From contig NZ_AP025487.1 of the NCBI RefSeq assembly GCF_024347475.1, positions 1,488,001 to 1,552,000 on the forward strand: a stretch of 64,000 nt of DNA, given 5' to 3'. The DNA is from Vibrio fortis. Lineage in GTDB: Bacteria; Pseudomonadota; Gammaproteobacteria; Enterobacterales; Vibrionaceae. The notes beneath the pieces were generated by a model that worked only from the letters and a program-made list of their open reading frames with translations, searched no databases and was not told the DNA's origin. A program made the translations under genes and the position numbers. Positions 1 through 64,000 of this stretch are shown one piece after another (position 1 is the first letter of the stretch; every line of letters starts with the position of its first letter).

Positions 1-2434
1 AGTTGGTGGTATTGGTTCATCATCAAGTATTAATTTGTTGGGTGATGATACTGGAGAAGCTGGTAATGATGTTCTTATTTCTCGCAGCCCAACAACGAAC
101 ACAGCATACTATGGTGGTTCAGGTATTGATGTAGCATACCTTGTAGGTCAGAGTACCGACTATACCTTTAGTACAGTAGGATCTCCTGACTTCCGCTTAA
201 CTCATACTGGAACGGGTAATGCAAAACATGACTTTTATAGCATCGAATCGTTGTATTTCTCTGACGGAAAGTTTGAAGTCCAAAATGGCAATTTAGTTAA
301 AGTCGCTGAGGTTTATGAGCTAAATATCGATATCGATTTATACGATAATGACGGAAGTGAAGTTGTCAGCGAAGTGTCAGTTAGCAATGTACCTGATGGG
401 GCAGTTCTTTCTATTGGTACCGATAATGGCGATGGTACTTGGAGTATTCCGGTTAATTCTCTAGACGCTGATGGGAAAGTAACGATCCAAGTTGAAAGTC
501 TAGTTGGGTCCATGCCTAACCTTGTTGTTACAGCAGGCGCGCAGGAAATCGACAGCAATGGCGAACCGTTAGATTTGCCAAAATATGCACAGGATGAAAC
601 AGGTAACATTCATAAACCTGAAACTAACCCTAATGGTGATAACACTATAACGGGGGGCAAAGGTGAGGATGTATTATTAGGAGATTCAGGCGGATTTGTA
701 ACTAATGTTACCCCTGGTGTTAATTACAACATTGCTTTGGTTGTTGACGTCTCAGGAAGTATGGGATGGAACACGACAGATGGTGACGGAAATACAATAA
801 CACGCATTGCTATGCTTCAAGATGCTCTGAAGCTATTAGCCGCAGATCTTGCGTCTCACGATGGGACGATCAATTTGAAATTAATCGGGTTTGAGTACGA
901 TGTAGTCGTTGAATTTTCAGTCAATGATTTACAACCTAATAGTCAAGGGTATCTGGACTTAATTGACACCATAGATAACGAGTTAGACCCAGATGATGGT
1001 GGTACTGGTTACGATGATGCTTTAGCTTCTGCAAATGCGTGGTTTGATACTCAGACGGTCGATAGTAATACCGAAAATTTGACGTTTTTCTTAACAGATG
1101 GCCAACCAGCGAGTAGCACTATTGAAGAAGCGCTTACTGAGTTTGCTGAGCTGAGTACTAAGTCGAGCGTTATGGCTATAGGAATTGGTAACGATATTAA
1201 CGACTCAATCTTGAAGTTCTTTGACAATACTTCTTCTACTGGCCTCGCTGCAGTACCAGGTTTCGGGACTGAAACTAAGCTAATCGATGTTTCTAATCAT
1301 GGCTTTACAAATGTTAGTGATGATTACTATTCCTCTAGTGTATCTATCAGTGGTAATAAAGTTGTCCTATCTGACTACGATTGGTATTCAGATAGCGCGG
1401 TCGAATCAATTCGAACTCAAGAGTTTACCGTGGCCAAAGACAGTAGCTCTGTAAAGTTTGACGTTTACTTAAGTAAAAGTAATTTCACTTGGTACCTATA
1501 CAATAGTAACGGCACGCTAGTTGATAGTTCGACGCTGAGCAAGCATAACGGTAACACCTCTGTTCTAATCGATGGCATCGCTTCTGGTGACTACTACATG
1601 GTCTTCTCTCATGACGCATCACAGCAAAAAAAGAATACTTCCGCAGAGATTGAAGACATTTTTGTTGTAGAGCCGTTACTTGCCCCCGCAGGAGAAGTAC
1701 AACTGGTCGATACTCCTAGCGAGCTACAGGCTGTGCTTCAAGGAGGCGAAATGATTAAAGATATCGCCGAATTGGGATCGGATACAGTAACAGGTGGGCA
1801 AGGTGCGGATATTTTATTCGGTGATAGTATCAACACCGATAACCTCCCGTGGAATACTGCAGGTAACCCTGCTAAGCCTTCTGACTTAGATGATGGTGCG
1901 GGTTTGCCTGCGTTAGAGCAGTTCCTTGAGCTAAAAAATGGTACCACACCAAGTGAGTTGGAGGTCTATGAGTACATTAAATCTAATCACGAATTGTTTA
2001 ATGTCGATAGTGATACACGCGGAGGTGATGACACGTTAGATGGCGGAGAAGGTGATGACATTCTATATGGCCAAGGCGGTGACGATACATTGATTGGAGG
2101 CTTGGGTGATGACATCCTAACCGGTGGTGAAGGAGAGGATATCTTTAGTTGGGTCGACATGGATGATGGCTCGTCAGACACCATTACTGATTTCAGTGTT
2201 GCTGATGGAGATAAGCTTGATTTATCTGAGTTGCTGGCAGATCTTGAGACGGACGATATAAATGCTCTGCTGAATAACATCGAAGGCTCGATCACTGATA
2301 ACGGCAATGGTGGCTCAGCACTAACCATTGATAAAGGTGGAGAGTCGATGACGATTGAGTTTAATAATGTCACTTCTTCAGAGTTAACGGATTATCTGTT
2401 TAATCAGGATGGTTTGAAGTACACAGATAGTTAA
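1..2434 (+). CDS. Large type I-secreted RTX adhesin, 3' part (5' end outside window)
   Basis: The frame is open from base 2, before any start codon, so this is the C-terminal ~810 residues of a larger protein. In order it shows an Ig-like T1SS/VCBS-type repeat (about bases 330-560), a glycine/aspartate-rich linker, a von Willebrand A domain with a DVSGS MIDAS motif near base 750, a beta-rich domain resembling bacterial pre-peptidase C-terminal domains (about 1320-1670), and RTX nonapeptides of the GGxGDDxL type (about 2020-2150). It ends in an acidic, hydrophobic tail typical of the VCA0849-class type I secretion signal. Proteins with this layout (LapA-like) are exported by an ABC/MFP/TolC system and hold cells on surfaces or in biofilms. 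The adhesin role is inferred from family; the secretion-type C-terminus is directly visible. Confidence 0.85.
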   Translation, partial: VGGIGSSSSINLLGDDTGEAGNDVLISRSPTTNTAYYGGSGIDVAYLVGQSTDYTFSTVGSPDFRLTHTGTGNAKHDFYSIESLYFSDGKFEVQNGNLVKVAEVYELNIDIDLYDNDGSEVVSEVSVSNVPDGAVLSIGTDNGDGTWSIPVNSLDADGKVTIQVESLVGSMPNLVVTAGAQEIDSNGEPLDLPKYAQDETGNIHKPETNPNGDNTITGGKGEDVLLGDSGGFVTNVTPGVNYNIALVVDVSGSMGWNTTDGDGNTITRIAMLQDALKLLAADLASHDGTINLKLIGFEYDVVVEFSVNDLQPNSQGYLDLIDTIDNELDPDDGGTGYDDALASANAWFDTQTVDSNTENLTFFLTDGQPASSTIEEALTEFAELSTKSSVMAIGIGNDINDSILKFFDNTSSTGLAAVPGFGTETKLIDVSNHGFTNVSDDYYSSSVSISGNKVVLSDYDWYSDSAVESIRTQEFTVAKDSSSVKFDVYLSKSNFTWYLYNSNGTLVDSSTLSKHNGNTSVLIDGIASGDYYMVFSHDASQQKKNTSAEIEDIFVVEPLLAPAGEVQLVDTPSELQAVLQGGEMIKDIAELGSDTVTGGQGADILFGDSINTDNLPWNTAGNPAKPSDLDDGAGLPALEQFLELKNGTTPSELEVYEYIKSNHELFNVDSDTRGGDDTLDGGEGDDILYGQGGDDTLIGGLGDDILTGGEGEDIFSWVDMDDGSSDTITDFSVADGDKLDLSELLADLETDDINALLNNIEGSITDNGNGGSALTIDKGGESMTIEFNNVTSSELTDYLFNQDGLKYTDS

Positions 2435-2460
2435 CCTCAATTAAAGTTAACTAGATAACA

Positions 2461-2488
2461 AAAGGGTCACCAAACGGTGACCCTTTTT
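2461..2488. terminator. Intrinsic terminator shared by the adhesin and rlmI
   Basis: GGGTCACC (2464-2471) pairs with GGTGACCC (2476-2483) around an AAAC loop, followed by five T on the plus strand. Read on the minus strand, the arm is followed by TTTTGTT, so the hairpin can also end rlmI transcription, which converges from the right. Confidence 0.85.
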
Positions 2489-2520
2489 AATGCGTAATCT
2501 TTAATTAGATCAGACGTTGT

Positions 2521-3714
2521 TTAAAGAACCTTACACGCAAAACCTTTCAGGTAGAAGCCTTCTGGATAAGCGGTATCTGTTAGGTGGTCTGCAGCTTGTT
2601 CAAAGCGCTCGACAAACTTAACCGTGCGACCAGCATCAATTGCAGCATCAGCGATGATTTTCTGGAATAGGTCTGTGCCCATGAGTCCAGAGCACGAGTA
2701 AGTAAGCAGCGTGCCACCAGGTTTCAGGATTTGCATCGCTAACATGTTTACGTCTTTGTAGCCGTTTGCACCTGAAGTTAGGTTGTTTTTGCTCGAAACG
2801 AACTTTGGCGGATCCATGATCACAACATCGAACTTCGTGCCTTGGTCACGGTATTCGCGCAGAAGCTTAAATACATCAGCATTCAAGAACACCGCGCGTT
2901 TTTTTGAAATATCGAATTCGTTTAATTCAGCATTGTGTTTAGCCGTGTCTAAAGCAAGCTGTGAAACGTCAGCGTTGATAACGCGCTTTGCGTCACCTTT
3001 AAGCGCGTATAGACCAAAACCACCGGTATAAGAGAAGCAGTTCAAGACTTCTTTGTCTTTTACGTACTTCATTGATTCTTTGCGGCTGTCACGTTGGTCT
3101 AGATAGAAACCAGTTTTGTGGCCCTCAACGATATTAACGCTGATTTTTACGCCATTCTCTTCGATTACAACAGACTTAGGTGGTTCTTCACCATGAAGAA
3201 CGCCGACAGTTTGTTCAAGGCCTTCTTTTTTACGTACCGCAACATCCGAACGCTCGTATACATTGCAGTCAGGGAAGCACTCCACGAGAGCCGCCACAAG
3301 TTCAGATTTGTGATATTCCGCACCAGCACTGAGTAGTTGGCATACTAGAAAGTTCCGATATTTATCGATAGTGATGCCCGGCAAACCATCAGATTCAGCT
3401 GCGATTAGTCGATAGCCAGTAAGACCGTCACGAACAATGATGTCTTCGCGAAGCATTTGTGCGTCTTTGATACGTTTAACAAAAAATGCTTTATCGATGT
3501 CTTCTTTTTCAAACGTCCAAACACGAGCTCGAATTTGAGAAGCAGGAGAGTAGGCTGCTTTTGCTAGCCATTGACCGTTGCTTGCGAAAACGTCGACTGT
3601 TTCACCAAGTTGCGGCTCACCTGTTACTTTGTCGATACCACGAGAGAATACCCATGGGTGTTTGCGGCGTAGCGACTTATCACGGCCTTTTGCTAGTTGA
3701 ATCGATGGAGTCAT
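2521..3714 (-). CDS. rlmI: 23S rRNA m5C1962 methyltransferase RlmI
   Basis: The 397 residues match the length of E. coli RlmI (YccW, 396). An N-terminal PUA domain (about residues 3-75) is followed by an EEHD-like linker and a Rossmann methyltransferase domain. Visible motifs are [10 protein letters not shown] (SAM binding), the acidic IMDPPKF motif IV and YSCSG, which carries the cysteine region of the class. It methylates C1962 of 23S rRNA using SAM. It is transcribed alone, converges with the adhesin gene, and lies near yccX/tusE/yccA as in enterics. Confidence 0.93.
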
Positions 3715-3798
3715 AGTTTACTCTGATTGTTTGAATTCGAAGGTGGTGTATTGTCAGGGAAGAGACTAGCAAAATCAAACGACAAAGACGTCAGATAC

Positions 3799-3823
3799 AA
3801 AAAAGGGCCGCAACTGCGGCCCT
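3799..3823 (-). terminator. Intrinsic terminator of the chemoreceptor gene
   Basis: On the minus strand GGGCCGC and GCGGCCC arms (3805-3811 and 3816-3822) with a 4-nt loop are followed by six T. It lies 20 bases beyond the stop of the chemoreceptor. Confidence 0.85.
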
Positions 3824-3843
3824 AATCGTCAAGATTGGTACTT

Positions 3844-5262
3844 TTAGGCTTTAAGACCAGTAAGTAATCCTTCCATTGAATCACTTTGTTGACGGAGTTG
3901 GTCAACGTTAGCGTTACTCTTGCTGATCATCTCGCAGATGTTGTTTGATTGGTTACGAATCTCTTCAACACTTTGTGCAATGTTGTCTGCAACGACACCT
4001 TGTTCTTCAGCAGCCGTAGCAATTTGAGTGCTGCTGTCTGAAATAGATTGGTTTTTCTCTGCCAATGATCCAATTTCAACGTTCACTTCAGACATCAGTG
4101 TTTGTCCTTCGTTCGCGTTGTTTACCGTCACTTCCATTAGTTTAGTCAGAGACTGGCTGTTACGTTGTAGCGCTTCAATCATACTTTGGATTTCAACCGT
4201 CGCTTGCTGTGTACGGCCAGCAAGGGCACGAACTTCGTCTGCAACGACAGCAAAGCCACGGCCTTGCTCACCAGCACGAGCTGCTTCAATCGCAGCATTT
4301 AATGCAAGCAGGTTAGTCTGCTCTGAAATAGCATTGATGGTCGTTACTACTTCGTCGATTTGCGCAGCATTGGCGTCTAGCTCTTCAACCGCTTGCGAAG
4401 CAGATTGAATCTCTTGAGACAGATTAGAGATAGAGGCAAGTGTGTTTGATACTTTGTGTTGACCGCTTTCAGCAACCCCATGCGCATCCATTGTTTGAGT
4501 GCTGGATTCATGCGCTAAGTTTGCAACCTCGCGAATGGTTGACGCCATCTCTTCAGTCGCGCTTGCTAAGCTATTTAGATGCTCTTGTTGAACGCCTGAA
4601 ATATCTGAACTTTGTTGAGTAGATTGGTTAAGATCAGAGCTAATTTGCTGCATTAAAGCAACAGACTCTTGAATCGAAAGCACCATCTTTTGCTCACGCT
4701 CTGCTACCTTATCAATAGTGATGGCAATTTCACTGAATTCGTCACGAACTAGGAAGTAGTTCATACGTCCCGTTAGATCGCCGTCTGCAAGCGTGTTAAG
4801 AGCTTTGTTCATTGAGAACATCGCACCGCCGATAAAGGTCATGATGTAATAGACACAGAGACCGATGAGAGTCAGGGTAATACCGATAATGGTGATTTGA
4901 GTCGTTGACAGTGCAGACCATAGGTTTTGGTCGTGCGTTGCAACTAAGCTAAATGCACCATTCATTACTGATACAGCACCTTCGCCGAAGCCTAAAGAGA
5001 TAGTATCAGACTGACTGATAAGTTGTGCTACCTGGTCACGAGACAGTTGGCCTGCTTCAATAAGACCTTTCATTAGCATCAGTTCATCTTGGTAAAGGTG
5101 GACCAAAAGCGCGTCTGCAGCACTATCTAGAACGAGAGTTAAGATAACGAGAGCTAATACAGGGAGTAGAAAAAGAAGGTAGAACTTTTCTTGAATCTTT
5201 AGGTGGATGAGATATTTGTCAATCCAACGGAAAGGGATTTCTTTCATATTAATGGTGCTCAA
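3844..5262 (-). CDS. Methyl-accepting chemotaxis protein
   Basis: The 472-residue receptor has one membrane helix near residues 27-48, a short periplasmic part of only about 75 residues, a second helix near 125-150, a HAMP linker and a long coiled-coil signalling domain. The hairpin tip is canonical ([19 protein letters not shown], then [16 protein letters not shown]), so it should contact CheA/CheW. There is no C-terminal NWETF-type CheR/CheB tether. The small sensing domain does not reveal the ligand. The longest frame starts at a TTG with a weak GGTGGA upstream; an ATG five codons in (5247) is the alternative. Confidence 0.9.
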
Positions 5263-5335
5263 ATAATTCCACCCAACTAGGGCGGATGAATAGATTTATC
5301 AACTATATCACCCAAGTAAATTATGAGGCAATGTT

Positions 5336-5623
5336 ATGGATCGTTCCCATCGTATATTTCTGGTAACAGGTCATGTTCAATGTGTTGGTTTCAGATACTC
5401 AACACGCATAAGAGCATTGGACTTAGGGCTAACAGGCTATGCAAAGAACCTAAATAATGGTGATGTTGAGGTGCTTGCAATCGGCAATAACACTAAAATT
5501 GAGGAGCTGCACACATGGCTTCATAAAGGACCAGATACTGCTAACGTAGATCGTGTAGAGGAGCAGGATGCTGCTGGTATAAAGATTGATGATACCAACA
5601 GCAAATACTTTCAAGTTCTTTGA
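5336..5623 (+). CDS. yccX: Acylphosphatase
   Basis: This 95-residue protein has the acylphosphatase fold signature. Arg20 in the GHVQCVGFRY loop and Asn38 in GYAKNLNNG correspond to the catalytic pair. It hydrolyses acyl phosphates in the cytoplasm. The usual motif is VQGVGFR; here the first glycine is cysteine (Cys16), a local oddity next to the phosphate-binding loop. The gene sits between rlmI and tusE/yccA, as in E. coli, and diverges from the chemoreceptor. Confidence 0.9.
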   Translation: MDRSHRIFLVTGHVQCVGFRYSTRIRALDLGLTGYAKNLNNGDVEVLAIGNNTKIEELHTWLHKGPDTANVDRVEEQDAAGIKIDDTNSKYFQVL

Positions 5624-5663
5624 AACGTGAAGTTGTTATTCAGTGAGTGATGATTGAAGCGCT

Positions 5664-5993
5664 TTATAAGCATTTTGCAGGTTTAGGAAGGCCAGCTAGC
5701 TTAGTTGCTTGCTTGGCTGGACCCTTTTTAAACAGCTTAAACAGGTACTTACTGTTGCCTTTTTCAGGGCCATGAGCTTTCTCCATTGCTTTTACAAGCA
5801 TGCGGACAGCGGGAGATGTATTGAACTCTTCATAGAAATCACGGACGAAATGAACGACTTCTAGGTGAGCTTCGGTGAGTTCAATTCCTTCATCATCGGC
5901 CAGAATCTCGATCATTCCTTCTTCCCATTGCGTGTGGTCTAAAAGATAGCCTTGAGCGTCAGTTTCGATTTGTTTTCCGTTATATTCAAACAT
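5664..5993 (-). CDS. tusE: Sulfurtransferase TusE (DsrC family)
   Basis: The 109 residues match the TusE/DsrC family over their full length, including the conserved penultimate cysteine (PAKCL end). That cysteine accepts persulfide sulfur from TusBCD and passes it to MnmA for 2-thiolation of tRNA wobble uridine. The second conserved cysteine of dissimilatory DsrC is absent, which fits the tRNA-modification subtype. The adjacent yccX and yccA reproduce the enteric neighbourhood. Confidence 0.93.
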
Positions 5994-6075
5994 GTTTAAT
6001 CCAGAGTCATATCAATCAGCGGCGTAGGATACATTACTCAGCAATATTTCCCAACAAATAATAGCCAATAGAAAA

Positions 6076-6104
6076 CAAAAAGCCCAAGACGAATCTTGGG
6101 CTTT
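6076..6104 (-). terminator. Intrinsic terminator of yccA
   Basis: AAAGCCCAAGA (6079-6089) and TCTTGGGCTTT (6094-6104) enclose a CGAA tetraloop. On the minus strand the arm continues into TTTTTGTTTTC. It lies 27 bases past the yccA stop and ends that transcript before tusE. Confidence 0.88.
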
Positions 6105-6130
6105 GCGGGATTAATAAGTTGACGATGTTA

Positions 6131-6796
6131 TTAGTCGTCGTTACCCATAATACCTAGAATGCTCAGTAGGCTGATGAAGATGTTGTAGATAGATACATAC
6201 AGCGTCACTGTCGCTGAAATGTAGTTAGTTTCACCGCCACGGATGATACCTTGAGTTGTCATCAAGATAGCCATTGTAGAGAACACAATAAATAGGCTGC
6301 TAAGCGCTAGATGTAGAACTGTTGATTGGATGAAAATGCTCGCAATCATACCAACAACTAGCACTACGAATAGTGAAAGCATTAGGCCACCCATCATCGA
6401 TAGGTCGCGCTTAGTAGTTAGTGCATAAGCTGATGCTGCCATAAATGATAGTGCAGTACCGCCCAGAGCAGTCAGTACCACGTCGCCCATGCCCGCACCG
6501 ATGTACGCGTTAAGAAGAGGGCCAATGGTGTAACCTAGGAAACCTGTAAACAGGAATGTGAATACTAGACCCATGCTGTTATCACGGTTCTTCTCTGTTA
6601 GGAAAAGTAGACCGTAGAAACCAACCAGCATAATAATTAGACCTGGACGAGGCAGGTTCAGTGCCATCGAAATACCTGCTACAACAGCAGACCAAAGTAG
6701 TGTCATTGAAAGTAACGCGTAGGTGTTACGCAGTACTTTATTTGTTTGCAGAGCGCTCTCTTGAGAAGCTGTGCGAGAAAACATAGGGCTGTTCAT
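6131..6796 (-). CDS. yccA: Bax inhibitor-1/YccA family membrane protein, FtsH modulator
   Basis: The 221-residue protein is almost entirely hydrophobic with about seven membrane helices and a short polar N-terminus, the pattern of the BI-1/YccA (TMBIM) family. E. coli YccA is an inner-membrane substrate and inhibitor of the FtsH protease. The C-terminal GNDD tail and internal helix pattern fit. It is a single gene ended by a strong hairpin. Confidence 0.9.
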   Translation of the reverse strand: MNSPMFSRTASQESALQTNKVLRNTYALLSMTLLWSAVVAGISMALNLPRPGLIIMLVGFYGLLFLTEKNRDNSMGLVFTFLFTGFLGYTIGPLLNAYIGAGMGDVVLTALGGTALSFMAASAYALTTKRDLSMMGGLMLSLFVVLVVGMIASIFIQSTVLHLALSSLFIVFSTMAILMTTQGIIRGGETNYISATVTLYVSIYNIFISLLSILGIMGNDD

Positions 6797-6975
6797 AATC
6801 TTCCTCGTAAGGTGATATCAATAGTTATTAGTACATTTATGGGGCTGAAAGTTCGAAAAATCAAGCCTTTCATTAAATTTGTCTACTTAAAATGATAATC
6901 AAAATAGAGAGTTAAGTGTTTTTCAAGGTGTAACACAATGTAACTGTGCGACGGTATCATATCCTCTAAAATAGA

Positions 6976-6999
6976 AAGGGCAGCAAAAATAGCTGCCCT
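6976..6999 (-). terminator. Intrinsic terminator of the aap operon
   Basis: GGGCAGC (6978-6984) and GCTGCCC (6992-6998) form a stem. On the minus strand it is followed by TTTCTATTTT. It closes the aapJQMP operon just after aapP. Confidence 0.75.
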
Positions 7000-7017
7000 G
7001 TTAGGTAGATACCGATT

Positions 7018-7782
7018 CTAGTGGTGAAGAATCTGGCTCAAGAAGTTTTGAGTTCGATCAGATTGTGGATTCTCAAAGAAGTCGACAGGATTGTTTTCTT
7101 CGATGATCTCTCCGGCATCCATAAATATCACTCGGTCGGCAACTTCTTTCGCAAAACCCATTTCGTGCGTTACACACAGCATGGTCATGCCTTCTTCAGC
7201 AAGCTCAACCATAACATCTAGAACCTCACGAACCATCTCAGGATCGAGTGCGGAAGTCGGTTCATCAAATAACATAACTTGTGGGTTCATACACAGAGAG
7301 CGTGCAATCGCGACACGTTGCTGTTGACCACCAGAGAGCTGGCCTGGGAACTTGTCTGCTTGATCTGGGATCTTAACACGCTCAAGGTATTTCATCGCGA
7401 TCGCTTCTGCTTCTTCTTTAGGCATCTTCTTCACCCAAATTGGAGCAAGGGTACAGTTCTCCAAAACCGTTAGGTGAGGGAAGAGGTTAAAGTGTTGGAA
7501 ACACATACCAACTTCTCTACGCACCGCTTCGATATTCTTTAAGTCTTCGGTTAGTTCATTACCAGAAACAAAAATATGGCCTTTTTGATGCTCCTCTAAA
7601 CGGTTGATGCATCGAATCATGGTCGATTTACCAGAACCCGAAGGGCCACAGATTACGATTTTCTCACCTTTCTTAACTTCTAGATTGATGTTCTTAAGAA
7701 CGTGGAACTCACCGTACCACTTATTCATGTCTTTCAATTCAATCATCAATTCTTGAGATTCGTTGTTTTGTTGTTGCGTCAT
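7018..7782 (-). CDS. aapP: General L-amino acid ABC transporter, ATPase AapP
   Basis: The 254-residue ABC ATPase belongs to the polar amino acid uptake class. Visible motifs are Walker [10 protein letters not shown], signature [13 protein letters not shown], Walker [13 protein letters not shown] and the switch histidine in CVTHEMG. It powers the AapQM permease in the inner membrane. It is the last gene of an operon, 22 bases after aapM. Confidence 0.93.
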
Positions 7783-7804
7783 AATACGTCCTTGATCTCT
7801 TTAA

Positions 7805-8902
7805 CTATCGTTTGTGACCGGTGTGAAGTCTGTTTTCTAGCCATATCGAGTATCTCGACATACCAAAACAGAACACCCAGAACACTAACGCGACAAATAC
7901 ATAACTTTCTGTTGCAAAGCCTAGCCACTCAGGGTCGGTGTTAGCGGCTTGACCGATACCCAATACATCGAACATACCGATGATAAGAACCAGACTGGTA
8001 TCTTTAAACAGGCCGATAAAGGTGTTTACGATCGATGGGATCGTAATCTTTAGCGCTTGAGGAAGAATGATAAGCCCCATTTTCTTCCAGTAGGTTAGGC
8101 CAAGTGCATCTGCTGCTTCATATTGACCCTTAGGAATTGCCTGTAAGCCACCACGGATAACCTCCGCCATGTAAGCTGCACTGAATAGCACCACACCGAC
8201 AAGAGCACGAAGTAGTTTGTCTGTTTCTGAACCAGCTGATAGGAACAGTGGAAGCATTACAGATGCCATGAACAGAACAGTAATAAGAGGCACACCACGC
8301 CAGATTTCGATATACACAGTACAGATACTACGAATAATCGGCATTTCTGAGCGTCGTCCAAGCGCGAGCGCAACACCAATAGGCAGTGAAACCACGATAC
8401 CCACGAGTGCGATGATTAACGTAACCAGCAATCCGCCCCATTTGTGTGTCTCTACAACCTCTAACCCGAACACACCACCATAAAGTAGAGCTGCGATTAG
8501 GAATGGATAGATGTTAACGAAGAATAGCCAAATCCATGTACGCTTTGGTGTTCCTTCGTAGGCTAGTAAACCAACGAAGACAGCAAGCGTGAAGTAGAAT
8601 AGGCGAGGACGCCACAGCTCTGCTTCAGGGTAGAAGCCGTACATGAACTGTTCCCAACGTACACTGATGAATACCCAACATGCGCCATCGCTTGTACAAG
8701 CGTCACGTGTTGTGCCTACCCAGTCTGCGTTTAAGATGGCCCAGTCAAAGACAGTCCAAATTAATGAGAATGCGAAGTAACCGAGAATTACGGTAACAAC
8801 ACTATTCACAGGACCGTTAAATAGGTTTTTTCTAAGCCAACCTACGACACCCACCGTGTTTGCTGGAGGTGGTAGATCAGGCTGAAATTGATGTGTGCTC
8901 AT
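7805..8902 (-). CDS. aapM: General L-amino acid ABC transporter, permease AapM
   Basis: The 365-residue inner-membrane protein has an N-terminal helix, a soluble segment rich in Trp/Cys, further helices and a C-terminal BPD_transp_1 domain. The EAA loop (EAADALGLTYWKKM then LPQALKITIP) contacts the ATPase. Only one nucleotide separates its start from the aapQ stop, so translation is probably coupled. It forms the channel together with AapQ. Confidence 0.92.
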   Translation of the reverse strand: MSTHQFQPDLPPPANTVGVVGWLRKNLFNGPVNSVVTVILGYFAFSLIWTVFDWAILNADWVGTTRDACTSDGACWVFISVRWEQFMYGFYPEAELWRPRLFYFTLAVFVGLLAYEGTPKRTWIWLFFVNIYPFLIAALLYGGVFGLEVVETHKWGGLLVTLIIALVGIVVSLPIGVALALGRRSEMPIIRSICTVYIEIWRGVPLITVLFMASVMLPLFLSAGSETDKLLRALVGVVLFSAAYMAEVIRGGLQAIPKGQYEAADALGLTYWKKMGLIILPQALKITIPSIVNTFIGLFKDTSLVLIIGMFDVLGIGQAANTDPEWLGFATESYVFVALVFWVFCFGMSRYSIWLENRLHTGHKR

Positions 8903-8903
8903 T

Positions 8904-10109
8904 TTATCTCTCCACCAATGCTACTTTACGGTTATAGATATTCATTAACGCAGAGGTTAATAAGCTCAATGTGAGGTAAACGGCCATCGTCATCGCGATA
9001 ATCTCAATCGCTTGACCGGTTTGGTTAAGAGTTGTACCTGCGAATACTGAAACCAAATCAGGATAACCAATCGCCATTGCTAGAGATGAGTTTTTAGTTA
9101 GGTTCAAGTATTGGCTTGTTAGCGGTGGGATGATAATTCTCAATGCTTGAGGAATGATCACCAGCTTCAAAGTACGAGAACGTGGCAAACCTAAAGACAT
9201 GGCTGCTTCAGTTTGACCGTGACTTACAGCATTAATACCAGAACGAACGATCTCCGCGATGAATGACGCAGTATAGATACTTAGCGCAAGCATAAGAGCG
9301 GCAAGTTCTGGGATGATGCTGATACCACCTTTGAAGTTAAAGCCTTTAAGCGCTGGATATTCAGCTGAAATTGGCATACCCATAATGAAGTAAACAATGA
9401 CAGGCAGGACAACAATTAAACCCAGAGCAATACGTCCCATTGGAGTCTGTTGGCCAGTAAGGCGTTGTTTGTTGTTTGCCCAAATGTTGATGATGATAGT
9501 CGCTACAATACCCGCAATGAAAGCGGCGATAACGATACTACTGCCGGCTTCAAAAACAGGCGCAGGGAAGTAAAGACCACGAACATTCAGGAAGATAGCT
9601 TCACCAAGGCTTAAGCTTTGACGAGCGGACGGTAGCGCTTGAAGAACAGCGAAATACCAGAAGAAAATTTGTAGTAGAAGCGGGACATTACGGAAAATTT
9701 CGATATAAACCGCTGCGAATCGGCTAACTAGCCAGTTCGATGAAAGACGCGCAATACCCATGGTAAAACCAAGAACCGTCGCTAGGATGATACCTAGAAC
9801 AGAAACGAGTGCGGTATTAAGTAGGCCAACAATGAATGTTCGACCGTAAGAAAAGGTTTCGTCATATTCGACGAGTGTTAAACCGATACCAAAGCCAGCT
9901 TCTTGGCTAAGGAAATCGAAACCGGTAGCGATGCCGCGAGCATCCAAGTTCGTTAACGCATTGTTGACAATGGTATAGAAGAAAGCGGCGAGTGCACCAA
10001 GAGCGATGATCTGAAAAATGACCGATCGGAAAGTTGGGTTATAAAGAAGGTTGGCGCTTTTAGCTTGGGGCTTTTCCTGGGAAGGAATAGAAGTGTTATT
10101 AGGTTTCAT
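8904..10109 (-). CDS. aapQ: General L-amino acid ABC transporter, permease AapQ
   Basis: The 401-residue polytopic permease shows the C-terminal BPD_transp_1 domain with an EAA-type loop (TEAAMSLGLPRSR, then IPQALRIIIP). An extended region between the first helix and the core is typical of AapQ/BztB. It pairs with AapM. It follows aapJ after about 150 bases containing a hairpin that may lower expression relative to the binding protein. Confidence 0.92.
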   Translation of the reverse strand: MKPNNTSIPSQEKPQAKSANLLYNPTFRSVIFQIIALGALAAFFYTIVNNALTNLDARGIATGFDFLSQEAGFGIGLTLVEYDETFSYGRTFIVGLLNTALVSVLGIILATVLGFTMGIARLSSNWLVSRFAAVYIEIFRNVPLLLQIFFWYFAVLQALPSARQSLSLGEAIFLNVRGLYFPAPVFEAGSSIVIAAFIAGIVATIIINIWANNKQRLTGQQTPMGRIALGLIVVLPVIVYFIMGMPISAEYPALKGFNFKGGISIIPELAALMLALSIYTASFIAEIVRSGINAVSHGQTEAAMSLGLPRSRTLKLVIIPQALRIIIPPLTSQYLNLTKNSSLAMAIGYPDLVSVFAGTTLNQTGQAIEIIAMTMAVYLTLSLLTSALMNIYNRKVALVER

Positions 10110-10138
10110 ACTGCAATAACCTCAAATCCATTTAACAG

Positions 10139-10160
10139 TTAGGGCGGAAATCCGCCCTAA
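10139..10160 (-). terminator. Intercistronic hairpin between aapJ and aapQ
   Basis: TTAGGGCGGA (10139-10148) pairs with TCCGCCCTAA (10151-10160). No good T-run follows on the minus strand, so it is more likely a leaky terminator or an mRNA 3'-end stabiliser protecting the aapJ message than a full stop signal. Confidence 0.55.
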
Positions 10161-10258
10161 TTTCGTGTTACTCAGTTGTAAATTCAGCGACTCTAGGTCA
10201 ATCAACTATATAAAGGATTGGCTAGAAGCCGCTGTGTAAAGTAATCACGTAGTGGCTA

Positions 10259-11287
10259 TTAACGGATTGGTGGAGCGTACATGAAGCCGCCCGCATTCCA
10301 TAGCGCGTTTACACCACGAGAGATCTGAAGTGGAGAACCTGTACCTACAGTACGTTCGAAGCTCTCACCGTAGTTACCCACTTGCTTGATAACTTGGTAA
10401 CCCCAGTCATCACGGATACCTAGGCCTTTACCTTTTGGTCCGTCAACACCAAGGATACGCTTGATGTTTGGATCTTTAGACTTAAGCATTTCGTCTGCAT
10501 TCTTAGATGTAATGCCGTACTCTTCTGCGTTAACCATTGCAGACAGTGTCCACTTAGCAACGTTGAACCATTTGTCATCGTCTTGACGAACTACAGGGCC
10601 TAGTGGCTCTTTAGAAATGATTTCTGGAAGTACTTCAGCAGACTTAGGATCTGCAAGATTTAGACGAAGTGCGTAAAGGCCAGACTGGTCTGTTGTAAGA
10701 ACGTCACAACGACCTGCGTCGAAACCTTTAGATGTTTGCGCAGCCGTATCAAATACCACTGGCTTATAAGACATACCGTTGTTACGGAAGTAGTCAGCAA
10801 GGTTAAGCTCTGTTGTTGTACCAGACTGAACACATACAGATGCGCCGTCTAGTTCTTTAGCACTCGTTAGGCCAAGATCTTTCTTAACCATAAAGCCTTG
10901 ACCATCGTAGTAGTTAACGCCTACGAAGTTCAGACCAAGTGCCGTATCACGGTGCAGCGTCCATGTCGTGTTACGTGACAGAACATCGATCTCACCCGAT
11001 TGTAGAGCCGTAAAACGCTCTTTAGCCGTTAGAGGTACGTATTTAACTTTGGTTTTATCACCGAGTACAGCCGCTGCAAGAGCTTGACAATACTCAACAT
11101 CAATTCCTTCCCATTCACCTTTTGAGTTAGGGTTAGAGAACCCTGGAAGACCTGTACTTACACCACAAGTAAGAAAGCCTTGAGATGTGACTTTGTCCAG
11201 AGTGCTTTCTGCCGCTGATGCAGATGTTGCCATCATTGCAGTTGATGCAGCTACTACTGAAGCAAGAAGTGTTAGTTTATTTGTCAT
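10259..11287 (-). CDS. aapJ: General L-amino acid-binding periplasmic protein AapJ
   Basis: The 342-residue precursor has a clear Sec signal peptide (KLTLLASVVAASTAMMA, cleavage after ATSASA). The mature protein is a family-3 solute-binding protein with two alpha/beta lobes. It delivers broad-range L-amino acids to AapQM. It is the first gene of the operon, preceded by a strong AAGGAAGGA ribosome-binding site. Confidence 0.93.
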   Translation of the reverse strand: MTNKLTLLASVVAASTAMMATSASAAESTLDKVTSQGFLTCGVSTGLPGFSNPNSKGEWEGIDVEYCQALAAAVLGDKTKVKYVPLTAKERFTALQSGEIDVLSRNTTWTLHRDTALGLNFVGVNYYDGQGFMVKKDLGLTSAKELDGASVCVQSGTTTELNLADYFRNNGMSYKPVVFDTAAQTSKGFDAGRCDVLTTDQSGLYALRLNLADPKSAEVLPEIISKEPLGPVVRQDDDKWFNVAKWTLSAMVNAEEYGITSKNADEMLKSKDPNIKRILGVDGPKGKGLGIRDDWGYQVIKQVGNYGESFERTVGTGSPLQISRGVNALWNAGGFMYAPPIR

Positions 11288-11777
11288 TTGTATCCTTCCT
11301 TGTTAAACCAGGTGACACCTGATACACGTGCTCGATTTGTGTTGTGCTTGCTGTGTTGCTTGTTTTTGTTACCTTTAAGCGCGGTTACTCAAATCATGGT
11401 TTGCATTTTGCAAATAACATTGTGTGCGATTTGAACAACTGTTTATAAGGTTAGGAAAGGATTTGCAGTTTCTCAAATGTATAATTTAAAAAGATTTTTG
11501 AGTGAAATCACAAATCCGGACACATTTAGAATGACCAAATGTTACGTGAATGTAAATAGTGCAAGGGCTCACACTGTTGGTGCAACGAGATTTAGGTTTC
11601 TAAATTCTTAATAGTCTAGCTGATTATCTTGTTTATGTGATTTTCTGTCGAAATTTTAACCTTAAGAAAATCTTAAATTTGGTGAAATATTATTTTAATT
11701 ATGCAAATGCACCTAGGATTATGCCCCAAATTTGGTAGCATGCATGAATAGTTATTAAAGAGGTCTCAAGGAAGAAA
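11288..11777. promoter_or_regulatory. 490-base divergent regulatory region of aapJ and the siroheme-synthase-like gene
   Basis: No gene is seen. The region is AT-rich and carries two compact palindromes that could be operators: CAGGTGaCACCTG at 11309-11321, inside the aapJ leader, and TTTGCAtttTGCAAA at 11400-11414. The length and palindromes suggest regulated divergent promoters. I cannot assign a regulator. Confidence 0.4.
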
Positions 11778-12716
11778 ATGCGTTACTTTCCAATGTTTTT
11801 AGACATCGAAAACAAACCGATTCTGGTTGTTGGTGGTGGCGAAGTTGCTTGTCGAAAAGTCGATAGTTTGCTTCGAGCTGGCGGCGATGTAACCCTTATA
11901 TCGCCGAAGGTTGAACCTTATTTAAAGCAGTTAATAGATGAAAATAAACTGCACTGGGTACAAAACTTCTACTCGTCACAAATGTTGTCGAGTCGATATT
12001 TACAAGTGTGGGCTACAACGGACAATCCTGAGCTTAATCATCAAGTGCATAGTGATGCAAAAAAAATGGGTATTTTGGTAAACGTGGTCGACGATCAACC
12101 ATACTGTGACTTTATTACCCCTTCAATGATTAACCGAGGAAGAATTCAAATCGCTATTTCGAGTGGCGGTGCTTCTCCGGTCTTAGTTCGCAATATTCGT
12201 GAAAAATTTGAGAGTTTATTACCACAGAATTTGGGTCTACTTGCTGACTTTGGCGCGTCAAAGCGCAACTCGATCAAAGATACGTTTCCTACAGTTGATG
12301 AACGTCGTAAGTTTTGGGAGCGTTTTCTGTCTTCACCTCGTATAGAACGCATCACGGAACGTGATGAACTAGAGAAGTTCTACCAAGAGTCACTAAAAGA
12401 AGAGGTCGATTCACTAGGGCAAGTGACTTGGATTGAGTTTGAGTCAGACGTTGAGCTTCTTTCAATCAAAGCGCTGCGCCTTATGCAGGAAGCAGAACTT
12501 GTTCTATATCCTGTTGACTGCCCATTTGAGTTTATCGACTTGTGTCGTCGTGACGCGGAACGCGAGCAATTTAAAGACAGTGGCGAGTTATCTACGAAGC
12601 TGATGAAGGCACGCAGTGAAAACTTGCGAGTGTGTGTTTTTGTACCGCCAAGCAGCGTCGAGTTTAATTTACTGATCGGTACTGACGTTAAGCTGGCTTC
12701 AGGTCGCAGTCTTTAA
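11778..12716 (+). CDS. Siroheme synthase-like protein: precorrin-2 dehydrogenase/ferrochelatase part plus truncated SUMT-like tail
   Basis: Residues 1-115 form a Met8/CysG NAD-binding domain (PILVVGGGEVACRKVDSLLRAGG) and residues 115-205 match the CysG dimerisation region (ISSGGASPVLVRNIREKFE). This would oxidise precorrin-2 and perhaps insert iron to make siroheme. Residues ~215-312 resemble only the start of the uroporphyrinogen-III methyltransferase domain (ELLSIKALRLMQEAELVLY, then CRRDAERE). The rest of the ~250-residue SUMT domain is missing, and its GxGPGDP loop is not recognisable. The ribosome-binding site AAGGAAG precedes the ATG. Methyltransferase activity must come from elsewhere. 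Confidence 0.8.
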   Translation: MRYFPMFLDIENKPILVVGGGEVACRKVDSLLRAGGDVTLISPKVEPYLKQLIDENKLHWVQNFYSSQMLSSRYLQVWATTDNPELNHQVHSDAKKMGILVNVVDDQPYCDFITPSMINRGRIQIAISSGGASPVLVRNIREKFESLLPQNLGLLADFGASKRNSIKDTFPTVDERRKFWERFLSSPRIERITERDELEKFYQESLKEEVDSLGQVTWIEFESDVELLSIKALRLMQEAELVLYPVDCPFEFIDLCRRDAEREQFKDSGELSTKLMKARSENLRVCVFVPPSSVEFNLLIGTDVKLASGRSL

Positions 12717-12764
12717 ACTGATGACGAGCTGTAGCAACTGAAACTACAGGCACTTAAAAATACA

Positions 12765-12799
12765 AAAGCCTCAATGCTAGTAAACATTGAGGCTTTTTT
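12765..12799. terminator. Bidirectional terminator between the siroheme-synthase-like gene and yajQ
   Basis: AAAGCCTCAATG (12765-12776) pairs with CATTGAGGCTTT (12785-12796), followed by a T-run on plus; the arm also ends in T-rich sequence on minus. It can serve both converging genes. Confidence 0.85.
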
Positions 12800-12816
12800 A
12801 TACGGCTAAACAAATA

Positions 12817-13299
12817 TTAGTCGCGGAAGTTATCAAACTGGAATGGTTGACCGAGTTCACCGTTTCGAACAAGTGCCATTACTGCTTGAAGATCGTCGCG
12901 CTTTTTACCTGTTACACGAACTTTTTCGCCTTGGATAGCAGCTTGAACTTTGATCTTGTTGTCTTTAATTAGCTTAACGATTTTTTTAGCAACTGGAGTC
13001 TCGATACCTTGCTTAAAGATAACGGTTTGGTGCCAGTATTTACCTGATTGGTCAGCTTTTTGAGATTCCATCGCTGATACATCAACGCCACGTTTCGTTA
13101 GGTTGCCACGAAGGATGTCACGAAGCTGTTTTAGTTGAAAATCGTGCTCTGCAGACAGCTTTACTGTTTCATCTTTGAATTCAAAGCTTGCTTCAACACC
13201 ACGGAAGTCGAAACGGGTCGCTAGTTCGCGGTTTGCGTTGTCCACCGCGTGACGCAGTTCAACAGTTTCGATCTCAGAGATAATATCAAATGAAGGCAT
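12817..13299 (-). CDS. yajQ: YajQ family cyclic-di-GMP/nucleotide-binding protein
   Basis: The 160 residues match the UPF0234/YajQ family over their whole length ([11 protein letters not shown] start, [33 protein letters not shown]). It has two ferredoxin-like domains. Family members bind nucleotides, and Xanthomonas/Pseudomonas homologues bind cyclic-di-GMP; the role in Vibrio is not established. It starts 10 bases after aroH, so the two are probably cotranscribed. AAGGAAC precedes the ATG. Confidence 0.92.
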
Positions 13300-13309
13300 G
13301 GTTAGTTCC

Positions 13310-14368
13310 TTAAGCTAAGTTTCTATCTTTAATTGCAGTTGCAAGCAGTTCAAGCATGCTCGCAGTATCGTCCCAGCTTAGGCATGGGTCGGTGATTGAC
13401 TTACCATACTCTAAGTTGTTGATGTCTTTCATCGACTGATTGCCTTCTTCAATGAAGCTCTCAGCCATGATACCTGCTATTTGATTCTTACCAGACTTGA
13501 TTTGCTCACAAATGTCTTTAGCAACATCAAGTTGTTTACGGTGTTGTTTCTGACAGTTAGCGTGACTAAAGTCGACAACAAGACGTTGTGGTAGGTCAAA
13601 CTCAGCCAGTTGTTGGCATGCTTGATCAACAGATTCAGCGTCGAAGTTAGGACCTTTGTCACCACCACGTAGAATAACGTGACCGTATGGGTTACCTGAA
13701 GTACGGTAAACAGTCATACGACCATTTTTATCTGGTGAATAGAAGTAGTGAGAAGCTTGTGAAGCACGGATCGCGTCGATAGCAATCTTAATGTTGCCGT
13801 TAGTTGCGTTCTTGAAACCAACAGGGCAAGAAAGAGCTGAAGCCATCTCACGGTGAATCTGTGACTCAGTAGTACGAGCACCAATCGCGCCCCAAGTGAT
13901 CAGGTCTGCGATGTATTGGCCAGTGATCATATCCAAAAACTCAGTCGCTGTAGCGAGGCCAAGCTTATTGATATCTAGCAAAAGCTTACGCGCTTTATTT
14001 AGACCAGCTTCTAGTGCATAAGAACCATCCAGGTTTGGATCGGTAATCAGACCTTTCCAGCCAACAACAGTACGTGGCTTTTCAAAGTAGGTTCTCATTA
14101 CGACGAATAGCTCGTCTTTGTATTGCTCTTGAATTTTGCTTAAGCGTTCAGCGTAATCTAACGCTGCGTCAGTGTCGTGCACAGAACAAGGGCCAACGAT
14201 GACGAGCAGACGATCGTCGCGTCCAGTGAGAATGTCTTCGATTTGGCGGCGAGAGTTTGCAATGCGCTCAGCAACGTCGTCAGTGATTGGGTGTGCGTTG
14301 CCTAATTCGGCAGGAGTTGGCATTGGCCCAAGTGCTTGGGTTCTCAACTCATCAGTTTTTAATGGCAT
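13310..14368 (-). CDS. aroH: 3-deoxy-7-phosphoheptulonate synthase, AroH-like
   Basis: The 352-residue class I DAHP synthase condenses PEP and erythrose-4-phosphate at the entry of the shikimate pathway. Motifs include [42 protein letters not shown] and the metal-binding [11 protein letters not shown]. The wording TDELRT at the N-terminus, [12 protein letters not shown] and [10 protein letters not shown] match E. coli AroH (Trp-sensitive isozyme) better than AroF or AroG. I saw no TrpR operator or Trp-rich leader upstream, so regulation may differ from E. coli. Confidence 0.88.
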
Positions 14369-14384
14369 GTGATAGCTTTTTATT

Positions 14385-14513
14385 CTATTGCGAAGCAGTA
14401 AAGATAACGGAATTAACCGGAGGAATAAACTCCCTTAGGTCAAAGTTATCTCGGATATTGGTAATATTCTTAGATTTATCAGTTTGCTTGGAGGTATTGT
14501 GTAGGGCAGACAT
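14385..14513 (-). CDS. Possible 42-codon open frame just upstream of aroH
   Basis: An ATG-started frame of 42 codons ends 16 bases before the aroH start and runs in the same direction. It has no tryptophan codon, so it is not a classical attenuation leader peptide, and no clear ribosome-binding site. It may be chance or a leader ORF affecting aroH translation. Confidence 0.15.
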   Translation of the reverse strand: MSALHNTSKQTDKSKNITNIRDNFDLREFIPPVNSVIFTASQ

Positions 14514-14634
14514 ACACTGAAACAAAGCGAATCAGAGAGTAAGAAACGTTAGGTCTCTTTTTTGTAACATTTTTTTGACATTCAAACGCGTGTTGGGTTA
14601 ACTGGTCTGACAACTAAAAAGCAAGGACGCAGTA

Positions 14635-15114
14635 ATGTTATCCCCACTTCAGAAAGCTAACTTTTATCTCAATATGTTTGGTTTTTTCAAAGTGCCTTTA
14701 ATTTGGCTATGTAGACCAAAACTGTTGGCGTTAGATGACTCTCATGTAGAAGTAAAAATCCCTTTAAAGAGAAGAACCAAAAATCATCTCAATAGTATGT
14801 ATTTTGGCGTCCTTGCTGTAGGGGCTGATGTCGCCGGTGGCTTTCTAGCAATGAGTAAGTCTCAGCAGCAAGGAGAGAAGATCTCATTGGCTTTTAAGGA
14901 AGTGAGTGGTCAGTTTTTAAAAAGGCCAGAAGGTGACGTGCATTTTACATGTCGTGATGGTGGTCTGATTAACGATATGTTGGCCGAGACAATGAAAACC
15001 GGAGAAAGAGTCAATCAGCCCGTAACGATTATTGCTACTTGCCCATCACTGCATGGCGATGAGCCGATGGCAGAGTTTATTTTAACGCTCTCGATTAAAA
15101 AGGTCAGCCGTTAA
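14635..15114 (+). CDS. DUF4442 hotdog-fold protein (thioesterase-like)
   Basis: The 159-residue protein resembles the DUF4442/PaaI-type hotdog fold: an amphipathic N-terminal helix, the PLKRRTKNHLNSMYFG segment corresponding to the NHxGs/t active-site helix region, and a following GADVAGGFLA strand-helix. Relatives are acyl-CoA thioesterases. The start is supported by AAGGA seven bases upstream. Substrate cannot be deduced. It is a single gene, divergent from aroH. Confidence 0.75.
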   Translation: MLSPLQKANFYLNMFGFFKVPLIWLCRPKLLALDDSHVEVKIPLKRRTKNHLNSMYFGVLAVGADVAGGFLAMSKSQQQGEKISLAFKEVSGQFLKRPEGDVHFTCRDGGLINDMLAETMKTGERVNQPVTIIATCPSLHGDEPMAEFILTLSIKKVSR

Positions 15115-15124
15115 GCTGACCTTT
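15100..15124 (+). terminator. Intrinsic terminator overlapping the stop of the DUF4442 gene
   Basis: AAGGTCAGC (15100-15108) and GCTGACCTT (15115-15123) form a stem whose loop contains the TAA stop codon. The T-run is short. Confidence 0.6.
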
Positions 15125-15181
15125 ATGCTTCACACTTAGGTATAACTTTCTCCAAGTGACTTGGTCACATAGAGGTGACTG

Positions 15182-16534
15182 CTAGACTTGGGTGATCTCT
15201 TCAATATCGACGATCTTTGATCGGTTCATAACGATTTTCCAACGATAATAGGTTGGTTCGCTATCATGATTGTTCTCTTTGATGATTAGGTTCAGTAGGT
15301 GACGTTTTTCGACCGATTCACGACTGACCTGTCCGTCATTCAAGCGATAAACCTTGTTTGAACCTTTATCCATTAAACGCGTTAGTGCCCTTAAGCTGAT
15401 TGAGAGTGTCTCACGCGTCTCTTCGTAACCACTCATAAAAGTTGATGTCGACATCTCTGTATGGGAACGATAGTGGAGGATCTGCTCCTCACGTTGCACA
15501 ACACGTTTTTTGCGGATTGCTTGAATACGGTCTGCGAGTTTTGAAAAGTTCGTGTAATCCAGCCATTCAAGTTTGTGTCCAACGACTTTCTTCGTTGTCG
15601 GATCAAGGTAGCGGCGTTTCCATTTTGGTTTCCCTTTGCGAATCCAACGCCAAAGTATGTCACGCAAGTCATCTTTGAAGATCTCACGTAATGCATAAAT
15701 GAATGACATAGCAACAATAAACGAGGCGGTAATTTCTCCGAGGAAATCTCGAGCTAGAATAACCGTGGTGGTTACAAATACCATCACTAAGCCAGTAGCA
15801 ATGCCTTTAACGGCACGCTTGACGTTGTTGCCCATCGAAACGGCTTTTTCTTGAAGTACAATCGGGTGTTCGATAAGACGGCGTAATAAACGCATTTTGT
15901 TACTCAATCGAGTCACATCTTCACGAACTTTAGCCGAATTGTATCGATTGAGTTTTCGGTGTGCGGTCTCTTTTTCACACAGAGCGATCAAGCGTTCTTT
16001 AATCGTTGAGTATTCACTGCCTCTAGGCATATGAGAGATCAGCGATAAGAACTTTTGTTCAGTATACCAAGAGAGGTAGTTATCGATGTTGGCGTAGTAG
16101 CGCTTTAAGTTTTCTTCATATGGAATGCTTCGACGAAGCTTTTTAAGGATATCAAGAGCAAGCTCGATCACCTCATCTACTTCATCTGACGTGACCGTGT
16201 CACTATCATTCTTGTTCAGGCTAGACACCGCCTTATCTAGAGCAATCACATACTGATAGGCGAACAAACTTAGACTAACACGGTATTGAGTCGTTGAGAG
16301 GCGCCCACGTTTTGCGAGACGACTGTGAACAAGAGGCAATAGTGTTTTATCACTGTAGTAAGCGCGTTTCTGCGTAATAGAGCTATAGAAAAATGCGCTC
16401 TCAGAGAGGACTTCTGGTGTCAGTCCGAGTTCACCGGGAACAAAGAGATACACGTCCATGTCGAGTTTTTTGGTCTTGGCCATTGCATGGTTTATTTTTA
16501 GTGTAATCGCGTCTTGTTTATCAACGGTGATCAA
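15182..16534 (-). CDS. Conserved hypothetical membrane protein
   Basis: I do not recognise a named family. From the chosen start the protein is about 450 residues. The N-terminal ~250 residues are helical and basic. One or two membrane helices follow (GIATGLVMVFVTTTVILA and EITASFIVAMSFIYALREI), then a basic region (WRWIRKGKPKWKRRYLDP) and a charged C-terminal half. The frame can be extended to a TTG at 16609, but a promoter-like TTATAC lies there. A TTG at 16534 with GAGGA eight bases upstream is preferred; the ATG at 16483 (MAKTKKLD) is also possible. It diverges from the CvfB-like gene. Confidence 0.7.
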   Translation of the reverse strand: MITVDKQDAITLKINHAMAKTKKLDMDVYLFVPGELGLTPEVLSESAFFYSSITQKRAYYSDKTLLPLVHSRLAKRGRLSTTQYRVSLSLFAYQYVIALDKAVSSLNKNDSDTVTSDEVDEVIELALDILKKLRRSIPYEENLKRYYANIDNYLSWYTEQKFLSLISHMPRGSEYSTIKERLIALCEKETAHRKLNRYNSAKVREDVTRLSNKMRLLRRLIEHPIVLQEKAVSMGNNVKRAVKGIATGLVMVFVTTTVILARDFLGEITASFIVAMSFIYALREIFKDDLRDILWRWIRKGKPKWKRRYLDPTTKKVVGHKLEWLDYTNFSKLADRIQAIRKKRVVQREEQILHYRSHTEMSTSTFMSGYEETRETLSISLRALTRLMDKGSNKVYRLNDGQVSRESVEKRHLLNLIIKENNHDSEPTYYRWKIVMNRSKIVDIEEITQV

Positions 16535-16631
16535 CGAAAGTTCCTCTAGTGTAAAAATATGAATGAAACTAGCGAAAGCATAACAGAGATCACGTATAAT
16601 CTCTGCCAAATTTAATGTAGAGACAATTTTG

Positions 16632-17471
16632 ATGATTAATATTGGTCAAATAAACAACTTAGAAGTAGTAAAACAAGCAGATTTCGGTGTATTCCTTGAC
16701 GCAAGCGATTATGGAACCGTGTTGCTACCAAAGAAGTTTACTCCTGAAGGCGTTGAAATTGGTCAAAAATTAGATGTGCTGCTTTACATCGATTCAGATA
16801 ATCAGATTGCAGCAACTACAGAAACTCCAATTGCACAAGTGGGCGAGTGGGGTTTGATGCAAGTAGAAGGCGTGAACAGTACGGGTGCTTTCGTTAACTG
16901 GGGTATCAAAGGTAAAGACCTGTTGGTACCATTTAGTGAACAGCGTGGTCGCCTGCATGAAGGTCAATCTATTCTTGTTTACGTGTATATTGATAAAGCG
17001 TCTAGCCGTATTGTAGGCACAACGAAATTTAACAAGCTACTAGATAACACACCGGCAAACTACAAGCGTAACCAGCAAGTTGATTTGATCATTGCTGAGC
17101 GCAGCCAACTGGGTTACAAAGCAATCGTAAACGGCGAACACTGGGGGATGATTTTCCCATCAGATGTAATTGGCAAACTTTTCATCGGTAAAACACTGAA
17201 AGGATACATCAAGAACATCCGCGAAGAAGACGGCAAAATCGACCTGTCTTTGCAGAAAGTGGGTGTGGCTAAGATGGACGATTTGAGTGTTAAGATTCTC
17301 GATCTCTTAGAGAAAAAAGGCGGTTTCTTACCGCTGAATGATAAGTCTTCACCAGATGCTATCTTCTCTGCTTTCCGTACCAGTAAGGGTACATTCAAGA
17401 AAACGATCGGCGGCTTATACAAAGCGGGTAAAATCTCGATTGATAAAGAAGGCATTACTTTAGTTAAGTAA
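16632..17471 (+). CDS. CvfB/YitL-family S1 RNA-binding protein
   Basis: The protein is 279 residues from the ATG. It carries tandem S1-like OB-fold domains (FGVFLDASDYGTVLLPKKF near the start; VNSTGAFVNWGIKGKDLLVP; a third at GYIKNIREEDGKIDLSLQ) and a C-terminal winged helix (DAIFSAFRTSKGTFKKTIGGLYKAGKI within 347-395 bases of the end). This matches the CvfB/YitL architecture of S1-S1-S1-WH. Staphylococcal CvfB binds RNA and affects virulence gene expression; the Vibrio role is unknown. The frame has TTG directly before ATG; the ATG is taken. Confidence 0.88.
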   Translation: MINIGQINNLEVVKQADFGVFLDASDYGTVLLPKKFTPEGVEIGQKLDVLLYIDSDNQIAATTETPIAQVGEWGLMQVEGVNSTGAFVNWGIKGKDLLVPFSEQRGRLHEGQSILVYVYIDKASSRIVGTTKFNKLLDNTPANYKRNQQVDLIIAERSQLGYKAIVNGEHWGMIFPSDVIGKLFIGKTLKGYIKNIREEDGKIDLSLQKVGVAKMDDLSVKILDLLEKKGGFLPLNDKSSPDAIFSAFRTSKGTFKKTIGGLYKAGKISIDKEGITLVK

Positions 17472-17513
17472 CGCACTTTGTTTAGATAGGACTTATTTAA
17501 GTTCGTGTTTGTG

Positions 17514-17540
17514 AAGGAGCTCTTTATGGGCTCCTTTTTG
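17514..17540 (+). terminator. Intrinsic terminator of the CvfB-like gene
   Basis: AAGGAGC (17514-17520) pairs with GCTCCTT (17530-17536), followed by TTT on the plus strand. Confidence 0.8.
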
Positions 17541-17552
17541 TTTGTCACAAAA

Positions 17553-17638
17553 CAAAAAAAAGCCCAAACGTTCCTGTCCGGGCTTAGGGGAAAGGGCTCC
17601 GAGGAGCCGACGCTTACAGCGCTATTTATCTGTCTGAT
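17553..17638 (-). ncRNA. Candidate trans-acting small RNA
   Basis: On the minus strand, a TAAACT -10-like hexamer (17645-17650) is followed by about 86 nt. These contain a GGCTCC/GGAGCC hairpin (17595-17608), an unpaired CCCTTTCCCCT stretch that could pair with Shine-Dalgarno sequences, and a terminal hairpin AAGCCC/GGGCTT (17560-17565, 17580-17585) ending in eight T. The neighbouring rsmF transcript is terminated separately at 17785-17830, and the cvfB transcript points the other way. This T-run therefore needs its own transcript. This is inference from structure only; I could not match it to a named sRNA. Confidence 0.4.
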
Positions 17639-17784
17639 AGGTCAAGTTTAGTCGATTTTTACCAAATGGCGATTTATTCCCTTTAAAAGCAGATATATTT
17701 ATTAATAGTTTTAATAACAGTAGCATTTGACGATATGCATCAGAGTTACTGTTGAATCATCGTACCTCGCTCTGATAGAAACGA

Positions 17785-17830
17785 AAAAGCCCGATATCAC
17801 ATCAAAATAAGAGTGAAATATCGGGCTTTT
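17785..17830 (-). terminator. Intrinsic terminator of rsmF
   Basis: AAAAGCCCGATAT (17785-17797) pairs with ATATCGGGCTTTT (17818-17830). The minus strand ends in five T. It lies 20 bases past the rsmF stop. Confidence 0.85.
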
Positions 17831-17849
17831 ATGGTTTTATGCTTAGGAG

Positions 17850-19271
17850 TTAGAACAAGTTTTTATCTCGAACTAATTCTCGTGGGAGGCCGTTTTTAAT
17901 TCGGTTGCCGACCCATTTCCCAAGGCCAATTATTGCGCCTTCAAACTTAACAAGAACTTCACCTTTACCTGATAAACTTTCAGGGCGAACGTCACGTCCC
18001 ATGAACCACTCACGAGCATCTTCAATGGTAAGCTCAACGACATTCGATTCGTTTCCTTTAGCCAAGGATGTTGCGACTTGATGCTGCCAGCGATAGCCTT
18101 TCTTATGTGTCTCGGCGATCTTGATGCCCATGCGCGAGAATCGTAGCTCACCAATCATAGGCTCAAGTGCAGCCGGGAATAACCACACATCCTTGTCGCG
18201 TAGCCAAACCTGAGCGTCTGTTGGTAGTGAGATATCCAAAGCAGTATTGAGGTGATCCTCAACTTCTTGTTGTATTTTTTTCGACGCTTTTTCAAATGGG
18301 AATTTACCCATGCGTTTTTTCACCTGAGGTGGCGTCACAGAAGCCACTTTGCGTATACGAGCCACGAAGAAACCTTCTGAATCGTATACTTGTGGGAAGA
18401 TATGTAGGAATCCTTCTTCAGTTAGGGTCGCTTTGGCATCCTCGAATAAACCTTCAAGAGACTCGAACTCCACGGCATCACCAAAGGTTTCTTTTAAGTG
18501 GTGACAAACTTGTTGGTTCTCTTCTGTACTCAGAGTACATGTTGAATAAACCAGAACCCCATCGGTTTTAAGTGCATGGAAAGCACTCTCAATCAAATCT
18601 TTTTGTGTGTTCGCGATATCGACTACTGAGTCGTAGGTCCAGTTTTTCATCGCGTCTGCATCTTTGCGTACAGTACCTTCTCCAGAGCATGGCGCGTCGA
18701 GCAAAACTGCATCAAAGGTCTCTGGTAACCAGCCACCAAATACACGGCCATCAAAGTTACTCAACGCCGCGTTGCGAACACCACAGCGTTCGATGTTAGC
18801 ATGAAGGACTTTTACACGACTTGCTGCGTATTCGTTGGCAACCAGAACGCCTTCGTTATTCATTAAAGCAGCGATCTGTGTTGTTTTAGAGCCTGGCGCC
18901 GCCGCGGTATCCAGAACAGCACTATATTCTTCATTTCCAAAGAACAGTGCTGAAGGTGGCATCATAGAGCTGGCTTCTTGAATGTAGAAAAGACCAGACA
19001 TATGCTCAGATGTATTTCCAAGTGGAACTACACTCTCATCTGCTGTGATCCAAAATCCAGTATCACACCATGGCACCGCTTCTAGTTCCCAGCCTTTGTC
19101 TTTTGCACGCGCTAAGAAGTCTTCAACACTGATCTTAAGTGTGTTGACTCGAATGCTTTTGCGTAGTGGTTTTTGGCATGACTCGATAAATGAAGCCATG
19201 TCCAGATGACTCGGCATAAAGGTTTCGATGTGAGTAAGAAACTCTTTGGGGATATAGACGTTAGCGTGCAA
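17850..19271 (-). CDS. rsmF: 16S rRNA m5C1407 methyltransferase RsmF
   Basis: From the chosen TTG the protein is 473 residues. It has the RsmF N-terminus (VYIPKEFLTHIETFMPSHLD), the RKSIRVNTLKISVEDFL segment, the SAM domain (LDTAAAPGSKTTQIAALMNN), the catalytic DAPCSGEGTVRKD and STCTLSTEENQ cysteine motifs, and the C-terminal PUA-like region. It methylates C1407 of 16S rRNA. The reading frame stays open to 19376, but that region contains the letB terminator and gives no family similarity. TTG at 19271 therefore fits the family N-terminus best. It follows letAB as in enterics. Confidence 0.92.
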   Translation of the reverse strand: MHANVYIPKEFLTHIETFMPSHLDMASFIESCQKPLRKSIRVNTLKISVEDFLARAKDKGWELEAVPWCDTGFWITADESVVPLGNTSEHMSGLFYIQEASSMMPPSALFFGNEEYSAVLDTAAAPGSKTTQIAALMNNEGVLVANEYAASRVKVLHANIERCGVRNAALSNFDGRVFGGWLPETFDAVLLDAPCSGEGTVRKDADAMKNWTYDSVVDIANTQKDLIESAFHALKTDGVLVYSTCTLSTEENQQVCHHLKETFGDAVEFESLEGLFEDAKATLTEEGFLHIFPQVYDSEGFFVARIRKVASVTPPQVKKRMGKFPFEKASKKIQQEVEDHLNTALDISLPTDAQVWLRDKDVWLFPAALEPMIGELRFSRMGIKIAETHKKGYRWQHQVATSLAKGNESNVVELTIEDAREWFMGRDVRPESLSGKGEVLVKFEGAIIGLGKWVGNRIKNGLPRELVRDKNLF

Positions 19272-19354
19272 GGGTTTATCTCGGCTGTGACTTGAATGCG
19301 ACAAGTTTAAAGCAAAAAGGGTGAGTGCTAAACCACAATTGACCCAGATAATAA

Positions 19355-19378
19355 AAATGCAGCCAATTGGCTGCATTT
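19355..19378 (-). terminator. Intrinsic terminator of letAB
   Basis: AAATGCAGCC and GGCTGCATTT form a perfect palindromic stem around AATT, followed on the minus strand by TTTTATTAT. It separates letB from rsmF and argues against an rsmF start at 19376. Confidence 0.8.
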
Positions 19379-19415
19379 ACGTTTAATTATTGTTCGCCTC
19401 GAACCGTTTTGGTGA

Positions 19416-22073
19416 CTAAGGCTTAGGAATAGCGGTGCGCCACATTTTCCAGTCATCTTCCGCTTGCGGGTAAAGGTAGAAAGATTGATCTTCTGCTGCT
19501 TGTGGTTGGAGTTTATCTGTTGGAGGTGTAGCAAACGTGATGCCACCGCGCAGTAAGCTTTCAACCGTACCTGCTTTGATATTAGCGCCAGACAGGCCAA
19601 TAGAAACATCGACACCGGATACGTTCCAGAACACGCTATTGGCGCGAACTAAGTAGGCATATTCAGAGTCAATTCGAATCGTTGAGATAATACGATCAGC
19701 AAATTCCCCCAAGCGAACATCAATCACAGAGCCAATCTCTAATTCGCGGAATAGAATAGGGGTGCCTTTGGTCACAGAGCCACGAGATTCGCTCTGAAGT
19801 ACAAACACTTTTCCTTGAGACGCAATCGGTGCATCGTCTAAGACAAACTGATTAGTGTGCTTGCCTGAGCCTGGCTCAACGCTAATATGCTTAGACAATA
19901 GTGCTGAAACGTTCTTTATTCCGCTTAGTCCTATTTCAGGGCTCGCCAACCAGAAATGACTATTCTGAACTGCGACTTTATCTACGTACTCCGGAAGAAT
20001 TCGAGCGGTGATCTCAATACCCTTGCGGTTGAAGTTAGGAACGACGAGAGTCACTTCACCAACGGTCACACCTTGGTATTTAATCGGTGTTCCTTTTGCC
20101 ACCTCGATATCACCACCAGCGACTAACTGAATCGCACGGCCAAACTTACGAGCTGTCTTAGCATTTTCATAGAGCTTCCAAGAAGAACCAATCTTATTAT
20201 CGATGCCAGGCAAAGAGTCAAAGGCAATACCCCCTTGAATCAGAGTTTTCATCGGGGCTGCTGTGATATTCACACCGGCTAAAGAGGCATCGACTTCAAC
20301 ACCTGAACGATTCCAAAAGACCGTTTGATCTGTAATTAAATGCGTGTAGCGATTCTCAACCTTGGCTTTGATCTTCACGCCACCGTCAGATAGTTGGAAG
20401 TCGGAAACGGTGCCCACCTCAAGGTTTCTATAAAGAATTGGACTGCCTTTCGAGATAGGCGGCAGTTCATTGGCAAACAGAGTGATCGACTTTGAACCAC
20501 TATGATTAAGCTTTGCCAATTCAGCCAATGATTTGCTTTGGAACAGTTGATAGTTGGGTTGTACTTTCGCTTGGCCTTCACTTACAAAACTGATTGAGCC
20601 AGTCAACAGTTGTTTGGCTGGTGGCACTGTGACACTCAAGCCGGATTCCGTGAGCTCTGCAGTGGCGCTGCCCGTCACGAAGAAACGGTTATTGCTCTTG
20701 ATAAGATGCGCGTATTGGTTGTCGATAAGCGCATCCATGTAAACTTCGTGCCTATCACTTCCAGTACCGACTCCGTCAACAAGACCCACTTCAATGATCG
20801 AGCCAACTGCAATGCCTTTGTAGAGCAAGTTCGTCCCAACATCTAGACCAAATGAGTTGTTTGATGTCAGGCGAATTGCAACGGATTTTTCTTGTTGTTG
20901 ATTGTATTCGTGTTTACGAATCGCGGTAAATTGACGCGCTTTGTCACCTTCGCCCGGTACTAGTGTAAGGAAGTTCCCCGTGACTAAGTTGCCAATGTTC
21001 TCTACGCCCGTTAAAGATAGCTTGGCTTCTTCTAAGATGAATTTACTGCCTGAGTTTAAGAAATCGCTGAACGCAGGTTGAATTGCCGCAGAGGCAACCA
21101 CATTTTCACGACCTTTACTCAATGAAAGATCGGTAACCTGGCCAATTTCAATACCACGGTACATAATTGGTGCACCCGTTGCGCTGATGTTGTTGTCATC
21201 AGGCACGGCAATCTTGACTGAGATACCACGTCCAGCCGTCTTTAGATCTGGGTAGAGCTTGAACTTGGTATTCATTTCGACAGGCTGACCTTCTCCTGGT
21301 GAATCAACCGCAATTGAACCTCCAAGTAGGGCGCTGAGACTTTCTAAACGTACGTCAACGCCAGAAAAGCCAATACTTGCACCTAAGCCACTAACATTCC
21401 AGAAGCGGCTTTGGTCGGTGATGATGTGGCTGTATTCATCTTTAATTGCTGCTTGAATCGTTACCGACTTACCGCTTTCATTAAGTTGATAGTTGTAAAC
21501 CTCACCAATTGGGATCTTGCGGTAAACGATTTGAGAGCCAACCGACACACCACCGAGGTCTTTCGCGGTCAACATGATGTTTAAGCCTTGAGAAGCGAGC
21601 AGATCTGAAGGTGAAGACTCTAAAGCGGTGAATACTGTTTCTGGCTCTTGCTCGGTTTCACTTGGATGAATCGCAATGTAATTACCAGACACCAAGGCAT
21701 CCAGCCCTGATATTCCAGATAGGCTGGCGGTTGGTTTTACTAACCAAAATCGCGTGCCTTTACTAAGGAGTTTTTTCGCCTCTGGGTAGATGTCTGCGTC
21801 AACGTAGATGCTCTCAAGATCTTCAGAGAGTGTAATATCTCGTACCATACCGACTTCGAGGCCTTGGTATCGAATGGTAGTTCTACCCGCGATTAAACCT
21901 GCCGCATCTGAGAAGTAGATCTGTACACGCTGCCCTGCATCGTGAATTGACTTCATTACCAACCAGCCGGCGAGAGCGACAGTCAGTATCGGAAGAATCC
22001 ACAGAGGTGAAATACCTTTGTTTTTCCTGATATCAGGTGAGTACGACGTTTGTGATTGGTTATTGTTGTTCAT
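19416..22073 (-). CDS. letB: Lipid transport protein LetB (YebT), seven MCE domains
   Basis: The 885-residue protein has one N-terminal membrane helix (about residues 20-40, ISPLWILPILTVALAGWLV) followed by seven MCE repeats, each opening with a motif of the type TxIxYxGxxVGxV. E. coli LetB has 877 residues and seven MCE rings, which stack into a tunnel across the periplasm for phospholipids. The start overlaps letA by 14 bases, indicating translational coupling with its membrane partner. Function beyond the family is inferred. Confidence 0.93.
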   Translation of the reverse strand: MNNNNQSQTSYSPDIRKNKGISPLWILPILTVALAGWLVMKSIHDAGQRVQIYFSDAAGLIAGRTTIRYQGLEVGMVRDITLSEDLESIYVDADIYPEAKKLLSKGTRFWLVKPTASLSGISGLDALVSGNYIAIHPSETEQEPETVFTALESSPSDLLASQGLNIMLTAKDLGGVSVGSQIVYRKIPIGEVYNYQLNESGKSVTIQAAIKDEYSHIITDQSRFWNVSGLGASIGFSGVDVRLESLSALLGGSIAVDSPGEGQPVEMNTKFKLYPDLKTAGRGISVKIAVPDDNNISATGAPIMYRGIEIGQVTDLSLSKGRENVVASAAIQPAFSDFLNSGSKFILEEAKLSLTGVENIGNLVTGNFLTLVPGEGDKARQFTAIRKHEYNQQQEKSVAIRLTSNNSFGLDVGTNLLYKGIAVGSIIEVGLVDGVGTGSDRHEVYMDALIDNQYAHLIKSNNRFFVTGSATAELTESGLSVTVPPAKQLLTGSISFVSEGQAKVQPNYQLFQSKSLAELAKLNHSGSKSITLFANELPPISKGSPILYRNLEVGTVSDFQLSDGGVKIKAKVENRYTHLITDQTVFWNRSGVEVDASLAGVNITAAPMKTLIQGGIAFDSLPGIDNKIGSSWKLYENAKTARKFGRAIQLVAGGDIEVAKGTPIKYQGVTVGEVTLVVPNFNRKGIEITARILPEYVDKVAVQNSHFWLASPEIGLSGIKNVSALLSKHISVEPGSGKHTNQFVLDDAPIASQGKVFVLQSESRGSVTKGTPILFRELEIGSVIDVRLGEFADRIISTIRIDSEYAYLVRANSVFWNVSGVDVSIGLSGANIKAGTVESLLRGGITFATPPTDKLQPQAAEDQSFYLYPQAEDDWKMWRTAIPKP

Positions 22074-23343
22074 TCACTGACCCATCATTAGAGGTGTGGT
22101 TATCCCAAATAAGCCTAGGATCTAAGCTTTCAGCGGCGAGCATGGTAAGTACCACTACAACGCCAAAAGCCACAGCACCATATCCTGGTGTAAAATTAAG
22201 AATTTGACCGCGGTCGACTAATGTCATCATGATTGAGATAACAAATAGATCCATTACAGACCATTTGCCAATCCACTTTACGATGAAATAGATCGTCATA
22301 CGCTGACGGCGGTAGAGCGTCCTTTTCACTTGAATACATATAAGAATGTAGGCAAGCCCTAAAATCTTAGCGACAGGCACGACGATACTGGCGATAAAAA
22401 TGATCGCGGCAATGCCGTACATTTCGCTGTTTACCAATGAGGCAACACCAGAGATTATTGTATCTTCGAGGCGTTGACCGTTGGTTATAAGTATTGAAAT
22501 AGGGATGACGTTGGCAGGTATGATTGCAACAGATGCAGCAATCAGGAGACACCATGTCTTTTGAATCGAATAGGGTTTGCGATGATAAAGCTGGTGATGA
22601 CAACGCACACAATTTTCTCCCTCTGGTTGAGAGAGGTGACAATTATGACAATGGACACTTTTAGAAGTATCAAAATTAAATGTAGTCTCTGCTTTCCATG
22701 CTTCCCAATATCGGCGAACACTAATTCGGCTCACTAGAAGAACACTAAACAGCTGTAGAAGCAGTAGGCCGATAAGCCCCGGGCCGACAAAAATATCGGA
22801 ATAGTCTTGGAGCTTAAAACAAGAGACCGCAACACTGACCAAGAATACATCTAGCATCATCCAATGTTTGAGAGTTTGGACGATGGCTAGTGAATAACGA
22901 AATGGCGTAAACCACTTCATGTCTAAAGCAAGGTGAGCGAGTAATACTGAGCTACATACAAGAAATGGCGCAATTGAACTACAAAATAGAATTAATAGCC
23001 CAAGGAGCGGGAAACCTTCCGCCATCAACGTAAATACCCCAGAAGGGAGCGTAGCGGGAATCATCACACCAATCAGACGAATACTAATGTAATCGAAAAA
23101 GTGCGATGGAATGAACAACAGTAGACAGGTGACAGCTATCGCTAGATTGCCTGATAAGCTCGGAGAACCACCTCGATAAAGCTGAGTGCCGCAACGAGGG
23201 CAGTATGCTGATTTGCCACTAGGAACATCGGTTTTGTCTACCGGTAACTCGCACCCTTGGCAAAGGCGCACATTTTGTGGTTCGTTCTGATGACGTTCGG
23301 ATAATGGAACAGTTTGAGTTGGTGTTTTAGAAGTGGAGGCCAT
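22060..23343 (-). CDS. letA: LetA (YebS), PqiA-family inner-membrane partner of LetB
   Basis: The polytopic protein of about 427 residues has two PqiA-like halves. Each is preceded by a zinc-ribbon-like cysteine pair set: CQGCELP with CPRCG near residues 28-52, and CHNCHLS with CVRCH near 225-245. LetA is the membrane component that feeds lipids to LetB. The ATG at 23343 is preferred over the in-frame ATG at 23358 because GGAGG lies five bases before it. It precedes and overlaps letB. Confidence 0.92.
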   Translation of the reverse strand: MASTSKTPTQTVPLSERHQNEPQNVRLCQGCELPVDKTDVPSGKSAYCPRCGTQLYRGGSPSLSGNLAIAVTCLLLFIPSHFFDYISIRLIGVMIPATLPSGVFTLMAEGFPLLGLLILFCSSIAPFLVCSSVLLAHLALDMKWFTPFRYSLAIVQTLKHWMMLDVFLVSVAVSCFKLQDYSDIFVGPGLIGLLLLQLFSVLLVSRISVRRYWEAWKAETTFNFDTSKSVHCHNCHLSQPEGENCVRCHHQLYHRKPYSIQKTWCLLIAASVAIIPANVIPISILITNGQRLEDTIISGVASLVNSEMYGIAAIIFIASIVVPVAKILGLAYILICIQVKRTLYRRQRMTIYFIVKWIGKWSVMDLFVISIMMTLVDRGQILNFTPGYGAVAFGVVVVLTMLAAESLDPRLIWDNHTSNDGSVNEQQ

Positions 23344-23441
23344 AATACCTCCATTCATTAATTTGGTTGCTGTGGGTTAAAAACGAGTGATGGTGTGTTG
23401 GGCAAGCTGTGAACTTGCCCTTATCTGTTGGTGAACAAATA

Positions 23442-25238
23442 CTAGGCGTGAGATTGCACACTCCCATAGAGTGTTTGATACAGTCCTTGTTGTTCAACCA
23501 ATTCACCATGTGTACCCGTTTGTGTTACCTGCCCATCTTCTAATACATAGATGAGATCAGCTTGTTTTACCGCTGAAAGTCGGTGCGCAACAATCAATGT
23601 TGTGCGATCTTTCAAAAATTCACTTAACGCTTTATGCAGAGCGGCTTCGGTTGCAGTATCGAGCGCAGACGTCGCTTCGTCGAGAATAACAAACTTAGGA
23701 TTACTCAACACCATTCGAGCAATTGCCAAGCGCTGTCTTTGGCCACCGGATAGGCGAACCCCATTCTTGCCGATTTGTGTATCTAGCCCATCATTTAATT
23801 GCGCAATAACGTCTTGCATCTGAGCGATATCTAGCGCACGCCATAACGACATTTCATCGTAATCTGCTCCAAGGGTCAGATTATGCCTTAATGTATCGTT
23901 GAAGAGTATAGGCTGTTGTAAAACAACGGCTATTTGATTTCGAATTACATCAAAGCTGATGTCATCCGTCGTCTCGCCATTGTATTTTATATGGCCTGAA
24001 TCTGCGCGATAAACCCCAATCAGCAATTGGATGAGTGTAGATTTACCACCACCACTGGCACCTACCAGTGCGACTTTCTTACCCGCTGGAATTGAGAGAG
24101 AAAGCTTGTTTAAAACAGTGTTTTCTAAAGTGTAAGAGAATGTAACATTTTCAATGTCAACAGACACTTCTTTATTTTCAGAAAATGGGTTCACTTTGCT
24201 GACCGGGCGGTGCTCTTCTTCAAGTGTCAACAAGTCATTAATACGCTTCAGTGCGGCCTTAGCGCTGTACCAAGAGAACTGAATACCAAGTAGTTCTTGT
24301 ACAGGGCCTAACATAAACCATAGGTAACCAAATACCGCAAAGATTTGGCCGATGGTCAGATCGCTAAACAAGACCATCAACATCGCGACAGCTCTAAACA
24401 GTTCAAAGCCGAGCAAAAACAGAAGGAACGATAATCGACCTGCTGCTTCCGATTGCCAAGCGTATTTGTCGGCATCAATTCGAACTTGATTAGCTTGCTG
24501 CTTTAGTTCGTCGAGGAAAATACGTTCTTTATTGGCCGCTCTTAATTGATAAATGCCATCGAGAGTTTCGACCAAACGGTTCTGGAAGCGCTCAAATGAC
24601 TGGTTTTCATGTTTCTTAAGGTGTTTGACCTTACTACCAAGCTTTCGCGAGAAATAGATAACAACAGGGTTAACCAATAAAATGAACAGGCCTAAGCGCC
24701 ATTCCAACCACAGCAAGACAATGGATGTGCCTAGGACTGTGAGAAAACTAATAAGGAATTTAGACAGTGTTGAACCAATAAATTTATCGATGGTCTCTAT
24801 GTCAGTGATTAAGTGAGCATTGATGCCACCGCTGCCTTTGGTTTCGTATTGTCTGATACTGATGCGACCAAGCTTGTCGATCATCTTACTGCGCATCTGA
24901 TAAGTGATCGTTTTGGATACAAGAGTAAATTGTCGACCTTGCAGAATGTTCAGTCCTTGGCTAACTGTGCGCATCACAATGACCAATAGGAGTGTCAGTG
25001 CAATGTAACCGGTAGGCGTTTGCATTGAAGCTGGCAATAGATGATTCATCATATCTAGGCCAGATGCAGGCTTGTCGAGTAACACTTCATCAACCATTAA
25101 AGGCATTAAGAGTGGGATAGGGACGCTGATAAGCGTGGCGATAATGGCAATAATGTTGGCAAACACCAGTTTGGACTTGTGTTTTTTTACTTGAGTTATA
25201 AGCCAAGCGCGGCTAATAGTGTCATCTGAATTGGTCAT
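23442..25238 (-). CDS. ABC exporter, fused permease-ATPase
   Basis: The ~598-residue protein combines a six-helix ABC transporter membrane domain (residues ~15-300) with a C-terminal ATPase. Motifs are Walker A GASGGGKST, Q-loop LQQPILFNDT, signature LSGGQRQRLAIAR, Walker B FVILDEATSALD and the H-loop in LIVAHRLS. It belongs to the MsbA/MdlB-like exporter group; the substrate is not evident. The start is set at the ATG of MTNSDDTIS, because the 24 residues upstream in frame look non-coding. It sits between letA and msrC, where enterics have no such gene. Confidence 0.88.
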   Translation of the reverse strand: MTNSDDTISRAWLITQVKKHKSKLVFANIIAIIATLISVPIPLLMPLMVDEVLLDKPASGLDMMNHLLPASMQTPTGYIALTLLLVIVMRTVSQGLNILQGRQFTLVSKTITYQMRSKMIDKLGRISIRQYETKGSGGINAHLITDIETIDKFIGSTLSKFLISFLTVLGTSIVLLWLEWRLGLFILLVNPVVIYFSRKLGSKVKHLKKHENQSFERFQNRLVETLDGIYQLRAANKERIFLDELKQQANQVRIDADKYAWQSEAAGRLSFLLFLLGFELFRAVAMLMVLFSDLTIGQIFAVFGYLWFMLGPVQELLGIQFSWYSAKAALKRINDLLTLEEEHRPVSKVNPFSENKEVSVDIENVTFSYTLENTVLNKLSLSIPAGKKVALVGASGGGKSTLIQLLIGVYRADSGHIKYNGETTDDISFDVIRNQIAVVLQQPILFNDTLRHNLTLGADYDEMSLWRALDIAQMQDVIAQLNDGLDTQIGKNGVRLSGGQRQRLAIARMVLSNPKFVILDEATSALDTATEAALHKALSEFLKDRTTLIVAHRLSAVKQADLIYVLEDGQVTQTGTHGELVEQQGLYQTLYGSVQSHA

Positions 25239-25327
25239 TTTAATGAGAATAAGTCCTATTTGGGTTGGTGGCCGCATTCTACTGCGTTCTCTTAATAATG
25301 GAAGTCTCAATTTAATTGGAAGTTAAT

Positions 25328-25801
25328 ATGAAAATAGAACATTACCATCGCTTAACCAAACAAGCCGTCGCTTTAATCGAATCAGAAACCGATATGATCG
25401 CAAATTTGTCAAATATCAGTGCATTACTGGCGATGGAACTTGACGATCTTAACTGGGCTGGCTTTTACTTAATGAAAGGCGATGAGTTGGTTCTTGGCCC
25501 ATTTCAAGGTAAGCCTGCGTGTGTTCGTATTCCAATTGGCCGCGGAGTATGTGGAACGGCGGTAGCAACAAACTCTGTACAACGTATATACGACGTACAT
25601 GAGTTCGAAGGTCACATTGCTTGTGATGCCGTTAGTAACTCAGAGATCGTAATCCCATTCTCTATTAATGGTGAAATTGCTGGTGTACTTGATATCGATA
25701 GCCCAAATGTTGGTCGATTTAGTGAAATTGACGAGGAAGGACTGACATTTTTCATGGCAGAAGTGGAAAAGCTGCTTAATTCGCATACGAACAAGGCATA
25801 A
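25328..25801 (+). CDS. msrC: Free methionine-(R)-sulfoxide reductase
   Basis: The 157-residue GAF-domain protein matches fRMsr (E. coli MsrC/YebR): [22 protein letters not shown], then cysteines in [18 protein letters not shown] and GHIACDA that form the redox site. It reduces free methionine-R-sulfoxide in the cytoplasm using thioredoxin. The ATG at 25328 with GGAAG six bases upstream is chosen over a TTG four codons earlier. It precedes proQ-prc as in enterics. Confidence 0.93.
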
Positions 25802-25899
25802 ATTATTCTCTTACTGTGGTTTTTCCCAAGCATCTCTCTATAATACGTAAAAATATTTTCTTAATGCTCGCGGAAAAACCGCAAAAACCAGGAACCCTC

Positions 25900-26523
25900 A
25901 TGGAAAACACTGAAAAGTTAAAAAACAGCAAAGAAGTTATCGCATATATTGCTGAATGTTTCCCTAAATGCTTTACTTTAGAAGGTGAAGCTAAACCACT
26001 TAAAATTGGTATTTTTCAAGATCTTGCTGAACGTCTAAATGAAGACGAGAAAGTAAGCAAGACTCAGCTACGTGCAGCGTTAAGACAGTACACTTCATCA
26101 TGGCGTTACCTGCACGGCGTAAAAGCTGGTGCAGAGCGTGTTGACCTAGATGGCAACGCATGTGGTGTTCTAGAAGAAGAGCACGTAGAGCACGCTAAAG
26201 CGACTCTTGCAGAAAGCAAAGCGAAAGTACAAGCTCGTCGTAAAGAGCAAGCGCAAAAAGCTCGCGAAGAGAACAAAGCAAAACCAAAGGCGAAGAAAGC
26301 TCAACAGCCTCGTCGTCAAGCACCAAAAGCTCCAAAAGTAGAAAAGCCTGTTGAAACACGCGCTCTAAATGCTGACGAATTCGTTACTGGCAAAGAAGTG
26401 AATGTGAACATGGGTAAAGGAAACATGGCTGCGACCATTGTTGAAATCAATAAGGAAGATGTACGTGTTCAGTTAGCAAACGGCCTACAAATGGTTGTTA
26501 AAGCGGAGCACTTGCGCGCTTAA
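25900..26523 (+). CDS. proQ: RNA chaperone ProQ
   Basis: The 207-residue protein has an N-terminal FinO/ProQ domain ([46 protein letters not shown]), a basic Lys/Ala/Gln-rich linker and a C-terminal Tudor-like domain ([18 protein letters not shown]). ProQ binds structured sRNAs and mRNA 3' ends. The start follows the E. coli N-terminus (MENxxKLxxSKEVIAY), with AGGA upstream. The frame extends 28 codons further without family support. It lies 17 bases before prc. Confidence 0.94.
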
Positions 26524-26540
26524 AGGAGATACTCCTACGC

Positions 26541-28535
26541 ATGAAATGCCGTTCAAAATTGACACTGATTGCTGCTAGCTTTTGGCTAGCAGCTTCAGCT
26601 CAGGCTCTCGAAGCCAAACTCGATCAGGATGATTTACCTCTACTCGCTCCTGAAGTCCAACATGAAACCGCGAGTAAACGTGTCACTTCTCGTTTCACAC
26701 GTTCTCACTATAAACACTTCAATCTCAACGACGATTTCTCTCAAGCTATTTTTAATCGTTACCTAGAGATGCTCGATTACAACCGCAATATCTTCACTCA
26801 GGCGGATATCGACTCTTTTACTTCTAAAGCTATTCAGCTTGATGATCAACTAAAAGCCGGTAATAACCAGATTGCTTTTGATGTTTACAATCTATCAATG
26901 CAAAAGCGTTTTGAGCGTTTTCAATATGCGCTGTCTTTGCTTGATGAAGAGATCAAGTTTGATGTAGATGAAAGCATTGAACTCGACCGCAGTGAAGCAG
27001 CTTGGCCTAAAGATACCGCAGAAGTGAATGAACTTTGGCGCAAACGTGTTAAATACGATGCGTTAAATCTTAAGCTGACTGGAAAAGAGTGGCCTGAAAT
27101 TCAAGAAGTTTTGGAAAAGCGTTACAACAATGCGATGAAGCGAATTACTCAATCGCATAACGAAGATGCTTTCCAGATCTACATGAATGCATTCGCTCGT
27201 GAAGTTGATCCGCATACTAGCTACTTATCACCACGTAATGCAGAGCAGTTCCAATCTGAAATGAATCTTTCATTGGAAGGAATTGGAGCAGTATTGCAAA
27301 TGACGGATGACTACACGGTGATTCGTTCATTAGTGGCTGGTGGTCCTGCATCTAACAGCAAGCAGTTAGGTGAGGGTGACCGTATAGTTGGTGTCGGGCA
27401 AGATGGCGAAGAGATCGTTGATGTTATTGGCTGGCGACTTGATGACGTTGTTCAATTAATCAAAGGCCCAAAAGGGACTAAGGTTAAGCTTCAGATCTTG
27501 CCTGACGGTAAAGATGCAAAAAGTCACGTTGTCACAATTGTACGCGATAAGATTCGTCTCGAAGACAGAGCCGTTAAGTCTGAAGTGATTGAGAAAGACG
27601 GTAAGAAGATTGGTGTTCTTGAAGTACCGAGCTTCTATGTTGGCCTTTCAAAAGATACTGATAAGCTGATTACTGAGCTTAAGAAACAAGATGTTGACGG
27701 CATCATTGTTGATCTTCGTAACAACGGTGGTGGTGCACTGACTGAGGCAACGGCACTTTCTGGTCTGTTTATTAAAGAAGGTCCGGTAGTTCAAGTTCGT
27801 GACAGCTATGGTCGTGTCAAAGTGAACAGCGATACTGATGGCGAAATCAGCTATCAAGGTCCGTTGACGGTTTTGATCAACCGATACAGTGCTTCAGCTT
27901 CGGAAATCTTTGCGGCGGCAATGCAAGATTACGGACGCGCGATCATCTTAGGTGAGAACTCATTTGGTAAAGGCACGGTACAACAGCACCGTTCACTGAA
28001 TCATATCTACGATTTATTCGATAAAGAGCTAGGTTATGTTCAGTACACCATTCAGAAGTTCTATCGAATCAATGGCGGTAGTACACAAAATAAAGGTGTA
28101 GTTCCAGATATTGCTTATCCAACGCCAGTCGATCCTGCAGAAACAGGTGAGAGTGTAGAGGACAATGCGCTGCCTTGGGATAGTATCGACAAAGCAAAAT
28201 ACTCTGTGTTACAGCGTAACGATGAGCAAATTGCAAAGTTGACAACACAACACCAAGCTCGTATTGCTAAAGATATGGAGTTCGGATTTATCGCTCAAGA
28301 TATTGAAAAATATAAAGCGGATAAAGACGACAATACGCTTTCTCTAAACGAGAAAATGCGACAAGAAGAGACTGACACAGCAGAAGCACTTCGTTTAGAA
28401 CGTATCAACCTGCGTCAAAAAGCTAACGGTGAAGAAGCCTTTAAGACACTGGATGATGTGCCTAAAGACTACGAAGCCCCTGACGCTTACTTGGATGAGT
28501 CAGTTGCGATCATGCTCGATATGATCAATAAGTAA
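26541..28535 (+). CDS. prc: Tail-specific periplasmic protease Prc
   Basis: The 664-residue precursor has a signal peptide (LTLIAASFWLAASAQA), a long N-terminal helical domain, a PDZ domain near residues 240-330 (LSLEGIGAVLQM onward), and the S41 protease core with the catalytic serine in NRYSASASEIFAAA and lysine in NSFGKGTVQ. It cleaves periplasmic proteins from their C-termini and matures PBP3/FtsI in E. coli. It is coupled to proQ and closed by a strong terminator. Confidence 0.95.
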   Translation: MKCRSKLTLIAASFWLAASAQALEAKLDQDDLPLLAPEVQHETASKRVTSRFTRSHYKHFNLNDDFSQAIFNRYLEMLDYNRNIFTQADIDSFTSKAIQLDDQLKAGNNQIAFDVYNLSMQKRFERFQYALSLLDEEIKFDVDESIELDRSEAAWPKDTAEVNELWRKRVKYDALNLKLTGKEWPEIQEVLEKRYNNAMKRITQSHNEDAFQIYMNAFAREVDPHTSYLSPRNAEQFQSEMNLSLEGIGAVLQMTDDYTVIRSLVAGGPASNSKQLGEGDRIVGVGQDGEEIVDVIGWRLDDVVQLIKGPKGTKVKLQILPDGKDAKSHVVTIVRDKIRLEDRAVKSEVIEKDGKKIGVLEVPSFYVGLSKDTDKLITELKKQDVDGIIVDLRNNGGGALTEATALSGLFIKEGPVVQVRDSYGRVKVNSDTDGEISYQGPLTVLINRYSASASEIFAAAMQDYGRAIILGENSFGKGTVQQHRSLNHIYDLFDKELGYVQYTIQKFYRINGGSTQNKGVVPDIAYPTPVDPAETGESVEDNALPWDSIDKAKYSVLQRNDEQIAKLTTQHQARIAKDMEFGFIAQDIEKYKADKDDNTLSLNEKMRQEETDTAEALRLERINLRQKANGEEAFKTLDDVPKDYEAPDAYLDESVAIMLDMINK

Positions 28536-28548
28536 TTCTTGTTGAGCG

Positions 28549-28577
28549 AAAAAAGCGAGCCTTGTGCTCGCTTTTTT
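28549..28577 (+). terminator. Intrinsic terminator of proQ-prc
   Basis: AAAAAAGCGAGC (28549-28560) pairs with GCTCGCTTTTTT (28566-28577); strong T-run. Confidence 0.92.
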
Positions 28578-28723
28578 ATTATCTATGGTTGCCACAAACA
28601 TGCATCTATTCCTTTTGGGATGACAAAAATGTTACTTCGTAAGTAAAATTTAGTGATTTGGATCATATTTTTCGCTTTATATGAATAACGTGCCTAAGCT
28701 TAAAGAAACATAAGGGGGCGCGT

Positions 28724-29422
28724 ATGAAATGGATACTTCTGACACTATCTTGTCTATCATTTATCGCTACAGCCGGAGAAGGTGCTGCACCGACACCTAC
28801 TGAGCCAACTCAACCAGCTAAGAGTGACAGTAATCTGTCGCACTTCGATCTTCCACTTTTGCTGGGTGATTGGTACCTACTTAACCCAAACCCTGAAGAC
28901 GGTACTGAAGACTTCAGAGCAATTAAACTTACCCTTGATTCCAATTACACATTCAGTATCGATATTCAAAAAAAAGACTTTAGCGTTGATCATTGGGAAG
29001 GGATGTATAACGCCAATGGCGACACGATTATTCTTGGCCTAAACACGGCAGAACCACAGGTTTACTCATACAGCAGTAATCACAATATGCTGAATCTCAA
29101 CGGTGTTTTGTTTACTAAAGCTCTACCCAATGCGCTGGCAGGGATTTGGTCGAGCGCTGAATTATCAGGTAGTGATTTGAGAGCGAGTAATATTCAGAAG
29201 ATGGATTTAGTTCTACAACCAGATTTCGTTTTCATGTTCAGAGTCTCTGATGAAACAGGTGATGAGATCGTGCAGCGCGGTGTTTATTACACAGAAGGCG
29301 ACCAATTAGTTCTGCTTTATGAAGATGGTGAGCACGGTACACGCTATACCCTCAATAGTGACGTTTTAACACTCGAAGGTGAAGAGAGTGATATGTACGC
29401 TGTGCTCAACAGAATTCGTTAA
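28724..29422 (+). CDS. Secreted hypothetical protein with two lipocalin-like beta repeats
   Basis: The 232-residue protein has a signal peptide (ILLTLSCLSFIATA) and a Pro/Thr-rich spacer. Two similar beta-rich halves follow. The first opens LLLGDWYLLNP and runs through a DSNYTFSI strand to GMYNANGDTIILG. The second opens LAGIWSSAELS and runs through a DFVFMFRV strand to GVYYTEGDQLVLL. The pattern GxW...F...GxY...gD.l.L is that of small lipocalin-like domains. I do not recognise a named family; periplasmic location is inferred. Confidence 0.7.
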   Translation: MKWILLTLSCLSFIATAGEGAAPTPTEPTQPAKSDSNLSHFDLPLLLGDWYLLNPNPEDGTEDFRAIKLTLDSNYTFSIDIQKKDFSVDHWEGMYNANGDTIILGLNTAEPQVYSYSSNHNMLNLNGVLFTKALPNALAGIWSSAELSGSDLRASNIQKMDLVLQPDFVFMFRVSDETGDEIVQRGVYYTEGDQLVLLYEDGEHGTRYTLNSDVLTLEGEESDMYAVLNRIR

Positions 29423-29540
29423 CGCTCTGTTTCTAAAGAAATTGTTAAAATGTGGAGTTATTTCCGTTTGATGGAAAATAGTAATGCAGCCCCCTTTACC
29501 AGTGTTAAATAACAAATCTGGTTAAAAAACTAGCAAATAT

Positions 29541-29570
29541 AAGAGGCATTTATACCAAATGCCTCTTTTT
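29541..29570 (+). terminator. Intrinsic terminator after the lipocalin-like gene
   Basis: AAGAGGCATTT (29541-29551) pairs with AAATGCCTCTT (29557-29567), followed by TTT. It stands 118 bases past the stop. Confidence 0.85.
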
Positions 29571-29659
29571 GTTCATCTAGCCCTTGAGTTCTGACCAAAC
29601 TGCCTTTAGATATATACAGTTATTTCAAATTTACGCATAACGATCAAAAGGAACAAGTC

Positions 29660-32266
29660 ATGGCACATACCCCTCAAGCCAAGTATCGTAAAGATTATCA
29701 ATCACCTTCTCATAGTATCTCTGAGATAGACCTAACATTTGACCTATATGACACGGCTTCTATCGTGACAGCTGCTTCTAAGGTAAAGCAAGAAAAGGAA
29801 AGCTCGACTCTGGTACTGGATGGTGAAGGCTTGAAGTTGGTATCAGTATCGGTCAATGGTGCAGAGTGGACTCATTACGAGCAAACAGAAACACAACTAT
29901 CACTGACACAACTTCCGAAAGAGTTCGAATTAACGATCGTGACGGAAGTGAATCCTGAAGGTAATAGTGCACTAGAGGGCTTATATAAGTCGGGCGGCGC
30001 ATTCTGTACTCAGTGTGAAGCGGAAGGTTTCCGTCGTATTACTTATTACATGGACCGTCCTGACGTATTGGCTAAGTTCACAACGACGGTGATTGCTGAT
30101 AAAGCTGAGAATCCATTCCTATTAAGTAATGGTAACCGTATCGACGAAGGCGAAGCAGAGAATGGTCGTCATTGGGTTAAGTGGGAAGACCCACATCCAA
30201 AACCAGCATACCTGTTCGCACTGGTTGCCGGCGACTTTGATGTACTGCGTGACAAATACATCACTCAATCTGGTCGCAACGTTGATTTAGAAATTTTTGT
30301 TGATAAAGGTAATCTAGATCGTGCAAATCACGCGATGGTGTCGTTAGTTAACTCTATGAAATGGGATGAAGAGCGTTTCGACTTAGAATACGACCTAGAT
30401 ATCTACATGATCGTAGCGGTTGATTTCTTCAATATGGGCGCGATGGAGAACAAAGGCCTTAACGTATTTAACTCTAAGTTTGTTTTGGCTAATGACCAGA
30501 CAGCAACGGATACCGATTACCTAGGTATCGAAGCGGTAATTGGCCATGAGTACTTCCATAACTGGACTGGTAACCGCGTTACTTGTCGTGACTGGTTCCA
30601 ATTAAGCCTGAAAGAAGGTCTAACCGTATTCCGCGACCAAGAGTTCTCGTCTGATCTAGGTTCAAGAGCAGTCAATCGTATCAACAACGTTCGTATTATT
30701 CGTGGCCCTCAGTTTGCAGAAGATGCGAGCCCAATGTCTCACCCAATTCGTCCTGAGAAAGTGATTGAAATGAATAACTTCTACACTTTGACGGTTTACG
30801 AAAAGGGTAGCGAAGTGATTCGCATGATTCATACTCTGCTGGGTGAAGAAGGTTTCCAAAAAGGCATGAAGCTTTATTTTGAGCGTCATGATGGCACAGC
30901 AGCGACTTGTGAAGATTTTGTGGCGGCTATGGAAGATGCATCTGGTGTTGATCTGACTCAGTTCCGCTTATGGTACAGCCAATCGGGTACGCCGACTTTA
31001 TCTGTAGAAAGTCACTATGATGCAGAAGCCAAACAATATACGCTGACGACACGTCAACGCACTGAACCAACACATGAGCAATCTGAAAAACAAGCGCTAC
31101 ATATTCCTTTCGACATCGAACTCTACACATCAAACGGTGATGTGATTGAGTTACAATGTAACGGTGAGCAAGTCGGTAATGTGTTAGATGTAAAAGAGGC
31201 GGAGCAAACCTTCGTTTTCGATAACGTTCAAGAGCAACCAATTCCATCACTACTGCGTGAGTTCTCTGCACCTGTGAAACTGGAGTATGATTATTCAGAT
31301 GAAGAACTTATCTTCTTGATGGTTCATGCTCGCAATGAATTCTCTCGTTGGGATGCAGGTCAGATGCTACTAGCGAAGTACATCCGTAACAATGTAGCTA
31401 ATGTACAACAAGGTAAAGAGTTCGAACTTGCTTCATCGGTGATTGATGCGTTCCGTGGTGTATTACTAAGCGAAACACTAGAGCCAGCATTTATTGCAGA
31501 GATGCTTTCTCTACCTAGCCACAATGAAGTGTCAGGTTGGTATGAGCGCGTTGATATCGATGCAATCGCGTCTGTACTTAAATCAATGAAAGTGACACTG
31601 GCTGCTGAACTGCAAGATGAATTAGCAGCGGTATACCATAGTCATGCGTTGAAACAGTACACCATCGATCATGACTCAATCGGTAAGCGTACGTTGCGTA
31701 AAGTCTGCTTGAGCTATCTAGCTCATACAGAGCTTGGTAACGATCTTGCTGTTGAGATGTACGAATCTGCAAACAATATGACCGATTCGATGGCAGCAAT
31801 GGGTGCAGCAAACAGTGCTCAACTTGCATGTCGTGAAACGTTAATGGCTGATTACAGTGATAAGTGGAAACACGATGGTCTAGTAATGGATAAGTGGTTT
31901 GCACTTCAAGGCACCAACCCAAGTAGTGATGCTCTAGAAGTGATCAAGGCGTCGATGTCTCATCAAGCATTTAGTTTGAAGAACCCGAACCGCACACGTA
32001 ACTTGGTTGGCTCATTCCTGAACATGAACCCAGTTCAGTTCCATGATAAGTCAGGTAAAGGCTATGAGTTTGCAGGTGAGATCCTGCGTGAGCTAAACAG
32101 CACCAACCCGCAAGTGGCCTCTCGACTGATTGACCCACTACTTAAGTTTCGTAAGTACGACGAAGAGCGCCAAGCGTTGATCAAAGCGGAACTAGAGACG
32201 TTGAAATCAATGGACAACCTTGCAAAAGACCTGTTTGAGAAAGTGACGAAAGCGCTTGAGGCGTAA
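29660..32266 (+). CDS. pepN: Aminopeptidase N
   Basis: The 868-residue M1 metallopeptidase matches the length of E. coli PepN (870). It has the GAMEN exopeptidase motif (NMGAMENKGLNVF), the zinc site HEYFHNW and the downstream glutamate in LSLKEGLTVFRDQEF. It removes N-terminal residues from peptides in the cytoplasm. A single gene with AAAAGGAAC upstream of the ATG. Confidence 0.95.
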   Translation: MAHTPQAKYRKDYQSPSHSISEIDLTFDLYDTASIVTAASKVKQEKESSTLVLDGEGLKLVSVSVNGAEWTHYEQTETQLSLTQLPKEFELTIVTEVNPEGNSALEGLYKSGGAFCTQCEAEGFRRITYYMDRPDVLAKFTTTVIADKAENPFLLSNGNRIDEGEAENGRHWVKWEDPHPKPAYLFALVAGDFDVLRDKYITQSGRNVDLEIFVDKGNLDRANHAMVSLVNSMKWDEERFDLEYDLDIYMIVAVDFFNMGAMENKGLNVFNSKFVLANDQTATDTDYLGIEAVIGHEYFHNWTGNRVTCRDWFQLSLKEGLTVFRDQEFSSDLGSRAVNRINNVRIIRGPQFAEDASPMSHPIRPEKVIEMNNFYTLTVYEKGSEVIRMIHTLLGEEGFQKGMKLYFERHDGTAATCEDFVAAMEDASGVDLTQFRLWYSQSGTPTLSVESHYDAEAKQYTLTTRQRTEPTHEQSEKQALHIPFDIELYTSNGDVIELQCNGEQVGNVLDVKEAEQTFVFDNVQEQPIPSLLREFSAPVKLEYDYSDEELIFLMVHARNEFSRWDAGQMLLAKYIRNNVANVQQGKEFELASSVIDAFRGVLLSETLEPAFIAEMLSLPSHNEVSGWYERVDIDAIASVLKSMKVTLAAELQDELAAVYHSHALKQYTIDHDSIGKRTLRKVCLSYLAHTELGNDLAVEMYESANNMTDSMAAMGAANSAQLACRETLMADYSDKWKHDGLVMDKWFALQGTNPSSDALEVIKASMSHQAFSLKNPNRTRNLVGSFLNMNPVQFHDKSGKGYEFAGEILRELNSTNPQVASRLIDPLLKFRKYDEERQALIKAELETLKSMDNLAKDLFEKVTKALEA

Positions 32267-32354
32267 TCAAAGTTATTATTCTCTTTCTAACTTTAGCGAG
32301 ATTATCTTCTAACTATACAGCGATAAGCGATATAGTCAGATAATGTTTAAATTT

Positions 32355-32387
32355 AAGCCAGTAATGCTAGTGTATTGCTGGCTTTTT
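32355..32387 (+). terminator. Intrinsic terminator of pepN
   Basis: AAGCCAGTAAT (32355-32365) pairs with ATTGCTGGCTT (32374-32384), with one G-T pair, followed by TTT. It overlaps the first codons of the longest possible frame of the next gene, which supports that gene's internal start. Confidence 0.8.
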
Positions 32388-32437
32388 CATCAAAAGTGCC
32401 GATTTTTCGGGATACTGTTTATTTATACAGGCATCAT

Positions 32438-32656
32438 ATGAACAGCTACCATTTCAGACTTAATATTACTTACCAGCAGTTTTTGGCGAATTATTCCGGC
32501 GCCGCAAGTAACGTACATGTTGTTACAACGACAGGTTTAAGGCTTCAATTGCCTGCAACTCGATTCAGACCATTTCTTACACAAATAGGGGTGAAAGGGC
32601 TGTTTAGACTAACAACTGACCAAAATAATAAGTTTATTAAGTTAGAAGCTCTGTAA
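32438..32656 (+). CDS. DUF2835 family protein
   Basis: The 72-residue protein has the DUF2835 pattern: YHFRLNITYQQFLANYSG, LQLPATRFRPFLT and a GVKGLFRL strand ending in KFIKLEAL. Function is unknown. The ATG at 32438 gives the usual family length; the upstream extension overlaps the pepN terminator. Confidence 0.82.
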   Translation: MNSYHFRLNITYQQFLANYSGAASNVHVVTTTGLRLQLPATRFRPFLTQIGVKGLFRLTTDQNNKFIKLEAL

Positions 32657-32884
32657 GCCTCGCCATAACTAGAGAGTTAAAAGGAATCTTAATCACATAA
32701 TCAAACATTTCACCTCCTACCAGCCCGAAAATTATTAACTATTTTTCAATAATGCTTTTACAATAAATGGATGCATTACCTTTGCTTAACTCGCTTGTGA
32801 AACCAGAGGTTTAGGGCCCTGTTTTTTAGTGAGCTGAGTGATCCCCCTAATAATAAAATACAATTCTAATTGTGGAGTGTGACT

Positions 32885-35800
32885 ATGACCGCACGTGAAA
32901 CTGTGGTTCCAGTTTTGCTTGAAAAAGTGTACAAACTGATTCAAGACAAACTAGACCTTGCTCATCGACCTCTAGTAACTCAACTTGCTCAACACATGTT
33001 TAGTAATGTTTCTCACGACGACCTAATCCAGAGAAACGAATCCGATTTATATGGTGCTGTAGTTAGCTTATGGCATCACATCAATGAGAAGAAAGCCGAC
33101 GATATTTCTGTGCGAGTATTCAATCCGACGGTAAGCCGTCAGGGTTGGCAATCAACGCATACGATTGTTGAAATAGTGGTGCCAGATAGCCCATTTCTTG
33201 TCGACTCAGTAAAAATGGCACTAACACGCCTTGATCTCTCTTCTCACTTAATGCTCCACAACCCAACTCAAATTCTTCGTTCAGACAAAGGCGATGTTGT
33301 CGGTGTTAGCGCTAACGAAGGTGTTTTCCAGTCACTATTCCACATTGAGGTGGACCGTTTAAGCAGTAAAGCTGAGATGACTCAACTTAAAGAAGAGTTA
33401 CTGGCGATCTTCCGCGATACTGGTCTAGTTGTTAACGACTGGATGAAAATGGTTGAGCGACTACAAACCGTCACAGACCAAGTTGAAGCGCAAAAAGATT
33501 CTATTCCAGTTGACGAAAAACGTTTCGAAGAGACGGTTGCGTTTTTGCGTTGGCTAGGTGAGCACAACTTCACTTTCATGGGATACAAAGAGTACGACCT
33601 AGTATCTGTTGATGGTGATACAGTTTTAAAACCAACGGAAGAGCAAGGCCTTGGTTTATTCGCGAACTCAAATCGTGTTCGTGATGTGAAACTGTCTGAA
33701 TTCTCTGATTCGGCAAGACTAGAAGCGAAGAAGCCTTACGTTCTTATTTTAACGAAAGGTAATACAGCGTCACGCATCCACCGTCCGGCGTATACCGATT
33801 ACATCGGCATTAAGAAGTTTGATGAGAATGGTAAAGTGATCGGTGAGCACCGTTTCACAGGTCTATACACATCTGCAGTTTATAACCACACAGTAGAAAC
33901 GATCCCACTCGTGCGAGAGAAGGTAGAGCGTATTCTGGAAGCAAGTGGTTACCGTGAAGGTTCATACTCTTACAAGGCTCTGCACAATATTCTTGAAAAC
34001 TACCCACGCGACGAACTTCTTCAGGCTCGTGAAGAAGAGCTGTTAGAAGTAGGTACGGGTGTCGTTCAGATGCAAGATCGCGATCTGCTGCGTCTGTTTG
34101 TTCGTAAAGACCCGTTTGGCCGTTTCTTCAGCTGTATGGTGTATGTGACTAAAGACAGATACAACACTGAATTGCGTCGTCAAACTCAACGTATTCTTAA
34201 GCAGTACTTTGGCTGTGAGCAAGAAGTAGAGTTCACGACTTATTTCTCTGAAAGCCCACTGGCTAGAACGCATTACATTGTTCGTGTTGATAATAACAAC
34301 ATGGACGTTGACGTTAAGACAATCGAGCAGAATTTAATGGAAGTATCATCGACTTGGGATGACCGCCTATCGGAGTCAATCATTGCAAACTTTGGTGAGA
34401 GCAAAGGACTTCCTCTGTCGAAAGAGTACATGCGTGCATTCCCACGTTCATACAAAGAAGACATGATGCCAGGTTCTGCGGTTGCAGACATTGAGCGTTT
34501 GGAAGCTCTTACTGAAGAAAACAAGCTGGGCATGTTGTTCTACCGCCCACAAGAAGAGGCTGCGGATTCGAAAGCAGTTCGACTAAAGCTTTTCTACCAC
34601 AGTGATGAGCCAATTCACCTTTCAGACGTTATGCCTATGTTGGAAAACCTAGGTCTTCGCGTAATTGGTGAATCTCCTTATGAAGTTCGTAAGACTAACG
34701 GTGTTACTTACTGGATCCTTGATTTCTCAATGCTACATAAGAGCGAAGAGACCATTGATCTTCGTGAAGCGCGTGATCTTTTCCAACAAGCGTTCGCTGC
34801 CATTTGGGCGGGTGAGCTAGAAAGTGATGGCTTTAACCGTCTAGTACTGGGTGCAGGTCTATCAGGTCGTGAAATCTCAATCCTGCGTGCATATGCTCGT
34901 TACATGCGTCAGGTTGGCTTCCCATTCAGTCAGCAGTACATTGAAGAAACACTGTCGCATTACCCTGAACTGGCAAAAGGTCTGGTTAAGCTGTTCGCTA
35001 AGCGTTTTGATCCTAAACACAAGGGCAGCGCGAAAGGTCAACAAGATCTTATTAACACAATCACTGAGCAGTTAGATCATGTAGAGAGCTTGGATGACGA
35101 TCGTATCATTCGTCGCTACATGGAAATGATCAGTGCAACGCTTCGTACTAACTACTACCAAGTAGACGAGAACAAGCAAGCAAAACCATGGCTAGCACTT
35201 AAGATGAAGCCAAGCGAGATCCCTGATATCCCGGCACCAGTACCGGCGTTTGAGATCTTCGTTTACGCACCAGACATTGAAGGTGTTCACCTACGTGGTG
35301 GCAAGGTGGCTCGTGGTGGTCTTCGTTGGTCAGATCGTCAAGAAGATTTCCGTACAGAGATTCTTGGCTTAGTTAAAGCACAACAAGTTAAGAACACCGT
35401 AATCGTTCCAGTTGGCGCGAAAGGTGGTTTCGTATGTAAACGTCAGCACACGATGACTGGCCGCGATGAGATCTTTGCTGAAGGTCAACGCTGTTACAAA
35501 CGTTTCATTCGTGCACTACTGGATGTATCCGATAACATCATTGAAGGTGAAGTTATCCCACCTAAGAATGTTGTTCGTCATGATGAAGATGATCCGTACT
35601 TGGTTGTTGCAGCGGATAAAGGTACTGCGACATTCTCAGATCTCGCAAACTCAGTATCTGCTGAATATAACTTCTGGCTAGGCGATGCATTTGCTTCTGG
35701 TGGTTCTAATGGTTATGACCACAAAGCGATGGGTATCACTGCGAAAGGTGGTTGGGAATCGGTTAAGCGTCACTTCCGTGAAATGGGCATCGACTGTCAA

Positions 35801-37729
35801 ACCACAGACTTCACAGCAATTGGTGTGGGTGATATGGCGGGTGACGTATTTGGTAACGGTATGCTGCTATCTAAGCACATTCGTCTACAAGCTGCGTTTA
35901 ACCACATGCACATCTTCATCGACCCGAATCCAGAATCTGCTAGCAGCTGGGAAGAGCGCAATCGCCTGTTCAATCTGCCTCGTTCTAGCTGGGAAGATTA
36001 CAATAAAGATTTGATTTCTAAGGGTGGTGGTATTTTCTCGCGCCGTTCTAAGTCAATCACTCTTACACCTGAAATCCAAAAGATGCTTGGCACCAAGAAA
36101 GCATCGCTAGCGCCAAATGATTTGATCAAGATGATCCTATCTATGAAGGTCGATCTACTTTGGAACGGTGGTATCGGTACTTATGTGAAGTCTTCAAATG
36201 AGACTCACACTGATGTTGGTGACCGCGCAAACGATGTATTACGTATCGATGGTCGTGACCTACAAGCAAAAGTTGTTGGTGAAGGTGGTAACTTAGGTAT
36301 GACACAACTGGGTCGTATCGAATATGGTCTAGCTGGTGGCCGTGTAAATACTGACTTTGTTGATAACGTTGGTGGTGTTGACTGTTCGGATAACGAAGTA
36401 AACATTAAGATCTTCCTGAACGGCCTAGTATCAAACGGCGATCTAACGGTTAAGCAACGTAACCAAGTACTTGAGTCGATGGAAGACGAAGTCGGCGAGA
36501 TTGTACTTGATGATGCATACTGCCAAGCTGAATCTATCTCTGTAACCGAGCACCAAGGTGTAAGCCTAGTGAAAGAGCAGATTCGCTTTATTCACACTAT
36601 GGAGAAAGCGGGTTACCTCGATCGTGGTCTAGAGTACATCCCAGATGATGAGACACTACTTGAGCGTGAGAAGCAGGGCAATGCACTAACGCGTCCAGAG
36701 CTATCAGTTCTGATTGCGTATGCGAAGATGGTACTGAAAGAAGATCTTGTTTGTGATGAGATTGCGAACGATGAGTTCCATGCTCAGCAACTGATCCAGT
36801 ACTTCCCAACAGAGTTACGCCGTAACTATGTGCAGCACATGGATAACCATCCTCTACGTGCTGAGATCATTGCAACAGCACTAGCTAACCAAATGGTTAA
36901 CGAAATGGGTTGTAACTTCGTGACTCGTTTACAAGAAGAGACGGGCGCAGACATTGTTGACATCGCGAATGCTTACACTGCATCACGCGAGATCTACGGC
37001 TTTGGTGATGTACTTAAGCGTATTCGTGCGCTAGATAACGTTGCGTCGTCTGATGCTCAATACGATCTTATCTTCAATGTTCGTCGAGCGATGCGTCGTA
37101 TTAGCCGCTGGTTATTAAGAAATCGCCCAGGCAAACAGTCTGTGACAGCATTGATTGAGCTGTACCGCGAAGATGTAAATGCAATTACGAAGGTTCTGGA
37201 TGAAACGCTAGTGGCTGCAGAGGTAGAAGAGCACAACTCTGTTGCTAAGGTTTGGATTGAACAAGGTGTTGAAGAAGAACTAGCGAACTCGGTAGCGCGT
37301 CTGTCTAGCCTGTACTCAGCACTGGATATATCCACAGTGGCACGCGAAACGGGTAAAACGGTTGAGCAAGCTTCGAAGTTGTACTTTAACCTTGGTGATC
37401 GTTTGTCGCTGCACTGGTTCTTGAAACAGATCAACAGCCAAGCAGTAGATAACAACTGGCAAGCACTGGCTCGTGCGGCATTCCGTGAAGATCTGGATTG
37501 GCAGCAGCGTCAACTAACTGGTCAGGTTCTAACTTGTGGCTGTGCATCAGACTTGGATGTTATCAAAGCCCTAGACGACTGGATGGAAAGCAACGCTGTG
37601 TCACTGCATCGCTGGGAAAGCATTCTGAATGAGTTTAAAGTTGGCTCAGTTCATGAATTTGCTAAGTTCTCAGTAGCACTACGTGAACTTATGCTTCTTA
37701 ATCTAAATTGTATGTCGAAAGACCAATAA
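32885..37729 (+). CDS. gdhB: NAD-specific glutamate dehydrogenase, large 180-kDa type
   Basis: The ~1614-residue protein has the layout of the L_180 class: about 700 N-terminal residues with ACT-like regulatory segments, the catalytic glutamate dehydrogenase domain (GGKVARGGLRWSDR, VPVGAKGGFVCKR), the NAD-binding part (FTAIGVGDMAGDVFGNGML) and a long C-terminal helical region. It deaminates glutamate to 2-oxoglutarate with NAD in catabolism. ATG at 32885 with GGAG about eight bases upstream is preferred to a TTG five codons earlier. The same neighbourhood occurs in other vibrios (established synteny, from memory). Confidence 0.92.
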   Translation: MTARETVVPVLLEKVYKLIQDKLDLAHRPLVTQLAQHMFSNVSHDDLIQRNESDLYGAVVSLWHHINEKKADDISVRVFNPTVSRQGWQSTHTIVEIVVPDSPFLVDSVKMALTRLDLSSHLMLHNPTQILRSDKGDVVGVSANEGVFQSLFHIEVDRLSSKAEMTQLKEELLAIFRDTGLVVNDWMKMVERLQTVTDQVEAQKDSIPVDEKRFEETVAFLRWLGEHNFTFMGYKEYDLVSVDGDTVLKPTEEQGLGLFANSNRVRDVKLSEFSDSARLEAKKPYVLILTKGNTASRIHRPAYTDYIGIKKFDENGKVIGEHRFTGLYTSAVYNHTVETIPLVREKVERILEASGYREGSYSYKALHNILENYPRDELLQAREEELLEVGTGVVQMQDRDLLRLFVRKDPFGRFFSCMVYVTKDRYNTELRRQTQRILKQYFGCEQEVEFTTYFSESPLARTHYIVRVDNNNMDVDVKTIEQNLMEVSSTWDDRLSESIIANFGESKGLPLSKEYMRAFPRSYKEDMMPGSAVADIERLEALTEENKLGMLFYRPQEEAADSKAVRLKLFYHSDEPIHLSDVMPMLENLGLRVIGESPYEVRKTNGVTYWILDFSMLHKSEETIDLREARDLFQQAFAAIWAGELESDGFNRLVLGAGLSGREISILRAYARYMRQVGFPFSQQYIEETLSHYPELAKGLVKLFAKRFDPKHKGSAKGQQDLINTITEQLDHVESLDDDRIIRRYMEMISATLRTNYYQVDENKQAKPWLALKMKPSEIPDIPAPVPAFEIFVYAPDIEGVHLRGGKVARGGLRWSDRQEDFRTEILGLVKAQQVKNTVIVPVGAKGGFVCKRQHTMTGRDEIFAEGQRCYKRFIRALLDVSDNIIEGEVIPPKNVVRHDEDDPYLVVAADKGTATFSDLANSVSAEYNFWLGDAFASGGSNGYDHKAMGITAKGGWESVKRHFREMGIDCQTTDFTAIGVGDMAGDVFGNGMLLSKHIRLQAAFNHMHIFIDPNPESASSWEERNRLFNLPRSSWEDYNKDLISKGGGIFSRRSKSITLTPEIQKMLGTKKASLAPNDLIKMILSMKVDLLWNGGIGTYVKSSNETHTDVGDRANDVLRIDGRDLQAKVVGEGGNLGMTQLGRIEYGLAGGRVNTDFVDNVGGVDCSDNEVNIKIFLNGLVSNGDLTVKQRNQVLESMEDEVGEIVLDDAYCQAESISVTEHQGVSLVKEQIRFIHTMEKAGYLDRGLEYIPDDETLLEREKQGNALTRPELSVLIAYAKMVLKEDLVCDEIANDEFHAQQLIQYFPTELRRNYVQHMDNHPLRAEIIATALANQMVNEMGCNFVTRLQEETGADIVDIANAYTASREIYGFGDVLKRIRALDNVASSDAQYDLIFNVRRAMRRISRWLLRNRPGKQSVTALIELYREDVNAITKVLDETLVAAEVEEHNSVAKVWIEQGVEEELANSVARLSSLYSALDISTVARETGKTVEQASKLYFNLGDRLSLHWFLKQINSQAVDNNWQALARAAFREDLDWQQRQLTGQVLTCGCASDLDVIKALDDWMESNAVSLHRWESILNEFKVGSVHEFAKFSVALRELMLLNLNCMSKDQ

Positions 37730-37756
37730 GATTTAAGTAGCGTTAATATCGATACG

Positions 37757-37787
37757 AAATGGCAGCAGAGTGTGGCTGCCATTTTTT
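37757..37787 (+). terminator. Intrinsic terminator of the glutamate dehydrogenase gene
   Basis: AAATGGCAGC (37757-37766) pairs with GCTGCCATTT (37775-37784), followed by more T. Confidence 0.88.
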
Positions 37788-37944
37788 GTGTCGAAATAGG
37801 TCAATCTTGTTAATTAGTTTATGTTCCAAGCAGATAGACGATAACGTTTGCTTAATTCATGATACACTTTGTTAAGAATTCGAATTATCTTACCCTTACT
37901 TGTAGTAATAGATTGAATTGTTGGGTAAATAAGTAAATAATATC

Positions 37945-37968
37945 GCCCCGTTTACACGGGGCTTTTTT
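37945..37968 (+). promoter_or_regulatory. Terminator-like hairpin in the pyrD leader (possible attenuator)
   Basis: GCCCCGT (37945-37951) and ACGGGGC (37956-37962) form a stable hairpin with six T, ending six bases before the pyrD ribosome-binding site GGAGG and 14 bases before the ATG. The gdh transcript already ends at 37787, so this second terminator lies inside the pyrD leader. It could control readthrough or shield the ribosome-binding site. Confidence 0.6.
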
Positions 37969-37982
37969 CTATCGGAGGCACA

Positions 37983-38993
37983 ATGCTTTACCGTCTAGCC
38001 AGAACTGGCTTTTTCCAACTTGATGCCGAAAAGGCACATGATCTTGCAATTCAAAACTTCAAGCGTTTCACTGGCACTCCTGTCGATCTGCTTTACCGTC
38101 AACAGCTACCGCATCGACCTGTAGAGGTGATGGGGCTAACGTTCAAAAACCCAGTTGGTCTTGCAGCTGGTTTAGATAAGAACGGTGAGTGTATTGATGC
38201 ATTCGGCGCAATGGGCTTTGGCTTTGTTGAAGTAGGTACTGTTACTCCTCGCCCTCAAGCGGGTAATGACAAACCTCGTCTTTTCCGTCTTGTAGAAGCG
38301 GAAGGTATTATCAACCGTATGGGTTTCAATAACCTGGGTGTAGATAACCTAGTCGAGAACGTTAAGAGAGCTAACTACGATGGCATTCTTGGTATCAACA
38401 TTGGTAAGAACAAAGATACACCGATTGAGAAGGGCGCTGAAGATTATCTAATCTGTATGGAAAAGGTTTATCAGTACGCTGGCTACATTGCTGTAAACAT
38501 CTCCTCACCAAACACACCGGGACTTCGCTCTCTTCAATATGGTGAAGCGCTGGATGAACTTCTAGCTGAGCTAAAAACTAAGCAATCAGAACTAGAGCAA
38601 AAACACGGTAAGTATGTCCCACTTGCACTTAAGATCGCACCGGATCTGAGTGATGATGAAATTAGCCAGATTTGCGAATCGTTGATCAAAAATAAGATCG
38701 ACGGCGTGATCGCGACCAACACAACACTGGATCGCTCAATCGTTGAAGGCATGAAGCATGCTGATGAAGCGGGTGGCTTGAGCGGTCGTCCTGTTCAGTC
38801 TCGCAGCACTGAAGTTGTACGCAAACTTCATGAAGAACTAGGTGATAAGCTTCCTATCATTGGGGTAGGTGGCGTTGATTCATATGTTGCAGCAAAAGAG
38901 AAAATGATGGCGGGCGCTAAGCTTGTTCAAGTTTACTCTGGCTTTATCTACAAAGGTCCGAGCCTTGTGAGTGATATTGTTAAGAATTTATAA
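37983..38993 (+). CDS. pyrD: Dihydroorotate dehydrogenase, class 2 (quinone)
   Basis: The 336-residue protein has the class 2 membrane-associating N-terminal helix, the FMN/substrate motifs [22 protein letters not shown] (catalytic serine region) and the phosphate-binding IGVGGVDS. It oxidises dihydroorotate to orotate at the inner membrane. GGAGG precedes the ATG. It is followed by zapC as in E. coli. Confidence 0.95.
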
Positions 38994-39068
38994 TCGTAAT
39001 AATGCTCATAAAAACAAAACTTGATACGTATCACTAAAAGATACACTGTAACTCGCTGAGTTTTAGAG

Positions 39069-39099
39069 AAAAGAGGAATTTCATTTCCTCTTTTTTTTT
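39069..39099 (+). terminator. Intrinsic terminator of pyrD
   Basis: AAAAGAGGAA (39069-39078) pairs with TTCCTCTTTT (39085-39094) and continues into a run of T to 39099. Confidence 0.9.
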
Positions 39100-39180
39100 G
39101 CCTATTGCTCAGTAAAATTACTGCATTGAAGGGTAATTTTGCGTTTTACCTAATGGAATGCTTCAACAGTGTGAGACGAA

Positions 39181-39732
39181 ATGATGCTTAAACCTAGTGA
39201 TACATGGAGTTGGTACTACGATGAACAGCAATGTTCATTAATGCTAAACCTCGGAGAGGATATGATTTTCAAGACTAACCTCGTCCGCAATAAGCTGGTG
39301 GATTGTGCATTCAAAGAGAATGAATTCACGGTTGACGACGCTTCTTCTTATCAGACCTTCAAAGAACAGATCTCCGGATTAGACCTATCTGAACCTCGTC
39401 AAGCAGAGCTTGCGCTTTACTGCGTTGCTGCCAAGCGCTTTCATAAACCCGTTCAGCCGAAAAGTTGGTTTTTTGAATCACAGATTCAAGGCCATGAATG
39501 CCCAGAAGAGGGTGATATCGTTCGAATGAACAATCAGTACAGTTTGGGTTACTTTATTGTGCTAGAGGTTGGAGAGAACGCGAGTTTGTGCGCCTCGGTA
39601 GACCTTGACGAGTTCAACTTGACCTCATCAAAAGCGCTTCAATTTGGTGATTCCATCAAAGTGATGCACGATAGAATGGTAGACGCCAACGCTATATTGC
39701 ATCATCACCGTCATATAGCGATGGTAGGTTAG
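39181..39732 (+). CDS. zapC: Cell division protein ZapC
   Basis: The 183 residues match ZapC (YcbW) over the whole length: LKPSDTWSWYYDEQQ at the start, AELALYCVAAKRFHKP, PKSWFFES, GENASLC, and ALQFGDSIKVMHDR near the end. ZapC binds FtsZ and bundles protofilaments at the Z-ring. The pyrD-zapC adjacency is the enteric one. Two consecutive ATG codons make the exact start ambiguous by one codon. Confidence 0.9.
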   Translation: MMLKPSDTWSWYYDEQQCSLMLNLGEDMIFKTNLVRNKLVDCAFKENEFTVDDASSYQTFKEQISGLDLSEPRQAELALYCVAAKRFHKPVQPKSWFFESQIQGHECPEEGDIVRMNNQYSLGYFIVLEVGENASLCASVDLDEFNLTSSKALQFGDSIKVMHDRMVDANAILHHHRHIAMVG

Positions 39733-39758
39733 TCAAAAATAACGCTCTCACACTCAAG

Positions 39759-39787
39759 AAAATCGACCTCAGGGTCGATTTTTTTAT
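39759..39787 (+). terminator. Intrinsic terminator of zapC
   Basis: AAAATCGACC (39759-39768) pairs with GGTCGATTTT (39773-39782), followed by T. Confidence 0.88.
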
Positions 39788-40167
39788 ACCCAAAATTCAC
39801 AGTTCCCATCAAACCACTCATAGATAATTTGTCTATGAGCTGCTTTTTTACACAACCAAAGCCTATTTTTTCAACTTAATTTCAACCTGCCTCTGGGGGA
39901 CTTTCCGTAAATAGGGGCGTAAAATTCCCTGTTTAAGTCATTTTGTAACTCAATTTCACTGAGTTATTGTGCTTGGTATATACCAATTTGCAGTGGAATA
40001 AAAATTCAAAACCTTATGGTGGATTGAATATTCGCTGCATAAACTTTTCTTTTGGGTTGTTTTTTGAACGTTCGGCACAGATTGGTCTTGCGAGTTAGCG
40101 AGTGCTTAGCTTTACGAGCAATTGCTGAGCAATTAGGAGGAAGAATCAATGAAAAGATGTGTTTAGA

Positions 40168-40198
40168 GTGACGCTTATTGACTCAAATAAGGTATAAT
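40168..40198 (+). promoter_or_regulatory. Probable rlmL promoter
   Basis: A perfect TATAAT -10 at 40193-40198 lies 30 bases before the rlmL ATG. A GTGACG at 40168-40173 matches four of six -35 positions, but the 19-base spacing is long. Confidence 0.5.
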
Positions 40199-40228
40199 CG
40201 AGCTCATTTTTATCAATAAAAGAACACT

Positions 40229-42349
40229 ATGAATCAATATCTAGCGGTTACCTCAAACGGCCTTGAGAATTTATTAGTTGAAGAACTAACCCAACTAGGG
40301 ATTACAAACGCAAAACCTGTGCAGGCAGGTGTTAAATTCAAAGCGACGAATGAGCAGATTTATCGTTGTTGTTTGTGGAGTCGCTTGGCTTCAAGATTTG
40401 TACGTGTACTTTCTGAGTTCACCTGTCAAGACGACATGGACCTGTACCTTTCTACGACTGCGGTAAACTGGGTAAATCAATTCCATAGCTCTAAGCGTTT
40501 TGTGGTGGATTTCAACGGTACAAACCGCGAGATTCGCAATAGCCAATATGGTGCGATGAAGGTTAAAGATGCGGTTGTTGATTGCTTTGAAAAGAAATCT
40601 CTACCTCGTCCGAATATCAGCAAAGAAAATCCAGATATCCGCATTCACGTTCGTCTGCATCGTGATAAAGCGATCTTGGGTGTTGATATGGTTGGTAGCG
40701 GTCTTCACCAACGTGGCTATCGTCCAGAATCTGGTCGCGCACCTTTACGTGAAACACTAGCTGCAGCGATCCTGCTACGTAGTGGTTGGGATGCGACAAA
40801 ACCATTCTTAGATCCAATGTGTGGTTCGGGTACGTTAGTCATTGAAGCGGCAATGATGGCGGCAAACATGGCACCAGGCGTTAAACGTCAGAAGTGGGGC
40901 TTTCAAGCTCTTGAAGACTTTGATGCTGAGCTATGGGCGGAAATTAAATCAGAAGCGAATGTTCAAGCTCGCCGAGGTCTAAAAAAGGTAGAGTGTAAGT
41001 TCTACGGTTACGATAATGATGCCCGTGTACTGAAAACAGCTCGTGATAATGCGCGCCGCGCTGGCGTTGAAGATTTGATTGAGTTTGAGCTAGGTGATGC
41101 AGCACTAGTGAAGCGTCCTGCAGAGTTTGATAACGGCGTTATTGTATCAAACCCGCCATATGGTGAACGTCTTGGTACAGAACCAGGCTTAATCGCACTT
41201 TACACAGCATTCGGCGCTCAACTGAAATCAGAGTTTGGTGGTTGTAACGCATCAATCTTCTCTAGCTCAGATGAGCTACTAAGTTGCCTTCGCATGCGTG
41301 CTGATAAGCAGTTCAAATTGAACAATGGTGCGTTACCGTGTCACCAAAAGAACTACTCAATCTCTGATCGTCCAATGTCAGAGCGTCCGTCTGACCAGCA
41401 AGAGCAGCAAATCGCACCAGACTTTGCCAACCGTCTGAAGAAGAACATCGGCAAAATCGGCAAGTGGGCGAAGAAAGAGCAGCTTGACTGTTACCGTATC
41501 TACGATGCCGACCTTCCAGAATACAATGTTGCAATCGATGTTTACCCTGGTCATCTTGTGATTCAAGAGTATGCAGCGCCTAAGAACGTTCCTGAAGAGA
41601 AAGCAAAGCGTCGTCTGACTGATATCATTCGTGCGGCGATTCAAGTAACAGGTGTTGAAGCAAACAATGTTGTGCTTAAAGTCCGTCAAAAACAGAAGGG
41701 CTCTTCTCAATACCAGAAGCTTTCTCAAGACTCTTCAAATTTAGAAGTGAACGAATATGGCGTGAAGCTGATTGTAAATCTTCACGATTACCTAGATACA
41801 GGCCTGTTCTTGGATCACAAATTAACGCGTCGTCGTATTGGTGAAATGGCGGCAGGAAAAGATTTCTTGAACCTGTTTGCTTACACAGGCTCTGCAACCG
41901 TACATGCCGCTGTTGGTGGCGCACGAACTACTAAGACTGTCGATATGTCGAACACCTACTTAGAGTGGGCGAAAGAGAACATGGAGCTTAACGGCCGAGT
42001 AGGTCGTCAACACCAATTCGTTCAAGCTGATTGTCTTCAATGGTTAGCGAAAGAGAATGGTAACTACGACCTTATCTTTATCGATCCACCAACGTTCTCT
42101 AACTCGAAGCGCATGGAACAGACGTTCGACGTACAGCGTGACCATCTTCAGTTGATGGAGAATCTAAAACGCATTCTTCGTGAAGAAGGAACGATCGTAT
42201 TCTCGAATAACAAACGACACTTTAAAATGGACCTAGAAGGCTTAGAAGCGTTAGGTCTTAAAGCACAGAATATTTCTGGCAAAACACTGCCTTTAGATTT
42301 TGCACGTAATAAGCACATCCATAACTGTTGGGTTATTACTCATAAGTAA
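40229..42349 (+). CDS. rlmL: Bifunctional 23S rRNA methyltransferase RlmL/RlmK
   Basis: The 706 residues match the fused RlmKL of gammaproteobacteria (E. coli 702). An N-terminal THUMP domain (to about residue 155) leads into the RlmL domain with SAM motif [15 protein letters not shown] and [11 protein letters not shown], which makes m2G2445. The C-terminal RlmK domain ([29 protein letters not shown]) makes m7G2069. It is the first gene of a run with the glutaredoxin-like gene and uup. Confidence 0.94.
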
Positions 42350-42377
42350 TGAGTTGTGCGTAAATAAGGATAGATAA

Positions 42378-42638
42378 GTGCTGACACTCTACAGTACTGA
42401 AGGGTGCCATCTATGTGAGATGGCATTTGAACTTACGGAACAGTTAAACATTAGCCAGCACGTTCAAGTGGTTGATATTGCATTTGATGATGAGTTATTT
42501 TCCCGTTACGGGGTCACGATTCCCGTTCTCAAATACGAAAGCCCAGACGGCAATATTAATACAGAACTGAACTGGCCTTTTGGCTTGTTAGAATTAAACG
42601 ATTGGTTAAGAAAGAATGGCATTACTTACAATTCATAA
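42378..42638 (+). CDS. Glutaredoxin family protein
   Basis: The 86-residue thioredoxin-fold protein has a CHLC redox motif near the N-terminus (STEGCHLCEMA), the cis-proline in GVTIPVLKY and a short C-terminal helix. Family: DUF836/glutaredoxin-like, function not established. It starts at GTG with AAGGA seven bases upstream, 28 bases after rlmL, and overlaps uup by 23 bases. Confidence 0.85.
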   Translation: MLTLYSTEGCHLCEMAFELTEQLNISQHVQVVDIAFDDELFSRYGVTIPVLKYESPDGNINTELNWPFGLLELNDWLRKNGITYNS

Positions 42639-44532
42639 TGGTCAGCTAGCATTTGGCGATCACCCATTATTAGATCGTGCAGACTTTGCTCTGCAGGAGA
42701 ACGAGCGTGTATGTTTGGTCGGCCGTAATGGCGCAGGTAAATCAACCTTAATGAAGGTTCTTGCCGGTGAGATCATTATGGATGACGGCAAGATGCAAGT
42801 GACACAAGATGTCGTTGTATCGCGTTTAGAACAAGATCCTCCACGTAATGAAGAGGGTACTGTTTATGAGTATGTGTCTGGTGGCCTTGCGGAAATAGGC
42901 GAAAAGTTAAAGATCTATCATGATCTACTGGATCTTATCGCTGAAGATCCAAGTGAGAAGAACATTAACCGTTTAGCTCGAGTTCAAGAAGAGCTGGATC
43001 ATGTGAATGCATGGCGTTTTGATGACCGAGTAAACAACGTTCTTGGTGCTCTTAAACTTTCTCCAAACACTAAGTTAACCGATTTGTCAGGTGGTTGGCA
43101 GCGTAAAGCGGCGTTGGCTCGTGCGCTTGTATGTGACCCTGATGTACTACTTCTTGATGAGCCGACTAACCACCTAGACGTAACAACGATTGAGTGGCTA
43201 GAAGGTTTCTTAAAAGACTTCCGTGGTTCAATCATCTTTATCTCTCACGACCGTGCATTCATCAAGTCAATGGCGACGCGTATCGTTGATCTTGATCGCG
43301 GCCAGTTAAGTTCGTTCCCTGGTGATTACGACAACTACCTTGTGGAGAAAGAAGAAGCGCTTCGCGTTGAAGAGATGCAAAACGCGGAGTTCGATAAAAA
43401 GCTTGCTCAAGAAGAGGTATGGATCCGTCAGGGTATCAAAGCTCGTCGTACTCGTAACGAAGGTCGTGTACGTGCCCTCAAAAAGCTTCGTGAAGAACGT
43501 CAAAACCGCCGTGAAGTGCAGGGTAAAGCTGTTATTCAAATCGATGATGCGCAGCGCTCAGGCAAGATTGTATTTGAAGCAGAGAACCTCAACTTTGGCT
43601 TTGAAGGCAAAGACATTGTTAAAGACTTTAGTTTCAATATCATGCGCGGTGACCGCATCGCTCTTATTGGACCAAATGGCTGTGGTAAGAGTACAGTGCT
43701 GAAGCTGCTATTGGATCAACTTAAGCCGGACTCAGGTCGCTTACATTGCGGTACTAAACTTGAAGTAGCTTACTTTGACCAATACCGTGAGATTCTAGAT
43801 CCAGAGAAGTCGGTGATTGATAACTTAGCTGATGGTAAGCAAGAAGTTATGGTTGGTGGGCGTGAGCGTCACGCATTGAGCTATCTTCAAGACTTCCTGT
43901 TCTCGCCTAAGCGTGCGCGTACGCCGGTTAAAGCTTTGTCTGGTGGTGAGAAAAACCGATTGCTACTTGCTCGCATTTTCCTCAAATCGAACAACTTATT
44001 GATTCTCGATGAGCCAACTAACGATTTAGATATCGAAACTTTGGAACTTTTAGAAGATTTGCTTGCCAACTATCAGGGGACGCTTCTTTTAGTAAGCCAC
44101 GATCGTCAGTTTGTGGATAACACGGTCATGACGAGCTGGATCTTCGAAGGTAACGGCGTTATTGAAGAATTTGTAGGTGGTTATCACGATGCTCAGCAAC
44201 AACGATCTCAAGTTCTTCAGTCACGTCAGGTTGAAAAGCCATCAAAGAAAGCAAAAGTAGTTGAGGAAACTCCCAAAACTGCGCCAGCTAAGGCTAAACC
44301 GAAGAAGTTATCGTATAAGCTACAGCGAGAGCTTGAAGCGTTACCTATGCGTTTAGAGGAATTGGAAGCCCAAATTGAAACTCTTCAGGAAGAAGTGAAT
44401 GAACCGAACTTCTTTTCAAATCCTGTAGAGCAGACACAACCAGTTTTAGATAAGCTATCTGCTGCAGAGCAGGAGCTAGAAGTTGCTTTTGAGCGTTGGG
44501 AAGAGCTCGAGGCACTACAACAGGAAAGTTAA
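42616..44532 (+). CDS. uup: ABC-F ATPase Uup
   Basis: The 638-residue protein has two ABC ATPase domains (GRNGAGKST/LSGGWQRKAALARA/LLLDEPTNHLD and GPNGCGKST/LSGGEKNRLLLAR/LILDEPTNDLD) and no membrane segments. The linker between them is the charged ABC-F arm. The last ~80 residues form a coiled coil (LQRELEALPMRLEELEAQIE) that binds DNA or ribosomes in E. coli Uup. Uup affects transposon precise excision and ribosome assembly. The start lies inside the preceding gene. Confidence 0.93.
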   Translation: MALLTIHNGQLAFGDHPLLDRADFALQENERVCLVGRNGAGKSTLMKVLAGEIIMDDGKMQVTQDVVVSRLEQDPPRNEEGTVYEYVSGGLAEIGEKLKIYHDLLDLIAEDPSEKNINRLARVQEELDHVNAWRFDDRVNNVLGALKLSPNTKLTDLSGGWQRKAALARALVCDPDVLLLDEPTNHLDVTTIEWLEGFLKDFRGSIIFISHDRAFIKSMATRIVDLDRGQLSSFPGDYDNYLVEKEEALRVEEMQNAEFDKKLAQEEVWIRQGIKARRTRNEGRVRALKKLREERQNRREVQGKAVIQIDDAQRSGKIVFEAENLNFGFEGKDIVKDFSFNIMRGDRIALIGPNGCGKSTVLKLLLDQLKPDSGRLHCGTKLEVAYFDQYREILDPEKSVIDNLADGKQEVMVGGRERHALSYLQDFLFSPKRARTPVKALSGGEKNRLLLARIFLKSNNLLILDEPTNDLDIETLELLEDLLANYQGTLLLVSHDRQFVDNTVMTSWIFEGNGVIEEFVGGYHDAQQQRSQVLQSRQVEKPSKKAKVVEETPKTAPAKAKPKKLSYKLQRELEALPMRLEELEAQIETLQEEVNEPNFFSNPVEQTQPVLDKLSAAEQELEVAFERWEELEALQQES

Positions 44533-44541
44533 GAAGTAATA

Positions 44542-46272
44542 ATGAGTAGTACGAATTTTAAGTTAACGACAATTGCGGCCCTTGTATTGGCTGCAACGAA
44601 CGCTAACGCTGCGCTTTATCAGGTAATTGAAGTTAAGCCGACAACAATTTCCGGGATGACAGAAACGTTTGGAGTTGCAATCCAACCAGCTATCTTACCA
44701 GATACTTCGGCCGACGATACTTCAACACTAGGATGTTTTGGTGGCACTAGCATCGAAGGTAAAGCATGTGCTGATTATGTCTTGGCTGGTGAAACTCGTA
44801 ACTCTGTAGAAGCTGTTAGCTATCGAGAAGAAGTTCCTTTTGCAATGGATGCTGTGTTTCAGTATATCCAAGAAAGAGATGATTTCAGAAATTATTGTTA
44901 TCGTGAGCTAAGGTACGCTACGTGTGATAGCTGGGGTGATAATCGTTGGGCGACGTGGAGTAAAGAGAAAAACAATTTATCGTACTTAAATGCCCAGGCT
45001 TTTATTGAAGATGGCACAGAATATACTACCACAAATACTGTAATTACAGGTCTTTCTGAAGACGGAATCACCGCTTTGGGCATTACTTCTGACGGTTCCA
45101 GTATCCGAAATAATGCTTTGTTTACGACAGGATCTGCCCCTGCGGACAATAGTTCTGAAACACGCGCTTGGGGCGAGCATCGCCATAACGGAACGACTTA
45201 TAACTTTGGTAGTGTTTCAACTAATCAAACCAATGATGAAGGTGCAGTGTTTAGCTCAAAGGCTGCGATTTGGGATGGGACCACGACCACAGAGATTGAC
45301 TGGATTCGCGGAGGAAGTGCGCAACAAGGGCAGTATCTGGCTCAGGGTAGTATGCGAGGTTTGACTGTTGCGCAGAACCCAAACCAAACAGCCGATGTTT
45401 TATACGGTGTCGGTTATAACACTGAAGATGGTAGTGGTGACCTACAAGATATGAGCGCAAGTGTTTTTGTTAGTGACAGTTTAGATCTAACGACTGCCGC
45501 ATTCAGTACAAAAGTTATATCAGGGGCACAAGTTAAATCTGGGTCTTCAAATGATGATGCGATCTTCACAAATTCTGTAGCCACCGATATTAATAGAAAT
45601 TTGTTTGCAATTGGTTTTGCTAAACGTAATGGTTATGTTCCTGAAAGTGGTACTGCAGATAACAAGATATTTGTTGTAGAAGATGCATCAAATCCAGTAG
45701 CGAAGTTTATTACTGGCGGTATTTTCTTTACTGGTGCTGGTAGCGAAGCTAAGGCTGTCAATAACTTTAACGAGTTCGTTGGCCAAGTCGACGCAGAAAC
45801 CACTCGTGAAGTCGATGGGAGTGAACGTCGCCATCGTGGCTTCATTTACCCTTATAACCTACCGACTTCAATTGATGAGCGACGTGTTGATATCTTTAAA
45901 GGCCAAGCTTGGTGGTTAGATGACCTGACAAATGATGGTAATGTATCTGGCGATAACAACAAGTTCCGTATTATTGATGCTACTGATATCAATGATGCGG
46001 GTGTCATATCGGCCACCGCCATCAAATGTACTGTTAATGGTGTGGAACAACCTTATGATACAACTTCACACAACTCTTACTGTGGTAAGGCTGCGTCAGG
46101 TGCGATTGAGGAAATCGTAGCGGTTAAGCTAGTGCCAATCTCTGGTGCAACTAACGATGATATTAAAACCCGTGGTACAGACTCTCAAAATGTTGAACGT
46201 CAAGGCGCTGCCCTCGGTGTTTTCGCTTTGACACTGCTTGGTTTCCTCGGGTTCCGCAGAAAATTTAAATAA
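44542..46272 (+). CDS. DUF3466 family exported protein with C-terminal membrane anchor
   Basis: The 576-residue protein has an N-terminal signal peptide (TTIAALVLAATNANA), a beta-rich body with HAF/YD-like repeats (e.g. VISATAIKCTVNG, VGQVDAET), and a C-terminal tail of the sorting type: a hydrophobic stretch GVFALTLLGFLGF followed by RRK. This resembles GlyGly-CTERM-like anchors, although the Gly-Gly pair is not obvious. DUF3466 proteins next to uup and rmf are typical of vibrios; the function is unknown. It starts 9 bases after uup. Confidence 0.82.
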   Translation: MSSTNFKLTTIAALVLAATNANAALYQVIEVKPTTISGMTETFGVAIQPAILPDTSADDTSTLGCFGGTSIEGKACADYVLAGETRNSVEAVSYREEVPFAMDAVFQYIQERDDFRNYCYRELRYATCDSWGDNRWATWSKEKNNLSYLNAQAFIEDGTEYTTTNTVITGLSEDGITALGITSDGSSIRNNALFTTGSAPADNSSETRAWGEHRHNGTTYNFGSVSTNQTNDEGAVFSSKAAIWDGTTTTEIDWIRGGSAQQGQYLAQGSMRGLTVAQNPNQTADVLYGVGYNTEDGSGDLQDMSASVFVSDSLDLTTAAFSTKVISGAQVKSGSSNDDAIFTNSVATDINRNLFAIGFAKRNGYVPESGTADNKIFVVEDASNPVAKFITGGIFFTGAGSEAKAVNNFNEFVGQVDAETTREVDGSERRHRGFIYPYNLPTSIDERRVDIFKGQAWWLDDLTNDGNVSGDNNKFRIIDATDINDAGVISATAIKCTVNGVEQPYDTTSHNSYCGKAASGAIEEIVAVKLVPISGATNDDIKTRGTDSQNVERQGAALGVFALTLLGFLGFRRKFK

Positions 46273-46284
46273 TTTTAGCTCTTG

Positions 46285-46320
46285 AGCCCAAGTTCACAAT
46301 TCTGAACTTGGGCTTTTTTT
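46285..46320 (+). terminator. Intrinsic terminator of the rlmL-uup-DUF3466 run
   Basis: AGCCCAAGTTCA (46285-46296) pairs with TGAACTTGGGCT (46302-46313), followed by a long T-run. Confidence 0.92.
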
Positions 46321-46432
46321 CGTCTTGAGAAAAGTAGGATCTTGGTTAATTCTTAAGATTGGAGTCACAAAAACTCCACGATGTTGTAATCATTATATGT
46401 TTAGAAATGGACACCCGTATGAGGACTGCACT

Positions 46433-46606
46433 ATGAAGAGACAAAAGCGTGATCGCCTAGAACGAGCACAATCCCAAGGCTACAAGGCTGGGTTAAATGG
46501 AAGGTCGCAAGAAGCTTGCCCATATAGCCAAATGGATTCTCGGTCGTATTGGTTAGGTGGTTGGCGTGATGCCAAAGATGACAAACAAGCGGGTCTCTAT
46601 AAGTAA
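46433..46606 (+). CDS. rmf: Ribosome modulation factor
   Basis: The 57-residue basic protein matches RMF: MKRQKRDRLERAQSQGYKAG, then ACPY and YWLGGWRDA. It dimerises 70S ribosomes into inactive 100S particles in stationary phase. GAGGA precedes the ATG. The frame is open further upstream (to 46325), but only this start fits the family. It lies beside fabA as in E. coli. Confidence 0.95.
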   Translation: MKRQKRDRLERAQSQGYKAGLNGRSQEACPYSQMDSRSYWLGGWRDAKDDKQAGLYK

Positions 46607-46629
46607 TAGGACAAACGTCAAGGATTTCA

Positions 46630-46660
46630 AAGGCTCCGATTTCGGGGCCTTGTTATTTTA
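46630..46660 (+). terminator. Probable terminator of rmf
   Basis: AAGGCTCCGA (46630-46639) pairs imperfectly with TCGGGGCCTT (46642-46651), followed by GTTATTTTA. Confidence 0.65.
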
Positions 46661-46790
46661 TAGAACTAGAAGCTGGTGGAGGGGATTGATTACTTTGTTA
46701 CAACATACAATTAGTCATCTAGAGCACTATAACTAAATATCTTACCACCAAAGAAAAGCTGCAATAAGCAGCTTTATCTTTAGAATTCTT

Positions 46791-47306
46791 TTAGAAAGAA
46801 GACGTATCTTGGAAAAGGCCAACTTTAAGGTCTTTTGCTACGTAGATTTCTTTGCCATCTACAAGAACGCGACCATCAGCTAAGCCCATTACTAGCTTGC
46901 GGTTTACAACGCGTTTCATGTGGATCTCGTACGTTACTTTTTTCGCTGTTGGTAGAATTTGACCAGTAAATTTCACTTCACCAACACCTAGAGCACGGCC
47001 TTTACCTTCGCCGCCAACCCAGCCTAGGAAGAAACCAACAAGTTGCCACATAGCGTCTAGACCTAGACAACCAGGCATTACAGGGTCACCTGGGAAGTGA
47101 CAATCAAAAAACCACAGGTCTGGAGTAATATCTAACTCAGCAAGGATTAGACCTTTACCAAAATCACCCTCAGTTTCTGACATCTTAGTGATGCGATCCA
47201 TCATCAACATGTTTGGTGCTGGAAGTTGAGGGCCTTGTGGCCATAGTTCGCCTTGGCTTGATGCTAGAAGCTCTTCGCGAGTGTAAGAATCACGTTTGTT
47301 TTGCAT
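46791..47306 (-). CDS. fabA: 3-hydroxydecanoyl-ACP dehydratase/isomerase FabA
   Basis: The 171-residue hotdog enzyme has the catalytic histidine and aspartate in [20 protein letters not shown]. It dehydrates 3-hydroxydecanoyl-ACP and isomerises the product, the branch point to unsaturated fatty acids. N-terminal [15 protein letters not shown] matches E. coli FabA. The ATG at 47306 is preferred to a TTG two codons upstream. FadR- and FabR-like sites lie directly upstream. Confidence 0.95.
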
Positions 47307-47341
47307 TATCAATTTACTCCAATTTTTGATAGGTGCATATT

Positions 47342-47359
47342 AGTGAACAGGTGTACGCT
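47342..47359. promoter_or_regulatory. FabR-like operator upstream of fabA
   Basis: AGTGAACAGGTGTACGCT matches the E. coli FabR site (AGCGAACACGTGTACGCT, from memory) at 16 of 18 positions. It lies 36-53 bases upstream of the fabA ATG, where a repressor would cover the promoter. Confidence 0.65.
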
Positions 47360-47360
47360 A

Positions 47361-47377
47361 AACAAGTCCGATCAGTA
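47361..47377. promoter_or_regulatory. FadR-like site upstream of fabA
   Basis: On the minus strand TACTGATCGGACTTGTT matches the FadR consensus (AACTGGTCGGACYTGTT, from memory) at 15 of 17 positions. It is upstream of the FabR-like site relative to fabA, the order found in E. coli, where FadR activates and FabR represses. Confidence 0.65.
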
Positions 47378-49027
47378 CTAGACAAACCAGTTTTTGATGC
47401 GTTCCACAATTCCTGGCGGATGTTCATGTCTTTCAAAGTTTTCAATACGTTCCGCGATTTTGCTGAGAACGCTTTCTTGCTCTTCGTCTCTAAATGGTTT
47501 GTTCATAATAAGAGGAATGGCTTCATCTACATTCGATACAGACCAGATATGAAATTGCCCATTTTTAATGCTTTCGACTACATCTGGCTGAAGCGCCAAA
47601 TGCTTTAAATTTGTATGAGGTAGGATTACGCCTTGTTCACCTGTGAGACCCTGATGTTTGCATACATGGTAAAAACCTTCGATCTTTTCATTCAGTCCAC
47701 CGACAGCTTGTACTCGGCCGAATTGATCAACGGCACCTGTTACAGCAATCTGCTGATTGATCGGATATTCAGAAAGGGCACTTACTAATGAACATAGCTC
47801 CGCCAACGATGCACTATCGCCATCTACTTCACAATAAGACTGTTCGAATACAACCGAAGCTGAATATGGTAGAGGATCTTCGAGGTTCAATGACGCACTC
47901 ACAAAAGCTTGCATGATCATCATGCCTTTGGCGTGCAAATTACCGCCAAGTTCAGCTTTTCTCTCTACATCGGAGATATCACCATCGCCAAAGTGAATCA
48001 CACAGGAAATGCGAGCAGGTTCACCGTAGGAGATAGGATGTCCAGGGACATCAATAACGGTTAAACCATTAACTTGACCAACTTGTTCACCTCGAGTTTC
48101 GATGATCACTTGTCCATCGAGGATGTCATCTAAAGCACGCTCAGGAAGGTACGACTCACGTTGATATTTGTGTGATAGCGCTTGTTCAATATGAACGCTA
48201 TCAATATCGGTGTTATTTGACTCTATCGCTGCTTCGCTAAGTAATGTGTTGTGCCAGATAGGGCATAGAGGCGTGTAAGTTTGGTCTTCAGCTTCTCTTG
48301 CACCTGCGCAAAGTAAGGCTGTAACGGCTTCTACATTAAGCTCTGGTAACTGATAGCGTTGTTGTAGCCACTTAAGGTAGCCTAAATATTCGACCAGACT
48401 CTTTTGGTCTAATTTTAGGTCTTGTTCAATCTCACTAAATAGACAAAAGCCATTACGGATATCGCTGTCCAAATAATCAAGATCACCCATTTGGCCACGG
48501 TCACCAACAATAATGAGCTTAATGTTATATGTGCGAGGTGATTGCGGCGCACATAGGTGGTCCGGGTTACTTCTGATTGGCTCAATCTCATCACCGAGTA
48601 AAGCGGATTTGAGTAATAGCCAACTTCCCGGGTTCGCAAGGATGAGATTTGCCGAGACAATGAGAAATCCGTTGTCTGCTTTAGAAAGCAAGCCTTGTGT
48701 GGTCGCTATCACTTGTCCATCTTTTGATTCAACTTGGTCAAATAGCGCCGCTGCATTTAATGACTCAGTTTTGACTACAGGGTGACTATCTTCAGAAATA
48801 GAGTGGTTGAGCGATTCAATGATGAGCTGGCGATAGATAGCATTATCAGGCGCATTGACAAGTAACACACGAGATAGACTAGACAAGCGTACAAAGCGAG
48901 TTAAGGCATCACGGAATCTATGCTGAATCTGCATAAATGAAAAAGGCGATAGGTTAGGGTATTGCCCTAACTGATGTGCGTATTCATCATATTGTGGCGT
49001 AACATGTCGCCAGTCTACTTGAGTCAT
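47378..49027 (-). CDS. ycbZ: Lon-like protease homologue (YcbZ family)
   Basis: From the ATG of MTQVDWRHV the protein is 549 residues. The C-terminal Lon-type peptidase domain is intact, with the catalytic serine in EVDGDSASLAELC and lysine in GGLNEKIEGFYH. The N-terminal ~270 residues correspond to the divergent AAA-like part of E. coli YcbZ, in which I see no good Walker A motif. The start follows the YcbZ N-terminus; 17 hydrophobic codons upstream in frame are not supported. The ycbZ-fabA order is conserved. Substrates unknown. Confidence 0.88.
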   Translation of the reverse strand: MTQVDWRHVTPQYDEYAHQLGQYPNLSPFSFMQIQHRFRDALTRFVRLSSLSRVLLVNAPDNAIYRQLIIESLNHSISEDSHPVVKTESLNAAALFDQVESKDGQVIATTQGLLSKADNGFLIVSANLILANPGSWLLLKSALLGDEIEPIRSNPDHLCAPQSPRTYNIKLIIVGDRGQMGDLDYLDSDIRNGFCLFSEIEQDLKLDQKSLVEYLGYLKWLQQRYQLPELNVEAVTALLCAGAREAEDQTYTPLCPIWHNTLLSEAAIESNNTDIDSVHIEQALSHKYQRESYLPERALDDILDGQVIIETRGEQVGQVNGLTVIDVPGHPISYGEPARISCVIHFGDGDISDVERKAELGGNLHAKGMMIMQAFVSASLNLEDPLPYSASVVFEQSYCEVDGDSASLAELCSLVSALSEYPINQQIAVTGAVDQFGRVQAVGGLNEKIEGFYHVCKHQGLTGEQGVILPHTNLKHLALQPDVVESIKNGQFHIWSVSNVDEAIPLIMNKPFRDEEQESVLSKIAERIENFERHEHPPGIVERIKNWFV

Positions 49028-49179
49028 TGAATTTACTAAATATGGTAAAGAGACAAGGAGTATATAGAAAAACGACAATGCCTAATAGAAGTATCTGTTT
49101 AAACGCAAGAAACCAAGCAATATAAGTATGATCTTGGTCTATTCTTTTAATTGTTCAATTGTCTATTTAGGTAATTTGG

Positions 49180-49192
49180 GTTACGCTGTCAC
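49180..49192. promoter_or_regulatory. matS-like site in the matP/ycbZ intergenic region
   Basis: GTTACGCTGTCAC matches the E. coli MatP recognition sequence GTGACRNYGTCAC at 12 of 13 positions, 24 bases before the matP start. It could be an autoregulatory or Ter-organising site. Confidence 0.4.
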
Positions 49193-49216
49193 TAGGATTA
49201 ACGTTTGGGATTTGAC

Positions 49217-49672
49217 ATGAAATATCAGCAGCTTGAGAATTTGGAATGTGGTTGGAAATGGAACTATCTGGTAAAAAAATGGAAGGAAGGTGAATCCATT
49301 ACCCGCCATATTGATTCAAGTGAAGCAGATGTTGCTGTACAGAATCTGCTGAAGCTAGAACACCAACCGACAGGCGTTCTTGAGTGGATAGAAGATCACA
49401 TGTCTTTAGAGCTCGACAACAAGCTAAAGCAGGCTATTCGCGCGAAACGTAAGCGTCATTTCAATGCTGAACAAGTTCATACCAAGAAAAAATCGATTGA
49501 TTTAGATTATCGCGTTTGGGAAAAACTATCACAAAGAGCAAACGAGCTAGGCTGTACTCTGTCTGATGCAATTGAATACTTAGTCAGTGAAGCATCAAGA
49601 AGTGAACAAGCAAGTAAAACGGTAACCAGCCTCAAAGAAGATTTGAGCGCGTTATTATCTGACGATAAATAG
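49217..49672 (+). CDS. matP: Macrodomain Ter protein MatP
   Basis: The 151 residues match MatP: MKYQQLENLECGWKWNYLVKK, then RAKRKRHFNAEQVHTKKKSI and a ribbon-helix-helix DNA-binding part. MatP binds matS sites, compacts the terminus region and links it to the divisome. The start follows the E. coli N-terminus (ATG at 49217); four in-frame codons upstream are not needed. Its presence beside rmf/fabA/ycbZ is conserved. Confidence 0.95.
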   Translation: MKYQQLENLECGWKWNYLVKKWKEGESITRHIDSSEADVAVQNLLKLEHQPTGVLEWIEDHMSLELDNKLKQAIRAKRKRHFNAEQVHTKKKSIDLDYRVWEKLSQRANELGCTLSDAIEYLVSEASRSEQASKTVTSLKEDLSALLSDDK

Positions 49673-49690
49673 TGATTTAAGGCGGCTGTT

Positions 49691-49999
49691 ATGATGTATG
49701 TGATTCTTATCGGGGCAGTACTCGTATTCTGGCTTGTCGCAATTGATAGGCCTGTACTCAAAGTGACGTTTGCAAAGGGGCAGATTGCTCAATTCAAGGG
49801 GCATATGCCATCAAGTTTCAAACATAATTTACAAGAGATTGGCCGTAACCAGAGCTTTGATGGAGAGCTTAAGGTATATGCAAAGCGCTCAGGTTATAAC
49901 TTAAAGTTTTCAAAGCAGGTACCTAAAAGCACCCAACAACGCATTCGTAACGTTTTTCCTCACAATGGCTTTAAATCGAAAGGCTCTAAGAGAGCTTGA
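49691..49999 (+). CDS. DUF3634 family protein
   Basis: The 102-residue protein has one N-terminal membrane helix (YVILIGAVLVFWLVAI) and a basic soluble part (RPVLKVTFAKGQIAQFKGHMP, ending KSKGSKRA). This fits DUF3634, a small Vibrio family of unknown function. It follows matP by 18 bases and may be cotranscribed. Confidence 0.78.
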   Translation: MMYVILIGAVLVFWLVAIDRPVLKVTFAKGQIAQFKGHMPSSFKHNLQEIGRNQSFDGELKVYAKRSGYNLKFSKQVPKSTQQRIRNVFPHNGFKSKGSKRA

Positions 50000-50100
50000 G
50001 CCCCTATCAATGCTAAGTTGTTAGCATATTGTCATTCTAAATCCATCCAAATGGTTTAGCGCTTATCTGCATAATACCTTCATCTTAAGGAGGAGGTATT

Positions 50101-50409
50101 ATGAAAAAACTATTGATTCTACTAGTTATCTCTCAAGCTTCTATAGCTGATGATGCGCTAGTAAACCCAGTAGCAAAAAAGATAAAGTCACAAGTCATCA
50201 AAACACTTAACGCTAAAGGGAGCAGTGATCTTAATGGATTTTGTGACTTGATGTTGGAAATGAGGCATAGCAAAGCACTCACAAAGGTTCACCGAGTTAA
50301 AACCCATGGAGATGCCAAGCTATGTAAGCTAGCAAAAAAGGCAGTACCGAAGAAGCAATATCGTTACCAAAGTTACGAAAAGTTCATTCGAATACAGATC
50401 ACTTTTTAA
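50101..50409 (+). CDS. Small secreted protein resembling the TolA C-terminal domain
   Basis: The 102-residue protein has a short signal peptide (KKLLILLVISQASIA, cleavage before DDALV). The rest resembles the TolA domain III pattern: a cysteine strand (GFCDLMLEM), a basic turn, GDAKLCKLAKKAV with the second cysteine, and a final IRIQITF strand. The two cysteines could form the disulfide typical of TolA III. A very strong AAGGAGGAGG site precedes the ATG. Assignment is by pattern only. Confidence 0.6.
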   Translation: MKKLLILLVISQASIADDALVNPVAKKIKSQVIKTLNAKGSSDLNGFCDLMLEMRHSKALTKVHRVKTHGDAKLCKLAKKAVPKKQYRYQSYEKFIRIQITF

Positions 50410-50567
50410 CATAGGGAATAAGATTTAATGCACTATAACTAAATTTATTGAGTAACAGTTAACTATCCCGTGAAAAATAATGCGACTTCATTTAATATAC
50501 AGAACTAATAATTTAGATAGGCTGTTATAACAGCCAGGTAATAAAATGTGGTCAAGGGATTTGTAGG

Positions 50568-51788
50568 TTGTTGTTAGCAAATAAAAATTTCACACCTGAA
50601 GTAGTAGAACTCTCAAGAAAGATATCATCGAATGTTGCAGAACGCTTTAACAAGTGGCTCGTAAGTCCTAATTACAAACTCAATCAGGATCTCGTTGACT
50701 CATTACTTAGCTTAGAAAATCGCTATTGTGATGATGTGATTTTTAAAGAATCTGAGCGTATAACCAATAACCAGCGCATCTTGTTAATGTGTGAGCAGGA
50801 TAGGGTTGCCGCTAAGCGTGAAAAGATCGCAGCTAAACAAAATACACTGCGCTATGTTCTAGAAGATGTATGTGAAACAGCCTCAGTGCTTCTAGAAAAA
50901 AAACTTGAAAGCACTCTCATAAGCTCACTTTTCTCCCAGCTTCCGGATTTCAACGCCTTTGCTAGTGTTGCTTATTCCCCTTCATTGAATTTCAACAAAC
51001 TTCACCGTTTAGCAGAAGAGAACCGAAGCCTGTCGTCTAGCTTAACTGACTTTGTTTCCAATAGGCAGTTTTGTGAGAAATATGGTCGTAAGCCTAAAGT
51101 CATCTTGGATCCTAAAGTCGCTGTAGGTCAGATTGGCATTGATAATAGCCGTTTGCTTTATCCTATTTTAATGAGCCAGCCGCTACTTAAATGGTCTGAT
51201 GAGAATACTAAGCATATAGCGCCTAAACTATGGCAACACTTAATGGTGACGGCGAACGCAACACGTATACGTCTACAAGATACGTCTGTGCGAGATCCCG
51301 ATGTAGGAATTCTATTGGGTACGCTGCGTATTTTGCCTATGTTCCTAGTGTGCAATCATTTCTCTCAAACATTCGAAGACGCACTCGTGCAAACGATGCT
51401 GAGTTATCGTGGAGCCAGTGACAAACACAATGAATACTATGCTTGTGCTGAAGTCCTACCAAATACTGGTTTCTTAGAGAAAGTATTCTCCAGTATGGAA
51501 ATGACACTCCTTAATAAGTTAATTGAACATATCGATTGGAGTCCAAATACAACCTACATTAAACAAGCGCTAGTGGAGGAGGTTGATGGTGTGAATGTTT
51601 CTGAGAGGAGTGTTTATGGTGCAGCGCTTGCTCAGGCCCATGCGTTTTCAATTTTTGAAGCCTTAAATCATAGTGAATTATTTAATCTAAAACACCGTCC
51701 TTACTGGTTTTCACAAGTTCAAATGTCAGGCTTGGCTATTGCTCAAATGAAATCACGAGTTCCTGGTCAGTTAACCAATAGCATCTAG
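50568..51788 (+). CDS. HDOD-domain-like signalling protein
   Basis: The 406-residue soluble protein has a charged N-terminal coiled region (ITNNQRILLMCEQDRVAAKREKIAAKQN). A middle segment follows with the HDOD rhythm: KLHRLAEENRSLSSSLTDFV, then AVGQIGIDNSRLLYPILM and LWQHLMVTANATRIRL. Catalytic HD residues are absent, as in HDOD proteins. These are usually regulators without enzymatic activity. The start is a TTG with AAGGGA eight bases upstream. It is the last clear chromosomal gene before the recombinase module; whether it belongs to the core genome cannot be told. Confidence 0.6.
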   Translation: MLLANKNFTPEVVELSRKISSNVAERFNKWLVSPNYKLNQDLVDSLLSLENRYCDDVIFKESERITNNQRILLMCEQDRVAAKREKIAAKQNTLRYVLEDVCETASVLLEKKLESTLISSLFSQLPDFNAFASVAYSPSLNFNKLHRLAEENRSLSSSLTDFVSNRQFCEKYGRKPKVILDPKVAVGQIGIDNSRLLYPILMSQPLLKWSDENTKHIAPKLWQHLMVTANATRIRLQDTSVRDPDVGILLGTLRILPMFLVCNHFSQTFEDALVQTMLSYRGASDKHNEYYACAEVLPNTGFLEKVFSSMEMTLLNKLIEHIDWSPNTTYIKQALVEEVDGVNVSERSVYGAALAQAHAFSIFEALNHSELFNLKHRPYWFSQVQMSGLAIAQMKSRVPGQLTNSI

Positions 51789-51806
51789 TGACCGCGTCAC
51801 TTTTTT
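51787..51806 (+). terminator. Intrinsic terminator over the HDOD-like stop; also matS-like
   Basis: AGTGAC (51787-51792) pairs with GTCACT (51796-51801) around a CGC loop, followed by six T. The same bases GTGACCGCGTCAC (51788-51800) match the matS consensus at 12 of 13 positions. Confidence 0.65.
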
Positions 51807-52307
51807 GTTTTGTGCCGATGATATCTTATTGTTATTGTCGGTACAGACATTCATCTTATAGCCTAAAATCTTCCTATCTCTTACTTTCCAAAATCACTGA
51901 AGGGGTTGTACTGAACTCCTGTCCGGCTATCCAATACAGAGCATTTAGAATGATAGAGCTTCATCTTTGGCCGATGTATGACAATAGTTAGCCGTAGTGA
52001 CGCTGTAACTCAAAGCTTTTGCATCTACACTAAAATAAAGTGTACCAGATGAGTCATTATCAAATGAAAGTGTCGTCATGAGAATTGGTATTCATTCGTA
52101 CGTTGGCTTTTTGCTTGGTTACCATAGCGCCATCCTGGTCGTTGTTGAACATTAGAAACAAAGCACGGTATTGGAACTAAGCACCTAAGAAGTAACAACA
52201 AGGTCTAAGACAAAGATCGTCCGCTAGAAACTTGTGACATTTTCAAGTAATGAATTATCAAAGGATGCAGAGGTGTGCGTGAAATCTAGGTAGTTACAGG
52301 AGTAAGC

Positions 52308-52436
52308 ATGTTCAAGATTTCAACACAGAGTCACATTCAACAGATTCGATTGAGATTTAAAAGAGACGCTTGTCATTTAATATGTGACTCAGTGGGTACG
52401 GAAATTCTCGTAGCGTTAATTCAATCGTTATTGTGA
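52308..52436 (+). CDS. Possible small protein, 42 residues
   Basis: ATG at 52308 is preceded by CAGGAG with five-base spacing and opens a 42-codon frame ending in TGA (MFKISTQSHIQQIRLRFKRD...). The product is basic in the middle. No family is recognised; it could be a remnant or a real small gene of the element. Confidence 0.3.
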   Translation: MFKISTQSHIQQIRLRFKRDACHLICDSVGTEILVALIQSLL

Positions 52437-52603
52437 TTTTCAGTTAGTTTTGAAGCATAGAAAAAACATGAGGCTTTCAGAACGTACATAAAGAACCTGA
52501 GGATTGTAGAAACTGTCGGCGAACTTGGGAAAGTTGCCAATTGGTTTGGTTTAACAGTTGTCTGATATGTCTAATAGAGATATTTAAAAAGTCAGCAGTT
52601 TAG

Positions 52604-52641
52604 GTCCTCAAAGCCAAACATTGTTTTAAGCTTAGGAGGAC
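52604..52641. repeat. Imperfect inverted repeat upstream of the recombinase operon
   Basis: GTCCTCAAAGC (52604-52614) and GCTTAGGAGGAC (52630-52641) face each other across 15 bases. It could be a recombinase-binding site at the element end or a hairpin; no T-run follows. Confidence 0.35.
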
Positions 52642-52795
52642 ATTTTAAAGTTGCTCAAACCGGACATTACTATATTGCTCTTACAAAATCAGTGCGTATT
52701 ATCTATCTTATGTTAAATTCCCTACTAGCAGTAAATTGTAGATGTCTAATTTACTTACATAATAAATTCAACTAGTTAAAACGATTTCCAATTTC

Positions 52796-52838
52796 TTGAC
52801 AAAGCAAAATCTCCATACCTACTCTTGTACATAAGAGT
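52796..52838 (+). promoter_or_regulatory. Recombinase operon promoter with overlapping palindrome
   Basis: A perfect TTGACA -35 lies at 52796-52801. A weak -10 (TACTCT, 52820-52825, 18-base spacing) is covered by the palindrome ACTCTTgtacatAAGAGT (52821-52838). Such a layout suggests repression by a dimeric protein or autoregulation. The palindrome also places the TTG at 52825 at the promoter, so translation should start at the ATG at 52864. Confidence 0.5.
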
Positions 52839-52863
52839 CAAATCTACGAATGGGAATTTGTAT

Positions 52864-54318
52864 ATGTATAAGGTTGAAAATTGCAATGGTAAGTTTTATT
52901 GCTTACTGGATATGGTGACCACTATGCCACCTTTGCTTGCATTTCGCTGGACCGAACAAGAACTCATGGAGAAATCACTAGCGACACAAAAAAGCTATCT
53001 CACATCTTTAAAGCTGTTTTATGACTTCTGGTTAGCCAAATATAGCATTACCCTTGACTATGCTTTGCATCTGAAAAACTACCAAGACTTTGATGTTATA
53101 ACGCACGAACTAATGGCCTTCTGGGATTATCTACTTGCGGATAAACAAATTGCTAATGTGATCAAAATACCATCATCGAACAACAGCCAGAAATCGCTGG
53201 CTAAGAAAAAACGAACGGCAGCTAAACATTGCCAGGTGATCTGCAATTTTATTCAGTTCTTGTCGGGGGTTTATTTGACTACGGCCTACTTTGATGAAGA
53301 TCCTCATCAGCTGCGTCGTTTGCGCACCGAAATCAAACTGCGTTTGAAAGATTCAAAACGTAAATTCGCGAAATGGAAGAAATCCAATAAAGAAGCCCCA
53401 GCTTACAGCACCCTCCGCAGCATGACCAGCGAGCAATTTGAAGATTTTTTCCGTATTCTAACGCCAGATGTGATGAAGCCAGTTCCAGTTACATTACCAG
53501 ACGGCAGTATTCAAACTACCTTCACCCTTATTAAGGAAAACCCACTAAATCCCATTGCCAGTTACGATGTGCAGATGCGTAATTACCTGCTGACAACTTT
53601 GCTCGTTCGCTATGGTTTGCGTATTGGAGAGTCATTGCTACTGCGCAAACAATCCTTCCTTCCATTAAGGAGTGACTCTAGTAAAGTGATCATGCGAGTT
53701 CGTAATTTGGAAGAGGATGATTTAAACGATGCCACCATGAACGATGTGCGTCACAACAAGCCACAAATTAAGACAGTCGATAGCGTTCGTGATGTGGAAA
53801 TCACAGCCGACGACTACAATAAAATTCAAATCTATTTCGAATTCATCCGTCCTAATGAATGTGAGCACGATTTCATCTTCGCTTCCTCTTTGAAACCCTA
53901 CAAACCGATATCCTACACCACCATTCAGACTCAATTTAAACTAGTCGCTGAATCGTTTAAGACACATTTCCCAGAACATTTCAACCCACAATATGCTGAC
54001 TTCATCAGTGAAACTATCACCCCTCATTGGCTTCGTCATACTTGGGCCTATGCAATGTTGTCGGCCATTTATGAGAAGGAAAAGCGTCGGTATATTGACT
54101 ACGGAGTTGTCAATATTAAGGGGATTATGGAGGATGCGCAGGATCAATTGAGAGTTATGGGAGGATGGGCTAAGAAGTCCATTATGCCAGCCAAATACGC
54201 TAAGCGATTCATTCAAGAGAATGCCAATCAAACGCTCATGGAGGTTTATCGCAATCACTTTAATGTAAACCGTGACACTGATTTTAATAAGGATCAATGG
54301 GATGCTGCATTCAGTTAA
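52864..54318 (+). CDS. Tyrosine recombinase, IntA-like
   Basis: From the ATG the protein is 484 residues. A SAM-like N-terminal DNA-binding part (TEQELMEKSLATQKSYLTSL) precedes the catalytic domain. Visible catalytic features are the first arginine in VRYGLRIGESLLLRK, the HxxRH box in TPHWLRHTWAYAM and a candidate tyrosine nucleophile in SIMPAKYAKRF. All core residues appear present, so it should be active. The frame can start at TTG 52825, but that lies in the promoter. The stop overlaps the next gene by 17 bases. Confidence 0.85.
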   Translation: MYKVENCNGKFYCLLDMVTTMPPLLAFRWTEQELMEKSLATQKSYLTSLKLFYDFWLAKYSITLDYALHLKNYQDFDVITHELMAFWDYLLADKQIANVIKIPSSNNSQKSLAKKKRTAAKHCQVICNFIQFLSGVYLTTAYFDEDPHQLRRLRTEIKLRLKDSKRKFAKWKKSNKEAPAYSTLRSMTSEQFEDFFRILTPDVMKPVPVTLPDGSIQTTFTLIKENPLNPIASYDVQMRNYLLTTLLVRYGLRIGESLLLRKQSFLPLRSDSSKVIMRVRNLEEDDLNDATMNDVRHNKPQIKTVDSVRDVEITADDYNKIQIYFEFIRPNECEHDFIFASSLKPYKPISYTTIQTQFKLVAESFKTHFPEHFNPQYADFISETITPHWLRHTWAYAMLSAIYEKEKRRYIDYGVVNIKGIMEDAQDQLRVMGGWAKKSIMPAKYAKRFIQENANQTLMEVYRNHFNVNRDTDFNKDQWDAAFS

Positions 54319-55852
54319 GAAAGAAGATCACAGAGGTATTAGCTCTGTATTCACACCGGAACAGGTTGAGTTTATAAATAGCATGGAACTACCGAGTGTG
54401 ATGGCGATTACCCAAGCCTCTAAGTTCGACACTCCATATGTTCAGACGAAAAATGACTGTTGGGAATATGTCCGCATGGGGCGTACCCATCTTGAAAAAT
54501 TTGACTTAGACGATCTCAGCAACAAGCTGTTGAAATGGCTATCTTCAATACATACGGAATGTCACACCGCACCTCTTGGGTATATTCGGTTCAACGCATT
54601 AAAAAAGCTTCTTAAAGAGTCAAAGAACGTCTCATTTACCCAATTTAGACAACGACTTGATGTACTCTCAAAGACTACCAACTCAATGGACTACTATCTA
54701 CTCAAGTCGGCCACTCAAACATTGATACGTCATCGGTTCCCTGGTTTCGATATTGATGATGAGGAAATTTTGAATTGTATAGCGTCCCCAAATGTTACTG
54801 ACCCCTTTCTTCGCTATCAAGAAGTTGAAGATACCATGCCCACCCACTTGAAGAACCTTATAGCCAATCGTTTGGTGGAATTTGGGACAGAGGAAGGGCT
54901 CAGATCATTGGCTGACAAGGACTTAAAGAACCTCTGCGTATTGGGCTTATCGTTTGCTATAGGCCCACGACCACAACAGTTTTCCATGCTAATCGGTAGC
55001 TCAGTAAAGCTGGTCACAGTCAATCATATAACTGCACTAAAGCTCTACGAAGTGGCCGTCCCTTTAGCAAAACAGCCAACAGTGCCCGTTGACGTACCAA
55101 AAGTGAATTTGAGTCAGGAAATAGGATGTTTAATAGATGAATATAAACATCGCTTTAACATTGGGGATGACGATGCACTATTTCCTTATACTGGGGACGT
55201 CAATAAGACATTATCGCGGGAAATCCATAAAGCGTTAAATGATGCGTTGCTCTTCATTCAGCCGAATGATGTAAAAGAAAAAATTCTCTCAAAAAAAATG
55301 CATCGTCTTATTTATACCGCCTATGACTTTCGCCACAACATTGGTCATTCGATGGCAATGGCTGGTGCCAGTGCTGAGGAAATCGCCATGGTGCTCGGTC
55401 AAACAACTACAGTTGCGGCGCAATATTACATCATGTCTACCCCTGAACTGGCACTGCAGAAGCATAAGGCTCTCGGTCAAAACCCAGTCTGGAAAGACAT
55501 GATGGGGCTGTTGCTCACCGGTTATATTACCAATGAGTCTGAATGGTCTGGCAAAAAGGTCTCAGGTATGCTTAAGGGGAAATTATTTCACCGTATCGGT
55601 GGCTGTAACCGCACACAAGATAAGTGCCATCTTGCGTTGGTCCGCTCTTGTTATGCCTGCTTTTATTTTCGGCCGTTTAAAAGCTTGAACAAGCATGAAG
55701 CCGTCCTTGAAGTCATCACGCATGAACTATTTGAATTGGTCAAAACGTCGCAAGACGCAGGCCAGCATAACAACCCACTGATTGACGCTGCCACACAATC
55801 CAAGAATGAAATAGAAATGGTCATTAACCGCCTCAAGGAGGGCTTACGATGA
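54302..55852 (+). CDS. Tyrosine-recombinase-fold protein, CAP-like
   Basis: From the ATG with AAGGA eight bases upstream the protein is 516 residues. It has an integrase-like C-terminal domain: box I arginine in FAIGPRPQQFSML, box II YDFRHNIGHSMAM and C-terminal LGQTTTVAAQYYIM. The first histidine of HxxR is tyrosine here (55322-55324), and the spacing to the final tyrosine is normal. A cysteine-rich tail follows (GGCNRTQDKCHLALVRSCYA). It may be a poorly active or architectural partner. GTG at 54272 is an alternative start. Its stop overlaps intB by ATGA. Confidence 0.78.
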   Translation: MLHSVKKEDHRGISSVFTPEQVEFINSMELPSVMAITQASKFDTPYVQTKNDCWEYVRMGRTHLEKFDLDDLSNKLLKWLSSIHTECHTAPLGYIRFNALKKLLKESKNVSFTQFRQRLDVLSKTTNSMDYYLLKSATQTLIRHRFPGFDIDDEEILNCIASPNVTDPFLRYQEVEDTMPTHLKNLIANRLVEFGTEEGLRSLADKDLKNLCVLGLSFAIGPRPQQFSMLIGSSVKLVTVNHITALKLYEVAVPLAKQPTVPVDVPKVNLSQEIGCLIDEYKHRFNIGDDDALFPYTGDVNKTLSREIHKALNDALLFIQPNDVKEKILSKKMHRLIYTAYDFRHNIGHSMAMAGASAEEIAMVLGQTTTVAAQYYIMSTPELALQKHKALGQNPVWKDMMGLLLTGYITNESEWSGKKVSGMLKGKLFHRIGGCNRTQDKCHLALVRSCYACFYFRPFKSLNKHEAVLEVITHELFELVKTSQDAGQHNNPLIDAATQSKNEIEMVINRLKEGLR

Positions 55853-58284
55853 AAGATAATTACGAAGCCTTAGAACAATTTATCACGGTTCAAAAGACCT
55901 TTTTCAAGACGGCTTTATTGCCTGATGTGAATATCGGCATCACTGACCCAGACAACTATTATTCGTGGGAAACGAATACTTGGACGTATGGACCTTCGTC
56001 ATGCGGCTTTCTCGCAAAGGCACATAGAGTTCTTACTTTCTTTGAAGTGAAGACCGCCCGTGCTGGCGGAATGTTCAAACCCAATGAAAAAGAAATTAAA
56101 AGGTTTGAAATCAATAATATTTTTTCAGACTTCATTAAAGCCTATTGCGTCTCCCTCAATCATAATCGTAACCCATCCGGGCAGTCTGTATTGGCACAGC
56201 AGTTGATTTTAAAAAGGGTTTACGTCCGTATGGTGATGGCAGGCGTTGAACCTCACCCAATCAATATTACATCCGATTTTCTGCAAGATGCGGTAGACAT
56301 GCTAGCGCAATCACGCACTGGCAACAATGCGCTTATTAATGCCGCCAAAGACTACGATGATGCCAATGTAATTGCCCAAAAAATTAACTACTTAGGGTTT
56401 ACGTTGACGCCCATCGAAATCAAAAAGAAACAAAGAGGCATTGCGACACGCACAACCAAGGCCGGTAAGAAAGCCAAAAAGGTAAAGTATGGAGAAGACC
56501 TCGATCAAGATGAGCATGAAAAGAACCTCTCCATCCAGACCTTCTTAAATGTGGTGGCTCTGCGAGGCATGGTCCAGCACGATGGCGAGCGGATCATGCT
56601 GAACCTTGTGTTACTACTGTTGGTCACCGGATTTCGCCATATGGAAGCAGCTACCATACGTTACAACAGCTATAAAATAGTGGAAATTGAAGACCAGGTC
56701 ACTAAAGCGCTGATGGAGCAACGTGGTTTGCCAACGTTCTATGTCGGAATCGTCTATTTGGGTGAAAAAGGTGCCGGCCATCGGACTCACTGGCTTGAAC
56801 CATTCGCCGTGGAGGTTGTTGAGGAACTTTGGGTCGACACCATTGTGTTAACCGAGAAACTTCGTGCCCAAATTGAGTATGTTCGAAACAAGGGCTTTGA
56901 GTCCTACCTGCCGAAAGCGTGGCATACAAGAAGTACCAACGTGGTCGAAATGAATGAGCGACTAGTCAACCTCGATGCCATTGTAGATGAGGTTTATGAA
57001 TCCACTGCAAATTCTGCTATCAATAGCCGTGGCCGCTCCGCATTAAGGGATAACGCTAAGAAGAAAATTAGTAACTCAGGGAGCGGTATTGAACCTCATT
57101 CTGTCGTTGAACTTGATGCTATCCGAAAAGAATTTCGTTATACACAGGCGGATATAGAATGCTTTATTCGACATTTCATCGAAAGTACTCCAGAACTATC
57201 AAATGACTTTATTTTTCGTCAAACAGACTCAAAAAATAAAGTCATTAATGAGATCCCTTATGAGTCCTTGCTGTTCATTATTCCCAATGGCAGTGCTGCG
57301 ACTAAGCGTAGCGGTGCAATGAAAGTAGTTCCTCAGATCATCACCGGACCTATTCTGCGTCCTTTCCTCGGTTATCCTAAAGAAAATAACCGTGGAAGGA
57401 GCATCTTTGCCAAATACAATCTCACTGATGAAAATGGTGAGTTCACCATGATGTACAGTCACACCCCGCGCCATGGTTTGAATACCTTCATTGCCATTGC
57501 AGGAATAGCTGACCACCTTCAAGCGATGTTTATGGGCCGTAAAGATTTCACACAAAATGAACATTATCAGCACCTTGCTATTACCGAGCGAGCGATCTCA
57601 ACGAAACTGGTAACGGCAGGAAACACAGACTCGTATTTTAAACAAGAAACAGCATTAGAGCGCATTAAAAAGCAAGGCAAGATCGGTTTGAACCCCAAAT
57701 TGACCTCAGCAAATGCACTAGCTCAAGCCATAAATACTCATACGACTGCGCAAGATAAAGCTGCGTTCGTCATTGATGTGGTAAGTAATTCAAACAGTAC
57801 TGCTTTTAGTGAGTTTGATGAAATGTTTGGCATGTTGAGCGAGAAGGAAAAGGAAGAAGCAGCAGCGCGTCATACTGACTTGAATCCCATGGATGTTGGT
57901 AGTTGCCGTCGCAAACTAACAACATTCCAATGTCCATATAACATAAAGTGCCAAGACGGAAGCCCATGTCCATATTTCACACTTACCGGATGTGAAGGTG
58001 AGCTTCAGAAAGTGGAACAATTGGCAGCGAGCCTTGAGTCTGAAATTGCGATCATCAATGAAATGGAAATGGCTGGCCATATGGAGGTAGCCGAGGCTGA
58101 TGAAATCCTAGCAACTCTCAATCTTCGCAAGGAGCACATCCAGTACCATCTCGGTCAATCCCAGGCGTTTGAAGACGAGAAAGTTCAAATCAACTTGTTG
58201 GAATTGGACAACATGCAGAAACCTCAAATGCTGTCCAGCCTGTTCGCGCTTGAGCAACGTAAGCTGGAAAAAACAAAGAGATAG
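55849..58284 (+). CDS. Very long tyrosine recombinase, IntB-like
   Basis: The 811-residue protein starts inside the previous stop (ATGA), with AAGGAGG seven bases upstream. The C-terminal half carries the recombinase core: arginine in LLVTGFRHMEAATIRY, HTPRHGLNTFIAIAG as HxxRH, and a nucleophile candidate in TQNEHYQHLAI. A cysteine cluster (FQCPYNIKCQDGSPCPYF) and a helical region follow. The N-terminal ~230 residues are specific to this class. The length far exceeds ordinary phage integrases (about 400). Confidence 0.82.
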   Translation: MKDNYEALEQFITVQKTFFKTALLPDVNIGITDPDNYYSWETNTWTYGPSSCGFLAKAHRVLTFFEVKTARAGGMFKPNEKEIKRFEINNIFSDFIKAYCVSLNHNRNPSGQSVLAQQLILKRVYVRMVMAGVEPHPINITSDFLQDAVDMLAQSRTGNNALINAAKDYDDANVIAQKINYLGFTLTPIEIKKKQRGIATRTTKAGKKAKKVKYGEDLDQDEHEKNLSIQTFLNVVALRGMVQHDGERIMLNLVLLLLVTGFRHMEAATIRYNSYKIVEIEDQVTKALMEQRGLPTFYVGIVYLGEKGAGHRTHWLEPFAVEVVEELWVDTIVLTEKLRAQIEYVRNKGFESYLPKAWHTRSTNVVEMNERLVNLDAIVDEVYESTANSAINSRGRSALRDNAKKKISNSGSGIEPHSVVELDAIRKEFRYTQADIECFIRHFIESTPELSNDFIFRQTDSKNKVINEIPYESLLFIIPNGSAATKRSGAMKVVPQIITGPILRPFLGYPKENNRGRSIFAKYNLTDENGEFTMMYSHTPRHGLNTFIAIAGIADHLQAMFMGRKDFTQNEHYQHLAITERAISTKLVTAGNTDSYFKQETALERIKKQGKIGLNPKLTSANALAQAINTHTTAQDKAAFVIDVVSNSNSTAFSEFDEMFGMLSEKEKEEAAARHTDLNPMDVGSCRRKLTTFQCPYNIKCQDGSPCPYFTLTGCEGELQKVEQLAASLESEIAIINEMEMAGHMEVAEADEILATLNLRKEHIQYHLGQSQAFEDEKVQINLLELDNMQKPQMLSSLFALEQRKLEKTKR

Positions 58285-58399
58285 AGTCGTAACTGTTAAA
58301 ACTAGTTTAATCGAAAAGCATAAGAATAAAGCACATTTGGCCTTTGCATTAATACTCGAAGTGTCATCAATGCTATGCGAAGCCATTCAGGAGGTATAA

Positions 58400-58855
58400 A
58401 TGATCGATAAAATTAAAGGTAAAGAACTAAATACGGTTATTGAAAAGGAGTTAATTCGAATGTGTGATGAGGGCTTCGAGCAATCTCCAATCACACAAGC
58501 AAATCTATTTAGACGGTTAAACGCCAAAGGATTAATCAGTACACGTTCAACACTCACAAGTCGAAAGAGTCTCATTGAATCTTTTGCTAAACAGCAGAAA
58601 GAGGCAGTGGCTGGCACATTAGGTAAAACCTTGAAAGACACAGCATCAATGACACGAGCAGATTTAGAGAGAGCTAATGCAAGTCTAATAGAGCAAGTAA
58701 AAACTGCACGCAAGATGCTACAGGGTAATACTGAATGCATTATTGACATAGCAAAAACAATTCGGCTACAAAACCAAGTGCGTAATATTGAGCGTTGCTT
58801 ATCCCCATACCTCATTCGTGAATTACACCAGAGCCAGAAGCAAGACAAAAAATGA
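58400..58855 (+). CDS. Small helical accessory protein, Srap/TnpC-like
   Basis: The 151-residue charged, helical protein has an N-terminal segment resembling a winged or KfrA-like helix-turn-helix (FEQSPITQANLFRRLNAKGL, then STRSTLTSRKSLIESF) followed by a coiled coil. AGGAGG precedes the ATG by five bases. Its place after three recombinases matches the accessory gene of such modules; the function is inferred from position. Confidence 0.65.
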   Translation: MIDKIKGKELNTVIEKELIRMCDEGFEQSPITQANLFRRLNAKGLISTRSTLTSRKSLIESFAKQQKEAVAGTLGKTLKDTASMTRADLERANASLIEQVKTARKMLQGNTECIIDIAKTIRLQNQVRNIERCLSPYLIRELHQSQKQDKK

Positions 58856-59214
58856 GAATAAGAGTGACAATTGGCGGTGCCCAAAAGTCGTGTGTCGTTG
58901 TTCCGTGACATAAAGAGGTTAGTGCAAATAGATTGGTTATCGATTTTGGAGTGCCCTATCCTCCGAAACATATAAAGTAGTGAACATTTTTGATTAAACG
59001 TAATTTGCAGTATCAGAAATTTAGTTTGGTACGCCGACGGTAAGTTTACACTCGAACAAATAATACAAGACTTCGTAGGGTGTTTAAACTTGTATACCAG
59101 TAATGTTTTGACTAGATAATAAGTAATTGATTTAACTTAACTAATTTACCATAAAGTACATAATCACCATTATTTAAACTACCGTTTAAATAATGGTGAT
59201 TATAGGTCAAAAAT
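58856..59214. other. 359-base convergent region between the recombinase module and the cargo operon
   Basis: No gene is seen. The sequence is AT-rich and ends in the perfect 20-bp inverted repeat listed separately. Confidence 0.5.
59160..59203. repeat. Perfect 20-bp inverted repeat with 4-base loop
   Basis: ATAATCACCATTATTTAAAC (59160-59179) and its exact complement (59184-59203) flank TACC. It lies 11 bases past the stop of the HEPN gene. The stem is long but AT-rich and lacks a clear T-run on either strand. It may be a terminator, an mRNA-stabilising hairpin or a recombination-related palindrome. Confidence 0.8.
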
Positions 59215-59748
59215 TTACTGTGCTAGTGCATTTTCAGTTGCTTCAACCAAGCTTTTGAAAAATCTAATACATTTTTCTGCTTCTGGTTTACTAATAAGAT
59301 GAGTGGTTTGCTTATCCAAAACAGAACGATGAACAGCATCACCACGCTTTTTTATCCATTCATTTAATTTACTTCGAGTTCTCTCTGGTTCTTCATAACC
59401 TGGCCATGACCATGACGTCGTCACATCTATGCCGAGAAAACGCTCAAAGAGATCTTTAGTTTTCTTACTATTAGGTGTATGAAAAAATTTTAGCTCTTTT
59501 TCTAACGAGTTGCCGATAAAGTTACCTATCTGAGACCCTTGAAGTACCCTGGTTTGAATTTCGACCTCTTCACTAATCTTATCTTCTACATAAGTTTCCC
59601 ACGCAGTTAAGGACATTATTAGCGCGGCGCGTTTAAGCTCTTCAGGGTCACGTCCTAAATCTGGGATACTCTTCATATGTTCATAGGCCTCTAAAATCCT
59701 TTCAGCGTCTTGAATAGATACATCGAACACATTTTTTGCTCGGCACAT
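59215..59748 (-). CDS. HEPN-domain protein (RiboL-PSP-HEPN-like), probable RNase toxin or effector
   Basis: The 177-residue all-helical protein has an N-terminal helix, KRAALIMSLTAWETYVEDKI, typical of RiboL-PSP/MAE_28990-type HEPN proteins, and the HEPN catalytic motif RxxxxH as KKRGDAVHRS. Family members are metal-independent endoribonucleases in toxin-antitoxin and anti-phage systems. GAGGA precedes the ATG by six bases. It begins 19 bases after the VWA gene and is the last gene of the operon. Activity is inferred from the motif. Confidence 0.75.
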   Translation of the reverse strand: MCRAKNVFDVSIQDAERILEAYEHMKSIPDLGRDPEELKRAALIMSLTAWETYVEDKISEEVEIQTRVLQGSQIGNFIGNSLEKELKFFHTPNSKKTKDLFERFLGIDVTTSWSWPGYEEPERTRSKLNEWIKKRGDAVHRSVLDKQTTHLISKPEAEKCIRFFKSLVEATENALAQ

Positions 59749-59767
59749 AAAAATCCTCTTACTTTTA

Positions 59768-61315
59768 TTAACGCCTTAATTCCACCCACTCTGAGATGTA
59801 ATGCATTGGGTCACAAATTTTGCTCATTGATGTATAGTGAGAATTACCGATTTGTATACCGTGTACCTGTAGCCCATGCTTCTCTCTTCGGTTGCTAATT
59901 TTCCGACTTAACCCCGAAGTCACTGGGAACTCACCATCACTCACTAACAAAACATCGGCTTTATGCCATTCTTCTGAATCACACTTTTCCAGCGCTTTGT
60001 TGAGTGGCCCTTCAGCATCTGTACCACCTCCAAAAGACATCGTGAGGAAGTTAAGTAGGTCATTAACCCCCGAAGCATCTAACGTCAAATCAAGCTCACT
60101 AACCTCCTTCTTACTTCCAAAGAGATAAACGTAGCAACGCCGTTGCTCTTTGTAGGCCGCTTTCAAGCATTCCAAAACGGTCGCTTTGGCAATGTTTTCT
60201 GGTAATCCCTTCATTGAGCCTGAAGTATCCAAGCAAATCACCATCGGACCTCGTTTTTTATTGCTTTTATTACCCTGTTTTTCACTAATGGACTCTTGTT
60301 CTATTAGCTCTTCTGTTTCCAAAAACTCAGTCCCTTCCACTGAGTAAGAAAGTAAAGCATGCTCTGCACGCTTAGCATGCCAGAGTTTTTTAAGCACAAG
60401 GTTAGTTAACAGCGAGGCTTCTTGAGGCAACATTCTAGAAATCGAATCTGAACGAGTAATGCCTTTAGTTTCCATTGGAACAAGAGGTGTCGTCACATAC
60501 TTCTCATGACGATCAGCGACACTCATTTTAATTACGATTTTTTCAAGTACTGCCCCTTCGGCTTGATCTTCTCGCCCTAAGTCCCGAATCAAGCTTTGTA
60601 ACTTGGGAAGCTTTTTAACAAGCTTGTTCAACCTAACAATATCTAGCCAACCATGGCTTTGAAAAACGCCTTTTGATAAATCAAACCCTAGACCGGTGAT
60701 CAACCCAAGCTCAGTAAATACCTCTTCTAATTGTGACCATACCGCTAGCCTCTCTTGCCATACAACAGGCAAGATACCAACCCTATCCTGTTCAGAGATC
60801 AGCTTCTGCCAGATCTCCTCCGAGGCAGTTTCGGCAATTAGCGCCCGCTGTGCGTTAGTCATAGACAGAGGTTTGACTTGTTTACGCTTACTCTTTTTTT
60901 TCTCTAAAGCTTGCTTGATTTGATTTAACGCTTCATCTTCTAGCTTCTTAATAAGGTCATTTATCAGAGGAGATGCCTTAGATTGAAGCTCGTCTATTGT
61001 CGTAAGAATGTCAGATAGCAGAGCATCTGTGACCTCTTCATTCTGAACGCAGTAACGATTTAATCCAGTGTCTTCTAGCACTTTACAAATCGCATCAGTC
61101 AGTGTCTGGGGGGCTAATGGAGTTAAACACGTCGGATTCCCTCCCATAAGAAGTTCATTTCTGGAATTAACTAAAGACTCACACCGCTCTAATAACTCAC
61201 CATCAGTATTTGTAATAACAGCCGGAAGAAACTTCTCCGGCACATTATCGAGGCATGTAAATTGACTATCCATGTTAAATAGCGGAAAGCCAATCTGGTA
61301 CGATTCTCTAATCAC
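59768..61315 (-). CDS. VWA-domain protein, ViaA-like
   Basis: The 515-residue protein has a helical N-terminal two-thirds and a C-terminal von Willebrand A domain with complete MIDAS: VICLDTSGSM, SFGGGTDAEG and VLLVSDGEF. Length, layout and the C-terminal IxGIQIG...HYISEW end resemble E. coli ViaA (483 residues), the partner of the AAA+ ATPase RavA. GTG at 61315 is chosen because AAGGAG lies six bases upstream and it overlaps the previous gene's stop by 8 bases (GTGATTAG). The longest frame begins at 61339. Confidence 0.82.
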   Translation of the reverse strand: MIRESYQIGFPLFNMDSQFTCLDNVPEKFLPAVITNTDGELLERCESLVNSRNELLMGGNPTCLTPLAPQTLTDAICKVLEDTGLNRYCVQNEEVTDALLSDILTTIDELQSKASPLINDLIKKLEDEALNQIKQALEKKKSKRKQVKPLSMTNAQRALIAETASEEIWQKLISEQDRVGILPVVWQERLAVWSQLEEVFTELGLITGLGFDLSKGVFQSHGWLDIVRLNKLVKKLPKLQSLIRDLGREDQAEGAVLEKIVIKMSVADRHEKYVTTPLVPMETKGITRSDSISRMLPQEASLLTNLVLKKLWHAKRAEHALLSYSVEGTEFLETEELIEQESISEKQGNKSNKKRGPMVICLDTSGSMKGLPENIAKATVLECLKAAYKEQRRCYVYLFGSKKEVSELDLTLDASGVNDLLNFLTMSFGGGTDAEGPLNKALEKCDSEEWHKADVLLVSDGEFPVTSGLSRKISNRREKHGLQVHGIQIGNSHYTSMSKICDPMHYISEWVELRR

Positions 61316-62822
61316 ACAGCTCTCCTTCCACAGGATCATCAGAAGAAACTAGCTCTGCAATTTCAATACTTGGGTCTTCTTCCAAAGGCAAACAACTAAA
61401 CCCATCAACAAGTTTATTAGCTCTATTTAACAGCTTTTCAGCCTGCTTCAATGACTCATTTAGTGCGTCGACAATTTCTGGTAATAAACTGCAATCTAAC
61501 CAAAGGTGACTATCGAAGTATTGTGCAACTGTCTGCAATTCTTGCTTAACAGTATCAATGTGCTGCTCGATGTTATTCACTATTTCTTGAACGCTTAATA
61601 CTCTACTTTCGATATGAGCATTGGAAAATCGAGTACTACCAATCAATGGATTGTTCTCCACTTTTTCCCTCCAAGGTTCGAACCGACCATAATTGCTGTT
61701 CGTAGTTTTACTTCCGTCATAGTCTTGATATAGCAATCTACCGTTTTTATCCGTCGCTTGACGTTCACTAGACTTTTTAGTCGTTTCATTACCATTACAA
61801 TCGATATAGAGTAGTTTTCCTTGAGTATCTTTTTTATGCGGGCAGCTTTCTTCTGTTAACCTACTTTCCCATACACTCAAAACTTGTAATAGGCGTGATG
61901 GTGGCGTTTTTCCATCAACAGTCACCAATCGCTTGTAGAGCTCTTGTAGGCCTTCAAATTGCTTTGGTTGCTCCCATAAGCAATGCGGCAAAATCCAAGT
62001 ATCATAAATACTGGTTTCGTTAAATCCAGAAGTGAAAGCCGACACTTTTATTAATTTCACTAGCTTACGCCAACGGCGGTCAGATACCTTTATATCTTGC
62101 GATTTCAGGTAGTTTTTGAACTCTTTACAGGCCTCAATCGTAGCGGCAGTTAACTCCACTTTTTCAGCTAGCTTCTGTACCTCATCTAGGTCATCAAGCT
62201 TTAAGCGAACATTCAGTTCAGGATCAAACTTTTTTAACGTCCCGTTCAGAAGTTGTTCAAATGACTCATCAGACACAGGCGACACATAAGAACGCAGAAT
62301 GAATCTATCGTATAAAGCGCTGAGCTCTTCGCCTTCCGGTAACTCGTTACTTGCTGCTACAACAGAGATTAAAGGAACATTGACTCTTCGGTTGCCGTTA
62401 TCAAACTGGCGTTCGTTCAGCAAAGTTAGAAGACTGTTTAAGATTGCACTGTTTGCTTTAAAGATTTCATCGATAAACGCCACAGATGCTTCAGGCAGGT
62501 ACCCACTAGTAAGCCGGTTATAACGATCGTCTTCCAACGCTTTGATCGAAAGCGGCCCAAACAGCTCTTCTGGAACAGAAAAACGCGTCACTAATCGTTC
62601 AAAGTAATTAGCCTCAACAAAGACACTTTTCAGTCGCTTTGCCAATTCACTTTTAGCCGTTCCTGGAGGCCCAACGAGTAAGACATGCTCACCGGAGAGT
62701 GCAGCTAGCATCATTAGTCGAACTTGATGCTCTCTTTCCAATAATCCATCACTCATCTGAGCCAATAGGGTTTGGAGCTTGTCTTTTCTATTCATAGTTG
62801 TTGCACATACTGTCGTTGTCAC
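61308..62822 (-). CDS. MoxR-family AAA+ ATPase, RavA-like
   Basis: The 504-residue protein (RavA 498) has LQTLLAQMSDGLLERE-, Walker A GPPGTAKS (51-58), FSVPEELFGPLSIKAL, Walker B VAFIDEI (114-120) and the sensor region VVAASNELPEGEELSALYDR. The wording follows RavA closely. The C-terminal part includes two copies of a 17-residue motif (332-348 and 358-374) in the region where RavA has its LARA insert. The start is GTG with AAGGA upstream. It is 47 bases after the nuclease gene and coupled to the VWA gene by an 8-base overlap. It probably remodels a target together with the VWA protein. Confidence 0.85.
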   Translation of the reverse strand: MTTTVCATTMNRKDKLQTLLAQMSDGLLEREHQVRLMMLAALSGEHVLLVGPPGTAKSELAKRLKSVFVEANYFERLVTRFSVPEELFGPLSIKALEDDRYNRLTSGYLPEASVAFIDEIFKANSAILNSLLTLLNERQFDNGNRRVNVPLISVVAASNELPEGEELSALYDRFILRSYVSPVSDESFEQLLNGTLKKFDPELNVRLKLDDLDEVQKLAEKVELTAATIEACKEFKNYLKSQDIKVSDRRWRKLVKLIKVSAFTSGFNETSIYDTWILPHCLWEQPKQFEGLQELYKRLVTVDGKTPPSRLLQVLSVWESRLTEESCPHKKDTQGKLLYIDCNGNETTKKSSERQATDKNGRLLYQDYDGSKTTNSNYGRFEPWREKVENNPLIGSTRFSNAHIESRVLSVQEIVNNIEQHIDTVKQELQTVAQYFDSHLWLDCSLLPEIVDALNESLKQAEKLLNRANKLVDGFSCLPLEEDPSIEIAELVSSDDPVEGELCD

Positions 62823-62869
62823 AATAAATTCCTTCTCTTTATGTCGTTAGCGTAAATTTGGGAACGGAT

Positions 62870-64000
62870 TTATTCCGAGCACCACACGCGTAAGTCAGCT
62901 AATGTTGTTTTCTTTATAAAAAGTTCTGTTGTTCCAAGCAGTTTGAGCATCTCTTCTGTAATTTGTTCTTTACTCACTCCCGGTTGTACCACTGCGACTT
63001 GAAACTCGATAGGTGTAGTGCGTGAGCGATTCTTGATGCTTTCCAACTGAGCCATAGTCCCTTTTAGAAAACGGCTTTGACCTCGCCCTTTCCAAGCTCC
63101 TTCACGCTTCTGAATATGTTTATATAAATATGGAAGACCAACATGTTTCCAACGTACAGAACGTTGAGCCTGCCCGCAGACTTCATAAAGATCACTTAGT
63201 CGTCTTCCAGGCTCACTACCATGAGAGTATTTACAGTGGTACAGGCTTAGAATTATCTTGTCTGGCAGAGATTTAATTGCCACTAAATCAGCAGCTTCTC
63301 CATGGTCATCATCATTGATTACGATGTCGTACTCTGAGTCGATAAGCTGCCAAGTTCGATGCTGTACTGTATTAGTATTTAAGTTCGCACCCATTGACTC
63401 TTTCGTTATGTCTACAGCCCATTCGATAGGATTCAAAGCGTCAGGAGAATAACAACCGATATTGTCCCTCACCTCAACCCAGTAACAGTTATAAGAAAAT
63501 GAACCATCAGCGTAGTAGACGAATATTGGGTCGTGATACATCTCTTCGATGAGCGTTCTAGGTTCAGAGTTTCCTACTTGAATGGAGATAGGCTCACCGT
63601 CTAACAATTGATAGTCATAACCTTTAGACAGCTCTTGAGCTATCAGAAGTTTGTATTTTGATGTGGCTTGAGAGGACTCAAAAACCAGAATAGGTTCTTT
63701 GGTTTGTTCATCCCATGTCACTTTTAAGTCGACTTCATACAAGTAGAATGAAGATGAACCAAAATAGATTTTGACGCCTTCTTCATTACGAATTTGAAGT
63801 TGTTCCCCCCACTGAATCGATATCGGCATATAAGGATGAGGCTTGTCTATTTTCTGCGGTCTTAAGAAGTCACGTGTAATGTTTGTATCATCATTACCAC
63901 CTTCTACTACTTTATCCCATGCTGCTTTTGCCCAGAGTAACCAATCGGCGATTGAACCTGCTTTGGGAGACCAAACTTTACCTTTACGCTCAGAACACCC
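62870..64000 (-). CDS. C-terminal part of a large helicase-associated nuclease-like protein (5' end outside window)
   Basis: The frame is open to base 64000, past the internal ATG at 63829. The segment before that ATG is protein-like (SIADWLLWAKAAWDKVV), so the gene starts beyond the window. The visible ~376 residues contain a beta-rich part and a PD-(D/E)xK-like core: GEAADLVAIKSLPDKI with an acidic residue, then LSLYHCKYS with the lysine, and RLSDLYEVCGQAQRSVRW. I recall this block at the C-terminus of long DEAD/DEAH helicases in defence islands; the helicase part itself is not in view. It is the first visible gene of the operon. Confidence 0.65.
   Translation of the reverse strand, partial: GCSERKGKVWSPKAGSIADWLLWAKAAWDKVVEGGNDDTNITRDFLRPQKIDKPHPYMPISIQWGEQLQIRNEEGVKIYFGSSSFYLYEVDLKVTWDEQTKEPILVFESSQATSKYKLLIAQELSKGYDYQLLDGEPISIQVGNSEPRTLIEEMYHDPIFVYYADGSFSYNCYWVEVRDNIGCYSPDALNPIEWAVDITKESMGANLNTNTVQHRTWQLIDSEYDIVINDDDHGEAADLVAIKSLPDKIILSLYHCKYSHGSEPGRRLSDLYEVCGQAQRSVRWKHVGLPYLYKHIQKREGAWKGRGQSRFLKGTMAQLESIKNRSRTTPIEFQVAVVQPGVSKEQITEEMLKLLGTTELFIKKTTLADLRVWCSE

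Follow-up and report, generated by a model that had tools for sequence, protein, structure and literature searches.

How did four neighbouring genes, three of them recombinase-like, come to lie directly beside dif, the site that the cell uses to untangle its chromosomes, on chromosome 1 of Vibrio fortis, and what kind of element do they serve? The stretch analysed here, referred to as the window, covers 64,000 nucleotides (contig NZ_AP025487.1, positions 1,488,001 to 1,552,000 of the forward strand). We consider it highly probable, from comparison of the sequences and junctions described below, that the locus holds a GInt/Tn6571-like element whose genes A, B and C, together with a helper, D, insert a circular form at the outer edge of the XerD arm of dif.

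We first focus on the genes themselves. The co-oriented quartet A-B-C-D spans 52825-58855 on the plus strand, with coding overlaps among its first three members. Gene A (ginA-like, 52825-54318, 497 aa) encodes a tyrosine recombinase that matches Pfam Phage_integrase (PF00589) at 6.6e-08, passing the curated cutoff, and the alignment of its relatives keeps R266, H401-x-x-R404-H, W448 and Y458; its start is probably the conserved ATG at 52864, which is favoured over the TTG at 52825. Gene B (ginB-like, 54272-55852, 526 aa) encodes a recombinase-fold protein that matches NCBIfam integrase_1 at 3.9e-16, under that family's curated cutoff, and its invariant residues in the alignment are R233, R354-H355 and Y386, with a Tyr instead of the catalytic His in HxxR. 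The large tyrosine recombinase encoded by gene C (ginC-like, 55849-58284, 811 aa) matched no NCBIfam or Pfam family at the E-value limit used and is assigned by alignment and fold search: R263, H538-x-x-R541-H (HxPRH), R564 and Y573 are invariant across 16 proteins, and a Cys cluster lies at the C-terminus. The top PDB matches of its predicted model, a low-confidence one (pLDDT 65), are almost all tyrosine recombinases, every one at E > 0.001, and hint at IntI, Cre, XerH and Tn1549 Int among its structural relatives; PDB sequence searches using gene A and gene C profiles gave zero matches. Gene D (ginD-like, 58400-58855, 151 aa), a small protein aligned over 13 members and found at the same position in all of them, likewise falls into no NCBIfam or Pfam family at the same E-value limit and has a single weak PADLOC match, to the ZorA coiled-coil region. 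The A-B-C-D order is found again in 15 other loci, at identities as low as about 27%, and the arrangement is thus not due to chance; class-wide sampling of genomes revealed no additional family members. Judged by sequence, the identity of A, B and C as a tyrosine-recombinase trio, with D as a small companion, is confirmed.

The element is best termed GInt/Tn6571-like rather than a proven GInt, and this assignment is suggested because homology, gene order, imperfect direct repeats and the AT-rich 3' end agree. First of all, A, B and C are homologous, each to its counterpart and in order, to the proteins of an element on a Pseudomonas aeruginosa megaplasmid (hhalign probabilities 99.8-99.9%), itself probably of Tn6571 type. 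Second, the GInt elements (ginABCD; Tn6571 and Tn6488 subfamilies) likewise have a four-gene operon of three recombinases and a small protein at one end, with cargo right after D, as here from 59215. Third, they have an AT-rich 3' end of 0.2-0.4 kb, with which the last 392 bp of the V. fortis element (GC 0.33) agree, and imperfect direct repeats of 10-17 nt, to which the two 11-base repeats flanking the V. fortis element, TTATGTTAAAT and GTAAGTTAAAT, correspond; both also carry defence or restriction-modification (RM) cargo. In GInt as published, all four genes are needed and a circular intermediate is formed. The published GInts, on the other hand, target a gene for an ABC transporter, a gene for a ribonucleotide reductase and the end of ssb (PMC5385486), whereas the V. 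fortis element is found at the edge of dif. Furthermore, GinC reportedly lacks the first catalytic arginine, whereas R263 is invariant in 16/16 C proteins here; since the loss was reported for a small published set, it may not be a defining feature. RIT elements, considered by description only, have three tandem tyrosine recombinases as well (PMC10214605), and Gamma-mobile-trio (GmtXYZ) was rejected, with no such NCBIfam match among the proteins.

The chromosome 1 dif, AGTGCGTATTA-TCTATC-TTATGTTAAAT, occupies 52691-52718 on the plus strand and forms attL in the comparison with empty relatives. It has 0 mismatches to the Vibrio consensus over 22 arm bases (0.00 expected in shuffles), and the genome has one dif on each of its three contigs, that of the first at the element edge. 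A flank search of relatives identified the 130 bp at the left edge, which include dif, as a short sequence that recurs in Vibrio genomes, usually once per replicon; matP is located 3 kb away. The element starts at 52713, the outer dif edge, and the block GTTAAAT (52712-52718, plus strand), inside which the crossover is placed, is common to attB, attL and attR in an alignment of eight elements. A non-coding left end follows (52719-52863, GC 0.30). The right junction lies outside the window, at the window equivalent of 80676-80681 (18676-18681 of the V. fortis locus L003), so that the element measures 27,963 bp; attR contains no dif at up to 3 arm mismatches. In some members of the family, the joined ends have weak inverted repeats (4-7 of 8-10 bases). 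No tRNA or known RNA (Rfam) was found at the element edge, and such a target was rejected for that reason. The dif centre (52702-52707) reads TCTATC; that of relatives is mostly TGTATA or TGTACG, and one other locus (L058) also has TCTATC.

Junctions were compared with those of Escherichia coli K-12, an empty Klebsiella plasmid and empty Vibrio relatives. In K-12, attB reads TTATG-TTAAAT-CATGTCTG; in strain GF66.2, attL reads TTATG-TTAAAT followed by the element, and attR reads CTCAACATAAG-TTAAAT-CATGTCTG. K-12 thus has CATGTCTGAG directly after dif, and GF66.2 has the element after the same dif and, 11 kb on, CTCAACATAAG-TTAAAT-CATGTCTGAG, which is the K-12 sequence again. The Klebsiella plasmid pMH15-269M_1, set against its empty counterpart, shows the same junction and right-end motif as E. 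coli. A G-TTAAAT right end is also present in four other Vibrio genomes (G005, G072, G096 and G108), an Enterobacterales genome (G779) and V. fortis, and in V. fortis and these four Vibrio genomes the host sequence from downstream of dif follows GTTAAAT at attR. These alignments show one rule in eight elements: dif is left whole at attL, the crossover falls in GTTAAAT, where the XerD arm ends on its outer side, and attR is without dif. The boundary evidence is direct where a genome has an empty reference (E. coli and Klebsiella), and the V. fortis attB, derived from other Vibrio species, is less exact.

The association extends well beyond these cases. The left end lies at dif or a dif-like site, always in the same orientation, in 20/22 loci with enough flank (13 + 7 loci), on Vibrio chromosomes 1 and 2, the E. 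coli chromosome, other Enterobacterales and plasmids; L056 and L059, in which the sequence ends too near gene A, were left out of this count. L079, in which gene C is broken, and L080 are divergent order-level relatives; neither has a dif in the 1.4-1.9 kb upstream, and dif targeting is thus not universal in the wider family. Homologues of C and D are present in 266 of 5426 complete E. coli genomes. A junction query matched 5234 of the 5426, and 105 of these run on into the element, with hipA-dif joined to its left end, a count that takes in a single element subfamily; among the matches listed, those from element-free genomes typically end at query base 225 or 226, the last base of dif being 225. 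Some Klebsiella IncHI1B plasmids (L061 12001-13006, NZ_CP080352) match only as far as the point where the same dif-like site starts, beyond which their cargo differs and includes TIR and macro-domain genes, and this site may thus be a general hotspot.

We propose that the trio, with D, would insert a circular form at the edge of dif, on the outer side of its XerD-binding arm. The comparisons put the crossover inside GTTAAAT, the seven bases with which dif ends; the complete dif stays with the host at attL, and attR is made up of the right-end motif of the element, GTTAAAT and the old host flank, with no second dif because the XerC arm is absent. Strand exchange would be carried out by A and C over a six-base overlap, GTTAAA, with B and D acting as architectural helpers, and targeting would rest on the XerD arm, which varies hardly at all among gammaproteobacterial chromosomes and also occurs on many plasmids. 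The element would thereby gain a constant and selected target, one per replicon, while leaving dimer resolution undamaged, and without a second dif XerCD could not delete the island. The cargo consists mostly of anti-phage genes on the opposite strand.

The cargo operon is convergent with A-B-C-D, on the minus strand, and runs 16.7 kb beyond the window end. Within the window it encodes a RiboL-PSP-HEPN protein (59215-59748, Pfam PF18735, 1.8e-22), a ViaA-like vWA protein (59768-61339, family match), a RavA-like MoxR AAA+ ATPase (61308-62822, Pfam bpMoxR, 3.8e-62) and the C-terminal part of a 1108-aa ResIII/DEAD helicase (62870-64000); beyond it follow a protein of no family, an AAA_15 ATPase, the S, M and R subunits of a type I RM system, a CARF-sigma54 regulator, a second helicase, an Xre regulator and attR. 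Cargo proteins of relatives include BrxC, MkoC, HEC-06, a type I REase, AriA/OLD-like, HamB and PD-Lambda-4, and anti-phage genes (of BREX, Hachiman, Mokosh, type I RM and other systems) are a recurrent cargo. The initial annotation had read part of the locus correctly: its three recombinases with a small accessory gene correspond to the four syntenic genes at 52825-58855, with recombinase residues in A, B and C; its defence-like convergent operon holds HEPN, vWA, MoxR, helicase and type I RM genes on the minus strand; and a boundary could be defined, with attL and attR set by comparison with empty relatives from 52713 to the window equivalent of 80681. It had also taken a defence cargo to be notable; defence genes on E. 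coli GInts are already published (PMC10121019), and the cargo alone is thus not notable.

Several features of the cargo are recorded here for their own sake. The C-terminal part of a type I restriction subunit is duplicated in V. fortis (L003 9635-10276, 10273-10842 and 10839-14378), and the copies are separated by a 189-aa gene that matches no family. A module of helicase, ~178-aa protein and Xre regulator sits at different positions in two related elements (L051 8481-10823, in element orientation, and L003 15972-18283), which suggests modular cargo exchange. A relative on a Vibrio harveyi plasmid (L007 15550-26436, NZ_CP154268) carries large adenylation-domain (NRPS-like) genes, not defence genes, beside the trio.

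Between gene D and the cargo lies an internal X-like site (59144-59203), made up of an inverted XerD-arm-like box, ATTTACCATAA, then 6 bp and a hairpin of two 20-nt arms (59160-59179 and 59184-59203) that are 100% complementary. The Vibrio dif sites examined have the inverted box ATTTACCATAA and a hairpin-like sequence about 95-130 bp downstream, and X-like counterparts are present in V. fortis at L003 18773-18832 and beside the dif of its chromosome 2 and third replicon (L101 and L102), and in L024-L031. The elements' own copy sits either before gene A or after gene D, and the inverted pair resembles the layout of the CTXphi attP. It is conceivable, though rather unlikely, that the trio is a Xer-like system that recognises the XerD arm, perhaps XerD, with insertion and excision tied to dimer resolution at division, and that the hairpin site, mimicking X, serves in this coupling as a regulatory or single-strand recombination site. 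The X-like site also bears on whether the locus holds two nested dif insertions, in which a trio element without cargo, its end near 59050, would have inserted ahead of a defence island that was already there. A site that adjoins dif in hosts lies right after gene D here (59144) and likewise in L048, L007 and L058, and a GGTAAG-like motif occurs near 59030; however, the host X site persists to the right of attR in V. fortis and G108, so that the internal copy is an extra one, and in other members the internal X precedes gene A, within an unbroken element that includes the cargo and has just one attR. We thus regard nested insertions as improbable.

Less probable still is that host XerCD inserted the island through a dif-like site, as an IMEX, with the trio serving something else. 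The dif location is indeed used by IMEX, CTXphi and the gonococcal island among them (PMC5357621, PMC9765430), and EludIMEX-1, at 29 kb, is similar in size. XerCD exchanges strands between the arms of dif, however, and IMEX products have dif-like sites at both ends (PMC5357621, PMC9765430); since the exchange is central, both junctions should contain a dif-like site with a hybrid centre. Here, occupied sites in E. coli and Klebsiella have the same dif centre as the empty ones, the junction lies at the outer XerD-arm edge, no XerC arm is present at attR, and the trio is always at the dif end of the element. Junctions that leave one dif thus favour the element's own recombinases. IMEX (CTXphi, TLCphi, the gonococcal island, EcloIMEX) are likewise found at dif and in principle keep it functional, but they rely on host XerCD and a dif mimic, whereas the V. 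fortis element would use its own recombinases and has no second dif. EcloIMEX was set aside as a relative: it is located at a dif-like site between setB and yeiP, and its papers do not mention a recombinase trio. Tailless Vibrio prophages, compared by description, also occupy dif of chromosomes 1 and 2 with an integrase and defence genes, but they are phages, and their authors call the mode of integration inconclusive (PMC11630473).

The strand-biased circularizing elements (SE; intA-cap-intB-srap), the class named in the initial annotation, are hardly credible as the answer: SEs are common in Vibrio (PMC10214605), and SE-6283/Tn6283 and SE-6945 share the gene number, the layout with a large third recombinase and a small fourth gene, and a 6-base overlap, but BLASTP, hhalign and HMM searches detected no similarity of A-D to the proteins of the published SE on pAQU1 (545/614/671/161 aa), no homology to SE Tfp or Srap was found, and gene B keeps R233, R354-H355 and Y386, whereas Tfp, the second SE gene product, lacks the RHRY motif, and at 526 aa the gene B protein falls below the 550-aa floor applied to Tfp (PMC10214605). 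The homology and architecture are GInt/Tn6571-like instead; the hallmark of SEs is a strand-biased circle, with no empty site formed.

The most informative feature of the locus, insertion at the dif edge, was absent from the initial annotation. In the open-licence literature we found no report of dif as the target of a recombinase-trio family, and SE and GInt papers do not mention it; it may have been described earlier elsewhere. There is one dif per chromosome, under strong selection and common to most gammaproteobacteria and many plasmids, which makes it an ideal landing site. If the proposed GInt/Tn6571-like mechanism holds, a family of trios that lands harmlessly at dif, ranging over Vibrio chromosomes 1 and 2, E. 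coli and conjugative plasmids, would offer a testable alternative to Xer hijacking for islands at dif. Sites of one kind on plasmids and chromosomes could let such an element pass from one to the other, and the family would help to explain why defence islands recur at the terminus.
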